Shown here in pieces: positions 1-64,000 of a stretch of DNA of 64,000 bases. The number at the start of each line of letters is the position of its first letter. Within the stretch, counting starts at the first letter, position 1. The notes beneath the pieces are model-generated. The model worked only from the letters and a program-made list of their open reading frames with translations, ran no database searches and had not been told where the DNA came from. The translations under genes were made by a program, and so were the position numbers. The DNA is from Streptomyces sp. WMMC940 (GTDB lineage: Bacteria > Actinomycetota > Actinomycetes > Streptomycetales > Streptomycetaceae). Location: assembly GCF_027460265.1 (NCBI RefSeq), contig NZ_JAPZBC010000001.1:7490001-7554000 (forward strand), given 5' to 3'.

Positions 1-115
1 TCGGGCACCTCGGCCAGTCGCTCCAGCAGGCCCGGGGCCTCCTCGGGCACGGCCCGAGACGCTCGCGGAGTTGCTGAAAGGGAGGCGGGATCGGCGATGA
101 TGCGTCGGCAGGCAC
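1..115 (-). pseudogene. N-terminal fragment of ISAs1-type transposase
   Basis: Read from a GTG at 115 leftwards, the peptide begins VPADASSPIPPPFQQLRERLG and, after losing one base, continues PEEAPGLLERLAEVP. This is the usual beginning of the streptomycete ISAs1/H-repeat transposases (an LLERLAEVPDPR-like block follows in that family). The join needs a one-base shift near position 44, so the copy is probably dead, and it runs off the left edge. An imperfect hairpin lies just upstream, as expected at an element end. Family assignment is from memory of the N-terminal block only. Confidence 0.5.
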
Positions 116-174
116 GGTTTTCCACTCGGATCACGGGGCGTCGAGAACTCCGTGATCCTGGAAGCCCGTGCCTG
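109..174. repeat. Two-tier inverted repeat beside the transposase fragment
   Basis: CAGGCACGG (109-117) pairs with CCGTGCCTG (166-174), and inside it GGATCACGG (128-136) pairs with CCGTGATCC (150-158). This could be the terminal structure of the ISAs1-type element or a hairpin blocking read-through into it. Confidence 0.5.
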
Positions 175-481
175 TCGCGTTCCCGGAAGCCCCCGTCGAA
201 CTGACAGGTCGCTATGAATCGGGCGTCAAGCGACTGCGGCGAAGCCCTGGCTGCCCGCCCAACGACGAACCCCGGCCCCTCCGCGCTGGGGACGGGTTTC
301 GCGGTGGGGCGCGTTCGCAGGTCGCGAATCGTCGGCCAGGACGGTGCGATGCAGGTCAACCGGAATCCACCCAACGGGGCGGAGCGGTGCGGCGGGTGAT
401 CGGCGATCCATGTCCATGCGGTCCACGTGCCGTGTCACGGGCCGGCGCTGCTGGCGATTTCACGCCGGTCCTGGGGACGCG
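175..481. other. No supported gene
   Basis: Several short open frames exist on both strands but none has a ribosome site, a recognisable domain or a coherent start. It lies between the transposase fragment and the stop of the XRE regulator. Confidence 0.5.
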
Positions 482-703
482 TCATCCGCCTGCGGCGTCC
501 TCGGCCTCCCAGCGCAGCAGGTCGCCCGGCTGGCATTCGAGCACCTCGCAGAGCGAGGCGAGCGTCGCGAAGCGTACCGCCTTCGCGCGGCCGTTCTTGA
601 GTACCGCCAGGTTGGCGGGCGTGATCCCTACGCGGTTCGCGAGTTCGCCCACGGACATCTTCCGCCTGGCCAGCATCACGTCGATGTCGACGGCGATCGG
701 CAT
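482..703 (-). CDS. XRE/Cro-type HTH regulator (YozG-like, 73 aa)
   Basis: A 73-aa single-domain protein made almost entirely of a Cro/C1 helix-turn-helix: helix 2 and the recognition helix lie around residues 17-43 (SVGELANRVGITPANLAVLKNG). Its C-terminus reads CEVLECQPGDLL, typical of the small HTH proteins that accompany DUF2975 membrane proteins. The start codon overlaps the stop of the upstream gene by one base (TGATG), so the two are translationally coupled. The palindrome at 1225-1245 upstream of the operon is its likely operator. A much longer frame continues upstream but overlaps the DUF2975 gene, so the internal ATG was chosen. Confidence 0.88.
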   Translation of the reverse strand: MPIAVDIDVMLARRKMSVGELANRVGITPANLAVLKNGRAKAVRFATLASLCEVLECQPGDLLRWEAEDAAGG

Positions 704-1194
704 CAGATCACCTCGTCCAACTCGGCCTGCATCTGCGCCGCTTCGACGTCGCGCGCAACGGCCTGGGCGAGCAGCATCCGCAACACGAGCACGATGAGCG
801 CGACCCCCAGGATGGCCACGCCGATTCCGCCCATGATGACGGTGACGCCCGGATCGTCCCGCTGGCCCGGCGCATTGAGGGCCGTGACCGCGAACCACGC
901 GAGGGCAGCCGCCACGATGGCGCCGATCACGAGGTCCACGTACCGGAAGGCGGCGTGGGAGAACACGGTTCCCCGTCGCACCATCGTCACCAGTCGCCAT
1001 ACACAGACCAGGGCGACCTGGACCGACACCATGCCCAGGATCGTGATCACTCGCAGCGGGGTCAGCGGGAGCGACCCGTCCTCCGGGTCGCTCCCGCTGA
1101 CCAACGCCCACACCATCCCTGCCTGTACGAACACGGTGCCGGCGAGCACCACCACGAGCACGGCGCGCAGCGCACCCACCGTCAGCTTTCCCAT
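703..1194 (-). CDS. DUF2975-type integral membrane protein (163 aa)
   Basis: Four hydrophobic segments can be read at about residues 8-32, 48-70, 84-103 and 118-142, followed by a charged C-terminal tail. This layout, and its coupling to a 73-aa HTH protein, match the DUF2975 family, whose function is unknown. The partner regulator probably represses the operon. The chosen ATG at 1194 (MGKLTV) precedes the first membrane helix; a longer in-frame start is possible but would run through the palindromic operator. Confidence 0.8.
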   Translation of the reverse strand: MGKLTVGALRAVLVVVLAGTVFVQAGMVWALVSGSDPEDGSLPLTPLRVITILGMVSVQVALVCVWRLVTMVRRGTVFSHAAFRYVDLVIGAIVAAALAWFAVTALNAPGQRDDPGVTVIMGGIGVAILGVALIVLVLRMLLAQAVARDVEAAQMQAELDEVI

Positions 1195-1224
1195 GCTCCA
1201 TCCTTCCATCGAGTCGCGATGATA

Positions 1225-1245
1225 ATCTATCGACCTTCGATAGAT
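1225..1245. promoter_or_regulatory. Perfect 9+3+9 palindrome, operator of the DUF2975/HTH operon
   Basis: ATCTATCGA and TCGATAGAT are exact inverted repeats separated by three bases, 31 bases upstream of the DUF2975 start. AT-rich symmetry in very GC-rich DNA at a promoter position suggests the binding site of the XRE partner. Confidence 0.7.
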
Positions 1246-1826
1246 GGGGCAATGGTGGGACGGAGAGTCGGCGACGGTTTCGCACCGTAAGGGGACGCCG
1301 CCTCCCCCCCTCCATGGGGGCATCCGTGCCTTCTGCCCCGAACCCCGTGGGCCCGGTCCTCCGCCGGCCGCGGCGACCCTCGTGCACCAGAACGGCGCCT
1401 GTCGGCAGCGCGGGCGCGGGGAGGGGACCGGCGTAATCACAGGGAATTCCCAGAGACGGCCGCTGGCCTCCGCTGCCATGGCACGTCATCGAGCCCATCG
1501 GCGGTCGCGCCCGTACGCCGCCACTGGCCTGGTACTCCTCCCCGTGAGCGCGGTGGCGGGCAGTGCCGTCCCCGACCGTCGCCACATCACAGCAGGCCGC
1601 CGACCGGGAGCAGTCCGGTGAGGCGAAGGACGAACCGTCCCGCAGCAGCGGCTCAGGACGGTCCTGAACGCCTGCGCCACGAGTCGATGCAGGTCGTCGG
1701 CCTGCCCGGGCCCGGCCTGTGCGCTGCGGCCGCACCGGAGCGGGAGGCCCGTCAGGGGTTCTGTGAACCTTTCAGGCCGGAATGCCGACTGTCTGTGTGA
1801 CGGACGGCGTGGGACAGGGAGGCGCG
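1246..1826. other. Intergenic, no supported gene
   Basis: About 580 bases between the divergent DUF2975 operon and the ECF sigma gene. Open frames are composition-driven and carry no recognisable domain. The sigma-factor promoter should lie in its right end. Confidence 0.5.
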
Positions 1827-2372
1827 GTGAGCGGTGACGTGCGCGACGGGCTGCTCGTGGTTCGCTGCCAGCTCGGGGAGCGGGAGGCGTTCCGCGAGCT
1901 GGTGGGCGTCTGGCATGTCCCGCTGTGTCGCTACCTGCAGGGCATGGTCGGATCGCCCCACCTCGCGGACGATCTTGCTCAGGAGGTGTGGATCGCGGTG
2001 GTGCGTGGCCTGCCGCGCCTGCGGCAGCCGAAGCGGTTCACCCCGTGGCTGTTCACCATCGCCCGGCGCACGGTCACCGACCACCTGCGCCAGGCGTACA
2101 GGGCGCCGGCGACACCCCTGGAGGAGGCGGACGCCGTCGTCGCCGAAGGGGACGAGCTCAGTGGCGTCCTGACCACCATGCAGATCGAAGCCGGCCTTTC
2201 CGAGCTGCCGCCCCTGGAGCGCGAAGTGCTGATCCTGTTCCACCTGGAGGATCTGCCGCTGGCAGCCTGTGCGGAGGTGCTCGGTGTGGCGCCCGGCACG
2301 GTCAAGAGCCGGCTGCACCGCGCACGGCGCATGTTGCGGAGCATCCTTGCCGAAAGGGGATACGAGGCATGA
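1827..2372 (+). CDS. ECF-type RNA polymerase sigma factor (181 aa)
   Basis: Region 2 is clear (YLQGMVGSPHLADDLAQEVW with the DDLAQEVW core), followed by a -10-recognition segment (FTPWLFTIARRTVTDHLR) and region 4 (LPPLEREVLILFHLEDLPLAACAEVLGV then GTVKSRLHRARR), the order and size of an extracytoplasmic-function sigma factor. GTG at 1827 follows AGGGAGG by four bases and is preferred to an upstream in-frame ATG at 1782 that has no ribosome site. It overlaps the next gene by ATGA. The next gene encodes a membrane protein that may act as, or in place of, an anti-sigma factor. Confidence 0.9.
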   Translation: MSGDVRDGLLVVRCQLGEREAFRELVGVWHVPLCRYLQGMVGSPHLADDLAQEVWIAVVRGLPRLRQPKRFTPWLFTIARRTVTDHLRQAYRAPATPLEEADAVVAEGDELSGVLTTMQIEAGLSELPPLEREVLILFHLEDLPLAACAEVLGVAPGTVKSRLHRARRMLRSILAERGYEA

Positions 2373-2866
2373 GTGAGCAGAAGCCCGCAGCTCAGCGGGG
2401 CGTGCCCGAGCAGCTGGACCGCGCGCTGGCAGCGGAGTTGTCGCTGCGCTCCCGGATGCGCCACGTTGCGGTGGGCCTGGCGGGAGGGGGCGGTGCGGCG
2501 CTGATCGCGGTGCTGTGGGCGACCGAGCCGGATCCGCTGCCCGCCCGCACGCAGCTGGCTTTCGCCGGGCTGGTCGTCGTCGGGCTGGCCTGGGCCGGCT
2601 TCGCCGGATGGGTGCTGAGCAGGCGGCGGCCGCTGTTCGCCCGGGACCGGGTGCTGGGCGCGAGCCTCGCACTCGGGGCGACCGCGGTGACGGCCGTCGC
2701 CGGTACGGTGCTGGCCGCTGTCCGCGGTACTGCCGCCGACGTGCTGGCCACCGCTGTGGGAGGAGTCGTCCTCACCGCCGCCGCAGTACTCGTCCTGGTG
2801 CGGGCGCGGTCGCGCCGCCGCGAGCTGCTGCGACTTCGGGATGCCCTCCGACGAGGCGCCTCCTGA
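2369..2866 (+). CDS. Membrane protein coupled to ECF sigma factor, possible anti-sigma (165 aa)
   Basis: The N-terminal 35 residues are soluble and charged (LDRALAAELSLRSRMRH). Hydrophobic segments follow at about residues 31-50, 59-80, 95-115 and 120-145, then an Arg-rich tail. ATG at 2369 overlaps the sigma stop (ATGA). Position and topology fit a regulator of the sigma factor, but no zinc-binding HxxxCxxC anti-sigma motif is visible, so the role is inferred from context only. Confidence 0.7.
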   Translation: MSEQKPAAQRGVPEQLDRALAAELSLRSRMRHVAVGLAGGGGAALIAVLWATEPDPLPARTQLAFAGLVVVGLAWAGFAGWVLSRRRPLFARDRVLGASLALGATAVTAVAGTVLAAVRGTAADVLATAVGGVVLTAAAVLVLVRARSRRRELLRLRDALRRGAS

Positions 2867-2911
2867 CGCACATCCGGTCCGAGAGCACCCACCGTATTCC
2901 AGGAGATGGAC

Positions 2912-3049
2912 ATGAACAACAAGCTCGTTCCTGTCGGCCCGTTGGCCCTCGCTCTGCGTCTCCGCGGCGCAAGCGGGCGCACCGCCATCCTGATCGCGGC
3001 GCTGGTTTGCACGGGTCTGCTGACCGGGATCGGCCTGCTCCTCATCTGA
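2912..3049 (+). CDS. 45-aa single-span membrane peptide
   Basis: A short frame starting at ATG 2912, seven bases after AGGAG (2901-2905), encodes MNNKLVPVGPLALALRLRGA followed by a hydrophobic helix (about residues 24-45) and TGA. It lies 45 bases after the putative anti-sigma gene on the same strand, so it is probably the third gene of the operon. No family recognised. Confidence 0.6.
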   Translation: MNNKLVPVGPLALALRLRGASGRTAILIAALVCTGLLTGIGLLLI

Positions 3050-3594
3050 GCCTGCGGCCGCACCCCCGTTGGCACCGTCCAGGGTTTCCCACGCGGGGCG
3101 GATGGTGTTCCGGGGCCGCCGGTCGTCGGCCCCGGAGCCATGGTCACGGTCGTCCGTCGATGGCATGGACGCGCCGGTCGACATCCGCGTGCCGGGCCCG
3201 GCGTCCGTGCGCCCCGGCGGAAGAACCGGGGGCCGGGCGACGGGGGAGGCACGCTGCACCGTGTACCACACATGAGGCAATGAAGGCCGGTCGGCCGTCG
3301 TTGGGGTCGCCGGGCGGCGGTTCAGGGGCGGTGGCCGCGGCTGTCGGTGTGCGTCTGCCGGCCTTGCGCCGCCGCGCCCCGTGTTCACCGCTGGCCACGC
3401 CGCCGAGCAGTGCGGCCTGACGTACGGCTGTGGCCGCATGCCGGGGTGGTGCGGACGCCGGCCGTGTATCGGTACTGCTGCGGCCTTGGGCCGACCGGCG
3501 CCCGCTCCATGTGTCTTCCGTCAATCCGCCGCGGTGTGCCGGCGACGCGGTGCACCGGCCGGCGCGTGGGTGCGGGCCGGGGTCCGCCGCCGCA
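3050..3594. other. Intergenic between converging units, no gene supported
   Basis: The ECF operon and the secreted-protein gene converge here. Long GC-driven frames overlap on all strands with no domain, start or coupling that would single one out. Confidence 0.5.
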
Positions 3595-4101
3595 CTACTC
3601 GGCCGCGTGCCACCAGGGCGAGCTGGCCGTGAACCGCTTGTTGGCGCTGTTGCGCGAGAGGGAGTACCCGTAGGTGCCGGTCGAGGAGTAGCCCTGGAGG
3701 GCGAAGCCGTCCATGTTCCAGTTGTCGGCGGTCTCGTGCCACTCGGGGTGCGACACCATCCGGACCGACACCCCGGTGATGGTGCAGGAGTTCACCGCCC
3801 AGTTGGGGTTCTGGAAGGTGACCAGACGTGAGGTGCTCGTGTGGTTGGCGAACCGACCCCACACGTGCTGCAGCTCCATGGTTCCGCTGGTGGTTCTGAG
3901 CCACACGACGACCTCGGAGTTGCCTCGCAGGTCGTCGCCGCCGGTTCTGAACTCCAGATTGAACGAACGCAGGGAGGTGCAGGGCCCGATCGGCCCGGCG
4001 CTCGCCGGTGCGGCGGTGACGCCCATGCCGACCGCGGCGAGCACGGTCGCCGTGGCGAGTACGGAGAGGCGTTTCAGGGAGATGTTGGGTCGGCCACGCA
4101 C
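3595..4101 (-). CDS. Secreted protein of unknown function (168 aa)
   Basis: Starting at GTG 4101 (AGGAAG six bases upstream), the protein has a classical Sec signal: basic MRGRPNISLKR, hydrophobic core, and an APASA-G cleavage site near residue 35. The mature part of about 133 residues is rich in aromatic and small polar residues, with two cysteines (TSLR-adjacent Cys and NSCTITG) that could form a disulfide, and ends in SSPWWHAAE. It resembles small beta-rich exported proteins of streptomycetes; the family is not recognised. It stands alone, with the NarL-type regulator 190 bases upstream on the same strand. Confidence 0.75.
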   Translation of the reverse strand: MRGRPNISLKRLSVLATATVLAAVGMGVTAAPASAGPIGPCTSLRSFNLEFRTGGDDLRGNSEVVVWLRTTSGTMELQHVWGRFANHTSTSRLVTFQNPNWAVNSCTITGVSVRMVSHPEWHETADNWNMDGFALQGYSSTGTYGYSLSRNSANKRFTASSPWWHAAE

Positions 4102-4288
4102 GTTGGCTTCCTTCCTGGTCAATGGCGATGAACCTCGCCGCGCACCATCGGCGGCGGGCACAACGAGAATCGCCGCTCGGAGCCCGCGCAACGACCGGGA
4201 AAGCCACGGGCGTCGCGGAGGCGATCCCGTACCACGACGGTGGGGAAACCTGGGTGGCAGGAGCCGCTGTACCACGGGCGGCCTGCGG

Positions 4289-4990
4289 TCACCGCGGCCC
4301 CTCGGCGGCAGCGGCACTGCTGTCAACGGTTCGCAGGAATGCGAGCGTGGCGAGTACACGGACATTCACCCCGCGGCGCGTCGCCTCGCCGATCGGGGCG
4401 AGATCCAGCTTCGCGGTGATCGACGAGAGGTGCTTCTCGACGGTGCTCACCCGGCAGGCCATCTGCTCCGCGATGCCCAGGTTGGAGCGCCCCTCGGCGA
4501 CCAGGGCCAGGATCCGCCGCTCGTGCGGGCTCAACCGCTCCAACGGGTCGCTCGAACGCTGCCTGGACATCAGCCGGTTGATGAGATGACGGTCCACCAC
4601 CACTTCACCGGCGGCAACTCGCCGGATCGCCTCGATGAGCTCGTTGAGGTCCCCGACCCGCTCCTTGAGCACGTACCCCACCGCCCGGGTGTCCTCCTGC
4701 AACCCGAGCAGCCGCTGGGCGAAGTGGAGTTCGGCGTACGAGGAGAGGACGAGCAGTCCGACGGCCGGATACCGGGCCCGTACGGTCTCGGCGAGGCACA
4801 GCCCCTCGTCGGAGTAGCCCGGAGGCAACCGGATGTCGAGCAGCACCACTTCGGGTTCCGTCCGCTCGAGGGAAAGCAGGGCCTCGGTGGCGTCCCGGGC
4901 CCGGCCGACCACGGTGAGGCCGCGGCTGGTCAGGCCTTCGGCAAGAACGTCCTGCAGGAGCGGCTGGTCCTCGACGACGGCTACGCGCAT
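4289..4990 (-). CDS. NarL/LuxR-type response regulator
   Basis: N-terminal receiver domain with acidic pocket (VVEDQ), phospho-acceptor Asp in VVLLDIRLP (about residue 53), conserved Ser in LVLSS and Lys in YVLKE. The C-terminal LuxR helix-turn-helix reads LSPHERRILALVAEGRSNLGIAEQM then STVEKHLSSI. Start ATG 4990 follows GGAGG. It overlaps the histidine kinase by ten bases, forming a two-gene operon with the kinase first. The genes controlled are unknown; the secreted-protein gene downstream on the same strand is a candidate. Confidence 0.92.
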   Translation of the reverse strand: MRVAVVEDQPLLQDVLAEGLTSRGLTVVGRARDATEALLSLERTEPEVVLLDIRLPPGYSDEGLCLAETVRARYPAVGLLVLSSYAELHFAQRLLGLQEDTRAVGYVLKERVGDLNELIEAIRRVAAGEVVVDRHLINRLMSRQRSSDPLERLSPHERRILALVAEGRSNLGIAEQMACRVSTVEKHLSSITAKLDLAPIGEATRRGVNVRVLATLAFLRTVDSSAAAAEGPR

Positions 4991-6861
4991 GGATCCTCCA
5001 CGGGAAGCAGGGCGGTCAGCCGGGTGCCGCACCCGGCCGGGCTGGTGACGGTCAGGGTTCCTCCGACGGCCGCGAGGCGGTCGTGCAATCCGCTGAGTCC
5101 CGATCCCGGCCTCGCGGATGCCCCGCCTCGTCCGTCGTCACTGATCTCGATCACCACGCCGCCGTCCACCGGACGGACCATCAGGCCTATTCGCTGGCAG
5201 TCGGCGTGCTTGTACGCGTTCGTCAGCGCTTCGACGATCAGGAAGTAGGCGGTCAGTTCGATGTGTCGGGGCCACCGGCACGGGGGGACATCGGTATGGA
5301 GCGGCACCGGCGCGCTGTCGGCCAGTCGGTCCACGGCCGCCGCCAGCCCGTGCGCGACCAGGTCGGTCGGGTAGATGCCCTCGGTCAGGTCCCGTAATCC
5401 GGCGATCGCCTCGCCGAGCAGTCGGTGCGCCCGCTCGACCGTCGCCCCGGCTGCCGCCGGGTCGGGCGTCGACGTGCCGGTCAATGCGTGCCGGGCGACG
5501 TCGAGGAGCAGAAGCACGGTGTAGAGCTCCTGCTGTGCCCCGTCGTGGAGATCCCGCTGGATACGGTGACGCTCCTCGTACGCGGCGGTCGAGATCCGTT
5601 CCCGCGACCGCCGTAGTTCCTCCAGCTGGGCCTGCTGAGCGGCGTACAGACGGGCGTTGTCGATGGCCAACCCGGCGACTCCGACCGCGGCCTCGGCCAG
5701 CGGGCGCTGCGCGGCCAGCGCCTCGTCGTGCTCGACGAGGGCGATGAGGGCGCCCCGGCGGCGGACCCCCGTGACGGCCCGGCCGCTCGGGGGACGCTGC
5801 GGCCGCGGCTGCGTGCCGTCTGCGGGGCCCGATGGGTGGACGAGGGTGAGCGTGGGGTCGCCCAGGGCGTCGGCGAGCACCTGCTGGAGCAGTTGGGGCG
5901 GAAGGTGGGGGTTTCCTTGCTCGATCCGCAGCACCGCACGAGCGGCTCGTCCCTGCGCGATCTCCAGCTGGACCAGCCTGGCCATCGCGACCAGCGGGAT
6001 GACGAGCAGATCAACGGCCAGCGCGGCGAGCAGGATCGCCACGCGGACGCCGACGGGTGCGCCGAGTGCGCCGGCCGTCGCGGCAGCGATGCCGCCGACC
6101 CCGGCCACCGCCGCGGCGACCCACATGGCCGTGGCATGACGACGGCGCAGCCGGGTCGACGAGGCCCAGCGGCGGGCGACCACCGCCATTACGGCCACGG
6201 TCAGCCCGATGTAGATCCAGCTGGCGGCCTGAGCCCAGACGGTGTTGGGGCCGGGCGTCATGTCCCACCACCAGGGTGGTCGTGGCGACTCCGCGACGTA
6301 CCGGCCGATCTGCGTGCCCACCGCGCCGACGTAGCCGGCCACCGCGACGGTCCTTGACGGGCGGTCCGCCAGGCGCCCGTCCGGCAACGCCAGCACGAGG
6401 TGGCCCAGTACCGCCGTCCACAGGTACGCGAGGGAGTAGCCGATCGCGAAGAGCGCGAGATGGTGGCTCGCCCGCAGGTCCCCGAGGTGGAACGCGGCGC
6501 CGCAGATCATCAGCAGTCGACCGGTTCCGGGCGTGGGGGAGCGGACCCAGACGACCAGCCCGCACAGGATCGCCAGCGCGCCGAATCCGTGCAGCACGGT
6601 TCCCATCCAGCCGTGCTCCAGGACCGGACCGGAGAGTGCGGCGGCCGTACCGGCCCAGGTGAGAGCGGCGAGGGCGCAGGCTCCCGCCTCGGTGCGGCGT
6701 CGGAGGCGGGGCGACGACCATGCTTTCCGGGCCTTGCGGGTGGCTCTCGTACCGGCCGGAAGCTCCTTCGCGGGACCGCCCTGGCGCCTCAGGTCGGACC
6801 CGGACTCCAGGACCTTCGCCGACGTCGGCCCGCCGCCGGATTGCCGGTCTGGCTCGGACAC
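4981..6861 (-). CDS. Membrane sensor histidine kinase (HisKA_3 type)
   Basis: From GTG 6861 (GGGAGG six bases upstream) the protein has a basic N-terminus and seven to eight hydrophobic segments between about residues 60 and 295, a GAF-like/linker region ending in a coiled-coil (LYAAQQAQLEELRRSRERI), then the dimerisation/phosphorylation block ERHRIQRDLHDGAQQEL with the phospho-His near residue 439. An HATPase domain follows (IVEALTNAYKHA N-box; SDDGRGG and GSGLSGLHDRLAAVGGTL). It is the partner of the overlapping NarL-type regulator. Stimulus unknown; the many membrane helices suggest a membrane-associated signal. Confidence 0.9.
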   Translation of the reverse strand: MSEPDRQSGGGPTSAKVLESGSDLRRQGGPAKELPAGTRATRKARKAWSSPRLRRRTEAGACALAALTWAGTAAALSGPVLEHGWMGTVLHGFGALAILCGLVVWVRSPTPGTGRLLMICGAAFHLGDLRASHHLALFAIGYSLAYLWTAVLGHLVLALPDGRLADRPSRTVAVAGYVGAVGTQIGRYVAESPRPPWWWDMTPGPNTVWAQAASWIYIGLTVAVMAVVARRWASSTRLRRRHATAMWVAAAVAGVGGIAAATAGALGAPVGVRVAILLAALAVDLLVIPLVAMARLVQLEIAQGRAARAVLRIEQGNPHLPPQLLQQVLADALGDPTLTLVHPSGPADGTQPRPQRPPSGRAVTGVRRRGALIALVEHDEALAAQRPLAEAAVGVAGLAIDNARLYAAQQAQLEELRRSRERISTAAYEERHRIQRDLHDGAQQELYTVLLLLDVARHALTGTSTPDPAAAGATVERAHRLLGEAIAGLRDLTEGIYPTDLVAHGLAAAVDRLADSAPVPLHTDVPPCRWPRHIELTAYFLIVEALTNAYKHADCQRIGLMVRPVDGGVVIEISDDGRGGASARPGSGLSGLHDRLAAVGGTLTVTSPAGCGTRLTALLPVEDPCA

Positions 6862-7172
6862 GTCATGCCTCCCCCTGGCACCGCGTCTGTACATGTCAAA
6901 GAATGCCCGGACAGTGTATGCCTTCTTGGTCGTTCCCCGGGCCGGGAAGCGGCCACGGTCGCCTCGCAGTGCCCGCTACTCCCGGGAGTTGACGGAAAGA
7001 CGGGCCTCGAGTCGAAGCAACGGACATCACCCTCGCAGTCACGGCCCTCGCCGCGCCGGTGGGCAGTGACGGGCTCGCTTCCTGGCACCTCCGGCGCATA
7101 CCGCGCGCCTCGACAGCCTCGTCGCTCTCCAAGGCTGCTCGTCCGAGCCCTGACTGCGTTGCTGGAGGCGCC
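6862..7172. other. Intergenic, no supported gene
   Basis: About 310 bases between the 5' end of the kinase gene and the 3' end of the TetR gene. The kinase promoter must lie here. A perfect short motif or RNA gene was not seen. Confidence 0.45.
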
Positions 7173-7823
7173 TCACCGCTTTGCCAGGCGTGATTCGAGA
7201 CTGTCGAGGATGAGGTCGAGACCGTAGCCGAACTCGTCGGCGTAGGAGTAGTCCCGATGCATGACGTGCTCGGTGATCAGCTCGGCCAGGTGCGGGTAGG
7301 CATCGGGGGAGAGCCGGTCCTGGATCTCGCCGACGAATTCTTCGACTCCGGCGTCGGTGTCGAAGGGCAGATTGAGCTCGGTCAGCACGAAGCCGTAGAC
7401 GTAGGCGTCGATCGCGGAGAAGGCGTGTGACGCCAGCGTCATCGGGAAGCCGTTGTGGCGCAGGCAGCCGAGCACGGTGTCGTGGTGTCGGAGCAGGGCC
7501 GGGCCTGGGGAGCGGCGAGACTCGATGAGGCCAAGGGCCCATGGGTGTTGTGACAGGGTGGCGCGGGCCGACGCCGCGCGGTCGGTCATCGCCTGTCGCC
7601 ACGGTTGCCGGGGTTCGGGCAGCTCGATCTGGGTGAAGGTCCAGTTCGCCAGGGCGTCCAGCAACGCGTCCTTGCCGGCGAGGTGATGGTAGAGCGACAT
7701 CGCCTCGACGCCGAGTTCCTTGCCGACGTTGCGCATGCTCACCTGGGCGAGGCCGCCGCGGTCGGCGACCTGTACCGCGGCGTCGATGATGCGGTCGTGA
7801 CTGAGCGCTGGACGCCGGGGCAT
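7173..7823 (-). CDS. TetR-family repressor with TetR_C-like domain (216 aa)
   Basis: N-terminal helix-turn-helix (residues about 8-55): HDRIIDAAVQVADRGGLAQVSMRNVGKELGVEAMSLYHHLAGKDALLDAL in outline, with the family's YHH/F recognition end. The remaining part, including ALLRHHDTVLGCLRHNGF and AFSAIDAYVYGFVLTE, is like the C-terminal ligand-binding domain of TetR itself. It is divergent from an MDR oxidoreductase and two GTAAG/CTTAC palindromes lie between them, so it very probably represses both genes and responds to a substrate of the oxidoreductase. Confidence 0.9.
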   Translation of the reverse strand: MPRRPALSHDRIIDAAVQVADRGGLAQVSMRNVGKELGVEAMSLYHHLAGKDALLDALANWTFTQIELPEPRQPWRQAMTDRAASARATLSQHPWALGLIESRRSPGPALLRHHDTVLGCLRHNGFPMTLASHAFSAIDAYVYGFVLTELNLPFDTDAGVEEFVGEIQDRLSPDAYPHLAELITEHVMHRDYSYADEFGYGLDLILDSLESRLAKR

Positions 7824-7852
7824 GACGGAACCTCTCTGATCAGGCTTGCTGA

Positions 7853-7866
7853 CTTACGCCCGTAAG
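7853..7866. promoter_or_regulatory. TetR operator 1 (CTTACG-CC-CGTAAG)
   Basis: Perfect 6+2+6 palindrome, 30 bases upstream of the tetR start. Same half-site as operator 2, centres 32 bases (three helical turns) apart. Confidence 0.8.
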
Positions 7867-7884
7867 GCTACCGTGAAGCGCAGA

Positions 7885-7898
7885 CTTACACTTGTAAG
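7885..7898. promoter_or_regulatory. TetR operator 2 (CTTACA-CT-TGTAAG)
   Basis: Perfect 6+2+6 palindrome whose right end runs into the AAGGAGG ribosome site of the oxidoreductase, so binding here would block initiation of that gene directly. Confidence 0.8.
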
Positions 7899-7907
7899 GA
7901 GGGGTGT

Positions 7908-8855
7908 ATGAAGGCAGCAGTCGTCGACCGGTACGGCGCGCCCGACGTTGTGCGTATCGGCGAGGTTCCACGGCCCGCGCCACGCGGAGGCGAGGTGCTG
8001 ATCCGCGTCAAGGCGGTGGCGGTCACCTCGGCCGACTCGCGTATCCGCGGGGCCCGGTTCCCGGCGGGTTTCGGGTTGTTCGCACGGTTGGCCTTCGGCG
8101 TCTTCCGTCCTCGGCGGACGGTCCTGGGCAGCTCCTTCTCCGGGGAGGTCGTTGCCGTTGGTGCGCGCGTCCGTGACATGGCGCCGGGTGACGAGGTGTG
8201 CGGCATGGCCGGGGTGAAACTCGGCGCACATGCCGAGTACGTCGTGGTGCCGGCGAAGAAGCTCGCGCGGAAGCCGTCTGCGGTGAGCCACGAGGACGCG
8301 GCAGGGGTGCTGTTCGGAGGTTCGACGGCGCTGTACTTCCTGCGGGACAAGGCGTCGGTGGGACCCGGCACGTCGGTGTGCATCAACGGTGCGTCAGGCG
8401 CGATCGGCACGAACGCCGTCCAGTTGGCGAAGCACTTCGGCGCGACCGTCACCGCCGTGACCAGCACGGCGAACACCGGTCTGGTGACCGACCTGGGAGC
8501 AGCGCGGGTCGTCGACTACACCCGCAACGACCTGGCCGGCATCGCCGACCGGTTCGACGTGGTGCTGGACGTCGTCGGCAACCTTTCGATCGCGTCAGGT
8601 CGGCGCCTGCTGAGCCCCAAAGGGGTGCTGCTGCTGGCTGTCGCGGGCCTGGGCGACACCGTACGTGCCCGTGGCAACGTCGTCGCGGGCCCTGCACCCG
8701 AACGCGTCGGGGACTTCGAGTTCCTCTTGCGGCTGGCCGCCGATGGCGCGATCACCGTCGTGATCGACCGGATCTACGAGCTGTGCGACATCGCTGAAGC
8801 ACATCGTCGGGTCGACAGCGGCCGCAAGATCGGCAACATCGTCGTGCGCCCGTAG
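7908..8855 (+). CDS. MDR-family NAD(P)-dependent oxidoreductase (quinone reductase-like, 315 aa)
   Basis: Starts MKAAVVDRYGAPDVVRIGEV, the N-terminal GroES-like fold of zinc-independent medium-chain dehydrogenase/reductases. A nucleotide-binding Rossmann motif (NGASGAIGTNAVQLAKHFGA, residues about 148-170) and the C-terminal IDRIYELCDIAEAHRRVDSG-KIGNIVV block follow. The catalytic zinc ligands of alcohol dehydrogenases are absent, as in quinone oxidoreductases. Ribosome site AAGGAGG at 7896-7902. Controlled by the divergent TetR. A clear paralogue sits at 50854-51831 behind similar GTAAG half-sites. Confidence 0.9.
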   Translation: MKAAVVDRYGAPDVVRIGEVPRPAPRGGEVLIRVKAVAVTSADSRIRGARFPAGFGLFARLAFGVFRPRRTVLGSSFSGEVVAVGARVRDMAPGDEVCGMAGVKLGAHAEYVVVPAKKLARKPSAVSHEDAAGVLFGGSTALYFLRDKASVGPGTSVCINGASGAIGTNAVQLAKHFGATVTAVTSTANTGLVTDLGAARVVDYTRNDLAGIADRFDVVLDVVGNLSIASGRRLLSPKGVLLLAVAGLGDTVRARGNVVAGPAPERVGDFEFLLRLAADGAITVVIDRIYELCDIAEAHRRVDSGRKIGNIVVRP

Positions 8856-8910
8856 TCACGGCGATACGGCGCCGCCCGGCCGCCTCTGGCTGGAACGTCC
8901 GCGGCGTTCT

Positions 8911-8927
8911 CCGGACCGGTGGTCCGG
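8911..8927 (+). terminator. Hairpin after the oxidoreductase gene
   Basis: CCGGACC-GGT-GGTCCGG is a perfect 7-bp stem 56 bases after the stop, followed by a second stem (CCAGCG/CGCTGG, 8939-8956). No U-tract, as usual in actinobacteria. Confidence 0.45.
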
Positions 8928-9597
8928 CCGGTCACACTCCAGCGTGACTGCGCTGGTCTGCCCCACCCGTTTCATCGCCTACCAGGTCGGCGACGCCCCC
9001 GCTGCGTGATCTGCTTGAGGTCGATTACCTACCTGCGGGACACGCGAAAATCTATGCTGGCTGAAGTAGACATTCGGGCGTGATCGGGTTATGGTTTTGC
9101 TTGTAGTCGAGAGACCGCAGGGCCCTGGCAGAGACGAACTGCCGGGCAGCAGTACCGCAGTACAGGTAGTCGAAGTACGCAGGACGGTGCGGTGGTGGAG
9201 TCCGAAGCCACAGCGGTAGCAGGACGGCGACGGGGCTGACCACCGCACCGGGCGGCCCGCAGTGATCAGGGGCTGCCGCGAGCATTGCCCACGTGCCCGA
9301 TCGGCAAGTGCAGTGCGAAGTACCAGCAGTGTGGTGACCGTGGTTCCCTGGTAAAGGCGTCAGCTGCAGCGCGCGTACCGGGAAGTTCGGCAGCGGGTTC
9401 GCAGTCAGGGCACGGGGCCGGCTGCCGAAGAGCGGCGCTGGGACAGGCCGTTGAGCAGTACCAGCAGAAGACAAGTGATCGATCCCAAAGAAGAACGGAG
9501 GGGCCGTCACCATCAGGATCGCCCGGGCGGCACGGCTGAGCCCGGGTACCGCAGGACATCGTTAGCGAGGTGGTCTCCGGTCAAGCAACCGCGATCC

Positions 9598-9632
9598 CCG
9601 CAGACCCGACGGCATCTCGGTCGGCTCTGCGG
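9598..9632 (+). promoter_or_regulatory. 13-bp hairpin in leader of MerR-like gene
   Basis: CCGCAGACCCGAC (9598-9610) pairs with GTCGGCTCTGCGG (9620-9632) with one mismatch and a nine-base loop. Confidence 0.45.
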
Positions 9633-9682
9633 AAACAGAAAGCCGGCGCAGAACCAGGGCCGGCAGATGGTGTAGTTCCTTC

Positions 9683-9714
9683 GGGGCCTTGGTGCCGTAC
9701 GGCACCAAGGCCCC
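9683..9714 (+). promoter_or_regulatory. Perfect 32-base palindrome/hairpin just before MerR-like gene
   Basis: GGGGCCTTGGTGCCG and CGGCACCAAGGCCCC are exact inverted repeats with a two-base centre (TA), ending 26 bases before the ATG. It could be a terminator of an upstream transcript, an attenuator or an operator; lack of a loop favours a DNA site or terminator. Confidence 0.6.
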
Positions 9715-9740
9715 TCCGGCGTGTTCCACAGAGAGGTGCA

Positions 9741-10079
9741 ATGACCACAGACGACTCGTTCGGCCGTCTCGATGACGACGATTACCCCGCCTACACCATG
9801 GGTCGAGCCGCCGAAATGCTCGGCACCACCCAGGGCTTCCTCCGCGCCCTCGGTGAAGCCCGCCTCATCACTCCGCTCCGCTCCGCCGGCGGCCACCGCC
9901 GATACTCCCGCTACCAACTGCGCCTCGCCGCCCGCGCCCGCGAACTCGTCGATCAGGGAACCGCCATCGAGGCCGCCTGCCGCATCATCATCCTCGAAGA
10001 CCAGCTCGAGGAAGCCCAGCGCCTCAACGCCGAATACCGCCGCGCCGCCGAATCGAAGAGTCCGCCCCCAGAAGCCTGA
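9741..10079 (+). CDS. MerR/BldC-like HTH regulator (112 aa)
   Basis: A MerR-type winged helix-turn-helix occupies residues 14-68: YTMGRAAEMLGTTQGFLRAL, LITPLRSAGGHRRYSRYQL. A short helical segment follows (IILEDQLEEAQRLNAEYRR, residues 84-104) that could dimerise. There is no effector-binding domain, as in the short MerR-like regulators often found next to cold-shock genes in streptomycetes. ATG 9741 follows GAGAGG. No cold-shock gene is visible here. Confidence 0.85.
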   Translation: MTTDDSFGRLDDDDYPAYTMGRAAEMLGTTQGFLRALGEARLITPLRSAGGHRRYSRYQLRLAARARELVDQGTAIEAACRIIILEDQLEEAQRLNAEYRRAAESKSPPPEA

Positions 10080-10520
10080 GGCAGCCAGACTTGCACCGGC
10101 CCCGGGCGGTCTGGAAGGTGAGGGTGCCTGTCGCGAAGGACCCTGCTCAGGACGCGCCTGCCGGGTCGGCGGCGAGTTCCGCACGGAACCGTGCCGACAG
10201 ATCGGTCTCGGACCCGTTGGTCAGTCGCAGACCGGGTCAGGCCACCGCCCCGGGCGGAACTCCGCCGGTCTCGCAGTCGCAGACGAGTGTGCCGATCTCC
10301 GGTTCAACGATGGCGGTGGACGCTCCGCGGGCCATCAGCTCCGGAGGCTCCGGCCACTCCGGCCGCGACCGCCACAGCGCACAGGCCATCCGAGAGGCCG
10401 ACCACGCGTGCTCATCCGCCTGGCCACGCCCTCGCCCGGAACCTGAACCGCCCCGAAACCCACTGCGGACGCACACGACGAGCGCCCGTACCGCGCGGCC
10501 GGTGCGGGCTCACACAGATT
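10080..10520. other. Intergenic, no supported gene
   Basis: About 440 bases. A 79-codon minus-strand frame (10237-10476) ends in a Cys pair (LVCDCETGG) but has no ribosome site or family resemblance and was not called. Confidence 0.45.
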
Positions 10521-10538
10521 TTAGGTCGATCGACCTAA
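10521..10538. promoter_or_regulatory. Perfect 18-bp palindrome, operator of the SDH-like/TetR operon
   Basis: TTAGGTCGATCGACCTAA is fully self-complementary and overlaps a TAAGAT (-10-like) hexamer at 10536-10541, with the ATG only eight bases further. The transcript may be leaderless and the TetR encoded by the second gene is the obvious candidate repressor. Confidence 0.75.
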
Positions 10539-10548
10539 GATTGTGCCC

Positions 10549-11646
10549 ATGACTGATCAATCGATCACCGACCGGCTCCGGCACGACCCGTCCGGCCCCG
10601 TACTGATCACCGGCGGCTATGGCACCGTGGGCACCGAGATCGCCCGGCTGATCGCCCCCACGGCCCCCCTGCTGCTCACCGGCCGCTCCCCGGAGCGCGG
10701 CCGGGCGCTCGCCCACGAGCTCGACGGGGAGGTGCGCGCCTGGGACCTCGCCGATCCCGCGCCGTTCACCGCCGCCGTCCGTGCCGTCATCAGCTCGGTC
10801 AACGACCCCGACGACCGGGTGCTGCGCGCCGCCGCCTCGGCCGGCGTCCCGTACGTGGACATCACCCGATGGACCGCCCGGCTGCAGCGCGCCGTCACCG
10901 TGGCCGCGCTGCTGCGCCCCACCGCCCCCGTGCTGCTCTCCTCCGCCTGGATGGGCGGCGTCAGCAGCGTCGCCGCGGCCGCACTGGCCGAGGAACTCGG
11001 CGGCGCCGAGCGGGTCGAGACCGCCGTCCGCTGGGACATGGCCGACCGGTCCGGTGCGGACTCCGTGGAGTTCATGGACCGCCTCGGCGTGCGCTTCGAG
11101 GTGATCGAGGGCGGCCGTCGCCGCCTGGCCGCCCCGCTCACCGATGCCCGTACCGTCCGGATCGGCGCGGGCCCGGTGCGGGTCGCCCGGATCGACACCC
11201 CTGAGCAGTTCACCCTGCCGCTGACCCTGGGCACGGCCACCGCCGCCACCCGGATCGGCTTCAGCTCGGCAGGCGCCACCCGCGCCCTCCTGGCCCTCGG
11301 CGGCGCCGGATTCTTCCGCTGGGCCGGCGGCGAACGCTGGACCCCGGTACGCCGCGCCCTGCTGCACGCCCCGGGCGAGGGCGGCACCGCCGGGTTCCGG
11401 GTGGACGTCACCCACCGCGGCATCACCCGTACGGCCACCCTCACCGACCCGTCCGGCCAGTGCCACCTCACCGCGCTCGGGGCGCTGCTGGGCCTGCGCC
11501 GCGTACTCGGCCTCGACGGTTCACCCGCTCCCGAGGGCCTGGTCTTCCCGGAGCAGCACCCGCGACCGGCCCACGCCCTCGCCGCCCTGACGGAGTACGG
11601 CGTCCGCGTGGACATCGACCGCACCTCGGCCCCGGCCGCCGCATGA
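10549..11646 (+). CDS. Saccharopine dehydrogenase-like NAD(P)-binding protein (365 aa)
   Basis: Rossmann fold at the N-terminus (VLITGGYGTVGTEIARLIA, with the LLTGRSPERGRALAHEL beta-2 region that fits NADP), then AVISSVNDPDDRVLRAAASAGVPYVDITRW, the pattern of saccharopine-dehydrogenase NADP-binding-domain proteins of actinobacteria. Substrate unknown. Start: ATG 10549, with an in-frame GTG at 10543 also possible. Transcription probably begins close to the ATG. It overlaps the tetR gene by ATGA, forming an autoregulated two-gene operon. Confidence 0.85.
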   Translation: MTDQSITDRLRHDPSGPVLITGGYGTVGTEIARLIAPTAPLLLTGRSPERGRALAHELDGEVRAWDLADPAPFTAAVRAVISSVNDPDDRVLRAAASAGVPYVDITRWTARLQRAVTVAALLRPTAPVLLSSAWMGGVSSVAAAALAEELGGAERVETAVRWDMADRSGADSVEFMDRLGVRFEVIEGGRRRLAAPLTDARTVRIGAGPVRVARIDTPEQFTLPLTLGTATAATRIGFSSAGATRALLALGGAGFFRWAGGERWTPVRRALLHAPGEGGTAGFRVDVTHRGITRTATLTDPSGQCHLTALGALLGLRRVLGLDGSPAPEGLVFPEQHPRPAHALAALTEYGVRVDIDRTSAPAAA

Positions 11647-12272
11647 GCGCCGCCACCTCCAAGGGCCACCAGCGGCGCACGGCCCTGCTGGACGCGGCCC
11701 GGCGGATCCTGTTCACCTCGGGAGGCGCGGAGCTGACCATGCGGGCGGTCGCGGACGCGGCCGGGGTCCGCCTCGGCCATCTCCAGTACTACTTCCCGTC
11801 CCGCTCCGACCTGCTGGCCGCTCTGCTCGAACGGATCCTGGCCGACTCCCTGGAACGGATCGCCGCCCTCGCACCCACCACCGAGGGTGACGGCGACGCC
11901 GACGGCACGGGCGGCCGATGCTGCCGGGCGGATCCCGGCCCCGCCCTGGAGAGCATCCTCGCCGACCACGACGACCCCGACCTGGTGCGGCTGTTCACCG
12001 AGGTCTGGGCGATGGCGGCACACGACGCCCAGGCCGCCGAGGCGGTCACCGCCTTCTACGCCGCGTACGCCGCGCAGCTCGCGGCCTTCATCCGGGAGCA
12101 CGCCCCGCAGACCGGCCCCGAGGACGCCCGGAGCCGTGCCGAGGTGTTCGTGATGCTGATGGAGGGCGCGGCCCTGTTCCGGTCCGGCATCGCGGGCCGA
12201 CCCGCCGCCCCCACCGAGGCCCTGCTCCGACAGGTGCTGCTCGGCCTGGTGGCGGGAGCCGACGGCGACTGA
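11643..12272 (+). CDS. TetR-family regulator (209 aa)
   Basis: N-terminal helix-turn-helix (RRTALLDAARRILFTSGGAELTMRAVADAAGVRLGHLQYYFPSRSDLL in outline, residues 11-58) with the AcrR-type YYFPSRSDLL end. The effector domain contains LVRLFTEVWAMAAHDAQAAEAV. Translationally coupled to the upstream dehydrogenase-like gene (ATGA). It probably binds the 18-bp palindrome at 10521 and represses its own operon. Confidence 0.9.
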   Translation: MSAATSKGHQRRTALLDAARRILFTSGGAELTMRAVADAAGVRLGHLQYYFPSRSDLLAALLERILADSLERIAALAPTTEGDGDADGTGGRCCRADPGPALESILADHDDPDLVRLFTEVWAMAAHDAQAAEAVTAFYAAYAAQLAAFIREHAPQTGPEDARSRAEVFVMLMEGAALFRSGIAGRPAAPTEALLRQVLLGLVAGADGD

Positions 12273-12655
12273 CCCGCGCGGGCCCCGGGGCCGCCGGGCC
12301 CCGGGCCGCCCGTGCGGCCGGCGGCGCAGGAGGGGAGCCGCGATGGGCGCAGTACCTCTGAAGGGGGCTGAGCCGGGAGAACACTGATCGGGGCTGTGCT
12401 CGGGGCTGCTCTTCTCTACCGTGATGGTGGTGGAGGAGGAGTGGCGAATGGGCTCGCTGTGCGAGGAGTCGGAAGCCCGCGAGGCGGCTGCCGAGCCTTG
12501 GCGTCGAAGCCCTTGTCCCACAAGGCCAGCATGTCCGGGCCGGATATGGTGCAACAGGCGACGGGCGTAGGCGGTCTCCCCCTCGCTGGTGGCACACGAC
12601 CTTCCTGAACACCCCGCTGCCTGCCAGCGACCCCTCGCTCCCGCAACTGCCAGGA
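12273..12655. other. Intergenic between converging units
   Basis: GC-rich stem-forming sequence (GGCCCC/GGGGCC runs, 12278-12315) probably terminates the tetR operon. No gene supported. Confidence 0.45.
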
Positions 12656-12901
12656 TCAGCGGATGCGGCCGAGATGGATGACGCTGACGCGGATCTGCTG
12701 GTCGTTGATCTCGTACAGCACCCGGTAGGGGCCGATGTGGATGCGCAAGAGGTCGGCGCTGCCGAACGCGCCGTCGGGCCGGGGGTCGTCGGCGAGGCGG
12801 TCGACAGCCGTGAACACCTGCCGGACACCGTGGGGGTCGTCCTTGGCGAACCGCTCGGCCTGGGCGAGGGCCTCGGGCTCCCAGACGACCTCGTAGCTCA
12901 C
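12656..12901 (-). CDS. relE: RelE/ParE-type toxin (81 aa)
   Basis: Short protein with the RelE fold signature: WEPEALAQAERFAKDDPHGVRQVFTAVDRLADDPRP, LRIHIGPYRVLYEIND and VSVIHLGRIR, including the RVLYEI beta-strand and a terminal HLGRIR basic tail typical of mRNA-cleaving members. Overlaps the antitoxin gene by four bases (ATGA-type). The antitoxin should neutralise it; the active family degrades mRNA on the ribosome. Confidence 0.9.
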   Translation of the reverse strand: MSYEVVWEPEALAQAERFAKDDPHGVRQVFTAVDRLADDPRPDGAFGSADLLRIHIGPYRVLYEINDQQIRVSVIHLGRIR

Positions 12902-13158
12902 GCCTCAGACCCGCCGAACACACGGCGGTACGCCTCGCCGTGCGGGACACCCGCGTTCTCGCCGCGTGCCTGGCGGGCGCGGTAGGCGGCCAGCGCCCGC
13001 AGCTCCTGCAGCTCCAGCGCGTCGGCGGGGCTGACCAGTATGGCGACGGTCTGCCCGTGGTCGGTGATGGCGACCGGCTCTCGGGTGGCGCTGACCTCGC
13101 GGGCGATGGCGCCCAGGCGGGCGCGGGCTTCCACGATCGAGTATGTCGTCTCCGTCAT
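12898..13158 (-). CDS. Phd/YefM-type antitoxin (86 aa)
   Basis: N-terminal Phd/YefM DNA-binding fold: YSIVEARARLGAIAREVSATREPVAITDHGQTVAILVSPADALEL. The C-terminal half is charged and helical (RAYRARQARGEN region) and would wrap the toxin. ATG 13158 after AAGGTGG; the antitoxin precedes its toxin, the standard order. The inverted repeat 13157-13184 overlapping its start is the likely autoregulatory operator. Confidence 0.9.
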   Translation of the reverse strand: MTETTYSIVEARARLGAIAREVSATREPVAITDHGQTVAILVSPADALELQELRALAAYRARQARGENAGVPHGEAYRRVFGGSEA

Positions 13159-13184
13159 GCACACCACCTTACAGAAGTGTGCAT
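13157..13184. promoter_or_regulatory. Toxin-antitoxin operator
   Basis: ATGCACAC (13157-13164) and GTGTGCAT (13177-13184) are perfect inverted repeats 12 bases apart; the left arm includes the antitoxin start codon. Confidence 0.7.
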
Positions 13185-13267
13185 ATGGCAGGGCCGTCAC
13201 TCCGCAGGGCAGCCGCTGGAGCTGCGCGGCGGTCCCGCACACGATCAACGCCATCGGTATCGCGCTG

Positions 13268-13492
13268 GTGGGTGAGAGGGGTGCCCGGTGCTACGGCGAG
13301 GTCCTGGCCGCGGAGGAGAAGAACGTCACAGGCGCCGTACGGCGCTGGTGGGCGCAGGCCATGCTCGACCGAGCCCGTGGCACCGAGAGGAGCCGGGCCA
13401 ACGACGCCGAAGGCGCGGCCGATCTGGCGGTGCTGCTGGGAATCCTGATCACTGCTGCGGAGCGGCGTCCGTCCCACGGGAGGCAGCCATGA
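13268..13492 (+). pseudogene. Remnant of unknown ORF coupled to DUF5958 remnant
   Basis: The frame reads ALVGERGARCYGEVLAAEEK then RRWWAQAMLDRA and ends in TGA overlapping the next ATG (ATGA), with GGGAGG before that ATG. The coupling argues it was once a real gene, but no proper start is left because the toxin-antitoxin promoter abuts it. Family not recognised. Confidence 0.35.
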
Positions 13493-13890
13493 ACGAACGC
13501 GACGTCCCGCTCAACGAGCTCGCGAAGGATCTGCGCCCGAGGTCGGAGGGCATCGAACAATTCGACGACCTCGTCCAGGGCGAGCAGTCCGAAGCGCTGC
13601 CGCTCCTGCGTCATCACTGCGTCCAGGCAAGCGCCGTTGCCGAGGACGCACCGGAGAGCATCCGGCGTGGCGGACGCCAGCGAGCACGGCTTGTCTGTTG
13701 GACACGCCGTACCGGGTGGGGGAGTGGGGACTGCTGTCTCCGGTCGTGCTGTTGTCCGGTGACGGCCACTGCTGGATCGGGCTCGACTGCCGGGCCCCTG
13801 TCAATCGTCTTCCTGACGGACTTGGGCGACTTCGCGCCGTTGGGTGTGCCAGAAGTCTTTCACCGCCCTTTCATCGGCGTGATCGCGGTC
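13489..13890 (+). pseudogene. DUF5958-like N-terminus joined to SMI1/KNR4-like C-terminus, frameshifted
   Basis: MNERDVPLNELAKDLRPRSE ... LLRHHCVQASAVAEDAPESIRRGG matches the beginning of DUF5958 proteins. In the +1 frame from about 13690 the sequence reads LLDTPYRVGEWGLLSPVVLL, GDGHCWIGLDCRAP, then returns to the first frame for SIVFLTDLGDFAPLG. That block (GDGHxWIGLDYR...FLDTDLG) is the pattern of SMI1/KNR4 immunity-type domains. Two compensating frame changes make it non-functional. The DUF5958 assignment is fairly firm, the SMI1 one less so. Confidence 0.55.
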
Positions 13891-15076
13891 CTCGGCGTTG
13901 TAGCTCTCCTGCAGCACTGCCGTCAGAGCGCTGGACGTCGAACCGCGCCCGGGCGAAGGCGGTGAGGTCGAGGTCCGGTTTCTCCCCCAGGGCCAGCAGC
14001 GCCAGACACTCCCCGATCGCCGGGGCGAACTTGAAGCCGTGTCCGGAGCAGGCGGCGGAGTACACCAGCCGCGGCGCGGACCGCGCCCGGTCGATGACGA
14101 AGCTACCGTCCGGCGTCATCGTGTAGAAGCACATCGCGGACCGCACGGGCTCGGGGTCGATTTCCGTCAGGAACCGCGACACCGCCTCGACGATCTCGGC
14201 CTGCTGCGTCGACCCGACCCGGTGGGGAGTCGGGTCGGACGGATCGCCCGGGGTCTGCTGCCTGTTGTGGAAGCCGATCTTGACCTCCCGGCCGCCGCGG
14301 CCCCATTCCGGGCAGCCGTAGACGACACCCCCGGAAGCCGACTCGTAGACGAACGCGGGCATTCCCTCGTTAGCCCCGGGGAATCGGGTGCGGAACCAGT
14401 ACACGGGCACGCGGTGCGGGTGGAGGATGCCGGGGAGCTCGTCGGCGAGGAAGTCGTTCGACCAGGGGCCGGCGGACAGGGCGATTGCTCCGCACGACAC
14501 CGTCTCTCCGGAACCGAGATGTACGGACGCCCCCTCGGCGGTGGAGGAGACGGCCAGCGCCCGTTCACCGAAGCGAACTACGGCGCCGGCGCGCACGGCC
14601 GCGTCGAGCAGTGCCAACCGGGCGCGGTCGGCGAGAAGGGTGTAGGCGCCGGGTTCGTACAGGACGGAGATGTCCGGACCCAGGTTGAGCCAGTCGAAGC
14701 GGGCGTTGGCTTCGGCCGCGTCCCAGATCTCGTGCGGGATGCAGCCGTCTTGGGCGGTGTGCCGGCTGAGCTCGACCAGGCCCTCGGTGCTGTCACCCAT
14801 GAAGAGGCCGCCGGTGCGCACGGTCAGGACGTCGCCGTGCGCTCTCTCCAGTTCGCTCCACATTCGATCGGCCCGGTTCAGGAGTGGCAGGTACGACGTC
14901 CCTTCCCAGTACGTGCGCCGGAAGATACGGCTCTCGCCGTGGGAGGAGCCGTACCGGTGGGTCGGGCCATGCGTGTCGACGGCGAGGACGGAAGCCCCGC
15001 GCGCCGCCAACGCCGAGACAGTGGCGGATCCGGATATCCCCAGGCCGACGACAACGACGTCATAGGTACTGGTCAC
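13871..15076 (-). CDS. solA: FAD-dependent amine oxidase of the N-methyltryptophan/sarcosine oxidase family (401 aa)
   Basis: FAD-binding GXGXXG-like start (DVVVVGLGISGSATVSALAARG), then THRYGSSHGESRIFRRTYWEG, the RGSSHGxSRI-type block of monomeric sarcosine/N-methyltryptophan oxidases. The C-terminal CFYTMTPDGSFVIDRARSAPRLVYSAACSGHGFKFAPAIGE pattern includes the Cys (YSAACSGHGFK) that binds FAD covalently in this family. It should oxidise an N-methyl or secondary amino acid to an imine with release of peroxide. GTG start at 15076 overlaps the transporter gene by 17 bases, so it is the last gene of a four-gene operon with proC, a methyltransferase and an EamA transporter. Confidence 0.85.
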   Translation of the reverse strand: MTSTYDVVVVGLGISGSATVSALAARGASVLAVDTHGPTHRYGSSHGESRIFRRTYWEGTSYLPLLNRADRMWSELERAHGDVLTVRTGGLFMGDSTEGLVELSRHTAQDGCIPHEIWDAAEANARFDWLNLGPDISVLYEPGAYTLLADRARLALLDAAVRAGAVVRFGERALAVSSTAEGASVHLGSGETVSCGAIALSAGPWSNDFLADELPGILHPHRVPVYWFRTRFPGANEGMPAFVYESASGGVVYGCPEWGRGGREVKIGFHNRQQTPGDPSDPTPHRVGSTQQAEIVEAVSRFLTEIDPEPVRSAMCFYTMTPDGSFVIDRARSAPRLVYSAACSGHGFKFAPAIGECLALLALGEKPDLDLTAFARARFDVQRSDGSAAGELQRRGPRSRR

Positions 15077-16022
15077 GAACGGTGGTTCCCTTCATCAGTT
15101 CCGTAGACGGCTGCTGATTCCTCGGCTGTCGGCGTCGCTCACCGAGGACGGCCTCCAGGACGAGGGAGACGAGCGAGAGCCAGACCAGTGCGAAGCAGAC
15201 GAAGGTGTTGGCGGACGGCACCTGTCCGTAGACGCTGACAGCGATGACGAGCTGGGCGGTCGGGTTCAGGTACTGGACGAAGCCGGACACGGTCAGGGTG
15301 ATGGCCTTCGCGCCGAGCGAGAAGAGCCAGAGCGGAATGACGGAGATCAGCCCGCAGAGCGCGAGCAGTACGTAGTCGGAGGTGTCGGCGGACGGTTGCA
15401 GCGCCAGTGAGTAGGGGGAGAGCGCGGCGACCGCCACGACGCCGACGGCGAGGAAGGACGTCTCCAAGGTGAGACCGGTGACCGGGTCCGCCGGGGAAAG
15501 CTTCTTGACGGCGCCGTACAGCCCCCAGCTCGTGCTGATGGTGACGAACACCCACCAGTACAGTTCACCGCTTCTGGTGAGAAGCAGGGCGATACCGAGC
15601 AGACAGAGCGCCAGCGCGGCGCGGCGCAGCCGGCTGGCCGGTTCGCGTACGAGGAGCATCCCCACGGCGATGGTGACGGCCGGCGCGATCAGGTACCCGA
15701 GGCTGGCCTCGATAACCCGGCCGTGGATCGACGCCCAGATGAAGGCCAGCCAGTTGACGCAGATCAGTACGGCGGCGAGCAGGTGGGTGACGAGTAGTCG
15801 CCGGTCGGCCACCGCCGCGCGCAGCGCCCCGGTGCGGCGCAGGACGGCGACGGCCAAGGTGACGGTCACGAGGGAGACCAGGACCCGGTACCCCAGCAGG
15901 GTGATCGCCGGAATGTGGCCGAGCGCATGCCAGTAGACGACCGAGGAACCCAGGATCAGGTTCGCGACCACCATGGACGACACTCCGGCGGCCACCCCTG
16001 AGGCAGGGGCCGGATGAGTCAT
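15060..16022 (-). CDS. rarD: EamA/RarD-type drug/metabolite transporter (320 aa)
   Basis: Ten hydrophobic segments can be counted; landmarks are SSVVYWHALGHIPAITLLGYRVLVSL, CVNWLAFIWASIHGRVIEASLGYLIAPAVTIAVG and LSLGAKAITLTVSGFVQYLNPTAQLVIAV, all typical of RarD proteins (the LGYFINPL-like motif appears as LGYLIAP). Inner-membrane permease, direction unknown but usually export. The start (16022) overlaps the methyltransferase stop by four bases, the end overlaps the oxidase start. Confidence 0.88.
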   Translation of the reverse strand: MTHPAPASGVAAGVSSMVVANLILGSSVVYWHALGHIPAITLLGYRVLVSLVTVTLAVAVLRRTGALRAAVADRRLLVTHLLAAVLICVNWLAFIWASIHGRVIEASLGYLIAPAVTIAVGMLLVREPASRLRRAALALCLLGIALLLTRSGELYWWVFVTISTSWGLYGAVKKLSPADPVTGLTLETSFLAVGVVAVAALSPYSLALQPSADTSDYVLLALCGLISVIPLWLFSLGAKAITLTVSGFVQYLNPTAQLVIAVSVYGQVPSANTFVCFALVWLSLVSLVLEAVLGERRRQPRNQQPSTELMKGTTVRDQYL

Positions 16023-16834
16023 CTGGTGGCCCTCGCGGAACGAGAGACTCGGCATTCGACCAGTTCGTAGGAGAAGTAGAGGGTGCCGTCGGCGTGCACG
16101 GAGAACGCGGAGCCGTAGTGCTCCTTCCAGAGCTGGAACTCCGTCATGAGCATGCCCATGGAGGCGCGCCATTTCTCCGTGTAGACGAAGAGAGGGAAGG
16201 TGTGCCGCTCCAGGAGCCGAAACCTCAAGGGGTAGTGGGCGCCGAACTGTTCTCTGACGTCGGCGAGCACTCTCTGGATTCCGACCATGGAGTTGAAGCC
16301 GGCGATGGCCCGCCCGGATTCGGCCAGGTGGTCGGGCAGGCGACCGAGGAATTCCGTGAGCACACGGTCCCCCCAGAACATTGCTTCCAGACCGAGTCCG
16401 GTCAGGCCGAGCCGCTCCAGACCCTCCTGGCATTCGGGCGAAGGAGTACGCCAACCAGGGGGGTTGAAGACGATGAGGTCGAATGCCCGGTCGGCGGAGG
16501 GTGCGTCGAAGAGGCTGCCCACCTCGAAGGTGACGGCCCGGTCCCCAAAATTCAAGATCTCGTTCTCGCCCGCGATCTTCACGGAGGTTTCCGAGATGTC
16601 CGTGGCCACGATGTTCCGGGCGCCGATGCTGCGCAGCAGCAGGGCCTGGACCCCGCTGCCGGTGCCCATGTCGAGTGTCCAACCGTCGCCGGACGGCACT
16701 TGCACATGCCGAACCAGCAGGTCGCCGAGGCGCAGCCCGGCCGGGCTGACCCGGAAGACCCCGGACCGGTCGAGGAAGCGAAGCGAGTGGCCAAGCCCGA
16801 AGTAGGCCTCGTACGAGTCTTGCGACGATATCAT
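16019..16834 (-). CDS. SAM-dependent class I methyltransferase (HemK-like NPP motif, about 271 aa)
   Basis: Motif I is DMGTGSGVQALLLRSIGA and motif IV is DLIVFNPPGW, the NPP[YFW] signature of enzymes that methylate planar or amide nitrogens. Length and middle region (NIVATDISETSVKIAGENEI) fit HemK/PrmC-like methyltransferases. The position between proC and an exporter suggests a small-molecule substrate. The ATG at 16834 has only a weak ribosome site; GTG 16876 further upstream is an alternative. Coupled to the EamA gene through ATGA. Confidence 0.8.
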   Translation of the reverse strand: MISSQDSYEAYFGLGHSLRFLDRSGVFRVSPAGLRLGDLLVRHVQVPSGDGWTLDMGTGSGVQALLLRSIGARNIVATDISETSVKIAGENEILNFGDRAVTFEVGSLFDAPSADRAFDLIVFNPPGWRTPSPECQEGLERLGLTGLGLEAMFWGDRVLTEFLGRLPDHLAESGRAIAGFNSMVGIQRVLADVREQFGAHYPLRFRLLERHTFPLFVYTEKWRASMGMLMTEFQLWKEHYGSAFSVHADGTLYFSYELVECRVSRSARATR

Positions 16835-16984
16835 CGCGGACTCGGACTTCCGACTCTCATTGGTCAGACCGAGCACGTGCCCTCCATATCTTCCCCTCCG
16901 TCCGACGAGTGGGTTCCCTGCTGGTTGTCCCTGCCCCAACATCACTGCCGGGCTCCGACTGCACTCTCGTGTGCCGGCAAGGTC

Positions 16985-17785
16985 TCACTTGCCGATCGCG
17001 CCGAGCTCACGCGAACGGGCGGCGGCGCTGTCGAGCGCCTCGGTGATCACATCGTGCAGATTCCGCTGCCGAAGCACGGACATGCCGCGCTCCGTGGTCC
17101 CTCCCGGGGTCATGACCTGGCGGGCCACCTCTTCCGGGTCGCGCCGTGTGAGCTCCAGCAGATCGGCCGTTCCGCGTAGCACCTGGCAGGTGATGGCCCG
17201 CGCCTGGGACGCGTCGAAGCCCGCCGTCACGGCGAAGTCGGCGAAGGCACCCGCGATGTGAGCGACGAAGGCGGGCCCGCCGCCGCACAGCGCGGAGGCG
17301 TCGTCCAGCAAGGTCTCGTCCGCGACGCGGAGAACCCCGCCGATCACCGAGAGCACCCGCCGGGCCGCCTCCACGTCGGCCTCGCCGATCGAAGGGGCGG
17401 CGCAGAACACCGTCATGCCCTGCCCCACCTCGGACGGGGTATTGGGTATCGACCGCACGACGCGCTGCGCGTCGAGCAGCTTGGTGATCGCGGCGAGGGT
17501 CACCCCACCCATCACGGAGATGATGAGGCAGTCCCGGTAGGAGCCTGGGGCGGCCCGCGCGGCGAATTCCTCGAAGGCCTGGGGCGGGATGGCGAGCAGG
17601 ACCACCGTGCCGGGGCGGGGCGTGTACGCCTCGCGGGCCTCGATGCCGAACTGGTCACGCATGAGGCCGGCCCGCTCCGACGACTGCTCCGCGACTTCGA
17701 TCCGTACGTCCGGCATCTGCTTCCGGATCCCCGCGATCATGGCTGTCCCCATGTGCCCTGCACCGATCACCGCGACGTTCTGCAT
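16985..17785 (-). CDS. proC: Pyrroline-5-carboxylate reductase
   Basis: N-terminal MQNVAVIGAGHMGTAMIAGI Rossmann motif for NAD(P)H, RSIPNTPSEVGQGMT, and the C-terminal signature SALCGGGPAFVAHIAGAFADFAVTAG ... QVMTPGGTTERGM, exactly the P5C reductase pattern. It converts pyrroline-5-carboxylate, or a related cyclic imine, to the saturated amino acid. ATG 17785 follows AGGGGGG and is preferred to ATG 17809. First gene of the four-gene operon; being clustered with methylation, export and oxidation genes it may serve a secondary pathway rather than housekeeping proline synthesis. Confidence 0.9.
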   Translation of the reverse strand: MQNVAVIGAGHMGTAMIAGIRKQMPDVRIEVAEQSSERAGLMRDQFGIEAREAYTPRPGTVVLLAIPPQAFEEFAARAAPGSYRDCLIISVMGGVTLAAITKLLDAQRVVRSIPNTPSEVGQGMTVFCAAPSIGEADVEAARRVLSVIGGVLRVADETLLDDASALCGGGPAFVAHIAGAFADFAVTAGFDASQARAITCQVLRGTADLLELTRRDPEEVARQVMTPGGTTERGMSVLRQRNLHDVITEALDSAAARSRELGAIGK

Positions 17786-18640
17786 GACAAAGCCCCCCTG
17801 TTCTGACATATGCGCCCGGGCTGCGTACCGGGCTCAGAGTGGTGGCGAGGTAGGGACCAAAGCAATCGATACTCCATTTCTCGACCGGAAACCACTGCGG
17901 GCGGGAGGATCCAAACAGGCCACGCAGGCGTGCGGATGTCCATTCGGCTGGGGTTCCGGATCAAGGGCTGCGCAGCGTGCCGCCCCGCGCGGGGGAGAGC
18001 CGGGTCGGGAGCCGGCCACCGAGCGGCACGCGGAGATTGGCCAAGGACGATGTCGGCCACTGAACCGCCCTCAGGGCTGATTCATGGTGAAGGTGGGGCA
18101 CCGAGCGGGCACGCGGGCAGCCAAGCGTGTGAACGTCGACGCCGCAGCCTGATCACTCGTCACCCAACCCACAACTCTTGACAATTGCTCCGGCCTCTGC
18201 CTGGCACAGTACGCCCGCTCCCTGCCGCAGGACTGGACACCCCCGCCGGCGACCACGGCACACTCCTTGACGGGTTTGACTGCCCCGGCGGCCGTCCGGA
18301 GAGGCCGCAGCGGTGTGTTTCACGGTCCGCTCGTCGTAACGAACCACCAACTGGCCTTGTCCTGGGAGAAGCTCCAGTCCACTTGAGCAGACGTGTTCGG
18401 TGCGGCGGCAAGCGCGTACGCACGCTACCGGCCGGGCGTACGGATGCGGCTGACGTGCATCTCACAACCGGCTGACCGGCCCCTACGACCGAACAAATCA
18501 GAACGCCTGTCCGCGCATCACCGCCAAATCGACCTACTGTACGAATCCAGCCGAACTCACCCTGGGGGAAATCGTCGAAGTCTCGTGTGGAGAAGGCGGT
18601 GTGCTGGAAAACTGGGCGCCAACTGCGTCAGGGGGGTCTG
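17786..18640. other. Divergent promoter region, no supported gene
   Basis: About 850 bases between proC and the NLR pair. Short frames on both strands carry no domain. TTGACA occurs at 18178-18183 but no good -10 at 17-18 bases was found. The promoters of both neighbouring operons must lie here. Confidence 0.45.
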
Positions 18641-19000
18641 ATGACCGAGGTGGATCTCGTGGTGGCGGCGCTTGCGGCCGGTGCGTCGGCGGGGCTGATG
18701 GACACTGCGAGCACAGCTGTGCGGGACGCGTACGACGCGCTCCGTGGGGCGGTGCGCCGTCGGCTGTCCGCACGCGGCGAGGAGGTGCTGGACGCTGAGC
18801 AGGTGGAGCCGGGAGTCTGGGAGGCCCAGCTGCGTGAGGAGCTGATCGCGTCCGGTGCCGACCGGGACCAGGAACTGCTGGCGGCGGCCGAGAAGTTCCG
18901 GGAGCTGGTCCGCTCGGAAGGCAAGTACCAGGTCGACGCGCGTGGTGCCAAGGGCGTGCAGATCGGCGACCACCCCACCCAGTTCAACACGTTCAACTGA
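18641..19000 (+). CDS. Small effector-like protein with N-terminal hydrophobic helix and C-terminal amyloid-like motif (119 aa)
   Basis: Residues 5-22 are a hydrophobic stretch (VDLVVAALAAGASAGLMD) followed by a charged helical body (VRDAYDALRGAVRRRLSARG). This is comparable to HeLo/Bell-type pore-forming domains proposed for bacterial cell-death effectors. The last about 20 residues, DARGAKGVQIGDHPTQFNTF, contain V-Q-I-G-D with surrounding Gly/Asn/Gln, like the RHIM/PP class of amyloid signalling motifs. Nearly the same motif opens the next protein (DARGVSGLLIGDGLQINVL). The gene is 11 bases upstream of the STAND ATPase, so they form one operon. Function is inferred from architecture, not shown. 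Confidence 0.7.
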   Translation: MTEVDLVVAALAAGASAGLMDTASTAVRDAYDALRGAVRRRLSARGEEVLDAEQVEPGVWEAQLREELIASGADRDQELLAAAEKFRELVRSEGKYQVDARGAKGVQIGDHPTQFNTFN

Positions 19001-19011
19001 GGGCGTAGCGG

Positions 19012-22000
19012 GTGGACAGTCAGGACGGCCGACCTCCGCGGATCGACGCCCGAGGAGTGTCGGGGTTACTGATCGGTGATGGCCTGCAGATCAATGTGCT
19101 GGCCGGCGAACCGGTCCCGGTCCGCTCGGCCTATCTCTACCAGGTGCGGTCGATCGCGCCGGACAGGCTCCATGGCCGGGAGGCGGAACTCGCCGAGTTG
19201 GCCGAGTTCTGCACCCGCCCCGGCGGGAGCGCCTACCGGTGGTGGCGGGCGAAGGCGTGGGCGGGCAAGTCGGCCCTGCTGTCCTGGTTCGTGCTTCACC
19301 CACCGGCAGGCGTGCACCTCGTCTCGTTCTTCGTCACTGCGCGATTTGCAGGGCAGAGCGACCGCGAGGCGTTCATCGATGTCGTCATGGAGCAGCTCGC
19401 GGCGCTACTGGGCAGGCCCGTGCCCGCGCACCTGACCGGGGCGACCCGCGCCGCGCACCTACTTGCGCTGCTCGACGACGCGGCCACCGTCTGCCGGGAA
19501 CAGGGGTCGCGGCTCGTCCTGGTCGTGGACGGGCTCGACGAGGACCTGGGGGTGACCACCGGCCCCGACGCGTACAGCATCGCCGCACTGCTCCCGGCCC
19601 ATCCTCCCGCGGGGATGCGGGTCATCGTGGCCGGACGCCTTGCACCGCCGTTGCCCGGCGACGTGCCCGACCATCACCCACTGCGCGAGCCCGCAGCCGT
19701 ACGGCTCCTGGAGCCGTCCCGGGACGCCGAGGTCATCCGTGACGCCGCCGAGCGGGAACTCAAACGGCTGCTGACCGGCACACCCACCGAGCAGGACCTG
19801 TTGGGCCTGCTGACGGCGGCCGGCGGCGGTCTGTCCGTCCAGGACCTGGTGGAACTCACCGGCACCCGCGACCCGTGGGAGATCTCTGAGACCTTGGACA
19901 CGGTGTCCGGCCGAACTTTCGAGCAGCGCCCCGCATTGGTCCGGCACGGACCGGAGCGGCCTGAGCACGTCTACCTGCTGGCCCACGAGGACCTGCAGCA
20001 GGAGGCGGCGACCTTCCTCGCTGGAGACCGGCTGGTCGACTACCGTCGGCGCCTGCACAACTGGGTGGACGGGCACCGGGGACGGGGCTGGGACGCGCAC
20101 ACCCCCGGCTACCTGCTGCTCGGCTACTTCCGCAGTCTGCGCGCGGACGGCGACATCCCCCTGATGCTCGGCCTCGCGCTCGACCCGGGCCGCCACGCCT
20201 GGCTGCTCGACACCACCGGCGGCGACGCCACCGCCCTCGCCGAACTCACCGCGACTCAAGACGCTGTCCTCGCCGCCGCGAGCCCGAACCTGCCCGACCT
20301 GGCCAGAATCGCCCTGTGCCGTATGCGCCTGTCGGAACGTAACGCCTCGCTGCCCCTGGACGTGCCCGTCGTCTGGGCGCTGCTCGGTCGCGTCGGCCGG
20401 GCCCGGGCGCTGGCCGAGTCCATGTGGAGCGGGAGCTCGGCGAGGGCGCTCGCCGGGGTGGCGAAGGAGGTGGCCGAAGCCGGCAACCGGACGCTCGCCG
20501 AGTCAATCGCACGGAGCATCACTGAACCGGACGAGGGGGCCAAGGCGCTTTCGGCGGTTGCCGCGGCAGCAGCCAGGGACGGCGACGGGCATCGGGCCGC
20601 TGAGCTGGCCGATGCAGCTGATCGGGCGGCCCGACGGATCGACAACTTCCTTACCCGGGCGTCCTGCTGGGCCACGATGGCAACGGACGCAGCTGCGGCG
20701 GGTGACCGGCGCCGCGCCGCAGAGCTGGTTCGCGAGATCAGGGCGCTCGCCGACGATCCGCAGGCCGCTGCCGGGAGATGGTGGCTCGACGCCGATTTGG
20801 CCGAGGCGCTGGCCGCGGCCGGCGACCACGGCGACGCCCTGGCGGTGGCCCGCGCCATTGATGACCCTGATCGGCGGGCGAAGGCCCTTGCCGCTGTGGC
20901 GCGGGCGTTGGCCCACAGCGGCGACCTGACCTCGGCATATCGGTCGGCTGCTGAGGCAGAGGCCGCAGCCCGCGCGGTCAGCGGAGTCTGGCTCCAGCCT
21001 CCGATGGCGGCGGTGATCGAGGCGATGGCCGTCGCTGGGGCCCCGGATCGTGCGGCCGAGCTCACGGCCGAGGCTGTCGTCGGACTCGTCGACGGCTCCG
21101 ACGACCGCCCGACCTTCCAGGTGGGAGGCGATCTGGCCATCCTCACCGGTGCCGCAGCCCGAGCGGGCGACCACGGCCGTGCCGAGGCACTGGCGCGGGC
21201 CAACCCCGACGCGGCGTCCAAGGCGCGGGCGCTGGCTGCAGTGGCCGAGGCGGTCGTGCGGTCGGGAGACCACCGACGCGGGCTCGATCTGGTGTCGGAG
21301 GCCCAGGAAGTGGCCCGTGCGGTCCGGCCCCCCGTGCACCACCAGGTGGAACTCGCGGCCTTGGCCGGCGTGGCGGCCCGGTCGGGAGACCTCGACTGGG
21401 CCCTGGCCATCGCCGGGACGGTGCACGACCCCGCCCGTGCAGTGGCCGCGCGGAGAGCCGTGGCCAGGGCCGCGGCGAACGCGGGGCACTGCGATCGTGC
21501 CGAGGCCATCGCCCGTGCCATCGACAACGAGAGCGGCCAGCGCGACGCTGTACTGGCCCTCGTCGCCGAGGCCGTCCTCGAAACGGGTGCCGTGGAGCGG
21601 GCCGTGGAGATCATCGTCACGATCGAGACGTTGCGCCCGCGGATGCTGGCCATGGCAGCGATGGCGGGCATCAGAGAGGCATCTGGCGACCGCGATGATG
21701 CGATCAAACTGATGGACTGGCTCCTGGCAGGCATCCCCGAAGCGGGCGAGGACCTGAACGAGTCGAGCGTGCTCGCCCTGGCCGAGGTTGTCGCCGACAC
21801 CGGTGGCGTCGACCAGTCCGAGCGCGTCGCCCGCGTGATCAAGGACTTTGCGCTACAGGCCCGGGCACTGGCGGCGGTGGCGCGGGCAGCCGCCCGCAGC
21901 GGACAGGTGAGCCGAGCCACTGCGCTCGTCGACGAGGCCGAGGCGGTGGCCCGCAGCGTCGGCGGACCTCGCGATCGGGGACGTACCCTGGCATCTCTCA

Positions 22001-22593
22001 TCGAGACGATCAACGGGACGGGAGACCAGGAGCAGGTCGTCGTGGTCGTCGGCGGCGACAGGGCGCTGGCCCGCCCCGTCGACGGAACGTCGGTGCGGAT
22101 ACGCACCCTGGCGGTGGTTACCGAGGCGATCGCCTGGATCGGGGATCACGGACGGGCTGCCGCGCTCGCCGCTGAAATCGAGGACGCACTTGAGGCGGCG
22201 GGCTCGCACAAGAACGATGAACTGCTCGCGGGACTCGCCCGGGCAGCGGCCGAGACGGGACAGCCCGAGCGGGCGGAGGAGCTCGCGGACCGGATCACCC
22301 GCCCGGAGATCCAAGCCCGAACCCTGGCCCACCTGGCCAACGCGGCCGACCCCGAGGCAGCCCAACGCCTCACGGCACGGGCTTTCGCCATCGACTTGTG
22401 GACGGCTGTGGACGCGCTGGACCGGCTGGAACTGGATGTGCTGCTCCTGCTCGCGGAGGACTTGGGCGTCGCTGGGTTGCGCACCGCACCGCCGGACCCC
22501 GTCGACCCTCCGCCAGCCAGTCCGGCGTCGGCCCGCCGCCGTCGGATGCGCCCCACCCTGCGCTGGCCCCGCCGCACCGGTCGAGAACCGTGA
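19012..22593 (+). CDS. NLR-like STAND ATPase with N-terminal amyloid-like motif and long helical-repeat sensor (1193 aa)
   Basis: Residues 12-30 repeat the C-terminal motif of the upstream effector (DARG..GL.IGD). A P-loop NTPase follows: RAKAWAGKSALLSWF (Walker A, residues 80-93; the first Gly of GxxxxGKS is Ala, Lys86 and Ser87 are kept), FFVTARFAGQSDREAF, and Walker B LVLVVDGLDED (Asp173, Asp176). The winged-helix/linker region reaches about residue 430. From there to about 1130 a repeating pattern of A-x-A-x-A-x-(GD)-x-(R/A)-A-x-x-LA resembles TPR/HEAT-like helical repeats, the part that senses ligands in STAND proteins. GTG start with no strong ribosome site; likely coupled to the effector gene. 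It would bind a trigger, oligomerise and seed the effector's amyloid fold. Confidence 0.8.
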   Translation: MDSQDGRPPRIDARGVSGLLIGDGLQINVLAGEPVPVRSAYLYQVRSIAPDRLHGREAELAELAEFCTRPGGSAYRWWRAKAWAGKSALLSWFVLHPPAGVHLVSFFVTARFAGQSDREAFIDVVMEQLAALLGRPVPAHLTGATRAAHLLALLDDAATVCREQGSRLVLVVDGLDEDLGVTTGPDAYSIAALLPAHPPAGMRVIVAGRLAPPLPGDVPDHHPLREPAAVRLLEPSRDAEVIRDAAERELKRLLTGTPTEQDLLGLLTAAGGGLSVQDLVELTGTRDPWEISETLDTVSGRTFEQRPALVRHGPERPEHVYLLAHEDLQQEAATFLAGDRLVDYRRRLHNWVDGHRGRGWDAHTPGYLLLGYFRSLRADGDIPLMLGLALDPGRHAWLLDTTGGDATALAELTATQDAVLAAASPNLPDLARIALCRMRLSERNASLPLDVPVVWALLGRVGRARALAESMWSGSSARALAGVAKEVAEAGNRTLAESIARSITEPDEGAKALSAVAAAAARDGDGHRAAELADAADRAARRIDNFLTRASCWATMATDAAAAGDRRRAAELVREIRALADDPQAAAGRWWLDADLAEALAAAGDHGDALAVARAIDDPDRRAKALAAVARALAHSGDLTSAYRSAAEAEAAARAVSGVWLQPPMAAVIEAMAVAGAPDRAAELTAEAVVGLVDGSDDRPTFQVGGDLAILTGAAARAGDHGRAEALARANPDAASKARALAAVAEAVVRSGDHRRGLDLVSEAQEVARAVRPPVHHQVELAALAGVAARSGDLDWALAIAGTVHDPARAVAARRAVARAAANAGHCDRAEAIARAIDNESGQRDAVLALVAEAVLETGAVERAVEIIVTIETLRPRMLAMAAMAGIREASGDRDDAIKLMDWLLAGIPEAGEDLNESSVLALAEVVADTGGVDQSERVARVIKDFALQARALAAVARAAARSGQVSRATALVDEAEAVARSVGGPRDRGRTLASLIETINGTGDQEQVVVVVGGDRALARPVDGTSVRIRTLAVVTEAIAWIGDHGRAAALAAEIEDALEAAGSHKNDELLAGLARAAAETGQPERAEELADRITRPEIQARTLAHLANAADPEAAQRLTARAFAIDLWTAVDALDRLELDVLLLLAEDLGVAGLRTAPPDPVDPPPASPASARRRRMRPTLRWPRRTGREP

Positions 22594-23066
22594 TCACTCT
22601 TCTCAGGCTCCGCTCGGCAGGACGATGCTCACATCCCGGGCGTCAGGGTCGACCGCACTCTTCTGGTTGCTCAGGGGTATCCGTTGGCCGAGGTGGGCCC
22701 GCTGGTGCCGTTAGCGAGGTACGCCCTGCCGCCGCCTCGTACGATCGTGTCGGGGTGACTCAACGTGGGTACGCGGTGCCCGCTTTGTTTCGGTCTGACG
22801 ACATTGAGGGGGCGCGGGCCTCCGTCCAGGTCACAGGCCGGAGCGGGCGAGCGCGAGTGAGGTTGCCAGCTCCGGTGCAGCACCAACGCCCCATCACCCG
22901 GGAAGCTAGTAGTACTTCGTCAGGTCGATCCGGGTGGGGGGTGTCTCCTGGTCGTGGGTAACTGGCGGTGGCTGGCCCGATATCGCCCGGCCGCTGGACA
23001 GCCCGCGCCGTCCACACCTGGGCAAACGAGGAAACCTCGGTGGGTCTGGTTCAACTTCTGCCCTGG
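22594..23066. other. Intergenic, no supported gene
   Basis: About 470 bases. A plus-strand frame from GTG 22755 (69 codons) has no domain. The sequence is the boundary between the NLR operon and the mobile-element-rich region. Confidence 0.45.
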
Positions 23067-23465
23067 TCACAGAGCTGAAGCCCTGTCCCTGACCCTGTGC
23101 CCGTCACTGGGAACATGACGTCTGGTGGCTTCTCCGTCCAGTCGGCTGAGGAGTCCGTCGAAGATCTGTTCGCGGGCCACCTGTCCCTTGGCCGATGCGT
23201 CGTCCCGCTGGCGTTCGAGCGTGGGCCGGAACTCGATCGTGGTGACGACGAACGTGCAGGACTCGCAGATGGCCTCGAAGTGGCAGTCCATCTCGACGGG
23301 GCGCAATAGCCGTTGCCGAGCATTCGGCGGTGCACCTCCCGGCGGAGCTTGGTCATCTCCGAGCCCTCGGCGTCCGCCGGCAGCTGGCGTGGGGCGTCGT
23401 AGAGGGCCTCCACCTTTTCCGAGACGGCAAAGTACTCGTCGGCGATGGTTCGGTCGGTTATCCGT
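23067..23465 (-). pseudogene. C-terminal fragment of tyrosine-type integrase, frameshifted
   Basis: Reads TDRTIADEYFAVSEKVEALY ... LRREVHRRMLGNGYC in one frame and, after a one-base loss near 23300, MDCHFEAICESCTFVVTTIEF, PTLERQRDDASAKGQ and EQIFDGLLSRLDGEA in the next. This is the C-terminal extension, with its Cys cluster, of the large tyrosine recombinases encoded in actinobacterial TnpABC-type elements. The catalytic part is missing. A second fragment of the same kind of integrase lies at 30440-30885. Confidence 0.7.
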
Positions 23466-23505
23466 AATGGAGTCGGGTATGGGAACTGCCTTAATGCATG
23501 CCTGA

Positions 23506-24357
23506 TCACACGTTGCGTTCCTCGGATGTTCCGAAGCGTGCCAGGCAGTGCCACACCTTCTTGAGCGCCTGTTGGTCATGGAGACCGGTGCGTGCGGCGT
23601 CGCCGATGATCCGGGGCGTGAGGTCACCGTCGACGGCGATCTCCGTGCCCAGTTCGACGTACTCGTGTCCGCGGTAGTCCGGGTGGAGTGCGAGTTCTTC
23701 GACGGTGAGTCGGAGTCCCGGGTGCCAGTCGAGCCGACATGGGAGGCGGCGGGCGGTGGCTTCCACGTCCGTGTCTCGATAGCTCGGGTCCAGGACGAGC
23801 GCCTCGACATCGCGAGCCAGTATGAGTGGGCCGTGCACTTGTGCCTCGATGTAGTCGTCGAGTGCGTCCTGGTCGTCGTTCTCAGCCAGCTCTATGAGGG
23901 ACGAGCTGGCCGCGACTCCGAAGGCCGTTGGTCCGAAGAAGCTGTCCGGGTAGCAGAACGTGGCTCGGGTGAGGGCCTCGGCAGTCAGCCGAAGGTGCGC
24001 GGAGCCGAACCGGGGCGCCCCACCGAGCGGCTTGCGCCGGAAGTTCAACGCGCCATAGACAGGTCGCTCATGGGCGGGTGTGTAGTCATAGGCGCCCCCG
24101 AAGATCCGGCTCTCCCAGCGCCATCGGTCACCGCCGGGGTGGGCTGTCAAGCCGCCGTTGCTGGTGCCGGTGACGAACTGCGAGCGATAAATGCCGTCCT
24201 CGGCCAACGCGAGCAGGATCGGCCGACCGTGCACTGTGCGGTCGGGGTGAAAGTTCAGGGTCACCCGCAGCGCGGGGTCGACCGGGGTTCCGGACGACAG
24301 CGAGGCGACGTGGCGGATTGCCTGTTCCTGAGCAGACAGGGCTGGACCAGCGTTCAT
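23506..24357 (-). CDS. DUF3626-family protein (about 283 aa)
   Basis: Conserved blocks VTLNFHPDR, LAEDGIYRSQFVTGTSNGGLTAHPGGDRWRWESRIFGGAYD and PVYGALNFRR are characteristic of DUF3626, with LILARDVEALVLDPSYRDTDVE near the C-terminus. The His, Arg and Asp clusters suggest an ADP-ribosylating or similar fold, but the family function is not established. ATG 24357 (MNAGPALSAQEQAIRHV) aligns best with relatives; ATG 24393 is in frame and none has a good ribosome site. It lies between the integrase fragment and the IS1182-type element and appears intact. Confidence 0.8.
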   Translation of the reverse strand: MNAGPALSAQEQAIRHVASLSSGTPVDPALRVTLNFHPDRTVHGRPILLALAEDGIYRSQFVTGTSNGGLTAHPGGDRWRWESRIFGGAYDYTPAHERPVYGALNFRRKPLGGAPRFGSAHLRLTAEALTRATFCYPDSFFGPTAFGVAASSSLIELAENDDQDALDDYIEAQVHGPLILARDVEALVLDPSYRDTDVEATARRLPCRLDWHPGLRLTVEELALHPDYRGHEYVELGTEIAVDGDLTPRIIGDAARTGLHDQQALKKVWHCLARFGTSEERNV

Positions 24358-24420
24358 CAGCGCAGTATGCCCGAGCCTGATCATCGTGTGCATCTGCGTT
24401 GGCTGACGTCGGCTAGCTTT

Positions 24421-26255
24421 GACTCTGTCGGGGATCTTGGAGTTGTCGAGGTCAGGTTCCCAGGGTGCGCCAGGATTTCGGCCGGGGTAGCTGCCTCTGG
24501 TCGAGGTAGTTCTGGAAGGCCGTTGGTCGGCGGGGTGCGAGGGCTTCCTCAGCCGGTGACAGCCCGCCGAGGCGCTCGATGTTGACGGCGATGGCCGTCA
24601 GCACGTGCTGGACGTGGGCTTTGCTCTGTCCTCGGTAGCGGCAGCGCCGCATACCGTGTCCGTGGGCGAACTCGTTGACCGTGCCCTCCACTCCGGAGCG
24701 GACCGCATAGCGGGCCTTCCACTCGGGCGTCTGCTGTTCGGCACGGACGCGGAGTTGCAGGTCACGGAGCTCACGCGGGGGAAAGCCCACGGTGCGGGCG
24801 CTGTCGGCGGTGCTGGTGCACTGGGCGCGGGCCGGGCAGGGACGGCACTGGCTCTTGGTAAACCGTGCCACGATCAGTGGGGCCGCGGTGGGCGAGGATG
24901 TCGGGTAGGGGCCGTGCCAGCCCGCGCTGACCTGCCCCTGCGGGCAGGTGACCTGCTGACGGTCGAAGTCGATGTGGAAGTCGTCCCGGGCGAAGCCCTC
25001 GCCTCGGCGGTGCTGGTGCGTGGGGTTGGTCTTCAGCGGACCGGAGACGGTGACCTGGTGTTCACGGGCGGCGTGTTCGAGGTGGGGCAGGGAGGTGTAG
25101 CCGGCGTCGACCAGGTGCTCGGCGGGCAGCAGCCCGCGGCGGGCCAGGCGGGTGTGGATGCCGGGCAGGACCTGGCTGTCGTGGGTGGTGGACGCGGTGG
25201 TGGCCACGTCCGTGATCACGTTGGGGCCGTCGGGAGCGCAGGTCTCGGTCAGATGGGCGGCGAACCCCTTCCAGCTGATGATGTGCCCGTGCCGTGCATA
25301 GCGGGCCGAGGTGTCGTAGGGCGAGACGACCGCCCCCGACGACGGCGGCAGACCCGCCCCGCCTTCCTTCTCGGCGGTGCGCCAGCGCAGGTGCCCAGCA
25401 GCATCACGGTGATAGTTCTGCACCATGATCTGCCGCAGGGCCTGAACGCGGGGACCGGACATGCGGTCCGCTCCGTACCGGTAGAGGTGTTCCAGGAGCC
25501 GGACGGCGTCGTTTCCGGTGGCAAGGATCCTGGTCATGGGCTTGGTGGGGTTCTTGCCCAGGCGGACCGGCCGGCCGTAGCGCAGCCCCCAGTCCTCGTC
25601 GACCAGCCCGTCCAGCAGGTGAGGGGAGATGCCCGCGATCTCTTCGAGTGCGGCGCGGACCGCCTCGGTGATCAACTCCAGGCGGGTCAGGTCGCGCACC
25701 GCGGCCAGGACGTGGGTGGAGTCGGTGCGCTGTGTGGTGCGCTCGCGCACCAGTCCGGCCTCCTTGAGACGGGCCAGCGCCAGGTCGAGAAGACGGTCGG
25801 CACGGTCGTCCTCGGTAAGGCGGTCGCGGAAGTCGGCCAGCACGCTGTGGTGGAAGCCTGGATCGTCCAGTTCCATGGCCATCGCGTACTTGAAGTCGAT
25901 GCGGCAGCGGACCGCCTCGGCGGTCTGCCGGTCCGACAGGCCCAGCAAGAACTGCAGTACGCAGACGGTGGCCAGCTGAGCGGGCGAGAGACCCGGCCGT
26001 CCGTCCCTGGGGTACCAGTCGACGAAGTCCTCGTCGCGCCACAGCCCGTCCAGCCGGTCACGCACCCATATCGCCGTCGTGCCGCCCGGGTTGCTTGCCC
26101 GCGCGATCTGCGCGGTCAGAGGCGGAACGTGCTCACCGGAACGGGGGCGCAGGGACAACGGGCACCTCGACAGCTGCTTCGGTCGGCAGAACTACCCGAG
26201 CATGCCCGTTGACCATGCTGCCGCACCGGGAAACTCCAAGATCCCCGACAGAGTC
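24421..26255 (-). mobile_element. IS1182-family insertion sequence, complete
   Basis: Perfect 24-bp terminal inverted repeats starting GACTCTGTCGGGGATC bound the element (24421-24444 and the complement at 26232-26255) and enclose one intact transposase gene. Short GCTA sequences occur outside both ends (24412-24415 and 26258-26261) and may be a target duplication, although they do not abut the repeats symmetrically. Confidence 0.85.
24452..26158 (-). CDS. IS1182-family transposase (568 aa)
   Basis: Full-length DDE transposase: N-terminal [65 protein letters not shown], then [21 protein letters not shown] with the first catalytic Asp, [25 protein letters not shown] second Asp region, [10 protein letters not shown] zinc-knuckle-like Cys cluster, and [44 protein letters not shown] with the catalytic Glu. 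The start appears to be TTG 26158; GTG 26128 is an alternative. No internal stop, so it may be active. Confidence 0.92.
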
Positions 26256-26264
26256 AAGCTACTG

Positions 26265-26295
26265 TAAGACCGTGTCCTATGTGGTGAGGCGGATG
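26265..26295. repeat. 31-bp direct repeat, copy 1 (IS5-type element end)
   Basis: Identical to 32169-32199. In the second copy it encodes the end of an IS5-type transposase (RLIRLTT-stop) plus an element terminus. Here it is cut just before the SRPBCC stop codon and close to the IS1182 end. Confidence 0.75.
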
Positions 26296-26297
26296 CT

Positions 26298-26753
26298 TCA
26301 CATCCACTGGTCGGGTCCCGGGTCGCCGCCTTCCGCCCGTACGGCCAGGCGCTGCACATAGTGCTTCCAGCCTTCCTCATGCGCGGCGCAGGCCTCGGGC
26401 GACGGCAGGCCGCTGTGGACCAGACGCAGCAGGGTGCCGTCCAGGGTGGACTCCAGAGTGATCTCCACGGTGGTCGAGCCGGGCGGTACGGGCATCCCGC
26501 CCTCGGCCCAGCCCCAGGTGAACACCAGCCGCCTTGGCGGGTCCACCTCGACGAAGCGGCCCTCGGCCACGTTCTCGCCGGTGACATCGGTCCGGAACGC
26601 GCCGCCGGGCGCGAACACGAACTCGCCCTCCCGGCCCATCCATGACAGCCACTTCTCGCGGTCGGTGAAGAAGGAGAACACGGTCTCGGGGCGGGCGGCG
26701 ATGTGCCGCTCGACCGTGACCACGCCGTCGCTCATGTTGCTGCCCACGCTCAC
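26298..26753 (-). CDS. AHSA1/SRPBCC-family protein coupled to ArsR regulator (151 aa)
   Basis: SRPBCC fold: TVERHIAARPETVFSFFTDREKWLSWMGREGEF, then FVEVDPPRRLVFTWGW and TLLRLVHSGLPS, the AHSA1-like lipid/ligand-binding helix-grip family. GTG 26753 overlaps the ArsR stop as GTGA and has GGAAGGA upstream; ATG 26735 is the alternative. ArsR-AHSA1 pairs are common; the substrate is unknown. Its 3' end borders a mobile-element remnant (26265-26295) but the C-terminus looks complete. Confidence 0.88.
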   Translation of the reverse strand: MSVGSNMSDGVVTVERHIAARPETVFSFFTDREKWLSWMGREGEFVFAPGGAFRTDVTGENVAEGRFVEVDPPRRLVFTWGWAEGGMPVPPGSTTVEITLESTLDGTLLRLVHSGLPSPEACAAHEEGWKHYVQRLAVRAEGGDPGPDQWM

Positions 26754-27073
26754 GCGTCCGATCCTTCCGCCCGCTCGGCGGCCTCGGCCAGTTCGGCAAG
26801 GGCGTCGAGTTTGGTGGCCCACATGGACTGCAGGTAGTCGGCCAGCGGGCCCATGCCCTCGCGGTCCGCCCGGTAGAACCGCTTCTTGCCGTCCTGCCGC
26901 AGCGTAACCAGGCCCGAGTCCCGAAGCACCTTGAGGTGCTGGGAGACCGCGCCGAAGGTGACGTCGAACCGCTCGGCGATGTCGCCGGCCGAAAGCTCCG
27001 CATCCCAGACCAGCCGCAGAATCTCGCGCCGTCTGGGCTCGGCGACCGCCCGTACCGCATCCATGCGGATCAT
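26750..27073 (-). CDS. ArsR-family winged-helix repressor (107 aa)
   Basis: Winged helix of the ArsR type: VAEPRRREILRLVWDAELSAGDIAERFDVTFGAVSQHLKVLRDSGLVTLRQDGKKRFYRAD. No metal-binding Cys motif, as in ArsR proteins that control SRPBCC genes. ATG 27073; a GTG at 27085 is also possible. Its start codon lies inside the ATTTTAG repeat that recurs 40 bases away, suggesting autoregulation. It is divergent from three further SRPBCC genes. Confidence 0.9.
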   Translation of the reverse strand: MIRMDAVRAVAEPRRREILRLVWDAELSAGDIAERFDVTFGAVSQHLKVLRDSGLVTLRQDGKKRFYRADREGMGPLADYLQSMWATKLDALAELAEAAERAEGSDA

Positions 27074-27113
27074 TTTAGCGCCCACTGCAATTTGCCATCG
27101 CGCCGAGGGTCAT

Positions 27114-27129
27114 TTTAGTGTGAGCTAAA
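27114..27129. promoter_or_regulatory. Putative ArsR operator
   Basis: TTTAG (27114-27118) and CTAAA (27125-27129) form an inverted repeat six bases apart in the arsR/SRPBCC divergent region; ATTTTAG also occurs at 27072-27078. Confidence 0.55.
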
Positions 27130-27174
27130 GCGAAGCTCGGCACTCCCGCCGGATTCCGATGAGAAGGACGTCCC

Positions 27175-27603
27175 ATGGCTGACATCGCCCTGCAGATCCG
27201 TACCGCCGCCGACCCGGAGACCCTGTACCGCGCGATCTCCACCCCCGAAGGAGTCGGCGGCTGGTTCACCACCGGCGCTGAGATCGGCGAGGGCGTCGGT
27301 GCCCTGCACCGGCTGTCGTTTCCCGGTGCGCAGATGACCTGGGACTTCCGCATCGACGAGGCCGCGGTCGGCAAGCGCCTGGCGCAGACAGTGGTCGCAG
27401 GGCCGCCGCAGTGGATCGGTACCGAGATCGTTTACGCCCTTGATGTCCAGGCCGAGGGTGAGACGGTGGTCCGGTTCGACCACACTGGGTTCGCCGAGAT
27501 CGACGACACGTTCCGCGAGGTCACGATGGGCTGGGCCGGCATGCTCGCCCGCCTGAAGGAGTACGTGGAGACCGGCACCCCGGTCCCGTACTTCACCCCT
27601 TGA
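27175..27603 (+). CDS. SRPBCC-domain protein 1 of divergent operon (142 aa)
   Basis: Helix-grip fold protein: LQIRTAADPETLYRAISTPEGVGGWFTTGAEIGEG, MTWDFRIDEAA, TVVRFDHTGFAEIDDTFREVTMGWAGMLARLKEYVETG. ATG after GAAGGA. It belongs to the SRPBCC/AHSA1 group and is a paralogue of the next gene (shared GWxTTG and DHTGF/RHTGFA blocks), implying duplication. First gene of the three-gene operon divergent from arsR. Confidence 0.88.
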   Translation: MADIALQIRTAADPETLYRAISTPEGVGGWFTTGAEIGEGVGALHRLSFPGAQMTWDFRIDEAAVGKRLAQTVVAGPPQWIGTEIVYALDVQAEGETVVRFDHTGFAEIDDTFREVTMGWAGMLARLKEYVETGTPVPYFTP

Positions 27604-27648
27604 GCTTCTCCCATTCACCCCGACCCCCTGTACACGCAAGGAGCAGCA

Positions 27649-28071
27649 ATGTCCGAGATCACCTTCCGGACCGACATCGACGCCGACCGCAACAAGGTCC
27701 ACGAGGCGCTGAACACCCACGACGGCCTCACCGGCTGGTGGACCACCGGCGTGAGCCGCGAGGGTGAGGTCCTCCTCTTCGACTTCCCGGAGATTCCCGA
27801 GCCCTTCCGGCTCCGCCGGGACCGCGCAGACGAGGAAGAAATCGTGTGGACGTCGATCGGCGCCTTCCCACCCCACTGGTCCGGCACCGTCATCACCTGG
27901 CAGCTGACCGGCACCCCCGACGGGGCCGGCACCCTGGTGGACTTCCGGCACACCGGCTTCGCCGACGACGACCCGGGCCTCACGCACACCGCCGACACCT
28001 GGGGCGGGCTGATGTACCGGCTCAAGCAGTTCACCGAGTCGGGCACGCCGTGCCCCTTCTTCACCCTCTGA
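27649..28071 (+). CDS. SRPBCC-domain protein 2 (140 aa)
   Basis: ITFRTDIDADRNKVHEALNTHDGLTGWWTTGVSREGEV, WSGTVITWQLTGTPDGAGTLVDFRHTGFADDDPGL and GGLMYRLKQFTESGTP carry the same layout as the preceding protein. Ribosome site AAGGAGCA eight bases before the ATG. Likely cytoplasmic ligand-binding protein of unknown substrate. Confidence 0.88.
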   Translation: MSEITFRTDIDADRNKVHEALNTHDGLTGWWTTGVSREGEVLLFDFPEIPEPFRLRRDRADEEEIVWTSIGAFPPHWSGTVITWQLTGTPDGAGTLVDFRHTGFADDDPGLTHTADTWGGLMYRLKQFTESGTPCPFFTL

Positions 28072-28084
28072 GCAGGGGCAGACG

Positions 28085-28534
28085 ATGTCGATCGACGTGA
28101 CGGCCGAACGGGTGATCCTGCTCCCGCCCGACCAGGTGGCGGCGTACGCCATGGACTGGCGCCACGACGCGGAGTGGACGCAGGGCATCCGTGAGGCGAC
28201 TCTGACCCGGCAGGCCGACGGAGGCGGGTTCGGCGTGGGAGCCGAGGTGACCCGCACGGCGTTCTTCCTCGGCAAGCGCATCGACTACGTGCTGCGCGTC
28301 GCCGCATACGAGCCCGAGCGGCTGATGGACATGGTTTCGGTCGCGGGACCGATGCCCATGCACGTCACCTACACCTTCGGCCCACACCCGGACGGCACGC
28401 TCGCGCGCATCCGCGTACAGGGCGATCCCAGCCGGTACTACAGACTCGCCGCACCCCTGATGGCGAGGAAGGTCCGCTCGTCCCTCGGCAAGGACCTGCG
28501 CGACCTCGAGCGCAGGCTGCAGGACCGGCGATGA
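28085..28534 (+). CDS. SRPBCC-domain protein 3 (polyketide cyclase-like, 149 aa)
   Basis: VTAERVILLPPDQVAAYAMDWRHDAEWTQGIREATLTRQ opens a third helix-grip protein, more like polyketide-cyclase/dehydrase SRPBCC members (FGVGAEVTRTAFFLGKRIDYVLRVAAYEPERLMD; last helix MARKVRSSLGKDLRDLERRL). Thirteen bases separate it from the previous gene, with GCAGGGGC as a weak ribosome site. Last of the operon. Confidence 0.85.
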   Translation: MSIDVTAERVILLPPDQVAAYAMDWRHDAEWTQGIREATLTRQADGGGFGVGAEVTRTAFFLGKRIDYVLRVAAYEPERLMDMVSVAGPMPMHVTYTFGPHPDGTLARIRVQGDPSRYYRLAAPLMARKVRSSLGKDLRDLERRLQDRR

Positions 28535-28568
28535 CCAAGATCCTCTTGCCCCTGACGATCCGAGTTCT

Positions 28569-28887
28569 ATGATCGCGTACGACGGAGGACTGGCGGAGCG
28601 GATCCGCGCCCGGCTGGGCGCCGATCCGGCGTCAGCGAGAAGCGTACGTCTGGGGGCCTGGCGTTCCTGCACGAAGGGAACATGGCGGTCGGCGTGATCG
28701 GGGACGAGCTGATGGTCCATAGGACCCGACGCTGCCTTGGCCCGGCCCGGTGCACGCGTCTTCGACTTCACCGGACACCCCATGCGCGGGTGGGTCGTCG
28801 CCGCCCCCGCGCTGAGTGAGGATCCCGACTCTCCATGCCTGGATCGACCCGGAGTGCGTCTTCGCAGAGGGGCTGTCGCCCAAGTGA
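28569..28887 (+). pseudogene. TfoX N-terminal domain protein, multiply frameshifted
   Basis: Successive frames give MIAYDGGLAERIRARLGADP, then VSEKRTSGGLAFLHEGNMAVGV, DELMV, then AALARPGARVFDFTGHPMRGWVV, then LHAWIDPECVFAEGLSPK-stop. Joined, they match a TfoX_N protein of about 105 residues. At least three one-base changes are needed, so it is dead (or an unusually error-rich stretch). Confidence 0.75.
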
Positions 28888-29523
28888 CCTATCCGGCCGT
28901 TCGCTCGGCAGTCAACAGGGCGTAGCCGAGGACGCCGTCCGCCACGGCCGTGCGAGCCGCGGCGGACGGCAGTGGTGGCGGCGAGATCGACTTCGGCGGA
29001 GGAGAGTCGATCGACGCTTGTGCCGCGGCTCGCGCGGTGGTGTCCGGCCGGGCCGCCAGTGCCCCAGGGCGATACCGTCGCCGGGATCCGGGCTCTGCAC
29101 AACGCGACACGATCCGCCGTCAAGGCCCGTACAGAGGCCACCAGGAGCAGCAGGACCTCAGCCACCGTGCCACCCTCCCACCCCTCGGGCGGGCGGGAAT
29201 CGGCGCGGCTGGTACTGGGGGGGCTCACTCATCGGGGGACCATCGCTCTTTCTGCTTCTGGAGGCTCGGAGACCCTCGCTGGTCGCAGGGCCCGGAATCG
29301 CTTCGCCACCATCGCAAGGGCTGGGCAGAGTATCGAGGTCAAGCCCCTGGCCGGCCTCGTTGGAGGACGCTTTTCAGACTTTCCCGCCGTAACCCCCGGC
29401 ACATGCCTTGGAGCGACCTCGGCAGCCATATGCTTCTACGAGTCTGTAGAGGGAATGTGTTGCTGCCAGGGGTGTTCCCCGCGGCGCCCGCCTCTCCCCT
29501 GCTCTCACGACGAAAGAGGACGC
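28888..29523. other. Intergenic, no supported gene
   Basis: About 630 bases with only composition-driven frames. The 72-aa gene's promoter and AGAGGA ribosome site are at the right end. Confidence 0.4.
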
Positions 29524-29742
29524 ATGGCTTCGGTAGACCTGAACAAGGTGCTCGACAAGGCGTGGGCCGACAACAGTTTGTCCGAGATCCTTGCAGCACC
29601 AGTAAGCGTGCTGAAAGGGGTCTCCGAACGCGACGGAGAGCTGTTACAGGAAGCGTTCGGGGTCAAGACCGTCGCGGATCTGGCCGAATTGAAGTACGTC
29701 CGCTGGGCACAGGCGCTGGCCGCACTCGCTGCTGCCAAGTAG
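29524..29742 (+). CDS. Small helix-hairpin-helix-like protein (72 aa)
   Basis: MASVDLNKVLDKAWADNSLS opens an all-helical protein; ILAAPVSVLKGVSERDGELLQEAFGVKTVADLAELKYVRWAQALAALA has the GVSERDGELLQEAFGVKTVADL pattern of helix-hairpin-helix/SAM-like repeats that often bind DNA or proteins. ATG 29524 follows AGAGGA. Stand-alone gene between two decayed ones; coding bias is normal. Function unknown. Confidence 0.7.
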   Translation: MASVDLNKVLDKAWADNSLSEILAAPVSVLKGVSERDGELLQEAFGVKTVADLAELKYVRWAQALAALAAAK

Positions 29743-29817
29743 CCCGCCGGTCGGGTGTGCGTGGTGCCGTGACGCCTGCACGGGGCACGGCACCGCTCTC
29801 ACGAAGCACAAGTAGGT

Positions 29818-30440
29818 TGGAGCTCCTGGCGCCGAAGGCCGACGCGACGAAGGCGAAGGCGGCTCGGGGAGCGGCGGTGCCCGCCTTCCGGTTGTGGTCG
29901 CGGCTCTACCCGGCGACGGGTCGCGAAGGGTACGTGCTGGTGGCGTTCGCATTCACCGGGAAGACCAAGGCGCAGCGCGAGAGCCGGATGCCGCGCCTGG
30001 AGAGGGCCGCCCGCGCCTACTTCGCGGCCACCTCTCACAGGGGTGGGGGGTTGACGGCCGTCGACTACCACCGGGCGGTGCGCGGGGTCGTGAAACCGAG
30101 CTGGATCGGATCACCGCTGACCCGGCCGGGGCCGCGGGCAGGGGTGTGGCGGCGGCTCGGGCGCGAGGAGTGGCAGACCCTCCGAGGCCCTGGACAACCC
30201 CGGACGGCGCGCGGCTGTACAAGGTTCAGCTCCAAGAGGCCCGCCGGCGCCAGGCGGAGCGCGAGACCCCTCACCGGTTGGCGCAGCGGCCGGTGTGCAC
30301 GCAGTGCGGGACCAAGTTCACCGACGAACTCTGGCAGGAGACCAGGCGGTCCTCGGGGCCCGGCGACTTGGACCGGCTGTGCGGGCCGTGCGTGAGGGAG
30401 GCCGCCGACCGTGCGGAGCTGGTCCGTTCGGCGATGGCCT
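29818..30440 (+). pseudogene. Broken gene of unknown function with zinc-ribbon-like end
   Basis: One frame reads AAVPAFRLWSRLYPATGREGYVLVAFAFTGKTKAQRESRMPRLERAARAYFAATS and a second, after a shift near 30085, ELDRITADPAG, DGARLYKVQLQEARRRQAERETPHRLAQRP and VCTQCGTKFTDELWQETRR ... DRLCGPCVREAADRA. The two CxxC pairs (CTQC, CGPC) suggest a zinc ribbon. The family is not recognised. Its 3' end runs into the antisense integrase fragment. Confidence 0.5.
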
Positions 30441-30885
30441 TGTGCCGTTCGCCCTCGCGAGGCCAGCCGCGTTCAACGGCGTCCCGGGCGAGCTGATGCT
30501 CACGCGCGAGCCGGGACCGTAGGCGCGGTGCGTACTCGCTCGTGGTGAGGAACTTCGAGCAGCGGAGGTAGAGGTCGCACTCGGGGGCCCTTCGGCGGGT
30601 GCCCGCAGGCAGTGGCCGAGTTCGGTCTTGAAGAAGTTGGTCTTGAGCCAGTTCAGGGTGTCCTCGCCGATCCTGCTGGTCAGGAGTTCCTCGGCGGCCG
30701 AACCCCGCGATGCGTCCGCCGGCGGCGATGACCTTCTCGTACTGCTCCTTCAGGACGGGGTCGCTGATGTGGGAGTACGTTGCCGACATCTGCGCGTTGC
30801 GGTGCCCGAGGTTTGCGTGATCGTCTGGATCTGGGTGCCGCCTTCGGCGAGCTGGGTGCCGACCGTGTGGCGAAACTGGTGGGGT
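30440..30885 (-). pseudogene. C-terminal part of tyrosine recombinase, frameshifted and cut by an IS
   Basis: HQFRHTVGTQLAEGGTQIQTI contains the catalytic H-x-x-R motif; after a one-base shift GHRNAQMSATYSHISDPVLKEQYEKVIAAGGRIAG follows with the catalytic H and Tyr region, and later ECDLYLRCSKFLTTSEYAPRLRSRLAREHQL. This is the same integrase type as the fragment at 23067. The upstream part was removed at the left end of the IS5-type element (30886). Confidence 0.7.
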
Positions 30886-30947
30886 TTAGAACTCCTCACG
30901 AAATGATCTTCGAGGTGGTTGGATCACTCTGAGACTGGTGCTCCGGG

Positions 30948-31756
30948 GTGCGGGTGGCTCGGCCGAAGCCGTGGGAAGTCGACGGCGAACTGTGGGCGGT
31001 GATCGAGCCGCTGCTGCCGAAGGTCGAGCGTCGGATCCGGCATCCGGGTCGCAAGCGGCATCCGGACCGGCTCGTGTGCCAGGGCATCCTGTTCGTCCTG
31101 CACACCGGGATCTCCTGGGAACACCTGCCGCAGGAACTCGGCTTTGGCTCGGGCATGACCTGCTGGCGCCGCCTGGCCGAGTGGACCGAGGCCGGCGTAT
31201 GGCCCCGGTTGCACGAGGTCCTCCTCGCCGAACTCCGCGGCGCGAACGCCTTGGACTTCTCCCGGGCGGCGGTCGACGGCTCCCACATCCGCGCGTCAAA
31301 AGGGGAGCCAAGACCGGACGAGGCCCTGTCGACCGGGGCAGGACGGGCAGCAAGCATCACCTGATCACCGACGCCACGGGCATTCCGCTCGCCGCGACTC
31401 TGACCGGCGGCAACCGCAACGACGTCAGCCAGCTGATCCCGCTCCTCCAGGCCGTACCGCCCGTGCGGGGCAAGCGCGGCCGGCCCCGGCGCCGCCCTGA
31501 TGTGGTGCTGGCCGACCGCGGCTACGACCATGACAAGTACCGCCGCCTGGTCCGGGACCTCGGCGTGAAGCCGCAGATCGCCCGCCGCGGGACCGAGCAC
31601 GGCTCCGGCCTGGGCACCCAACGCTGGGTCGTCGAGCGAGCGTTCGCCCACCTGCACTGGTTCCGCCGCCTGCGCATCCGCTGCCACGAAGCCTTCCTCA
31701 GCCTCGCTTGCGGCATCATCTGCTGGCGACGGCTGAAGAAGCTCCGGCCGCGTTAA
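30948..31756 (+). CDS. IS5-family transposase, two frames joined by -1 frameshift
   Basis: First frame (30948-31364): LWAVIEPLLPKVERRIRHPGRKRHPDRLVCQGILFVLHTGISWEHLPQELG ... FSRAAVDGSHIRASK, with the first catalytic Asp in VDGSH. Second frame continues RGAKTGRGPVDRGRTGSKHH, DATGIPLAATLTGGNRNDVSQLIP, VLADRGYDHD (second Asp) and TQRWVVERAFAHLHWFRRLRIR (Glu), ending LKKLRPR. The shift falls at the slippery run TCAAAAGGGG near 31299-31308 and is -1, as in programmed frameshifting of many IS5 elements, so the gene may be functional. Confidence 0.85.
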
Positions 31757-32118
31757 CGTTCGTTGTCCTGGGAGGCCCTGAAGCCGCGATCTTGGACCAC
31801 CGGGAAGACTTGCTGTGTGGTGGTGATCCAGGCGTCGATGTCGGCATGGGACGACCTGATGGCGCTGATCAGCGCCTCGATCACGTCCAGCTTCGGCTTG
31901 CCGACGTTCAGGCTGAGCTCGTCCATCGACACCTCTTGGTACGACATGACCAGCTGCCACCAGAACCGCATGAGGAAGCGGCATTCCTGCGGGTCACGGT
32001 CGTCTGCGAGGCGATCGTGGACGACCCCCTGGACGCGCCGCCGCTGCTCATCGTCACGAAAGCCGTTGCTGAGGTCGGTCAGGGTCACGTCCGGACAGTA
32101 GCAACCGCGTTTGTTCAC
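31753..32118 (-). CDS. Opposite-strand ORF inside the IS5-type element (about 121 aa)
   Basis: LTDLSNGFRDDEQRRRVQGVVHDRLADDRDPQECRFLMRFWWQLVMSYQEVSMDELSLNVGKPKLDVIEALISAIRSSH is rich in helix-forming charged residues and does not look like noise. It ends in TAA sharing TTAA with the transposase stop. Start is uncertain: GTG 32118 follows AGGGG closely, GTG 32088 is an alternative. No known family recognised; it behaves like a passenger gene. Confidence 0.5.
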   Translation of the reverse strand: MNKRGCYCPDVTLTDLSNGFRDDEQRRRVQGVVHDRLADDRDPQECRFLMRFWWQLVMSYQEVSMDELSLNVGKPKLDVIEALISAIRSSHADIDAWITTTQQVFPVVQDRGFRASQDNER

Positions 32119-32168
32119 GGCCCCTGAGTTGGCTCTCAAGTCCTCGCAGAGCATTCCGTTAGGGGTTC

Positions 32169-32199
32169 TAAGACCGTGTCCTATGTGGTGAGGCGGATG
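32169..32199. repeat. 31-bp direct repeat, copy 2
   Basis: Same 31 bases as 26265-26295, starting TAAGACCGTGTCC. Begins exactly at the right end of the IS5-type element. Confidence 0.75.
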
Positions 32200-32235
32200 A
32201 GTCGTTTGTAGCAGCAGAGGGCGGCGGCGAGGCCG
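32186..32235 (-). pseudogene. C-terminal remnant of an IS5-type transposase
   Basis: Minus strand reads LAAALCCYKRLIRLTT-stop, the terminal pattern (CCYKRL) of a streptomycete IS5-type transposase. Only about 17 codons remain. Confidence 0.5.
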
Positions 32236-32237
32236 GG

Positions 32238-32544
32238 ACTTGCTACCGAGATCGTGAACTGTTGCGTGCTGAGGGTGAACCGCTGGCCAAGGTGGTCGCT
32301 GACCTGCCCTACTACGGCCCGCGCACCTGTACTGCAACCTGCGTCAACCTGCTGACCGCGCCGCCCGGTTCGTCGGGATCCTCCAGGCGGCCACAGCGGG
32401 GAGATCGGGCACATCCGAGTACGCGACCTCGATGTCGGCCGTCAGCTCAAGCAGTTCATCGACTCGACGGGTGGCCTGTGGAAGCAGGGCGAAGCTCGCC
32501 AAGTAGTGAGCCGGTCAGGTCACCTGAGCGGTGCGCTCGAGTAG
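32238..32544 (+). pseudogene. Broken hypothetical gene
   Basis: Three frames in series: YRDRELLRAEGEPLAKVVADLPYYGPR, then HLYCNLRQPADRAARFVGILQAAT, then EIGHIRVRDLDVGRQLKQFIDSTGGLWKQGEARQVV ending at TAG 32544. The fragments are clearly protein-like and co-linear but need at least two one-base shifts and lack an N-terminus. Family not recognised. Confidence 0.5.
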
Positions 32545-32582
32545 GTCAGTATCTGTCCTATAGGGCCTCTAGTCTGCGGTTT

Positions 32583-33164
32583 ATGCAGAAATACGAGGAC
32601 GGCGTCGAGATCCTTGTCCCCGCGAGCCCGGCCGAGCTTGAGGCCTGGCTCGACACGCATCACGGAGAACGGACGGCGCTCTGGGTGAAGATCGCCAAGA
32701 AGCACACCGGCATCCCGTCGCTCACCTGGGAAGAGATGGTCGACACGGTGCTCTGCTTCGGCTGGATCGACGGTCTGCGGCGCGGCTTTGACGACAGGTA
32801 CTTCCTGCAGCGCACGACACCCCGCAGACCCCGCTCCGCCTGGTCGCAGGTGAACGTCGACAAGTCCGAGGTCCTGATCGCGGCAGGCCGGATGCGCCCC
32901 CGCGGCCTCGCCGAGATCGAGGCGGCGCGGGCGGACGGCCGCTGGGAGGCGGCATACGCCTCGCAGAAGAATGCCACCGCACCGCTGGATCTCGTCGAGG
33001 CGCTCGACGCGAACCCGGCCGCGCGGGCGTTCTACGAGACGCTCAGCAAGTCCGACCAGTTCGCCCTATACCTCCGCCTGGTCTCCGCCCGCACCGAGAA
33101 GACCCGGCTGGCCCGCCTGGAGCGGATGGTGGCGGCGATGGCGAGGCCCGAGCGGCCATCATGA
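32583..33164 (+). CDS. YdeI/OmpD-associated-like protein (193 aa)
   Basis: LVPASPAELEAWLDTHHGERTALWVKIAKKHTGIPSLTWEEMVDTVLCFGWIDGLRRGFDDRYFLQRTTPRRPRSAWSQVN is the hallmark of the YdeI / bacteriocin-protection family (GWIDG and QRxTPRRPRSxWS). The C-terminus has helix DANPAARAFYETLSKSDQFALYLRLVSARTEKTR. ATG 32583; no strong ribosome site. The biochemical role of the family is poorly defined. Intact gene between broken ones. Confidence 0.88.
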   Translation: MQKYEDGVEILVPASPAELEAWLDTHHGERTALWVKIAKKHTGIPSLTWEEMVDTVLCFGWIDGLRRGFDDRYFLQRTTPRRPRSAWSQVNVDKSEVLIAAGRMRPRGLAEIEAARADGRWEAAYASQKNATAPLDLVEALDANPAARAFYETLSKSDQFALYLRLVSARTEKTRLARLERMVAAMARPERPS

Positions 33165-33575
33165 TCAACCGCTCGGCCAACGCACAGATCAAGGACATCA
33201 AGGCCCGCGGAGGCTTGGAAGCTGTTGTCTTTCCGGGCTTGAGAACGGCGTTTGCGCTGGTCGGGCATAGGGTCGGTGATCCTGATGGATTCGACACCCA
33301 CGAGCTGTTCAGGAGGTCCCTTCCTCATGCCCTCGCCAGGGCAGGATCACCCGACCGGGAACCCGCGTTCGACCGCCACCGCTCAAGATCGAAAAGACAA
33401 CAGCTACTAAGCTCGCCCGGATCGACCGGCGTTCCCAGCAACGAACCGTCGTCGGTCTCGACACCCCCACGACCAGGAGCGACGGCCAGTGAGCACCGAT
33501 TCAGATCAAGGGGGACAAGACCGTGATCTGAGTGCTTGGCCGATCGAACGCCTCCGGTCACGTCCGCTGGAGTGG
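33165..33575. other. Intergenic, no supported gene
   Basis: About 410 bases between the YdeI-like gene and the IS256-type element. A plus frame from ATG 33161 overlaps the YdeI stop but has no family resemblance. Confidence 0.4.
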
Positions 33576-34910
33576 TGTATCGACGGCCACTCGGTGATCT
33601 CGTTTTTGAGGCTATGCGGTGAGTTCGGTGGGCACGACGGTCTCGTCGGTTTCTGACCCGATCGGGTGGAGGCGGGCCTTGGCGAGGAGCTCGCGGCCCA
33701 TGTAGCGGCGAGCCTCGGTCCACTCATCGTTCTGTTCGGCCAGGACAGCGCCGACGAGCCGGATCACGGCGGTGCGGTCGGGGAAGATGCCGACCACATC
33801 GGTGCGACGCCGGATCTCCTTGTTCAGTCGCTCCTGCGGATTGTTCGACCAGATCTGCCGCCAGATCTCACGCGGGAACGCGGTGAAGGCCAGCAGGTCG
33901 TGCTGAGCTGCGTCCAAGTGGGCTGCCGCTTTGGGGAACTTGGCCTCCAGCGCGTCCAGGACGTGCCGCATCTGGGCCTTCACGGCATCGGTGTCGGGCT
34001 GTTCGAAGACCGTCCGCAGCAGGGTGGCCACCCATGGCTGGGCCGATTTCGGAACCTGGGTCAGCAAATTTCGGGCGTAATGGGTGCGGCATCGCTGCCA
34101 GGACGCGCCCGGCAGGACCGCGCCGATCGCGTTCACCAGGCCGGTGTGGGCGTCGGAGACGACCAGCTGGACACCGGACAGGCCACGGGCGGTCAGCGAG
34201 CGCAGGAAGGCGAGCCAGCCCGCGCCGTCCTCGGCGGTGGCGACGTCGATGCCGAGGATCTCCCGGTGTCCGTCTGCGTTGACGCCGACCGCGATCAGGG
34301 CGTGGACGTTGATGATGCGGCCGCCCTCGCGGACCTTCTGGGTGAGCGCATCGACCCAGACGAACGCATAGGGGCCGGCGTCCAGAGGCCGGTTGCGGAA
34401 TGCGGCAACCTGCTCGTCCAGGTGTTTGGCCATCGCGCTGACCTGGGACTTCGACAGCTGGGTGACGCCGAGGGACTCGGCGAGTTTCTCGACTCTGCGG
34501 GTGGAGACGCCGAGAAGGTAGGGGGTGGCGACGACCGAGATGAGGGCCTGTTCGGCCCGTCGGCGCCGTTCGAGGAGCCAGTGCGGGAAGTAGCTGCCCT
34601 GCCGCAGCTTGGGGACGGCGAGTTCGACCGTCCCCGCGCGGGTGTCCCACTCGCGCGGGCGGTAGCCGTTGCGGTGGTTGACGCGTTCGTCGCTGACCTG
34701 CCCGTATTCGGCGTTGCAGAGCGCGTCGGCCTCCGCGGACATGAGCGCGTCGGCGAACGTCTTGACCATCGCGCGCAGCAGATCGGGACTCGCCGCGGCG
34801 AGGTTGTCCTCCGCGAGGGCGTGCAGGGGCAGACTGTCTGGTGCGGTCATCGTGCTGATCTCCTTCGAGGCTTCGACACTTCGAAGATCAGCCGGTGGCC
34901 GTTCATCTAT
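33576..34910 (-). mobile_element. IS256-family element (third type in this window)
   Basis: Imperfect inverted repeats around ACGGCCAC and TGATCT (left 33576-33603; right complement within 34881-34910) flank an intact transposase. Right of it, a conserved hypothetical gene is cut, so the insertion is likely the cause. Confidence 0.6.
33612..34850 (-). CDS. IS256-family transposase (412 aa)
   Basis: Mutator-type transposase: YRPREWDTRAGTVELAVPKLRQGSYFP, LERRRRAEQALISVVATPYLLGVSTRRVEKLAESLGV, FVWVDALTQKVREGGRIINVHALIAVGVNADGHREILGIDV (first Asp), LSGVQLVVSDAHTGLVNAI (second Asp), WQRCRTHYARNLL, and FPREIWRQIWSNNPQERLNKEIRRRTDVVGIFPD (Glu). Start ATG 34850. Divergent from the two IS256 copies at 45-48 kb (different terminal repeats), so it is a separate element. 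Confidence 0.92.
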   Translation of the reverse strand: MTAPDSLPLHALAEDNLAAASPDLLRAMVKTFADALMSAEADALCNAEYGQVSDERVNHRNGYRPREWDTRAGTVELAVPKLRQGSYFPHWLLERRRRAEQALISVVATPYLLGVSTRRVEKLAESLGVTQLSKSQVSAMAKHLDEQVAAFRNRPLDAGPYAFVWVDALTQKVREGGRIINVHALIAVGVNADGHREILGIDVATAEDGAGWLAFLRSLTARGLSGVQLVVSDAHTGLVNAIGAVLPGASWQRCRTHYARNLLTQVPKSAQPWVATLLRTVFEQPDTDAVKAQMRHVLDALEAKFPKAAAHLDAAQHDLLAFTAFPREIWRQIWSNNPQERLNKEIRRRTDVVGIFPDRTAVIRLVGAVLAEQNDEWTEARRYMGRELLAKARLHPIGSETDETVVPTELTA

Positions 34911-34929
34911 GCGGGCACCATCCCAACGC

Positions 34930-35470
34930 CGGAGCAAACCCCCGGATCAGGTCGAACCCGTACACCACTTCCCTGGACGCAACCACGCCTCCAGGCGTTC
35001 GCTGCGGACGCTCAAGACCGGTTGCAGCTCGAGTCGGTCCGCGTTGTTGCCCAGCAACACGCCTACGACTCCGACCAGCCGCGCGAGGCGCGTCGGCACT
35101 GGGCTGAGCTGTCGCTGCTGGCGAACCGGCGTATGCGCGGCGCTGGCGCTGGGAGATCAGCGCGCGAGATCCATCAGGAATTCGTGCTGCGAACGTGGGT
35201 GATGGAGCACCTCGGTTCCGAGGGTGAGAACCCCGACTGGATTCCGGAGGCATTGGGGGACGACACGCTCGCCGCACTGGCGTTCTCTCCATCGGACGCC
35301 GCGGCCCTCGCCAGCAACCGGCGCGCGAGCTCCCCATCGAACAGATCCGCGAGCTGCGGCGGTACAAGAACCTGACAGCGCACCTGGAGAGGCTCATCGG
35401 CCGTCTGCAACCCGGCCCGACGCGCGATGGACTTCTCCCCTGGATTGAGACACGTCAGCTGTTGCCTTGA
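34930..35470 (+). pseudogene. Conserved hypothetical gene cut by the IS256-type element and frameshifted
   Basis: RRHWAELSLLANRRMRGAGA, HQEFVLRTWVMEHLGSEGENPDWIPEALGDDTLAALAFSPSDAAALA in one frame; after a shift at about 35310, RELPIEQIRELRRYKNLTAHLERLIGRLQPGPTRDGLLPWIETRQLLP-stop. Strongly acidic/helical composition suggests a real soluble protein. The 5' part is absent beyond the insertion sequence. Function unknown. Confidence 0.5.
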
Positions 35471-35597
35471 CCGCCCTCGGGCTGAACTTCAGCACCCAGG
35501 CTTGCAGTTCAGAGAATTCGGCCTCACCCTTTCTACTGCGAGCCGGGGACTTCGCGGCGCTCACGAGAAGGGTGGAGTGGAAGGCCAGGCCGGCGCC

Positions 35598-35807
35598 TCC
35601 GCCGCAGACCCGTACCTCCGTCCGGGAGACTACGGCAGCGATGTCGTACATCTGCAGCGACTGGTGTTCGGGCAGAGCAAGACCAACGTATCGCCCACCG
35701 GTGTCTCCGACGTGCGGACCACCCCGGCTGTGACCGAGGTGCAGCAGGAACGTTCCTTGTCAGGAGATCCTCTCGGTGTCTACGGACCGTCACCCGCAGA
35801 GCTCTGA
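35598..35807 (+). pseudogene. Peptidoglycan-binding domain fragment
   Basis: PYLRPGDYGSDVVHLQRLVF, TPAVTEVQQERSLSGDPLGVYGP match the repeat of PG_binding_1 domains (LRxGDxGxDVxxLQRxL ... FQxxxGLxxDGxxGPxTxxAL). The frame extends upstream to 35427 without recognisable sequence. It is probably the surviving end of a cell-wall enzyme or peptidoglycan-binding protein. Confidence 0.5.
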
Positions 35808-35893
35808 ATCCAGGACGGACCTGGGCGTGCACCGGGTCCGACCTTCCCCGGCTCGTGAGGGCAATACGCTTCGATCGGGGCCGCGGGTCGGTG

Positions 35894-36457
35894 TCAGAAC
35901 GACACCTCGCGCACGCTCGCCCGGTCCGACGGATCAGTGCTCGCCGTGATCTCGGATCGGTGGCGGGCGGCGGAGAAGGTGGCCGTCAGCGTCTGCGGCG
36001 TGGTCTGCGACGTGCTGATCGTGAAGCCCTCGTTGGGCACCGCCGAGATCAGGCACACCCCGCCGCTGCCGAAGCGCACGGTCGCCTTGCCGCCCTGCGA
36101 GGAGATGGTGTGCACCCCGGATCCGCCATCCTCGCAGCCGGTCTGTTTCGCGGCGGGTTGCTCCTGCGGTGGGGGCGGGGTCGTCCGCGCCGCAGGGGTC
36201 GGCGTCCGGGGCGGTGTCTTCTCCGGCGTCGCGGACGGCGTCCTGGACGGCGACGGCCGGGGGCTCGGTGAGGGCGAAGGACCGGCGGCGGGGGAGGAGG
36301 ACGCCGGATCCGCCAGGAAACCCTCCGGAGCCGACTGCGCGACCGGCGCCGTCGGCCTGGTCGAACCGACCACGAAATGGACCGTGAGCATCACGGCCGT
36401 GACGCTGGCCGCGGTGCACGACAGCCAGATGAGCAGGTAGCGCGGAAGGCGGGGCAC
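35894..36457 (-). CDS. Membrane-anchored Pro/Ser/Thr-rich extracellular protein (187 aa)
   Basis: GTG 36457 opens a protein with one N-terminal membrane segment (LIWLSCTAASVTAVMLTVHFVV, residues 8-30), a long Pro/Ser/Thr-rich linker (PSPSPSPRPSPSRTPSATPEKTP...) and a C-terminal domain with two Cys (KQTGCEDGG, GGVCLIS) that may be disulfide-linked and reads VHTISSQGGKATVRFGSGGVCLISAVPNEGF. Extracytoplasmic location is expected; family not recognised. The divergent OmpR-type two-component genes may regulate it. Confidence 0.75.
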   Translation of the reverse strand: MPRLPRYLLIWLSCTAASVTAVMLTVHFVVGSTRPTAPVAQSAPEGFLADPASSSPAAGPSPSPSPRPSPSRTPSATPEKTPPRTPTPAARTTPPPPQEQPAAKQTGCEDGGSGVHTISSQGGKATVRFGSGGVCLISAVPNEGFTISTSQTTPQTLTATFSAARHRSEITASTDPSDRASVREVSF

Positions 36458-36493
36458 GACACCATAGTGACGGACCGGCTAACGTGCCTGCCC

Positions 36494-37186
36494 ATGGCCT
36501 CCGTACTTGTCGTCGAGGACGACCCCGTCATCCGGGCCGCGCTGATCGAGGTCCTTACCGGTCACGGGTACGCGGTGAAGACCGCCCACCAGGGTTTCGA
36601 AGCGCTGCGCGAAGTCACCCAGAGCCCGCCCGACATCGTGGTCCTCGACCTCGGGCTGCCGGATCTGGACGGCCTCGACGTGCTGCGCATGATCCGGGGC
36701 GTGTCTCGGGTGCCCGTCCTGGTCGCCACTGCCCGCGACGACGACACGGAGACCATCCGGCTGCTCAACGCCGGTGCGGACGACTACCTGGTGAAGCCGT
36801 TCTCGGGGGGCCAGCTCGCGGCCAGGCTCGCCGCCGTCCTGCGCCGCACCGGTCCGGCGTCTGAGGGCCCGGGCCGGCAGGCGGTGGTCCGGGTCGGCGA
36901 GCTGCGGATCGATCCGTCGGCCCGTACCGCGCACCTCGCCGGACGTGAGCTGGCTCTCACCCGGCGCGAGTTCGATCTGCTCGCGTTTCTCGCCGCGCAC
37001 GCCGACGAGGTGATGTCCCGTGAACGAATCCTCGCAGACGTGTGGCAGCAGCCCTATCTGGAGGACCAGACCGTGGACGTCCACCTCTCCGCACTTCGCA
37101 GGAAACTGGGCGAAAAGGCATCTGACCCACGTTACCTGCACACAGTACGGGGAATTGGCATTAAGTTGGTGAAAACGCCCTCGTGA
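36494..37186 (+). CDS. OmpR/PhoB-type response regulator (230 aa)
   Basis: Receiver domain VLVVEDDPVIRAALIEVL with Asp in DIVVLDLGLPDLDGL and Lys in DYLVKPF; winged-helix effector with LTRREFDLLAFLAAHADEVMSRERILADVWQ and TVDVHLSALRRKLG. ATG 36494. It overlaps the kinase gene by GTGA, so they form one operon and the kinase is the cognate partner. Confidence 0.93.
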   Translation: MASVLVVEDDPVIRAALIEVLTGHGYAVKTAHQGFEALREVTQSPPDIVVLDLGLPDLDGLDVLRMIRGVSRVPVLVATARDDDTETIRLLNAGADDYLVKPFSGGQLAARLAAVLRRTGPASEGPGRQAVVRVGELRIDPSARTAHLAGRELALTRREFDLLAFLAAHADEVMSRERILADVWQQPYLEDQTVDVHLSALRRKLGEKASDPRYLHTVRGIGIKLVKTPS

Positions 37187-38481
37187 GACGTGCACTCGCC
37201 GGGATCGCGCTGGCCGTGACGTCGATGGTCGCGCTCTCCTTCCTCATCCCTCTCGCCCTGCTCGTCCGCGAACAGGCCCGGGACCGGGTGACCACGGCCG
37301 CCGAGCAGCGGGCGTCCGCCCTGTCGCCGGTCCTCGCGCTCACCACCCGCACCGCCGATGTCCAGCAGGCCGTGGCCGAGATCGACTACCACGACCAACT
37401 GGCCGTCCGCCTTCCCGGCGGCGGTTTCGTGGGCAGCCCGCACGCGCCGCGGCACGCGCTCGACCGCGCGGTCCGCAAACGGGAGACGCTCACCCTGGAC
37501 ACCGCGGAGGGGTGGGTCTATCTCCAGCCGGTCGTCCTGCCCGAGGAACGGGTCGCGGTCGTCGAGGCGTTCGTACCCGCCGGGGAGCTCACCCGCGGCG
37601 TCTGGGCTTCCTGGGGGGTGATGTCGCTGCTGGCCGTGGGGCTCGTGGGCGGCTCAGTGATCGTCGCCGACCGGTTGGGCGCCCGGGTGGTGCGTTCCTC
37701 GCAGAGTCTGAAACGCGCTTCGCTGGCCCTGGGATCCGGGGACCTCGAGGTGCGGGTCGAGCCGGACGGGCCGCCCGAACTGCAGGACGCCGGAGCCGCG
37801 TTCAACACGATGGCCGACCGGGTGGTGGAACTGCTCGCCATCGAGCGGGAGATGGTCGCGGACCTCTCGCACCGGCTGCGGACTCCGCTGACCGCGCTCT
37901 ACCTGGAGGCGGACCTCATGGGCGCCTCACCGGGTGCCCGGCGGATCACCACAGCGGTGTCGCAGCTCGAGGCCGAACTCGACTCGATCATCACCACGGC
38001 CCGCACCCCGCTGGCCGCCGGCCCCCCGTCAGGCCAGATATCCGCGAGGCCCTGCGAGACGGCGGAGGTCGTGGCGATGCGGCTCGACTTCTGGTCGGTG
38101 CTGGCCGCACAGCAGAACCGGCCCTGTGAGCGTTCCCTCACTCCGCGCCCGACGCCGGTGCGGTTCCCGGAGGACGACCTCGCCGCGGTGGTCGACGCGC
38201 TGATCGGTAACGTCTTCCGGCACACCCCGCAGGGCACCGCCTTCGCGGTGCGGGTGGAACTCGACGACCGGTGCGTGCTGCTCACGGTGGACGACGCCGG
38301 CCCCGGTGTGGCCGACCCCGAGGCGGCGCTGACCCGCGGCGTCAGCGTGGGCGGTGCCGGCGGCACCGGCCTCGGTCTGGACATCGTCGCGCGGGCGGCG
38401 CGGGCGGCGGACGGGGAGCTGGAGATCAGCCGCTCACCGATGGGCGGCGCCCGGGTGCGCGTGTCCTTCGCCCTGGCGTGA
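37183..38481 (+). CDS. Sensor histidine kinase, OmpR-pathway type (432 aa)
   Basis: Two membrane segments (residues 5-27 and about 148-166) enclose an extracytoplasmic sensor of about 120 residues. A HAMP region follows (LKRASLALGSGDLEVRVEP), the phospho-His box MVADLSHRLRTPLTALYLEADL, and the ATPase with N-box LIGNVFRHTPQGT, DDAGPGV and GGTGLGLDIVARAARAADGELEI. GTG start, GTGA coupling with the regulator. Partner of the preceding gene. Signal unknown; the secreted CAP-domain protein and membrane protein next to it are plausible targets. Confidence 0.92.
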   Translation: MRRALAGIALAVTSMVALSFLIPLALLVREQARDRVTTAAEQRASALSPVLALTTRTADVQQAVAEIDYHDQLAVRLPGGGFVGSPHAPRHALDRAVRKRETLTLDTAEGWVYLQPVVLPEERVAVVEAFVPAGELTRGVWASWGVMSLLAVGLVGGSVIVADRLGARVVRSSQSLKRASLALGSGDLEVRVEPDGPPELQDAGAAFNTMADRVVELLAIEREMVADLSHRLRTPLTALYLEADLMGASPGARRITTAVSQLEAELDSIITTARTPLAAGPPSGQISARPCETAEVVAMRLDFWSVLAAQQNRPCERSLTPRPTPVRFPEDDLAAVVDALIGNVFRHTPQGTAFAVRVELDDRCVLLTVDDAGPGVADPEAALTRGVSVGGAGGTGLGLDIVARAARAADGELEISRSPMGGARVRVSFALA

Positions 38482-38489
38482 TCCCTGGC

Positions 38490-38521
38490 GGCGGTCGCTG
38501 CCGTCGGCGGCAGCGACCGCC
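38490..38521. terminator. Perfect 14-bp stem bidirectional terminator
   Basis: GGCGGTCGCTGCCG and CGGCAGCGACCGCC pair exactly around TCGG, located between the converging kinase (stop 38481) and CAP gene (stop 38530). Confidence 0.85.
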
Positions 38522-38529
38522 CCATAGTG

Positions 38530-39399
38530 CTAGCGCCTGGTGCCGAAGTTCTGGGTCCACCAGGGGCCGCCGTCACCGAAGTGGACGCCGACGCCGAGCT
38601 CCTTGAAGGAGCAGTTGAGGATGTTCGCGCGATGGCCCGAGCTGTTCATCCAGGCGTTCATGACGGACGCGGCGTCGGCCTGGCCCCGGGCTATGTTCTC
38701 GCCGAGCGTCGACCACACGTACCCGGCGGCCTCGACCCGGCTGCTCATCGTGGATCCGTCGGGCCCGGTGTGGGACATCACTCCGCTGCGGGCCATCACG
38801 TCGCTGTAGTCGTCGGCAGCCCGGGTCAGCGCGGCGTTGGAGGTCACCGGCGAGCAGCCGGCCGCGGCCCGCTCCTTGTTGACCAGCGAGAGCACCTGGG
38901 CCTCGGGCCCGCCGGACGTGGAGCCGCCCGAGCCGCCCGAAGTACCCGAGCCGCCGGACGTTCCCGATCCGCCCGACGTGCCGGATCCGCCGGAGCTGGA
39001 CCCTGATCCGCCGCTGCCCCTCGAGGACTGCGTCGGCGTCCTGGTTTGCGTCCGGGGCGCGGCCGTCGGGGTGTGCGTGGGCTTCGGCTTGGCCGAGGCG
39101 GTGACGCTCGGACTCGGCGACGCGCTCGCGCTCGGTGTTCCCGATGGAGTGGCCGACGGTGTCGGATCGTTCGTCGCGGTGTCCGTCACAAGCGGCCCGG
39201 GCCCCTCCCCGGCGGCGTCGGCCGTCACCCGGCCCGAGGTGGCGCCCTGGTCGTCGTCGCCGGCGGCCAGGGCGATTCCGACCCCGGTGGTGACGGTGAT
39301 CGCACCCAGCGCCAGTGCGACGGTGCGGGCCCGCAGTCCGCCCTTGGGGCGGCGGGCGCGTGAACGGGCGTTGGGGCTGGCGGCTCGACGAGAACCCAT
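38530..39399 (-). CDS. Secreted CAP-domain (SCP/PR1-like) protein with long linker (289 aa)
   Basis: ATG 39399: a basic N-terminus, one hydrophobic segment (TVALALGAITVTTGVGIALAAG), a very long Ser/Thr/Pro/Gly linker (TPSATPSGTPSASASPSPSV..., then GGSGTSGGSGTSGG repeats) and a C-terminal CAP domain: QVLSLVNKERAAAGCSPVT, ALTRAADDYSDVMARSGVMSHTGPDGSTMSSRVEAAGY, LGENIARGQADAASVMNAWMNSSGHRANILNCSFKELGVGVHFGDGG. The H and E of the CAP pocket (SHTG, GENIA, HRANIL) are present. It is exported and anchored or released; role in cell wall or signalling is not established. Confidence 0.9.
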   Translation of the reverse strand: MGSRRAASPNARSRARRPKGGLRARTVALALGAITVTTGVGIALAAGDDDQGATSGRVTADAAGEGPGPLVTDTATNDPTPSATPSGTPSASASPSPSVTASAKPKPTHTPTAAPRTQTRTPTQSSRGSGGSGSSSGGSGTSGGSGTSGGSGTSGGSGGSTSGGPEAQVLSLVNKERAAAGCSPVTSNAALTRAADDYSDVMARSGVMSHTGPDGSTMSSRVEAAGYVWSTLGENIARGQADAASVMNAWMNSSGHRANILNCSFKELGVGVHFGDGGPWWTQNFGTRR

Positions 39400-39834
39400 G
39401 CGTACGACACCTCGGAAAGGAAGACGGCAGTGCATTCGCGGTCCTGGTAGGCGTTGCCGCGCCCACCAGGACCGCGGTGGGGGTTGCCGAGATCGTAGGC
39501 CGCATCGAGGGCCGCACCCCCGCCGTAGTGGCATCTTCAAGAAGCCATAAGAAAGCCATCAGGCGCAGCCAAGGGAGTCCCTGCGGAGGCCGGTGCGCTG
39601 CGGCATACAGGTCCGGACCAATCCTCGCCGGCCGTACGCGGAGGCCCGGCTGTGCAACATCCACCCACCGTCGCCGTGTCGGCCGGTTTGACCGCCCTCA
39701 TCCTCGCCGCACGCACGGCGGCACGCGCAGGTGGCGAAGGGCGAGAAGCCGCCCTGGACACCCTCCGGTGGGGCCGCGCGCGTGGGCGGTGCCACCTCTG
39801 TGCCCTCATGCGGGAGAGACGGACGACGGCCCCG
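39400..39834. other. Upstream region of the CAP gene, then scrambled DNA
   Basis: No gene supported. The CAP promoter should be at the left end; the right end leads into the IS3 remnant. Confidence 0.4.
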
Positions 39835-40185
39835 GCCCGCAAGCGGATCGCCGAGTTGGAGGCCGAGTTGGCCATCCATCGGCGAGCCGCCGGACTGCTG
39901 GGTGAGGTGATGCCCTCAAAAGGCGGGGTTCGAAGCCATCCGTGTGATGGCCCGCGAGCCCTTGCCGGTGCAACCGGCCTGCCGGGTGCTGCATGTCGCG
40001 GAGTCCGGGTACTACGCCTGGCGGGACCGTCCGCCGTCGAACCGCCTGGTCAGACACGCCTGGTTGACGGAGGCCATCGTGGGCATCCACGCCGCTTCGC
40101 CGAGGCACCTACGGCTCCCACCGGGTGCACGCCGAGCTCCGCCTGGGCCTGAGCATCCATGTCAGCCACGGCAGCAGCTGCTGGC
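39835..40185 (+). pseudogene. IS3-family orfA end and orfB start, frameshifted
   Basis: orfA end ARKRIAELEAELAIHRRAAGLLGEV and orfB start FEAIRVMAREPLPVQPACRVLHVAESGYYAWRDRPPSNRLVRHAWLTEAIVGIHAAS; a shift then gives RGTYGSHRVHAELRLGLSIHVSHG. Typical IS3/IS2-like pair; the rest is gone and the junction at about 40185 joins a different transposase. Confidence 0.7.
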
Positions 40186-40446
40186 GATGCGGGCGCGGGA
40201 CCGGCTGGGCGAGGTGTTCGCGGACGAGCCGTTCACCGAGACGTTCGGACGCCGTGGGGCGCCGGGCCTGCCGCCAGCTGTGCTGTCGCTGGTCACGGTG
40301 CTGCAGTTCACGGAGAACGTGACCGACCGGCAGGCCGCCGTGATGGCGGTTTGCGCGATCGACTCGAAGTACGCGGTCGGCGCGGAGCTGACCGATACCG
40401 TTTCGACGCGACCGTGCTGTCCCGGTTCAGGGCCCGGCTGGCCTAG
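40185..40446 (+). pseudogene. N-terminal fragment of a DDE transposase (IS1182-like)
   Basis: MRARDRLGEVFADEPFTETFGRRGAPGLPPAVLSLVTVLQFTENVTDRQAAVMAVCAIDSKYAVGAELTDT, then with one shift FDATVLSRFRARLA-stop. Same layout as the N-terminus of IS1182-type enzymes (GAPGLPPAVLSLVTVLQF; DSKYAVGAELTDTGFDATVLSRFRARL). Truncated at a TAG. Confidence 0.65.
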
Positions 40447-40569
40447 TTGTTCTGTCCCGGGAGGTTGTGGACGGTGATGCAGGTCTCGGCTGAGGGATCT
40501 TGAAATGGGTGAGGGCCTTCTGGCCTGGTGTGGATTGCGACATCTGCACCGGCGACCAGAAAGGCCCTC

Positions 40570-41060
40570 GTGCCCCACCGTAATGCACCCCTGACCGAGA
40601 CCGGCCGACTGCGACTGGCCCGATGCGTGGCCGAGGACGGATGGCCGCTTCGGCGGGCTGCCGAGCGCTTCCGGGTCTCGCCCTCCACTGCTCAGCGATG
40701 GGCTGATCGCTACCGGGCTCTGGGCGAGGCCGGGATGGCCGACCGCTCCAGCCGCCCGCACCACAGCCCTCGCCGCACACCGACCCGGACCGAGCGGCGG
40801 ATCATCAAGATCCGTGTCCTGCGCCGGTGGGGGCCGGCCCGCATCGCGCACCTGCTCGGTCTGGTGCCCTCGACCGTGCACCGGGTCCTGACCCGCTACC
40901 GGCTGGCCCGCCTGTCCCACCTGGACCGGCCCACGGGCATGCCATCCGCCGCTACGAACGCGAGACTCCCGGGGAACTCGTCCACGTCGACATCAAGAAA
41001 CTCGGCAACGTCCCCGACGGCGTCGGCCACAAACTTCACACGAAGGTCAATGACCCTCAT
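40570..41060 (+). pseudogene. IS481-family transposase, truncated and frameshifted
   Basis: From GTG 40570: HRNAPLTETGRLRLARCVAEDGWPLRRAAERFRVSPSTAQRWADRYRALGEAGMADRSSRPHHSPRRTPT, RIIKIRVLRRWGPARIAHLLGLVPSTVHRVLTRY, then a shift near 40945 and AIRRYERETPGELVHVDIKKLGNVPDGVGHK. Homeodomain-like N-terminus and the first catalytic Asp (HVDIKKLG) of IS481 are present; the remaining two-fifths is lost. Confidence 0.75.
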
Positions 41061-41134
41061 GATCGCTCCGTTACCACCGAATATGGGACAAGGTCGAACG
41101 ATTTACAGACCCACGCTCCCACGAACCGAAGTCA

Positions 41135-42358
41135 CTATCGGGTGAGGAAGTCGAGGAGGATCTGTCGACTGGTCTGGGAGGTGAGACTGCCGTAGGCGTC
41201 GTCGAAGGCGTGCTCGGCGAAGGGCAGTTTCTTGACCGTGGTGTCGACGCCCTTGGCGCGCAGGGCGTCGGCGAGGCCCTCGATGGTGAGGGGGGTTGCG
41301 CTGCGGTCGCGGTCGCCGACGACGAGAAGGGTGGGCTGGAGCCCTGCGGTGACATGCGTGGTGGGCGAGACGGCACGGTAGCGGTCCGGGTGCTGTTGGG
41401 GAGTGCCGCCGGTGAACAGTTCGGCAGCCTCACGGCTGCCGGCGACATCGCGCTGCCACATGTCGGTGACGTCGGTGCCGGGGTAGAACCCGACGGCCGA
41501 GTCCGGGGGCTTGGGGGTGCGGCCGTCGGTGGCCATGAGGGTGCCGTTCCTCAGGCCCCAGGCAACGTCCAGGGCGAGAGTGCCGCCGGCAGACATGCCG
41601 CCCAGGGAAATGCGGTCGGGGTCGATGCCGTAGCGGTCGGCGTGGTCCTCGGTCCAGCGAAGTGCGGTGACGAGGTCCTGGGGAGCTTTGTCCCAGGTGG
41701 GCCGGTCGGGACGGGCGAGGCGGTAGTCGATGGCGATCGCGGCGACGCCGTGGTCGGCCAGCCACCGGGCGGTGCCGCGCAGGTCGCTCTTGTCGAACGT
41801 GTGGAAGCCGCCGGCATGCGCGAGCACGATCCCAGGGACCTTGCCCGAGCCGGTCTGTGCAGTGTCGGGAAGGTAGAGGTCGGCCTTCAGCTTCTCCCCG
41901 TCGCGCATGACGTAGATGGGGGAAGCGTCGGGGACGGTGCCAGGGTAGGCAATCTGGGTGAAGATCTCGCTGAAGGAGATTCGGGTGTCCTCTTTGCTGG
42001 CGGTGGCGTACTGGACCGCGGCAATAGCCAGGGCGAAGGCCGCCGACACGGCGGTGAGCGCGGTCAGTGTCCGACCCCAGCGAACAAGACCGCTGCGCCA
42101 TGCCAGTACACCCAGGCCGAGCCCGACGAGAGCGAACAGCGCGATGTGGAACGGGTACTGGCCTCCCAGGACGGGCCCGATGACGCCGGCTTTCGGGATC
42201 GTCGGTATCCAGGCGCCACACACGATCGCTGCGGCGAGGAAGGCGATCAGCGAGGCGATCAGCGCGAGGACGATGCGGAGGATCCTGTGGACGGGCCCGG
42301 GGCGTGCCTGACGGCGGGTCGACCGGGCGGCCGTGGCAGAGGGCTGAGGCGTGGACAT
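41135..42358 (-). CDS. Membrane-anchored alpha/beta hydrolase (esterase/acetylhydrolase-like, 407 aa)
   Basis: N-terminal third has three to four hydrophobic helices (VLALIASLIAFLAAAIVCGAWIP; FHIALFALVGLGLGVLAW; ALTAVSAAFALAIAAVQY). The hydrolase domain has oxyanion block VLAHAGGFHTF, nucleophile GMSAGGTL (Ser), acid region LLVVGDRDRSA and His in AEHAFDD. This fits the esterase/lipase family. ATG 42358. It lies divergent from nothing obvious, upstream of the NarL-type regulator on the same strand after a 140-base gap, so it may be controlled by it. Confidence 0.85.
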   Translation of the reverse strand: MSTPQPSATAARSTRRQARPGPVHRILRIVLALIASLIAFLAAAIVCGAWIPTIPKAGVIGPVLGGQYPFHIALFALVGLGLGVLAWRSGLVRWGRTLTALTAVSAAFALAIAAVQYATASKEDTRISFSEIFTQIAYPGTVPDASPIYVMRDGEKLKADLYLPDTAQTGSGKVPGIVLAHAGGFHTFDKSDLRGTARWLADHGVAAIAIDYRLARPDRPTWDKAPQDLVTALRWTEDHADRYGIDPDRISLGGMSAGGTLALDVAWGLRNGTLMATDGRTPKPPDSAVGFYPGTDVTDMWQRDVAGSREAAELFTGGTPQQHPDRYRAVSPTTHVTAGLQPTLLVVGDRDRSATPLTIEGLADALRAKGVDTTVKKLPFAEHAFDDAYGSLTSQTSRQILLDFLTR

Positions 42359-42498
42359 GTTGGCGCTCCGTGAGATGGGGTCACCGGCTGCCGGATCAGG
42401 CTGTGGCCGGATTTGGCACCAGCGTCCCGGCCGGACCTACTGACCGGCGTCCCTCCACCGAGCCAAACCGCCGCCTGGCTCCCCAGGGGTATGCGCGA

Positions 42499-43173
42499 TC
42501 ACCGCGGCTTGGAGCCGGGCACCACCAGGCCGCTCTCGTAGGCGAGGATGGCGGCCTGGGTGCGGTCCCGAAGCTGCGTCTTGCTCAGGATGCGGCCGAT
42601 GTGGGTCTTGACCGTCTCCTCGGCGACCACGAGTTTCCGCGCGATCTCCGCGTTGGACAGGCCGAGTGCGACCTGAACCAGGACCTCGGTCTCCCGCGGC
42701 GTGAGCTCTTCGATCCGCGCCCCGGATGTGGGCCGGGGACCGGATGTGGCGCGGGCGAACTCGTTAATCAGCCGCATGGTCATGTCCGGGGCGAGCAGGG
42801 CGTCACCGCGGGCGACGATCCGCACCGCCTCCGCGAGCCGGTCACCCGAGGCTTCCTTGAGAAGGAAACCCCCCGCGCCGGCACGCAGCGCCTCGTACAC
42901 GTACTCGTCCAGGTTGAACGTGGTCAGGATCAGGATCCTGCTAGCCGCCTCGAGGTGTGCGGTGATGCGGCGTGTGGCCTCGATGCCGTCCAGGTTCGGC
43001 ATCCGGATGTCCATGACGACCACGTCCGGCCCGAGTTCCTCGGTGAGCGCGACGGCCTGTTCGCCGTCCTCGGCACACGCGATGACGTCGAGGTCTGATT
43101 GGGCGCCGAGCATGACCGAGAACGCGTCACGGACCATGGCCTGGTCGTCGGCGATCAGCACGCGGATCGTCAC
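42499..43173 (-). CDS. NarL/LuxR-type response regulator (224 aa)
   Basis: Receiver IRVLIADDQAMVRDAF with Asp in DVVVMDIRMPNLDG, Thr in ILTTF and Lys in GFLLKEAS; LuxR-type HTH LTPRETEVLVQVALGLSNAEIARKLVVAEETVKTHIGRILSKTQLRDRTQAAILAYESGLV. GTG 43173 overlaps the kinase stop as GTGA. Cognate partner is the upstream kinase. Confidence 0.93.
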   Translation of the reverse strand: MTIRVLIADDQAMVRDAFSVMLGAQSDLDVIACAEDGEQAVALTEELGPDVVVMDIRMPNLDGIEATRRITAHLEAASRILILTTFNLDEYVYEALRAGAGGFLLKEASGDRLAEAVRIVARGDALLAPDMTMRLINEFARATSGPRPTSGARIEELTPRETEVLVQVALGLSNAEIARKLVVAEETVKTHIGRILSKTQLRDRTQAAILAYESGLVVPGSKPR

Positions 43174-44444
43174 GGAGTGCGCTCCTTGCCGGTGGGTGGG
43201 GCGGGGACAGGGAGCACAGCACGGACCTCCCAGCCGCCGTCGGACGCGGGGCCGACGGTCAGCTCGCCGCCCAGCATCGCGGCACGCTCGCGCATGCCGG
43301 TCAGGCCGTGCCCTGCGCCCGGTGACGGTCCGGACGCCACGGGCACGGGAGTGTTGGTGACGCTCAGCGTCAGCATGTCGTGACCGTATCCGATCCGCAC
43401 GCGGACCTCGGCGCCGGGCGCGTGCCGCAGGGCGTTGCTCAGTGCTTCCTGAACGACCCGGTACGCGGACAACTCCACCCCTGGCGGCAGGGCCCGTACG
43501 GTCCCCCGGACCCGCAAGATGACAGTCATCCCCGCGGCGCGGGCCGAGTCCAGCAGGTCGTCGAGTCGAACCAGGGAGGGCTGCGGAGCAGTGCCGGCTG
43601 CGCCGTCGCCGGGAGCCTCAAAGCGCAGCACGCCCAGCAGGCGGCGCAGCTCCGTCAGCGCCTCCAGCGCACCCGCCCGGATCGACGCGAACTCGCTGAC
43701 GAGTTCGGTGGGCGGATCTGGCACACGGTAGCGGGCGGCGTCGGCCTGAACGGAGATCAGAGACATGTGATGGGCAACCACATCGTGCAACTCACGGGCG
43801 ATTCGGGCCCGTTCCTCCAGCACGGTCCGTGCGGCTCGCTCGTGGGCGGTCGCAACGAACTGCTCAGCCAGCCGGGCACGATCCTCACGCCGTCCTCGCC
43901 TGACCGACCCCAAGACCGTCCCCACAACGAGTAACACGCTCCCAATGGCGGTCACGGGCCAGTCCCCGACGGCCGTCCCGGACAGCTTCAGAACCAGCAT
44001 GAGCAAGGCCGTGACCGCGGTTGCCACAGCCGCCGAGAAGGGACGAACCCGCAGCGACAGCAGGAGCAGCACCAAGGCCTGTACCGCCCACACCCACAGC
44101 CAGTTGTCGGGCGTGGGCGGATGCCCCACCACGACGACGACCGTCATGGCCATGGCCAGCCACCATGCCGGCGCGGGCCACCGCAACGCCACCACCACGG
44201 TGACGGCGTGCACCGCAGCCAGCACCTGTGCAGTGACATCCGCGCCGGTCCCGCCCAACGCCACAGCGCACAGGAACACCGAGACCTGCGGCAGCCGGCT
44301 CAAGCGGCGAGGCCAGGACAGCGGCGGCAAAGGCCGGGCCCTCGCAGTCAGTAGATCCACCCGAAGCCCCGGCAGCGCCGACCTGCATGGCGCAAATCCG
44401 CTGACACCCTCCTGTATTCGTAGATTTTCTGACACAACAGGCAT
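43170..44444 (-). CDS. Sensor histidine kinase (HisKA_3, LytS-like membrane type, 424 aa)
   Basis: About six membrane segments in the first 190 residues, then RTVLEERARIARELHDVVAHHMSLISVQADAARY (phospho-His in RELHDVVAHH). The ATPase part shows YRVVQEALSNALRHAPGAEV, and GHGLTGMRERAAMLGGELTVG. ATG 44444. It is coupled to the NarL-type regulator and probably senses a membrane-associated cue. This class often pairs with ABC transporters, none of which is nearby. Confidence 0.9.
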   Translation of the reverse strand: MPVVSENLRIQEGVSGFAPCRSALPGLRVDLLTARARPLPPLSWPRRLSRLPQVSVFLCAVALGGTGADVTAQVLAAVHAVTVVVALRWPAPAWWLAMAMTVVVVVGHPPTPDNWLWVWAVQALVLLLLSLRVRPFSAAVATAVTALLMLVLKLSGTAVGDWPVTAIGSVLLVVGTVLGSVRRGRREDRARLAEQFVATAHERAARTVLEERARIARELHDVVAHHMSLISVQADAARYRVPDPPTELVSEFASIRAGALEALTELRRLLGVLRFEAPGDGAAGTAPQPSLVRLDDLLDSARAAGMTVILRVRGTVRALPPGVELSAYRVVQEALSNALRHAPGAEVRVRIGYGHDMLTLSVTNTPVPVASGPSPGAGHGLTGMRERAAMLGGELTVGPASDGGWEVRAVLPVPAPPTGKERTP

Positions 44445-44824
44445 CCTCAGGGGTCAGCACGTGGCAATGCCACACGACAGTAGACAGCGAACCTTCTGAG
44501 CGCATCCCCCCACAGAGCTCACCAGCGTATGGCTCCCCGGAGCCACATGCGCAGTACACCCGAGGGCAGCGCCGGGCCCGAAACCCGGCCTATCTGGGGC
44601 TGCGGAATCTGCCAGCGAAAGTCCGCCGGTGCGGCGACCCGGTCCAGGCCCGTGCGCCGCGCCAGCGGATGGTCAGCGTGCCGAGCGCGGATCCCAACGA
44701 TCCGGCATACCGCAGGCTGCGCTACATGTCGAGACGCGGACGATCGGCTCCTCGGCCTGAAGCTTCCCTTTGGTCGTGGACGCCTGGAGACTGGGACGTG
44801 AGGTTCCAGAGGAAGTAGTGCCAG
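44445..44824. other. Intergenic, no supported gene
   Basis: About 380 bases up to the IS3 remnant. Frames on both strands lack domains. Confidence 0.4.
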
Positions 44825-45200
44825 ATGGGAAGCGAGAGCGACAGCAGCAGGCGATATACGGAGGAGTTCAAGCGGGACGCGGTCGCGCTCGTGCGTTCCT
44901 CCGGGAAGACCGTCACCGAGGTGGCCGGGCAGCTCGGGGTGAGCTCCGAGGGAACTGGGTCTCAAGCAGGACGCGATCGATCGCGGACAGGGGGCGCCGG
45001 GAGAACTCACGACGGCCGAGCGCGATGAGCTGCGTCGGCTGCGGAGGCTGGCCGCCGAGCAGGCGGAGACGATCGAGGCGCTGCGAAAAGTGGCGGTCTT
45101 CTTCGCGAAGGAGAGCGATCGATGAGCGAGGTGTAGGCGTTCATCCGCCGCAGTCGTCTATTGCGACAAGAGCGGCTCCCAAGACCAGCTCATGGTCGTC
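44825..45200 (+). pseudogene. IS3-family orfA, frameshifted, with stopped orfB
   Basis: MGSESDSSRRYTEEFKRDAVALVRSSGKTVTEVAGQLGVSSEG in one frame and, after a shift, LKQDAIDRGQGAPGELTTAERDELRRLRRLAAEQAETIEALRKVAVFFAKESDR-stop. The orfB beginning (MSEV, then TAG where VYAFI is expected) follows by ATGA-type overlap but is halted. Dead copy. Confidence 0.75.
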
Positions 45201-45226
45201 CGCCGTGGCTACGGCAAAGGTGCCGC

Positions 45227-46642
45227 GGTCGTGTCCCTTCTCGTGGTGTAGCCGATCATCCGGCGGTCGTGTTGGTGGTGTCGGGTAGCGCGGGGGCGCT
45301 TTCGGAGCGCTCGGCGGGGTAGAGCTGGTCCATGCTTCCTTCGGGGCAGGTAGCGGCGGGGGAAGGCGATCCATTCGTCGTGCAGTTCGAAGAGCACGGC
45401 GGTGACCAGCCGTAGGAGCGCGTCATCGTTGGGGAAGACCTGGACGACGTCGGTGCGGCGCTTGACCTCGCGGTTGATCCGCTCCAGTGGATTGGTGGAC
45501 TGGATCTTCTTCCCATGTCGCTCCGGGAAGGCGGCGAAGGCGGTCAGATCGTCCTTCGCGTCCAGCAGCATCTCCCTGACCTTCGGGAACTGCTTGCCGA
45601 GCATGTCGGCGACGGTGTCGAGCTGGGTGCGGACCGCGTCGGCTGTGGGCTGGGCGAAGATCGTGCGGATCGTCGCGGCGACCATCTCCGCCGCTTCCTT
45701 CTTGATCACGCTGAACACGTTGCGCAGGAAGTGAACGCGACAGCGCTGGTAGGCGGCTCCGAGCATGACCTTGCGGATGGCCTTGACCAGCCCCAAGTGG
45801 TGGTCTCCGATCACGAGCCGGACCCCGGTCAGACCGCGTTCGCGCAGGTGACGCAGGAACTCGGTCCAGAACATCTCGGTCTCGCTGTCGCCTACCATCA
45901 CGCCCAGCACCTCGCGGCCGCCGTCCTCGGTGATCCCGGTGGCGATCACCACTGCCCTCGACACGATCTGGTGATCGACCCTCGCCTTGCAGTAGGTGGC
46001 GTCCAGGTAGATGTACGGGAAGCGGACGTGGTCCAGGGTCCGGGCACGGAACGCGGTCAGCTGGCCGTCCAGGTCCTGGCAGATCCGTGAGACCTCGCTC
46101 TTGGATATCCCGGTGTCCGCGCCGAGGGCCTTGACCAGGTCGTCGACCGACCGCGTGGAGACGCCGTGGACGTATGCCTCCATGATGACCGCGTAGAGGG
46201 CCTGGTCGATGCGGCGGCGTCGCTCCAGCAGCGCGGGGAAGAAGCTCCCCGACCGGAGCTTGGGGATCGCAAGGTCCAGGTCGCCGGCCTGCGTGCTGAC
46301 CGTCTTGTCGCGGTGGCCGTTGCGAAGCGCGGTGCGCGTCTCCGTGCGCTCATTCCACTCCGCGCCGATCCGGGCCGTGGCCTCGGCCTCGATCAGCTCC
46401 TGGAGCATCCGCTCGGCCACGCCGCGGACGAGTTCAAGCCCGTCCGCCGAACGTAGTGACTCCAGCAGGCGTAGTAGGTCAGACTGGGACAGGGCCACCG
46501 TGCACCTCCCGGGTTGAACTGGCCGTTCACCAAGGAGAGTTGCAGGTGGCCCGCCTGCTGGGCAGGGAGCGGAATCGCTGTCAGCGCACGCCCCCGGCGC
46601 ACTCCCTAACCGTGATCGGCTACACCACGTCAAGGGACGCCA
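45227..46642 (-). mobile_element. IS256-family element, copy A (frameshifted)
   Basis: Terminal sequences GGTCGTGTCCCTTCTCGTGGTGTAGC (left, 45227) and the complement ending at 46642 match those of copy B. No target duplication is visible: flanking eight bases differ (GGTGCCGC versus TCGCTTCA), so one side was rearranged or deleted. Confidence 0.7.
45256..46498 (-). pseudogene. IS256-family transposase, frameshifted near its C-terminus
   Basis: MALSQSDLLRLLESLRSADGLELVRGVAERMLQELIEAEATARIGAEW, LAIPKLRSGSFFPALLERRRRIDQALYAVIMEAYVHGVSTRSVDDLVKALGAD, FPYIYLDATYCKAR (Asp), GVRLVIGDHHLGLVKAIRKV (Asp), KIQSTNPLERINREVKRRTDVVQVFPN (Glu). GTG 46498. At about 45345 an inserted base breaks AFPRRYLP from EGSMDQLYP, which copy B keeps in frame. 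About 86% similar to copy B by eye. Probably inactive or altered at the very end. Confidence 0.75.
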
Positions 46643-46660
46643 TCGCTTCACCGTTGGACG

Positions 46661-47179
46661 GTGGCCGATCCCGGCCGCCGATTCGATGACCTGTTCAACT
46701 TCGTGCACGATCCGGCGACGCTGTTGGTGGCGTTCGATCGGGTCGCGGGCAACCAGGGAGCCCGGACTCCCGGCGTCGACGGCCTGACGGCCACCGATGT
46801 TGAGGAGTCGATCGGTGTTCCCGGGTTCCTGAACGACTTGCGGGCCGCCCTCAAGGACGGTTCGTTCCGTCCTCTGCCGGTGCGGGAACGCAGTATCCCC
46901 AAGCCGGGAGGCTCGGGAAAGGTCCGCAAGCTCGGGATTCCGACGATTGCGGACCGGGTTGTTCAGGCGGCGCTGAAGCTGGTGCTGGAACCGATCTTCG
47001 AGGCCGACTTCAAGCCGGTCTCCTACGGGTTCCGGCCCCGACGGCGGGCCCAGGACGCGATCGCCGAGATCCACTATTTCGGCAGCCGGGGATACCGCTG
47101 GGTGCTGGATGCGGACATCGAGGCGTGCTTTGACTCGATCGACCACACGGCCCTGATGGACCGAGTGCGTCGCCGGGTG
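46661..47179 (+). pseudogene. ltrA: Group II intron reverse transcriptase/maturase, N-terminal piece
   Basis: FDDLFNFVHDPATLLVAFDRVAGNQGARTPGVDGLTATDVEESIGVPGFLNDLRAALKDGSFRPLPVRERSIPKPGGSGKVRKLGIPTIADRVVQAALKLVLEPIFEADFKPVSYGFRPRRRAQDAI then RWVLDADIEACFDSIDH. These are RT motifs 0-3 of group II intron proteins. The 5' end is truncated by IS256 copy A and the protein stops abruptly after DRVRRRV at the copy B insertion. Joined with the second piece it would resume as RRVKDKRVLALVK without loss of frame. Confidence 0.85.
47170..47179. repeat. Target-site duplication of IS256 copy B, left
   Basis: TCGCCGGGTG, repeated exactly at 48516-48525 on the other side of the insertion. Confidence 0.85.
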
Positions 47180-48515
47180 GGTCATGTCCCCTGTGGTGGT
47201 GTAGCCGGACCGATCTGGTCGTTGTTGGGGTAGATCTTGTCCATACTGCCTTCGGGGAGGTAGCGGCGGGGGAAGGCGATCCACTCGTCGTGCATCTCGA
47301 TGAGCACGGCGGTGGTGAGGCGTTCGAGGGCGTCGGGGTTGGGGAAGATCTGCACGACGTCGGTCCGGCGTTTGATCTCGCGGTTGATCCGCTCCAGCGG
47401 ATTGGTCGACTGGATCTTCTTCCAGTGCCGATCAGGGAAGTCCGCGAACGCGGTCAAGTCCTCCTTCGCTTCCAGGAGCATGGACCTGACCTTGGGGAAC
47501 TGGCGGCCGAGCATGTCGGCGACGGTGTCGAGCTGGGCCCGGACGGCTGCGGCGTCGGGCTGGGCGAAGACCGTGCGGATGGTGGCCGCCACCATCTCCG
47601 CGGAATCCTTCGGGATCACCGCGAAGACGTTGCGCAGGAAATGAACGCGGCACCTTTGGTAGCCGGCGCCGAGCATGACCTTGCGCACGGCCTTGACCAG
47701 ACCGCTGTGGTGGTCGGCGATGACCAGGCGGACCCCGGACAGACCGCGCTCGCGCAGGGAGCGCAGGAACTCGCTCCAGAACGCCTCGGTCTCGCTGTCC
47801 CCGACCATCAGGCCCAGCACTTCGCGTCCGCCGTCCTCGGTGATGCCGGTGGCGATGACTACGGCCTGGGACACGATCTGATGGTTCACGCGGGCCTTGC
47901 AGTACGTCGCGTCCAGGTAGATGTAGGGGAAACGGGTGTGATCCAGCGGCCGGGTGCGGAAGACGGTGAGTTCGGCGTCCAGCCCGGTGCAGAGCCGGGA
48001 CACCTCGCTCTTGGAGATGCCGCTGTCAGCACCCAGTGCCCTGACCAGGTCGTCGACGCTGCGGGTGGACACTCCGTGGACGTATGCCTCGACGATGACG
48101 GCGTAGAGGGCCTGGTCGATGCGGCGACGGCGTTCCAGCAGGCTGGGGAAGAAGCTGCCGGTGCGGACCTTGGGGATGGCCAGGTCCAGGTCCCCGGCCT
48201 GCGTGGTCAGTACTTTGTCGCGGTGACCGTTGCGCCAGGTCGTACGGGTGTCGGCGTGCTCGCCGGGCTCCGCGCCGATGTGGGCGGTGGCCTCGGCCTC
48301 GATGAGTTCCTGCAGGATCCGCTGGGCCAGGACCCTGATCAACTCGATTCCGTCCGCCGTACGCAGTGACTCCATCAGCCGAAGTAAGTCATGCTGGGAC
48401 AAGGCCATCGTGTCACCTCTCTCAACGAGCTTCGCTACTCGGAGAGTTGCGCGATGGCCGCCTCATGACCAGGGGCTATGCGGAGATCGCTGCTACACCA
48501 CTCGGCGGGACACCA
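47180..48515 (-). mobile_element. IS256-family element, copy B (1336 bp)
   Basis: Bounded by GGTCATGTCCCCTGTGGTGG on the left and a near-complement ending GGGACACCA on the right, inserted between identical 10-base duplications, and carrying an intact transposase. The IS256 family usually duplicates 8-9 bases; the extra match may be chance. Confidence 0.85.
47182..48408 (-). CDS. IS256-family transposase, copy B, intact (408 aa)
   Basis: MALSQHDLLRLMESLRTADGIELIRVLAQRILQELIEAEATAHIGAEP, LAIPKVRTGSFFPSLLERRRRIDQALYAVIVEAYVHGVSTRSVDDLVRALGADSG, FPYIYLDATYCKARVNHQIV (first Asp), GVRLVIADHHSGLVKAVRKVMLGAGYQRCRVHFLRNVF (second Asp), KKIQSTNPLERINREIKRRTDVVQIFPN (Glu), YLPEGSMDKIYPNNDQ. ATG 48408. 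Intact and flanked by a fresh target duplication, so transposition may be recent. Confidence 0.92.
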   Translation of the reverse strand: MALSQHDLLRLMESLRTADGIELIRVLAQRILQELIEAEATAHIGAEPGEHADTRTTWRNGHRDKVLTTQAGDLDLAIPKVRTGSFFPSLLERRRRIDQALYAVIVEAYVHGVSTRSVDDLVRALGADSGISKSEVSRLCTGLDAELTVFRTRPLDHTRFPYIYLDATYCKARVNHQIVSQAVVIATGITEDGGREVLGLMVGDSETEAFWSEFLRSLRERGLSGVRLVIADHHSGLVKAVRKVMLGAGYQRCRVHFLRNVFAVIPKDSAEMVAATIRTVFAQPDAAAVRAQLDTVADMLGRQFPKVRSMLLEAKEDLTAFADFPDRHWKKIQSTNPLERINREIKRRTDVVQIFPNPDALERLTTAVLIEMHDEWIAFPRRYLPEGSMDKIYPNNDQIGPATPPQGT

Positions 48516-48525
48516 TCGCCGGGTG
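48516..48525. repeat. Target-site duplication of IS256 copy B, right
   Basis: TCGCCGGGTG, exact copy of 47170-47179. Confidence 0.85.
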
Positions 48526-49374
48526 AAGGACAAGCGTGTCCTGGCGCTGGTCAAAGCCTTCCTCAAGGCCGGAGTTTTCACGGAACTCGGCGAGAGCAAG
48601 GACACGCTGACCGGCACCCCGCAAGGCGGCATCCTGTCCCCGCTGCTGGCGAACATTGCCCTGTCGGCGCTCGACGAGCACCTGCACGGCCCGTGGGAAC
48701 CAGGTGGGGCGATGGCTACCGAAGGCAAACGCGCCTACCGGCGCCGCAAAGGTCAACCCACGTGGCGGGTCGTCCGCTACGCGGACGACTTCGTCGTCCT
48801 GGTGCACGGCACCGAAGGGGACATCGCGGCACTGCGCGAAGAGGTCGCTGACGTGCTCGAACCTCTCGGTCTGCGGCTGTCGCAGGCCAAGACCAGGATC
48901 GTGCACATGAGCGACGGGTTCGACTTCCTGGGCTTCCGCATCCAGTGGAAACGCAAAGGAGGCACGAACAAGTGGCACGTCTACACCTTCATCGCCGACC
49001 GGCCCATCCGGTCGCTGAAGGCGAAGGTCCGTGCTCTGACAGGCAGGACATCGCAGCAGGATCTTGCCACCGTGCTGAAGAGACTCACTCAGATCATGCG
49101 CGGTTGGGCCAACTACTTCAAGCACGCAGTCGCCAAGCATGTCTTCGACAGGCTCGACGCCTTCGTGTGGTGGCGTCTTATCCGCATGCTGCGGGAACGT
49201 CACCGATGGAGTTGGGGCGACGTCCGCCGCCGGTTCACCACCCCCACCGGGCGGTGGCGACCCATCGCGGCGGACGGGATCGAACTGTTCCGGATCGCAT
49301 CGGTCACGGTCTCCCGTTACCGATACCGGGCCAGCACGACCCCCAACCCATGGCAGCCTGCGAACCACGTCTGA
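48516..49374 (+). pseudogene. ltrA: Group II intron reverse transcriptase/maturase, C-terminal piece
   Basis: Continues DTLTGTPQGGILSPLLANIALSALDEHLHGPW, with the RT motif GTPQGG..LLAN, WRVVRYADDFVVLVHGTEGD (the catalytic YADD) and LEPLGLRLSQAKTRIVHMSDGFDFLGFRI, then the maturase domain (KVRALTGRTSQQDLATVLKRLTQIMRGWANYFKHAVAK ... WWRLIRMLRERHRWSWGDVRRRF). Frame is open to TGA 49374, so only the IS insertion and the 5' loss inactivate it. Confidence 0.9.
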
Positions 49375-49390
49375 CGGCAGAGACCGTGGA

Positions 49391-49424
49391 GAGCCCGTTG
49401 CGTTGAGAGGCGCACGGCGGGTTC
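49391..49424 (+). ncRNA. Group II intron domain V
   Basis: GAGCCCGTTGCGTTGAGAGG plus CGCACGGCGGGTTC is the 34-nt domain V pattern (GAGCC..TGCG.TGA..GG.GCACG..GGTTC), 17 bases after the maturase stop. After it, GGTCCGGAG (about 49432-49440) pairs with CTCCGGGCC (49471-49479) as domain VI, ending in a candidate branch-point A near 49481 and 3' splice site near 49488. Confidence 0.8.
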
Positions 49425-49494
49425 GGCGAGAGGTCCGGAGAAACGGGCCGGGAGCAATCCCGGCACCGCGCTCCGGGCCTACTCAGCGAATCGG

Positions 49495-49905
49495 TCACGA
49501 GTGGTGATCAGCGGGTGTTTCGAGTGCTTGGAGGATCTGTCGCACTTCCTGGCGCCACTGATCGGCGTCGGCGCTGTCCACCCAGCCGGTTGTCATCTCC
49601 GATCCGCCCTGGAGAACCCGGTCCAGTGCGAGTCTCGCCGACGCGCGAAGCGAGGCCGGCAGTTCGGGCAGTGGTTCCCTGGGGCCGTCATCGGGGTCGA
49701 TCACGATGGGGCTGTCCGGGAGGGTGCTGGCGGCGAGAGCGCCAGCGGCAACGGCTTCGGCCCGGTCTCCGCCACCGACGCGCTCTCCCGAGTCGGTTAC
49801 TCGCTGGAACGCCCCCTCCAGCACGTCGATGACCCGGCTGGGGGTGAGTCCCTCGAGTTCATCGGCGAAGTCTGCGGCTGTCGGCGTACACGTGAACGTG
49901 GCCCT
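49495..49905 (-). pseudogene. DUF4259 protein lacking its N-terminus
   Basis: TAADFADELEGLTPSRVIDVLEGAFQRVTDSGERV, AEAVAAGALAASTLPDSPIVIDPDDGPREPLPELPASLRASARLALDRVLQGGSEMTTGWVDSADADQWRQEVRQILQALE matches DUF4259. The standard beginning (MGTW..GPFDND before TAADFA) is replaced by unrelated codons and there is no good start (GTG 49824 would give 109 aa). Function unknown. Bordered by the intron end, suggesting that the insertion event replaced or cut its neighbour. Confidence 0.65.
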
Positions 49906-50182
49906 GGCGATATTTTCGTGAAGCGGGGTTGTGCCTCTGTGCGCTGGTGACGCTCCGTCACGGGTAGGGGGAGGGTCGTGTTATGACTCAATCCCGACAT
50001 GGAATCGCGTCTCCACCTGACCCGGGGCGGTCACTGCGCGCTGCCGGATCCCAGGAGCAGGGTGGCCGGGGCACCGATGGCGGCGCGGGACAGCAACCTC
50101 CTGCAGGGATCCAGCACCCCACCCGTCGCTGAAGCAGCCCGTCGCATTGCCTCGGAGGCGGGGAGACCGTACACTTTCATGT
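49906..50182. other. Intergenic before regulator operon, no gene supported
   Basis: About 280 bases; leads to the GTAAG/CTTAC repeat at the regulator promoter. Confidence 0.4.
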
Positions 50183-50198
50183 GTAAGAAAAGCCTTAC
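50183..50198. promoter_or_regulatory. GTAAG-N6-CTTAC inverted repeat
   Basis: GTAAG (50183-50187) and CTTAC (50194-50198) lie just before the ribosome site GGAGGAGG. Half-sites equal those of the TetR operators at 7853-7866 and 7885-7898. Confidence 0.6.
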
Positions 50199-50213
50199 GC
50201 ATGGAGGAGGTTG

Positions 50214-50558
50214 ATGGTGGCCGCACCGCTGACCGGCGACGAACTGGTCATGATGCTGGCGGCGCTGGCCAACCCCCTCCGGGTCCGCATCGTGGCGAGA
50301 CTGGCCGTGCGCCGGGACTATGTGAGCAATCTGGCTCGCGAAATCGGTGTGAGCCGTCCTCTCCTCCGTATGCACCTGCAGCGCCTGGAGGAGGCCGGAC
50401 TGGTCGTCGGCACGATGGAGTTGTCCGACGACGGCAAGGCCATGAAGTACTTCGAAGTCATCGACTTCGACCTGCACCTGTCCGCCTCGGCGCTGACCGA
50501 GGCGGCCAAGTCCCTGACCACTTCGGACCCGGGCAAGGGTCCCGCACGCAAGGAGTAG
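50214..50558 (+). CDS. ArsR-like winged-helix regulator (114 aa)
   Basis: LTGDELVMMLAALANPLRVRIVARLAVRRDYVSNLAREIGVSRPLLRMHLQRLEEAGLVVGTMELSDDGKAMKYFEV is an ArsR-type winged helix. No metal-binding Cys. Two start codons (TTG 50211, ATG 50214) follow GGAGGAGG; ATG chosen. It begins a three-gene operon with a membrane protein and an MDR oxidoreductase, so it probably represses that operon through the repeat at 50183-50198. Confidence 0.85.
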   Translation: MVAAPLTGDELVMMLAALANPLRVRIVARLAVRRDYVSNLAREIGVSRPLLRMHLQRLEEAGLVVGTMELSDDGKAMKYFEVIDFDLHLSASALTEAAKSLTTSDPGKGPARKE

Positions 50559-50563
50559 TCCTG

Positions 50564-50833
50564 ATGGACGTCACGACCTGGCCGGGGGCGATTCTCGTTC
50601 TCGGCGTGCTGCTCATGGCCACGACGCTGATCGGTGGCTCGATGTCGGTCCACCTGGAGATCCGCAAGGCCAAGCTCCAGGCCATGCAGCGGGAGGACCT
50701 GCGGCAACTCGTGCAGCGCTACGAAAAGCTCGCCGAGAGCACCGTCGACGCACAGCAGCGAGCCGCCGCCGATGTGGCCGAGTTGCGGTCGAGGACCGTC
50801 TCCATAGAACAGATCCTGCGAACGGTCGAGTAG
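50564..50833 (+). CDS. Small membrane protein with coiled-coil (89 aa)
   Basis: One hydrophobic helix (WPGAILVLGVLLMATTLIGGSMSV, residues 6-29) then a long helical, charged part (LEIRKAKLQAMQREDLRQLVQRYEKLAESTVDAQQRAAADVAELRSRTVSIEQIL) suitable for a coiled coil. Ribosome site AAGGAG, 13 bases before ATG 50564. It sits between the regulator and the oxidoreductase. Function unknown. Confidence 0.78.
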   Translation: MDVTTWPGAILVLGVLLMATTLIGGSMSVHLEIRKAKLQAMQREDLRQLVQRYEKLAESTVDAQQRAAADVAELRSRTVSIEQILRTVE

Positions 50834-50853
50834 CAGTGGACGGGGGCACTCAT

Positions 50854-51831
50854 ATGAAGGCGGTCGTCCACCGTGCCTTCGGCGCTCCCGAGGTGCTGAG
50901 CGTCGAGGAGGTGCCCAAGCCCACGCCCAAGGCCGGCGAACTGCTGATCCGCATTCGTGCGGCGGCGCTCACGGCCGTGGACTGCGCCGCACGCCAGGGC
51001 AGGCCCTTCTCGGCGAGGCTGGCCTTCGGGCCCTTCAGCCCGAGGAACCCCGTCCTCGGGGGCGCGTGTGCGGGAGATGTCGAGGTGGTCGGTACGGGTG
51101 TGCGGCGGTTCGCCATAGGCGACCGGGTCGTCGCGATCAGCGGATCGTTCGGCATGCACGCCGAGTACGTCTGTGTCCGGGAGGACTCGGCGGTGACCGC
51201 CATGTCCTCCGGCCTGACGCATGCCGAGGCCGTGGCTGTTTCCGAGGGGGCGCTCACCGCGCTGCCCTTCCTCCGGGACGCGGCGAACCTGCGGGCCGGG
51301 CAGTCGATTCTCGTCAACGGCGCCTCGGGCAGCGTCGGGACCGCGGCGGTGCAACTCGCCCAGCATCTCGGGGCCGAGGTCACCGGGGTGTGCAGCACGG
51401 CGAACATCGAGCTCGTGCGATCGCTGGGAGCCCACGAGATCATCGACTACACCAAGGAGGGTTTCGCGCGGAACCGACGGACCTACGACGTCATCTTCGA
51501 CGCTGTGGGGAAGAGTTCGTTCGCCTACTGCCGCGGTGCGCTCAAGCGGGGAGGGATCTACCTCACCACCGCTCCGAGCATGGCCATCCTTGGCCAGACG
51601 CTGTGGACGAAGCTCAGGAGCAAGAAGGCACGCATTGAGTTCACCGGGCTGAGGCCGCCGCGTGAGAAGACCAAGGACCTCGTGCTGCTCGGGGAACTCG
51701 CCGGGGCAGGAGCGATCCGAGCTGTCATCGACCGGACCTACCCCTTGGAACAGGCCGCCGAAGCTCACGGATACGTCGACACCGGGCGCAAGAGGGGCGC
51801 CGTCATCATGCTTGCTGGTGGACCGGGGTGA
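50854..51831 (+). CDS. MDR-family NAD(P)-dependent oxidoreductase (325 aa)
   Basis: MKAVVHRAFGAPEVLSVEEVPKPTPKAGELLIRIRAAALT opens the GroES-like fold; Rossmann motif NGASGSVGTAAVQLAQHLGAEVTGVCS; C-terminal IDRTYPLEQAAEAHGYVDTGRKRGAVIM. No catalytic zinc set, hence quinone reductase-like. ATG 50854; the earlier GTG at 50836 is less likely. Paralogue of the oxidoreductase at 7908-8855 (both have the NGASG.xG.(N/A)AVQLA.H.GA motif). Operon with the ArsR-like gene. Confidence 0.9.
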   Translation: MKAVVHRAFGAPEVLSVEEVPKPTPKAGELLIRIRAAALTAVDCAARQGRPFSARLAFGPFSPRNPVLGGACAGDVEVVGTGVRRFAIGDRVVAISGSFGMHAEYVCVREDSAVTAMSSGLTHAEAVAVSEGALTALPFLRDAANLRAGQSILVNGASGSVGTAAVQLAQHLGAEVTGVCSTANIELVRSLGAHEIIDYTKEGFARNRRTYDVIFDAVGKSSFAYCRGALKRGGIYLTTAPSMAILGQTLWTKLRSKKARIEFTGLRPPREKTKDLVLLGELAGAGAIRAVIDRTYPLEQAAEAHGYVDTGRKRGAVIMLAGGPG

Positions 51832-52007
51832 GCGATACCGGAGGAGCGACACCGAACGCGGCTGATTGCGCGGCCGGGGCGCATGCGGCCGGGGAAGCGG
51901 CCGTACGGTCCGGCCGAACCGTCGCTCGCTCCACCTGCGTGGGGATCTTTGCCGCCACCCCGCGGGGAGCCGGACGTGTGTCGATCCCCTCGCAGCGTGG
52001 AGACGGT
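51832..52007. other. Intergenic, no gene supported
   Basis: Short gap between the oxidoreductase and the IS3 remnant. Confidence 0.4.
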
Positions 52008-52140
52008 CTATGCGGCCAGTCCCTCGGCGAGGGTGGCTCGGTAGTCACGTTCGTAGGCGATCGGGCTCTTGAACCCGCACATGCTGTGTAGCCGCCTGGC
52101 GTTGTGGAAGTCGGTGATCCAGGTGGCGAACGAGGCGAGG
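52008..52140 (-). pseudogene. IS3-family orfB, C-terminal remnant
   Basis: Minus strand reads FATWITDFHNARRLHSMCGFKSPIAYERDYRATLAEGLAA-stop (TAG at 52008-52010), the end of IS3 orfB (CGFKSPIDYERDYR motif). No further transposase sequence is recognisable upstream. Confidence 0.75.
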
Positions 52141-52529
52141 CCAACCGGGTGTCGGCGCGGACCCGCGAGATGATCCGCGCAGTCTGCAGAGTGCGGGCCA
52201 CATCGTCGGCCTCGGTGACCCGGGTGCGCGTGGGCGCGGGTCCAGGCCGCTGACGCGCTGCTGCAGTCGTCGCAGTGCGAGGCCCGCCCGGGCGATCACG
52301 CCCAGCAGGCGGTCTTGACCTTGCGGGGGTCGCGGTCTGCCGACTCTGGTGGATTGCCGGGCATCTGCGCTGCGTCACCGGAAGCCGCGAGCCGTGGCCG
52401 TCCGGACACCATCCGTGAACCCTTGGTCCTAAGCAGGGGCGGGGCTCCCGGAGCGAAACTCGCGTGGAGGGGTTTCCGGTTACGGGCCTCGCTGGATCGG
52501 GCCGTGCTGCCGACGCGCTTCCCGGGACC
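52141..52529. other. Scrambled DNA, no gene supported
   Basis: About 390 bases between the IS3 and kinase remnants. Arg-rich frames lack domains. Confidence 0.4.
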
Positions 52530-52850
52530 CTGGGACCCGAGCTCGGGCCGGTTCAGGGCGAGTTCGAGTTCGGCGCGCAGAGCCGTGAGGGGGGTGCGCA
52601 GTTCGTGCGAGGCGTCGGCGACGAACTGCCGCTGCTGGGCGACGGCAGTCTCCAGCTGGTTGAGGGTGTCGCTCATGGTGGTGGCCAGGCGGGTGATCTC
52701 GCTGCCGGAGCGGAGACGGGGACGCGCCGGTCGAGGTGGTGGGCGCTGAGATTGACGAATTCGGTACCGATGGCCTCGACGGGCCGTAGCGCGCGGCCCG
52801 TGATGAGCCAGGTGCTTGCGGCGACGAGGACACAGCACGGGCGCCGGTCG
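52530..52850 (-). pseudogene. Histidine kinase fragment (HAMP and HisKA parts)
   Basis: In one frame LITGRALRPVEAIGTEFVNLSAHHLDR (end of HAMP) and in another SEITRLATTMSDTLNQLETAVAQQRQFVADASHELRTPLTALRAELELALNRPE (H-box DASHELRTPL). ATPase and sensor regions are missing. A dead kinase copy next to IS3 debris. Confidence 0.6.
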
Positions 52851-52992
52851 AGCGCGGCGTCACACGACTGAAGGCGTGGCGGATCTTCCGCAGGCCCCGG
52901 TGCGATCCGAATCGAATGCCGTCCATCGCCGTCTTTACCCTGGAGCGGCAGGTTTGAAACGTCTGAGTTAATACTTACGGTCGTTGTCGAGA

Positions 52993-53012
52993 GCGATCAC
53001 ATCAAGCCATGA
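52993..53012. repeat. GCGATCACRTCAAG motif, copy 1 (upstream of LuxR gene)
   Basis: GCGATCACATCAAGCCATGA; a near copy (one base inserted, one changed) lies at 54853-54873. Both border the LuxR gene. Confidence 0.5.
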
Positions 53013-53087
53013 TGGCCAGGAAGGGCGCTTGAAAGTTTAAATCGAACCTGAAAGCCTTGATCGCTGAGGGACGGGGAAGGATTTTAA

Positions 53088-54434
53088 ATGCCCACAAGGT
53101 CATTTCTGGCAGAATCTGCGCGCATATTTCCCAATGCTGGAACATGCGCAAAATGTCAGCTCATCCGACAGGCGATAGCTCTCTGGCTGAATGGCTGGTC
53201 CGACCGCAGTCTGCATCTTACTGAAGGACCTGCTGCCAAGACAGCCCCTGACTCTTCATGCGACTGTGACCTGCGTACTAGAATGTGGTTGGCTTTCGTG
53301 CTGACAAGGAGAGGAGAATTCAAACGCGTAACGAAACTTCTCTACCATCCAGAGAATCAGAATAGCAGTCTCTTCGGCCCGGTGATCTCCCCGGCCGGAC
53401 TCTCGCTAGCCCGATCGCACCTGGCTTTCATGGCCGGAGACCTGGACGCAGCAGCGGACCTGAGTGACCAGGTGCTTGCGCAAGCCGAGGGTGACTCTGA
53501 AACCCGTATCGCGAGTCACCTCATCCTGGCATTGATCGCTTTGCGGCGTGCAGAAGTGAATGCGGCTTCGTCGCACATGCAGATGATAACCGACGACGCA
53601 TTCATGGGGCGTCTCACCCTGCTGGCGGGACAGTGCGCATGGGTAAACGTGCGGATACGCGAAGCCCAATGGGGAGCCGAGGGCGTCGCACCAGTCATCG
53701 AGGAACTCGTTGACTTCGGCCCGGTCAGCAGGAGTGTACTCCTGTCACAGTCGGCTGCCGCCCCCTGGATCGTGCGGCTGGCGCTGAAATTCGACCAGAA
53801 GCCAACGGCGCACAAAGCAGTGAAGCTAGCTCAGAAACTGGCTGAAATGAACCCGCAGCACCATGCGCTAGCGGCATCAGCCCTCCACGCGCAAAGTCTA
53901 TTCGAGCGAAGTTTGGTCGATCTCCGGCTCGCTGCGAAGACGCAGGTCCACCCCTGGGCGCGAGCTTCGGCTATAGAAGACATCGGAAAGTTCTTGGCCC
54001 GTGAGCGGTCGCAACGGGACCAGACCATAAGAATATTCGAGCAGAGCGCCGACGCCTATATCGAGACGGGAGCCCCGCGCGATGCCTTGCGAATCAAGAA
54101 GAGACTGTGGGATCTCGGTGTTAGGCACCATCAATCCCGCTGGCGCGCAACCCCGCCGACGGCGATCGCGAATCTCACCGAAACTGAGGCTAAGGTGTCT
54201 CAATTGGTAGCGCAGGGAATGACCAACACTCAGACGGCTAGACACCTTTTCATATCTCCACATACTGTGGCCTACCATCTAAAGAAAATCTTCTCCAAGT
54301 TGCAGATCTCCTCGCGCGTGGAGTTGGCCAGGGTCTGGACCAATATTGAGGGCTTTCAGGGTGGCCTCCGGACGGTTGACGGCAGGACCGTAGGCAACGG
54401 ACAGGGCTCCCGTGCCGTCGAGAGAGGTGCCTAG
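53088..54434 (+). CDS. LuxR-family transcriptional regulator of the polyketide cluster (448 aa)
   Basis: The C-terminal HTH reads LTETEAKVSQLVAQGMTNTQTARHLFISPHTVAYHLKKIFSKLQISSRVELARVW (residues about 367-420), a clear LuxR/NarL module. The N-terminal part has no receiver domain or obvious P-loop; it looks like TPR-like helices (LARSHLAFMAGDLDAAADLSDQVLAQAEGDSE). The gene has distinctly lower GC and fewer G/C third positions than its neighbours, suggesting separate transfer. It lies at the edge of the PKS cluster as a likely pathway activator. No TTA codon was noticed. Start ATG 53088 after AAGGA. Confidence 0.88.
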   Translation: MPTRSFLAESARIFPNAGTCAKCQLIRQAIALWLNGWSDRSLHLTEGPAAKTAPDSSCDCDLRTRMWLAFVLTRRGEFKRVTKLLYHPENQNSSLFGPVISPAGLSLARSHLAFMAGDLDAAADLSDQVLAQAEGDSETRIASHLILALIALRRAEVNAASSHMQMITDDAFMGRLTLLAGQCAWVNVRIREAQWGAEGVAPVIEELVDFGPVSRSVLLSQSAAAPWIVRLALKFDQKPTAHKAVKLAQKLAEMNPQHHALAASALHAQSLFERSLVDLRLAAKTQVHPWARASAIEDIGKFLARERSQRDQTIRIFEQSADAYIETGAPRDALRIKKRLWDLGVRHHQSRWRATPPTAIANLTETEAKVSQLVAQGMTNTQTARHLFISPHTVAYHLKKIFSKLQISSRVELARVWTNIEGFQGGLRTVDGRTVGNGQGSRAVERGA

Positions 54435-54972
54435 CCAATCGGGCACATGGCCGACAAGGCGCCGGGCCTGCGGGTGAGAGTCACAGGGCGCGACCGGCCG
54501 GCTCCGTGATGACCTGCACGTTCACGCCGTGCCGTTGGCCATCGGCGCGGGCGAGTGGGTCACCACTGCCAAGCGTCGGCCGCTCCAGGGGGGAATCGGA
54601 TCGCCGGGCAGGAACGCCCGGAAAGTAGCCATCCTGAATACCTCCGACATTTCGCGAATTCCAGGGGGACTTCTGTCTGGGGATAATCTGATGGTCGGCG
54701 CTCGTCAGGAAGACCCCTAAAGCACGTTACGGAAGGCCGTGACCATGGTGCTTCCCTGGCCTGGCTGGGGTGTTGAGTGATGAGAGCTTGATCACAGACC
54801 AAACCAGACCCCTGTCAGCCGGCCCGTATCCCTCAGATTGGTAGTAGCCGAGGCGATCACGTCAAGTCCATGACTCTTCCCTGATGCGCTGGAGGGTGTC
54901 GCCGCGACGCTGCTGCTCGGTGCTGTCCATGGTCACGTCCGTCCTCGTGCTCCTCGCATCGCCGCAGATACT
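54435..54972. other. Intergenic with regulatory-looking motifs
   Basis: About 540 bases between the LuxR gene and the end of the PPTase gene. Contains CTGGGGAT at 54677-54684, also found in the two duplicated promoters of azoR and the PKS (56653, 57763 as CAGGGGAT), and the GCGATCACGTCAAG motif at 54853. A 63-codon frame at 54529 is not supported. Confidence 0.45.
54853..54873. repeat. GCGATCACRTCAAG motif, copy 2 (downstream of LuxR gene)
   Basis: GCGATCACGTCAAGTCCATGA; see copy 1. Confidence 0.5.
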
Positions 54973-55653
54973 TCAGAAGTGGTGTACGACGACGGCCGTC
55001 GAGAGCAGGTCCCGGTGTGCGGTCCAGCGGCCGTCGAAGGTCTCGATGCGATGTCCGTCGACCAGCGGGCCCGGGACCAGAAGCCGCGCCCGGAAGGTCC
55101 CGGAGGCTTCCGCGGTGGCTGCTGGGGCGATCTCTATGTCGGCCTCCAGGAAGTCGAGCGGCTTTCCGGTCAGGGGAAACCACGCCTTGTAGACGGACTC
55201 CTTGGCGCTGAACAACAGCCGGTCCCAGTGGACAGAGGGGTGGCTGCGGGCGAGATTCCGCACTCTGGTCTGCTCAGACGGCAGCGCCACCGCTTCCAGG
55301 ACACCGTCGGGGAGACGGTCGTGAAGTTCAGCGTCGATGCCCAGCGAAGCCAGTTCCTCGGCGCGCACCAGCGCGGCCGCGCAGTAGCCCTCGCAGTGCG
55401 TCATGCTGCCGACCAGTCCCTCGGGCCAGCGCGGTGCGCCACGCTCGCCGGGCAGAACCGGCTGCGGCGCCGCACCGAGCTTCTCCATGGCGAGCCGTGC
55501 GCAGCCCCGAACGGCGGTGAACTCGCGGCGCCGTTTCTCCACGGCCCGCGCTATGACCGCCGCCTCCTCGGGGTAGAGGATGACGCCGTCGCCGAGGGCG
55601 TCACTGCCCAGCGCCTCCACGACCGCGACCGACCCCGGGAGCAACTCGAACAC
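54973..55653 (-). CDS. Sfp/EntD-type 4'-phosphopantetheinyl transferase (226 aa)
   Basis: Motifs: GVILYPEEAAVIARAVEKRRREFTAVRGCARLAMEKLG, SMTHCEGYCAAALV, SLGIDAELHDRLPDGV (Mg-binding Asp) and LLFSAKESVYKAWFPLTG (the xxKExxYK motif). This family transfers the phosphopantetheine arm from CoA to the carrier proteins of PKS/NRPS, here most likely the ACP of the adjacent PKS. GTG 55653 after GGGAGGA. Overlaps the metallophosphoesterase gene by 53 bases, so they are probably co-transcribed. Confidence 0.92.
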   Translation of the reverse strand: MFELLPGSVAVVEALGSDALGDGVILYPEEAAVIARAVEKRRREFTAVRGCARLAMEKLGAAPQPVLPGERGAPRWPEGLVGSMTHCEGYCAAALVRAEELASLGIDAELHDRLPDGVLEAVALPSEQTRVRNLARSHPSVHWDRLLFSAKESVYKAWFPLTGKPLDFLEADIEIAPAATAEASGTFRARLLVPGPLVDGHRIETFDGRWTAHRDLLSTAVVVHHF

Positions 55654-56512
55654 GTGCTTGGTCCTCCCTCGGAAGAATGTGACGCAGCCTTCCGGGCGGC
55701 TGTGCGCGCGGGCCCCATTCTCGGGGGTAGCCCAGCGACACCTCTTCGAAGCGGACGCCCTCGTGGTGGGTGGTCCGCGGAATGTGAAGATGACCGTAGA
55801 CCATGCATGCGACCCGGAAACGGCGGTGCCAGTCGGCGGTCAGGCGGGTTCCGCACCACATGGCGAACTCGGGGTAGCGCAGGACCCGCGTGGGATGCCG
55901 GTCCAGCGGATAGTGGTTCATCAGCACCACGGGGAGATCGCCGGGGATCTCCTGCAGTCTGCGTTGGGTCGCAGCCACCCGGGCCCGGCACCACGCCTCG
56001 CGGCTGGGATAGGGATCGGGGTGCAGCAGGTACTCGTCGGAGCACACGACCCCGGTGCCGTGCGCGTACGCGAGTCCCTCCTCCTTGGTCGTGCAGCCAT
56101 CAGGGAGGAACGAGTAGTCGTAGAGCAGGAAGAGCGGTGCGATGGCTGCGCGTCCGTCCGGGCCGGCCCAGACGGGGTAGGGGTCCTCGGGTGTGGTCAC
56201 ATCCATTTCCCGGCACATGGCGACAAGGTGCTCGTACCGTTCCACGCCGCGCAGGGTGGTCGTGTCTGCTGGGTGGGTCCACAGTTCGTGGTTGCCGGGT
56301 GCCCAGATCACCTTGCGGAAGCGGCCGGCCAGCAGTTCGAGGGTCCAGCGGATGTCGGCGACGGTTTCGGCGACGTCACCGGCGACCAGCAGCCAGTCCT
56401 CGTCCGACGTGGGCTGGATCTTCTCCACGAGGGCTCGGTTCTCGGCGTAGCCGACATGCAGGTCGCTGATGGCGAGCAGGCGTCCACGGCCGTCCGTCGA
56501 CTCCACCTTCAC
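55601..56512 (-). CDS. Metallophosphoesterase (303 aa)
   Basis: Calcineurin-like fold with its metal ligands: LLAISDLHVGYAEN (D-x-H), WLLVAGDVAET (GD), VIWAPGNHELW (GNHE), VVLMNHYPL and CMVYGHLHIPRT (GHxH). Pairing with a PPTase is common in actinobacterial secondary-metabolite loci, but the substrate is unknown. GTG at 56512, or the GTG at 56506 which has a better-spaced AAGGGG. Confidence 0.88.
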   Translation of the reverse strand: MKVESTDGRGRLLAISDLHVGYAENRALVEKIQPTSDEDWLLVAGDVAETVADIRWTLELLAGRFRKVIWAPGNHELWTHPADTTTLRGVERYEHLVAMCREMDVTTPEDPYPVWAGPDGRAAIAPLFLLYDYSFLPDGCTTKEEGLAYAHGTGVVCSDEYLLHPDPYPSREAWCRARVAATQRRLQEIPGDLPVVLMNHYPLDRHPTRVLRYPEFAMWCGTRLTADWHRRFRVACMVYGHLHIPRTTHHEGVRFEEVSLGYPREWGPRAQPPGRLRHILPREDQARVRVAPGVGRGRGGAGQ

Positions 56513-56643
56513 CCCTTGGTCCAGGAGCCCATCAGTACAGCGGCGGGCCCAGAGGAAGCTCGGTGCTGGGAGATGCCTGTCGAGCTGCGCATGATGCCAA
56601 ACCTACATGCCCTCTTCATGGATCTCATGCCTTCGGTCAGGAG

Positions 56644-56720
56644 CTACCAGACCTGGGGATGCCTCGCGACGACCGCACTGTCTAGCGTCGTGCAGGTCAG
56701 CCTCCCGATTTTCGCGGACC
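56644..56720 (+). promoter_or_regulatory. Duplicated promoter region A (upstream of azoR)
   Basis: CTACCAGACCTGGGGATGCC ... CTGTCTAGCGTCGTGCAGGT ... TTCGCGGACC is about 80% identical by eye to 57754-57829. A TAGCGT -10-like hexamer at 56683-56688 lies 75 bases before the azoR start. Confidence 0.65.
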
Positions 56721-56763
56721 AACTGCGGTCTTGCCGAACTGCCCAGCAAATTCAGGGGTCTTT

Positions 56764-57396
56764 GTGTCTTCTCTGCTTCACATCGATGCGAGCATCCGCC
56801 ATGAGGGTTCTACGTCGCGTCAGTTGACCTCGTACTTTGCGACCCAGTGGCGGCAAAACCACCCTGACGCCGGCTACGTCTACCGCGACCTGGCTGTCCA
56901 GCCCATTCCCCACATCACCCATCCCGTGCGCGAGTACGTTATGGACCCCAGCCGCGATCACGGCCAGACGGACGAGGAGAAGGCGCTCGTCGACACGGTG
57001 GTGTCTGAGGTGCACGACGCCGACACGATCGTGCTCGGCGTGCCGATGTACAACTACACGATCCCGTCAAACGTCAAAGCCTGGATCGACCTGCTGGTCA
57101 GCCCGGCCCACGCGATTCTCCCGGGGGCCGATTCCGGTCCGCTCAGCGGCAAGCCGGTCATCGTGGTGACCGCGCGCGGCGGCTCCTACGCTCCGGGGAC
57201 CCCGCGCGAGGGCCATGACTACCAGGAGCCGTACCTGCGGCACATCCTGAAGGCGATCGGTCTCGCGGACAACCTCACTTTTGTGCACGCCGAGTTGACC
57301 CTGGCCGCGATCGTGCCGGCCATGGCGGAGCTCAAGCCGCTGGCGGAGAAGTCCCTGGCAACTGCCCATGAGACGCTCAAGAAGCTCGCCGCCTGA
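56764..57396 (+). CDS. azoR: AzoR-type FMN-dependent NADH oxidoreductase (210 aa)
   Basis: Flavodoxin-like fold: LLHIDASIRHEGSTSRQLTSYF (phosphate-binding loop SxxR...S), DTIVLGVPMYNYTIPSNVKAWIDLLVSPAH with the PMYN(Y/F) signature of azoreductases, VTARGGSYAPG, and TLAAIVPAMAELKPLAEKSLATAHE. It reduces quinones or azo compounds with NADH via FMN; in this cluster it could reduce a quinone or protect the producer. Start GTG 56764 with AGGGG six bases upstream. Transcribed from the duplicated promoter A. Confidence 0.88.
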   Translation: MSSLLHIDASIRHEGSTSRQLTSYFATQWRQNHPDAGYVYRDLAVQPIPHITHPVREYVMDPSRDHGQTDEEKALVDTVVSEVHDADTIVLGVPMYNYTIPSNVKAWIDLLVSPAHAILPGADSGPLSGKPVIVVTARGGSYAPGTPREGHDYQEPYLRHILKAIGLADNLTFVHAELTLAAIVPAMAELKPLAEKSLATAHETLKKLAA

Positions 57397-57753
57397 TGCC
57401 TGCACGCCCGCAGATCTCTTAGGAGTTCGCACCCGCTTGCCGCAACCCGCTGGAGACCCCGGGCGGGCGGAAGCACATCGCCCCGGTGACCTGGCGGTCC
57501 GCGCCCTGCTGCATGCGACCGGCGCAGGCCGATGACGCGACCAGAAGGAGAAGCCGGCTTCTGAACGAGGCCATCAGCGCTCTCCTCTCCGAGGAGGTCA
57601 CCGCGACGTTCGAGGGATGGACTCGAAGGCTGCCTCAGTGAGCAGGCCGGGCGGCCGAACGCCTGGCGGGTCTGTTGGCTGTGCCCGTTTCCCGGAGTAC
57701 CGCGCTGCGTCATCTGCGGCGCCTGCCGCTTGCCACAGCAGGCGGTCCCGGAC
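57397..57753. other. Intergenic between azoR and PKS promoter, no gene supported
   Basis: About 360 bases. Contains TTAGGAGTTCG (57420-57430), which recurs before the PKS start (57976-57986). Confidence 0.4.
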
Positions 57754-57829
57754 CTACCAGAGCAGGGGATGCCCCGCGAAGGCCGTCCTGTCTAGTGTCA
57801 TGCAGGTCAGTCCTCGACCTTCGCGGACC
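57754..57829 (+). promoter_or_regulatory. Duplicated promoter region B (upstream of PKS)
   Basis: CTACCAGAGCAGGGGATGCC ... CTGTCTAGTGTCATGCAGGT ... TTCGCGGACC; TAGTGT -10-like hexamer at 57793-57798. The PKS start is about 200 bases further. Confidence 0.65.
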
Positions 57830-57993
57830 GTTTGGAGTCTTTCGGCCCCGCTCAGGCTGTGCCAGCCGGTCCAGGACATCGCAGGCTCGGAAGCCGACCA
57901 TCACACGGTCGAGCTGACTCACCCCCATGGACATACACGCTTGCCGAACAGCTGTTGGCCATCCCTGTTAGCCGGTTAGGAGTTCGAGCCGAG

Positions 57994-60900
57994 GTGCTTC
58001 CCGACCTGATCACCCCGCTACCGGTCATCCTGAGTGAGAACGCGGGCCGGTTCCCGGACAAGATCGCTTTCGAGGACGACCGGTACGCGGTCACCTACAG
58101 GGAACTCGATGCACGGACGAGGAGACTGGCCGGTCACCTGGTCGGCCTCGGTGTCCGGCGTGGCGACCGGGTGGCTCTGTGTCTCGGCAACTCGGTGGCG
58201 ATGGTGGAGAGCTACCTCGCCGTGGTACGGGCCGGCGGCATCGGCGTACCGATCAACCCGCAGGCCGCCCCGGCGGAAATCAAATACCTCCTGGCCGACA
58301 GCGCAGCGGCGTTCGCCCTCACCGGCACTGCACACGCAGAGACTTTCCTTCAGTCAATTCCCCGTGCAACCGGCGGGGTGTCCGTCGTCGTGGCCGGCGC
58401 CCTCGGTGCCGGTGCCGGGCACATGCTGCCCCCGGGCATCGTAGCGTTCGAGGAACTCGCCGCCACCGAGCCTGTCAACGATGCCCCGGACGACCTCGGC
58501 CTTGACGAGGTGGCCTGGATGTTCTACACCTCGGGCACCACCGGCCGCCCCAAGGGCGTCCTTTCCACCCAGCGCAACTGCCTCTACTCCGTTGCCTCTT
58601 GCTACATCCCCGTGCCCGGCCTCTCCGAGCATGACCGCGTGCTGTGGCCACTGCCGCTCTTCCACAGCCTGTCTCACATTGCCTGCGTCCTGTCCGTCAC
58701 CGTCTCCGGCGCCACCGCCCGGATCATGGACGGCAGTTCGGCCGACGACATTCTGACCGCCCTACGCGAGGACCGGTCCACCTTCCTGGCCGGCGTCCCC
58801 ACCACGTACCACCACCTGGTCGACAGGGCTCGCCGCACCGGCCTCTCTCTGCCCGATCTCAGGGTCGGCCTCGTCGGCGGTGCCGTCACCGGCCCCGGAC
58901 TGCGCCGCTCCTTCGAGGAGACCTTCGGCATCCCCCTCGTCGACGCCTACGGCAGCACCGAGACCTGCGGGGCCATCACCATCAACCCGCCCGACGGCCC
59001 CGTGGTCGAGGGCTCCTGTGGCCTTCCCGTGCCCGGTGTCGGAGTCCGGATCGTCGACCCCCGCACCGGGCAGGACGTGCCCGCCGGGCACGAGGGCGAG
59101 GTCTGGGTCAGCGGGCCGAACGTCATGGTGGGCTACCACAACAACCCACAGGCCACCGCCGAGGCCCTACAGGACGGCTGGTTCCACACCGGCGACCTGG
59201 CCCGGCGCGACGAAGCCGGCTACTTCACCATCTGCGGCCGTCTCAAGGACGTCATCATCCGCGGCGGTGAGAACATCCACCCCGACGAGATCGAGGCCGC
59301 ATTGCGCGGGGCCGAGGGCGTGGCCGACGTCGCAGTCGCGGGCGTTCCCCACGACACCCTCGGCGAGGTCCCCGTCGCCTGGGTGGTCCCCGGTCCGGCC
59401 GGCGTCGACCTCGCCCGGCTGCTCGACCACTGCCGCACCCAACTCTCTCAGTACAAGCTCCCCGAGCGCATGTACGAGGCCCGGACCATCCCCAGGACCG
59501 CCTCGGGGAAGGTCGTCCGGCGCCTCCTGGCTGACTTGCCGGCCCGGCTGCGATTCGCCGCCGACGGTCACCACGAGGGACTGATGCTGAGGGACTGGAG
59601 CAGGGTGGCAGTCTCCCCTGACGTGCCGGAAGGGCTGCGCTGGGCAGTGGTTGGTCGGACCGCCGTCACCGACAGCCTGGTCGCCGCTCTTCGAAAGGCC
59701 GGCATCGCCGACGTACGGCAATACGCTGACCTTTCGACGTCACGCACCACCCCGGACGTGGCCGCCGACGTGACGGTCCTCGCAGAGGCAGACGCGGACA
59801 CGTTGGCGTCGACCTGCGCTGGAGGGGGCGAGGAACCCGGGTCCCGGCTCGTCGTCCTTACCCGGGGTGCGATGGGCGTCACCGACCGGGACGAGACGCC
59901 GGATGGCGCCGAAGTCGCGCTGTGGGCAGCCGCACGGGCTGCACAGGCCGATGAGGGTGACGGCGCGCCGCTGACAGTCGTCGACGTCGAAGCCCGCACC
60001 CCGGAGTCCGAGTACGCCGCGGCGCTCATCGCCGCCGTCTCCTCGGGCCTGCCCCAACTCGCCGTACGGGACGGGGAACTGATGCGGCCAAGGCTCGTGC
60101 GCCTCCCCGTTGCCGCCGGGGCGGATCTTGCCGCGCCGGGGATTGACGGCGTCGTGGTCGTGACAGGTGCCGACACGAAGACTGGCTCGGTCCTCGCGCG
60201 CCACCTGGTCACCGAGTACGGAACACGACACCTCGTGCTCGTCCAGGCAACGAATACCGACGACGAGTGGAGCCAGGACGAGCCGCTGCCGGAGGGGGTG
60301 GATGTCGTCCGCGTCGTGGCCGACGGCTCGGATTCGCTGGAGTTGTACGAGGCACTGACCAGGACCGGTCCAGTGACCGCGGTCGTCCACACCGCTGATG
60401 ATCCCGAACTCGCCCGAACGCTGCATGACTTCACCGCCGACGACGGTCTCGCCGCGTTCGTCGTGGTGACCGACGCTGCCGCACTGGTGGGCGCGCAGTC
60501 CGACAGCCTCGTTTCGACGGTGGTTACCGCGGCCCTCACCGAGGCGGTGGTCCGCAACCGCCGACTGCACGGATTGCCCGGCTCGCTGCTGGCCCTCGGC
60601 CGGCCGGACGAGGGCCCCGCCGCCTTCGACGCGCTGATCGAGTCCGGAACCCCGGCGCTGGTGGCGTTTTGGCCGGGCACCATCAACCCTGGCGACCGAG
60701 TGCAGAAGCTACTCGACACTCTGACGGAACAGGAGCCCCGCGCCACCGCCCAGGCCGACGAGACGATCACCGCCGCCCTACGCGCGCGCCTGGCCGACCT
60801 GGACGAGCGGGCCCAGCTCGCGCTGCTCGGCGAGATGATCCGCGAAGAGGCTGCCGCCGTCCGCACCCGCACGAGCACCGAACCCATTCCGGCGGGCCGG

Positions 60901-63900
60901 TCCTTCCGCGATCTCGGCCTCGGCTCCCTCGCCGTCGTCGAACTGCGCAACCGGCTGACCGAACGGACCGGGCTGCGCCTGCCCACCACCGTGACCTTCG
61001 ACCACCCGACCCCCGAGGCCCTTGCCGCACACCTTCGGGCCAGGATCCTGGGTCTGCACGACACGGCCAGGGAGGCGACGGCTGACGAGGATCGGACCGG
61101 GGCCACCGACCCCGCGGAGCCGATTGCGATCGTGGGCATGGCGTGCCGCCTTCCCGGCGATGTGGCGAGCCCCCAGGACCTGTGGGGCCTGGTCAGCGAG
61201 GGCCGGGACGGTGTGTCCGGCTTCCCGGAGGACCGAGGCTGGGATCTGGAGGGCCTGTTCGATGCTGACCCGGAGAAGACCGGCACGTCGTATGTCGATC
61301 AGGGCGGCTTCCTGCACGATGCGGGCCTGTTCGACGCCGGATTCTTCGGGATCTCACCGCGTGAGGCGCTCGCCATGGATCCGCAGCAGCGGCTGCTGCT
61401 GGAGACCTCGTGGGAGGCGCTGGAGCGGGCCGGGATCGACCCATGGACGCTGAAAGGCCGTGACGTCGGGGTCTTTTCAGGACTGATGGGACAGGGGTAC
61501 GGGCTGTCGGGTGCGGCTCCGGCGGAAGTCGAGGGCTTCGGCGAGACGGGCACGGCGTCGAGCGTGGCATCCGGGCGCGTGTCGTACGTGTTCGGTTTCG
61601 GTGGCCCCGCGATCACGGTGGACACGGCCTGCTCATCCTCCCTCGTGGCCATGCACCTGGCGGTCCAGTCGCTGCGCCAGGGCGAGTGCTCCATGGCGCT
61701 GGCAGGCGGCGCGACGGTGATGGCGGACCCCTCCACCTTCGTGGAGTTCTCGCGGCAACGTGCACTGTCCTCGGACGGCCGCTGCAAGTCGTACGCGGAT
61801 GCCGCGGATGGCACGGGCTGGGCCGAGGGCGCCGGTGTCGTGGTCCTGGAGCGGCTGTCGGAGGCGCGACGCAACGGGCACCGGGTCCTTGCGGTGATCC
61901 GTGGCAGCGCGGTGAATCAGGACGGCGCGTCGAATGGTCTGACGGCGCCGAATGGTCTTGCGCAGCAGCGGGTGATCCGTAAGGCGCTCGCCAATGCGGG
62001 TCTTTCGACGGCGGATGTGGATGTGGTGGAGGGGCACGGCACGGGCACGGTGCTTGGTGATCCGATCGAGGCGCAGGCGCTGATCGCTACGTACGGGCAG
62101 GACCGGCCCGAGGACCGGCCGGTGTGGCTGGGGTCGTTGAAGTCGAACATCGGTCATACCCAGGCCGCGGCGGGTGTGGCTGGTGTGATCAAGATGGTGG
62201 AGGCGATGCAGCACGGCGTGATGCCGGCGACGCTGCATTTCAATGTTCCATCGTCGCAGGTGGACTGGTCGGCGGGCGCGGTCGAGCTGCTGACCGAGGC
62301 TCGTGCGTGGCCCGACACCGGCCGGCCCCGCCGCGCTGCTGTGTCGTCCTTCGGCCTCAGTGGGACCAACGCGCACCTGATCCTGGAACAGGCCCAGGAG
62401 ACGGAGCCCGTCACTGCGGAGCCCGTCGCGTCTGAGTCGACGGTGGGCGTCGTCGATGGTGTGGTGCCGTTGGTCGTGACCGCCGCCTCTACGGCATCCC
62501 TGGCGGGGCAGTCGGGGAGGCTGGCCTCCTTCGTGGAGTCGAGCGAAGAGGTGCCGCTGACGCACGTGGCGGGTGCGCTGGTCACTCAACGGGCGATGCT
62601 GTCTGAGCGTGCCGTGGTGGTGGGTTCGCGTGCTGAGGCTGCGGCGGCGCTTGGTGCGTTGACACGGGGCGAGCTCCATCCCGGTGTTGTCACCGGCAGT
62701 TCGTTTGATGCCTCCGCCTCGGGGCGGACGGTGTTGGTGTTTCCGGGGCAGGGTTCGCAGTGGGTTGGCATGGGGCGTGAACTCCTGGACTCGTCGCCGG
62801 TGTTCGCGCAGCGGATTGCTGAGTGTGCTGCGGCGTTGGAGCGGTGGGTGGACTGGTCGCTGGTGGATGTGTTGCGGGGGGATGTTCCGGCTGAGGTGCT
62901 GGAGCGGGTGGATGTGGTGCAGCCGGCGAGTTTTGCGGTGATGGTGGGTCTTGCTGCGGTGTGGGCGTCGGTGGGTGTGGTGCCGGATGCGGTGGTGGGG
63001 CATTCGCAGGGTGAGATCGCCGCGGCGTGTGTGGCGGGTGCGTTGTCGCTGGAGGACGCTGCCCAGGTGGTAGCGGTTCGCAGTCAGGTCATCGCGGGCG
63101 ATTTGGCTGGCCGTGGCGGTATGGCCTCGGTGGCGCTGCCTGAGGCTGAAGTGGCCGAACGTATCGAGCGGTGGGCCGGCCGGGTGGAGGTGGCCGCGGT
63201 CAATGGTCCGTCCTCGGTGGTGATCGCCGGTGATGTCGACGCCCTCGATGAGGCGCTGGAGGTTCTTGCGGCGGATGGTGTGCGGGTGCGTCGGGTGGCG
63301 GTGGACTACGCCTCCCACACCCGGCATGTGGAGGCGATCGAGGACGTACTGACAACCGCCTTCACCGACATCCGTGCGCAGGTCCCGCTGATTCCTTTCT
63401 ACTCGACGGTCACGGGTGAGTGGGTAAAGGAGGCGGATGTCCTCGACGGCGGGTACTGGTACCGGAACCTGCGTAGCCAGGTCCGTTTCGGTCCCGCCAT
63501 CGCCGACCTCCTGGCCGGCGGCCACACCGTCTTCGTGGAATCCAGCGCTCACCCCGTCCTGGTCCAGCCGGTCAGCGAAATCATCGACCAGGCCGACACG
63601 GAGGCCGTGGTCGGTGGTTCGCTACGCCGTGACGATGGCGGCCCCGCGCCGGTTGCTGACCTCGATGGCCGAACTGTTCGTCCGAGGCGTCCCCGTCGAC
63701 TGGGCGGGTGTCCTCCCGCCCAGTGCCGCCGTCGCCCAGGTCGATCTTCCGACGTATGCCTTCGATCACCAGCATTACTGGCTACGCCCTACTCGTGCTG
63801 TCGATGCTGTCGCGCTTGGTCAGGCGGGTGCTGATCATCCGCTGATCGGGGCGATCGTCGGCCGGCCGGATTCCGGTGGGTTCATGACTACCTCGCGGTG

Positions 63901-64000
63901 GTCGGTGGACGCGTACCCCTGGCTGGGTGATCACGTCGTCGGTGATGTCGTCGTCGTGCCGAGCGCGGTGTTGGTCGAGTTGGCCATCCGGTTCGGTGAC
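57994..64000 (+). CDS. Modular type I polyketide synthase, A-KR(0)-ACP loading plus KS-AT-DH, runs off window
   Basis: Loading acyl-CoA-ligase/adenylation domain (58030-59560): [41 protein letters not shown], and catalytic Lys in [12 protein letters not shown]-like domain follows (about 59600-60650) with a degenerate [13 protein letters not shown] cofactor motif and no catalytic Tyr, so inactive. ACP Ser in [13 protein letters not shown] (60926). [11 protein letters not shown] (Cys 61630), EGHGTG and SNIGHTQ His. AT: GHSQGE (about 63004) and YASH (63307), methylmalonyl-type. DH begins HPLIGAIV with His in WLGDHVV (63932). Start GTG 57994 after AGGAG (11-base spacer). The frame breaks once at about 63650, after GSLRRDDGG, and resumes in +1 as [16 protein letters not shown]. 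Confidence 0.9.

What the first reader, a model, noticed from the sequence alone, without database searches (positions are those of the whole stretch)
18641..22593. Effector/STAND ATPase pair sharing an amyloid-like motif (candidate immune or cell-death system)
The last residues of the 119-aa protein (DARGAKGVQIGDHPTQFNTF) and residues 12-30 of the 1193-aa STAND ATPase (DARGVSGLLIGDGLQINVL) share D-A-R-G-x-x-G-[VL]-x-I-G-D. This is the arrangement known for amyloid-signalling NLRs: effector C-terminus, receptor N-terminus, adjacent genes. The effector's N-terminal hydrophobic helix and charged body resemble pore-forming HeLo/Bell-like domains. The ATPase has Lys86/Ser87 in the P-loop and Asp173/Asp176 in Walker B, and about 700 residues of helical repeats as sensor. 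The motif has a divergent core relative to canonical V-Q-I-G repeats, so it could be a new subtype. Seen: motif similarity and domains. Inferred: amyloid seeding and cell death.
Basis: partly seen in the sequence, partly recalled or inferred. Interest (0 to 1): 0.85.

Follow-up and report, generated by a model that had tools for sequence, protein, structure and literature searches.

The report
Streptomyces receptor-effector pair sharing amyloid motif
Two neighbouring Streptomyces genes encode a small helical protein and an immune-type sensor that carry the same short RHIM-like amyloid motif, so this is a new example of an already described bacterial signalling pair, likely used to trigger cell death or defence.

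Summary
The 119-aa protein (18641-19000) and the 1193-aa STAND ATPase (19012-22593) lie 11 bp apart and share a motif at the effector C-terminus and receptor N-terminus. It is more than chance: a profile without the window's receptor copy finds that copy genome-wide at E=8e-5, and the pair's two copies are the only hits below E=1. It is not a new subtype: the effector core is the canonical VQIG, close to a published BASS3 peptide, and the profile's five PDB hits (E up to 10) are all RIPK3/RIPK1 RHIMs. Among 56 effector/partner pairs, 21 of 29 BASS3-like tails face a BASS3-like partner, against 0 of 27 other tails. Both motifs are predicted disordered. In 4 of 21 related receptors a trypsin-like domain is fused at this end, which marks it as the output end. 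Best reading: a new member of the known Bell/BASS3/NLR amyloid signalosomes; amyloid seeding and cell death remain inferred. Unexpected: in one ortholog a ~200-bp block spanning both motifs seems to have been replaced at once.

The parts
18641..19000 (+). 119-aa effector gene: helical bundle (Bell-type) plus C-terminal BASS3 motif
18647..18919 (+). helical domain, residues 3-93
   Evidence: six helices, pLDDT mostly 75-90
18932..18994 (+). effector BASS3 motif VDARGAKGVQIGDHPTQFNTF, residues 98-118, predicted disordered
19012..22593 (+). 1193-aa STAND ATPase with helical (TPR-like) repeats, GTG start
19045..19101 (+). receptor BASS3 motif DARGVSGLLIGDGLQINVL, residues 12-30, predicted disordered
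   Evidence: (E=8.2e-5 with this copy not in the profile)
19258..19272 (+). Walker A, W83-A-G-K86-S87
   Evidence: invariant in 5 of 5 aligned sequences
19510..19542 (+). Walker B strand, residues 167-177, with D173 and D176
20107..22422 (+). helical repeat region, residues 366-1137 (presumed sensor)
   Evidence: PADLOC STAND_TPR
18549..22905 (.). largest extent of DNA similar to orthologs L007-L009; the window's flanks are not similar to the flanks held for them
18960..19180 (.). junction carrying both motifs; apparently replaced as a block between the window type and ortholog L009

Best explanation
The pair is a two-gene Bell/BASS3/NLR signalosome of Streptomyces. The STAND receptor senses an unknown trigger through its helical repeats, binds nucleotide and oligomerises (inferred from the family). 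That brings several copies of its disordered N-terminal BASS3 motif together, where they adopt a RHIM-type cross-beta fold (inferred). This template converts the matching C-terminal motif of the effector (inferred), which clusters the effector's helical domain and switches it on. The effector then most likely acts on the membrane and kills or arrests the cell, for example to stop phage spread (inferred, weakest step). Shown here: gene anatomy, motif identity, pairing across genomes, predicted disorder of the motifs, and the output position of the receptor N-terminus.
For: In the own genome the motif profile has no other hit below E=1 (150 of 228 candidates scored). BASS3 identity: effector tail close to the published BASS3 amyloid peptide of Frankia ORT49035.1; 5 of 5 PDB hits of the motif profile are RIPK3/RIPK1 RHIMs, E 0.011-0.57. 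Pairing: 21 of 29 BASS3-like tails versus 0 of 27 other tails face a BASS3-like partner; shuffled partners reach the observed score in 0 of 20000 trials, both for all 56 pairs and for 35 clusters at 70%. Bell effectors with other tails share other motifs with their own neighbours: L057, L064, L065 and L081 rank their own partner first of 56. Both motifs predicted disordered. The same STAND class has a fused trypsin-like domain at this end in 4 of 21 cases. dN/dS against L008 is 0.24 (effector) and 0.33 (receptor). The pair behaves as a cassette and the family is patchy, 35 of 393 Streptomyces genomes.
Against: No amyloid or toxicity data for these proteins were seen. Pfam RHIM gives no hit to the window effector up to E=1. 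The receptor core is L-L-I-G, lacking the conserved Q. Residue-level co-variation within BASS3 STAND pairs is weak (n=11 p=0.039; n=6 without the window clade p=0.35). Only 7 of 56 effectors rank their own partner first (median rank 11), and two of these seven (L040, L051) have no motif tail. 8 of 29 BASS3-like tails lack a BASS3-like partner directly downstream. The effector helix is only moderately hydrophobic and no fold match was significant. Effector dN/dS against L009 is 0.70. Pfam named no defence family among 19 other window ORFs scanned; PADLOC was run on the pair only.
Confidence: 0.72

Rival explanations
1. The motifs mediate a plain heterotypic docking contact (short beta-strand pairing) that recruits the effector to the receptor, without a self-propagating amyloid.
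For: Only sequence and predicted disorder are shown. The window receptor has lost the core Q (2 of 21 BASS3 partners: window and L007) and one residue between GD and Q (3 of 21: window, L007, L008).
Against: The motif family is RHIM-like, and a close BASS3 peptide from Frankia aggregated and bound Congo red in print (PMC8086366, passages).
Confidence: 0.18
2. The signalling module is real, but the effector does not attack membranes; the helical domain is an adaptor or scaffold that recruits or activates another protein.
For: Moderate hydrophobicity (best 19-residue mean 1.46; 11 of 56 effectors reach 1.6); no significant fold match; some BASS3 effectors have a short partner with a hydrophobic stretch instead of an NLR.
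Against: The shared 4.0-4.4-kb cassette holds only these two genes, so no third component travels with them.
Confidence: 0.3
3. The shared motif is a chance or low-complexity similarity.
For: Short motif.
Against: Genome-wide E=8.2e-5 for the held-out copy; 21 of 29 versus 0 of 27 in relatives.
Confidence: 0.01

Closest known systems
Bell/BASS3/NLR two-gene amyloid signalosomes of filamentous bacteria (Dyrka et al. 2020 J Mol Biol, not held; described in PMC7889193, passages)
   Same: Adjacent genes; short helical effector with C-terminal BASS3; STAND receptor with N-terminal BASS3; filamentous actinobacterium
   Different: Receptor core L-L-I-G with one residue fewer between GD and Q; effector tail HPTQFN in place of the common xNTQ[HT]N
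RHIM of RIPK3/RIPK1
   Same: V-Q-[IV]-G-D core and flank; the only PDB hits of the motif profile
   Different: Host proteins unrelated; window effector is below Pfam RHIM detection
Fungal PP motif (HELLP-type effector with NLR)
   Same: RHIM-like amyloid motif used between an NLR and a cell-death effector (PMC7885112, PMC7889193, passages)
PADLOC STAND_TPR (PDLC01173)
   Same: ATPase and repeat region, E=9.3e-103
   Different: Model description has an Xre-HTH fusion and a CRISPR context; here the N-terminus is BASS3

Membership tests
Bell/BASS/NLR signalosome | Adjacent genes, motif at effector C-terminus and receptor N-terminus | tested here: met
Bell/BASS/NLR signalosome | Motif belongs to BASS3 | tested here: met
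   My own profile A2 and comparison with the printed Frankia BASS3 peptide; the authors' own HMM was not available
Bell/BASS/NLR signalosome | Effector domain is Bell | tested here: inconclusive
   Helical bundle; partial matches in cyanobacterial plasmids (E 2e-6 to 4e-4), one beside a NACHT gene (L064); original Bell HMM not held; hydrophobicity moderate
Bell/BASS/NLR signalosome | Receptor is a STAND/NLR with repeats | tested here: met
   Walker A and B, PADLOC STAND_TPR, model; Pfam NPHP3_N stays below its cut-off (20.3 of 24.8 bits)
Bell/BASS/NLR signalosome | Motif forms amyloid and seeds its partner | not testable with these tools
   needs peptides
Bell/BASS/NLR signalosome | Effector causes cell death or defence | not testable with these tools
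   needs genetics; the outcome in bacteria is said to remain to be explored in PMC7889193 (passage)
RHIM (Pfam PF12721) | Reaches the Pfam gathering score | tested here: not met
   no hit for the window effector at E up to 1; homologs L010 and L013 reach 18.5 and 16.5 bits of 20. RHIM-like, not filed as RHIM
HeLo/HELL/MLKL helical bundles | Shared fold | tested here: inconclusive
   no significant match
PADLOC STAND_TPR | Matches the model | tested here: met
   E=9.3e-103, best stretch residues 45-501

The most novel reading that the evidence does not exclude
The back-to-back placement of the two motifs over ~200 bp makes them a single exchangeable plug: one recombination event can rewrite both sides of the signalling pair at once, as seems to have happened between the window type and ortholog L009, so pairs can change specificity without losing the match.
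Probability: 0.3. Interest if true: 0.55.

Novelty: new member of a known kind. Interest (0 to 1): 0.38.

Why it matters
It adds a compact pair from Streptomyces in whose genome my motif profile found no other copy, so a knockout test should be free of cross-talk from paralogs. The outcome of bacterial amyloid signalling was described as still to be explored in 2021 (PMC7889193, passage). The relatives gathered here also suggest that one receptor scaffold carries interchangeable outputs (BASS3, other short N-termini, fused protease), and they give one case of joint exchange of both motifs.

Tried and rejected

Rows dropped before the 56-pair count: ORFs without a profile match at E 1e-4 that starts at or before position 30 and reaches position 80; identical effectors merged; one effector (L078) without a downstream ORF. 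The patterns for tail and partner differ slightly at one position. L010 counts as a miss although its STAND lies upstream and has a degenerate motif. The 56 include an apparently truncated Streptomyces subfamily without tails.

Full report
What is there. The effector ORF starts at ATG 18641 and ends at 19000 (119 aa); the STAND ORF starts at GTG 19012 and ends at 22593 (1193 aa), 11 bp downstream on the same strand. The genome is 7.67 Mb in three contigs, with the pair about 122 kb from the end of the main contig. A same-genus genome (G034) has a contig of the same length (135,285 bp) and an identical effector as Streptomyces wuyuanensis, so the host genus is Streptomyces (inference).

The shared motif. 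Effector VDARGAKGVQIGDHPTQFNTF and receptor DARGVSGLLIGDGLQINVL align over G-x-x-G-[VL]-x-I-G-D...Q-x-N-x-[FL]. I built a profile from 20 motifs: the window effector and 19 from relatives (effectors and partners, one of them the receptor motif of the related locus L028), leaving the window receptor out. In the whole genome it finds the effector at 5.9e-15 and the receptor at 8.2e-5; the next hit is at 1.25 (150 of 228 candidates scored). Against 177,635 distinct PDB sequences the same profile has five hits up to E=10, all RIPK3 or RIPK1 (0.011-0.57). A BASS3 peptide of a Frankia effector printed in PMC8086366 (VDLRDAKGVQVGDGNVQINRF; passages) is closely similar; that peptide showed beta aggregation and Congo red staining there. 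Pfam RHIM itself does not reach the window effector and stays below its cut-off in homologs. The motif is therefore BASS3, RHIM-like, and not a new subtype.

Pairing across genomes. Effector relatives were gathered with the window protein and then a 12-sequence profile and from plasmids. They are patchy: 35 of 393 Streptomyces genomes at E 1e-5, 26 of 391 in the order at 1e-10, 8 of 394 in the class at 1e-5, 5 of 396 in the phylum at 1e-10. In these four searches only the best 11 candidates of each listed genome were scored, so the counts are lower bounds. For 56 distinct effectors I took the downstream ORF by codon GC3, not by motif (the longest ORF for the two cyanobacterial loci L064 and L065). 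A BASS3-like pattern is in 29 tails; 21 of these 29 partners have it too, against 0 of 27 partners of other effectors. Shuffling partners never reached the observed similarity in 20,000 trials (own mean 43.2, shuffled 30.1; 35 clusters at 70%: 46.7 versus 32.5). Individual specificity is modest: 7 of 56 rank their own partner first, median rank 11. Effectors with other tails share other motifs with their neighbours, including Nostocales plasmids (L064, L065), L057 and L081 (own partner first) and L054 (second). This reproduces the published logic with independently gathered data. Inside BASS3 the finer match is weak: all pairs 1 of 20,000 (n=21), clusters 166 of 20,000 (n=14); STAND partners only p=0.039 (n=11), and p=0.35 once the window clade is removed (n=6); other partner types p=0.009 (n=10). 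Shared ancestry is not separated from co-variation.

Structure. AlphaFold gives the effector six helices over residues 3-93 (pLDDT mostly 75-90) and a disordered tail 97-119 that holds the motif (five sequences, pTM 0.65). The receptor model is poorer (mean pLDDT 61.9, pTM 0.39) but shows residues 1-44 disordered, an ATPase-like alpha/beta part, and paired helices over about 366-1137. So the motif is not predicted to be part of a folded domain. Fold searches with the effector gave nothing significant.

The receptor end looks like an output socket. Of 150 Streptomyces genomes, 21 (the window's included) have this STAND class at E 1e-40. In 4 of 21 the N-terminus is BASS3 with a BASS3-ended small ORF upstream: the window (L094), L095, L096 and L098. 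In 4 of 21 it is a fused trypsin-like domain (L108, L111, L112, L114; Trypsin_2 E 1.4e-9 to 6.6e-13). Four more (L097, L109, L110, L113) have long N-termini in which Pfam found only the ATPase. The other nine have short N-termini of other kinds (read by eye); in L101 that sequence (FGHVIGNVTVYQ) resembles the tail of a different small upstream protein (FGQVAGDVHMNRG). A protease sitting where BASS3 sits here is independent support that this end carries the output.

Mobility and selection. DNA similarity to orthologs L007, L008 and L009 covers 18549-22713, 18602-22597 and 18549-22905, with no similarity between their held flanks and window 10000-32000, so the pair behaves as a two-gene cassette. 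dN/dS for the effector is 0.17, 0.70 and 0.24 against L007, L009 and L008, and for the receptor 0.31, 0.35 and 0.33; the effector values rest on few changes.

A block exchange. Between the window and L009 the junction 18941-19111 differs at 27 of 171 sites against 134 of 3748 elsewhere, and dS in receptor codons 1-36 is 0.44 (10 changes in 30 synonymous sites) against 0.08 in codons 37-440, which points to replacement and not to selection on residues. At informative sites L009 agrees with the more distant type L028 at 15 of 30 in 18960-19180 and at 7 of 56 elsewhere in 18641-19580 (Fisher p=2.6e-4). Both motifs differ together (tail QFNTFN versus QTNTFH; head GLLIGDG-LQINVL versus GLQVGDGGLQINLL). 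This is one event, found post hoc; the window against L007 and L008 does not show it, nor, clearly, do 8 other close pairs.

Literature. Passages seen: PMC8086366, PMC7889193, PMC7885112, PMC12881547 and PMC12261475. The founding paper is not held. Searches listed no experimental test of a Bell/BASS3 pair in bacteria that I recognised from titles and abstract starts; preprints and most subscription journals are not covered.

Verdict. A sound observation, correctly read in outline, and a new member of a known kind. Anatomy, pairing and motif identity are shown; amyloid templating, membrane action and defence are inferred.

Noticed in passing
L013:1881-2765, L014:1911-2579, L015:1918-2562, L031:795-1457 (-), also partners in L017, L032, L033: Seven Bell/BASS3-type loci have, in place of an NLR, a short partner (215-295 aa in the four measured) with N-terminal BASS3, then a hydrophobic stretch (19-residue mean above 1.8 in 4 of 7) and a C-terminal part; Pfam gave nothing at cut-off for the 4 scanned. 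Possibly a membrane-spanning sensor.
   Followed up: partly
L010:805-5901 and 6001-6375: Gene order reversed: the STAND gene lies upstream of the effector, with a degenerate motif DLRGSHAVIVGDHGTIYNN.
   Followed up: partly
L016, L018, L020, L041, L045-L048 and others: A Streptomyces subfamily of Bell-like proteins ends before the motif and shows no matching neighbour; looks like decaying or orphan copies.
   Followed up: no
window 23506-24393: DUF3626 gene next to the pair (E 1.7e-64), matched in two stretches; whether it is intact was not checked.
   Followed up: no
window 24452-26158, 33612-34937, 45209-47284: Transposase genes (one DDE_Tnp_1_6 type, two Mutator type) in the window.
   Followed up: no
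L064:4950-8070 and L065:4941-5649: Conjugative plasmids of Nostocales carry Bell-like proteins that share other motifs with the next ORF; in L065 that ORF is short and is followed by an ISH3 transposase.
   Followed up: partly
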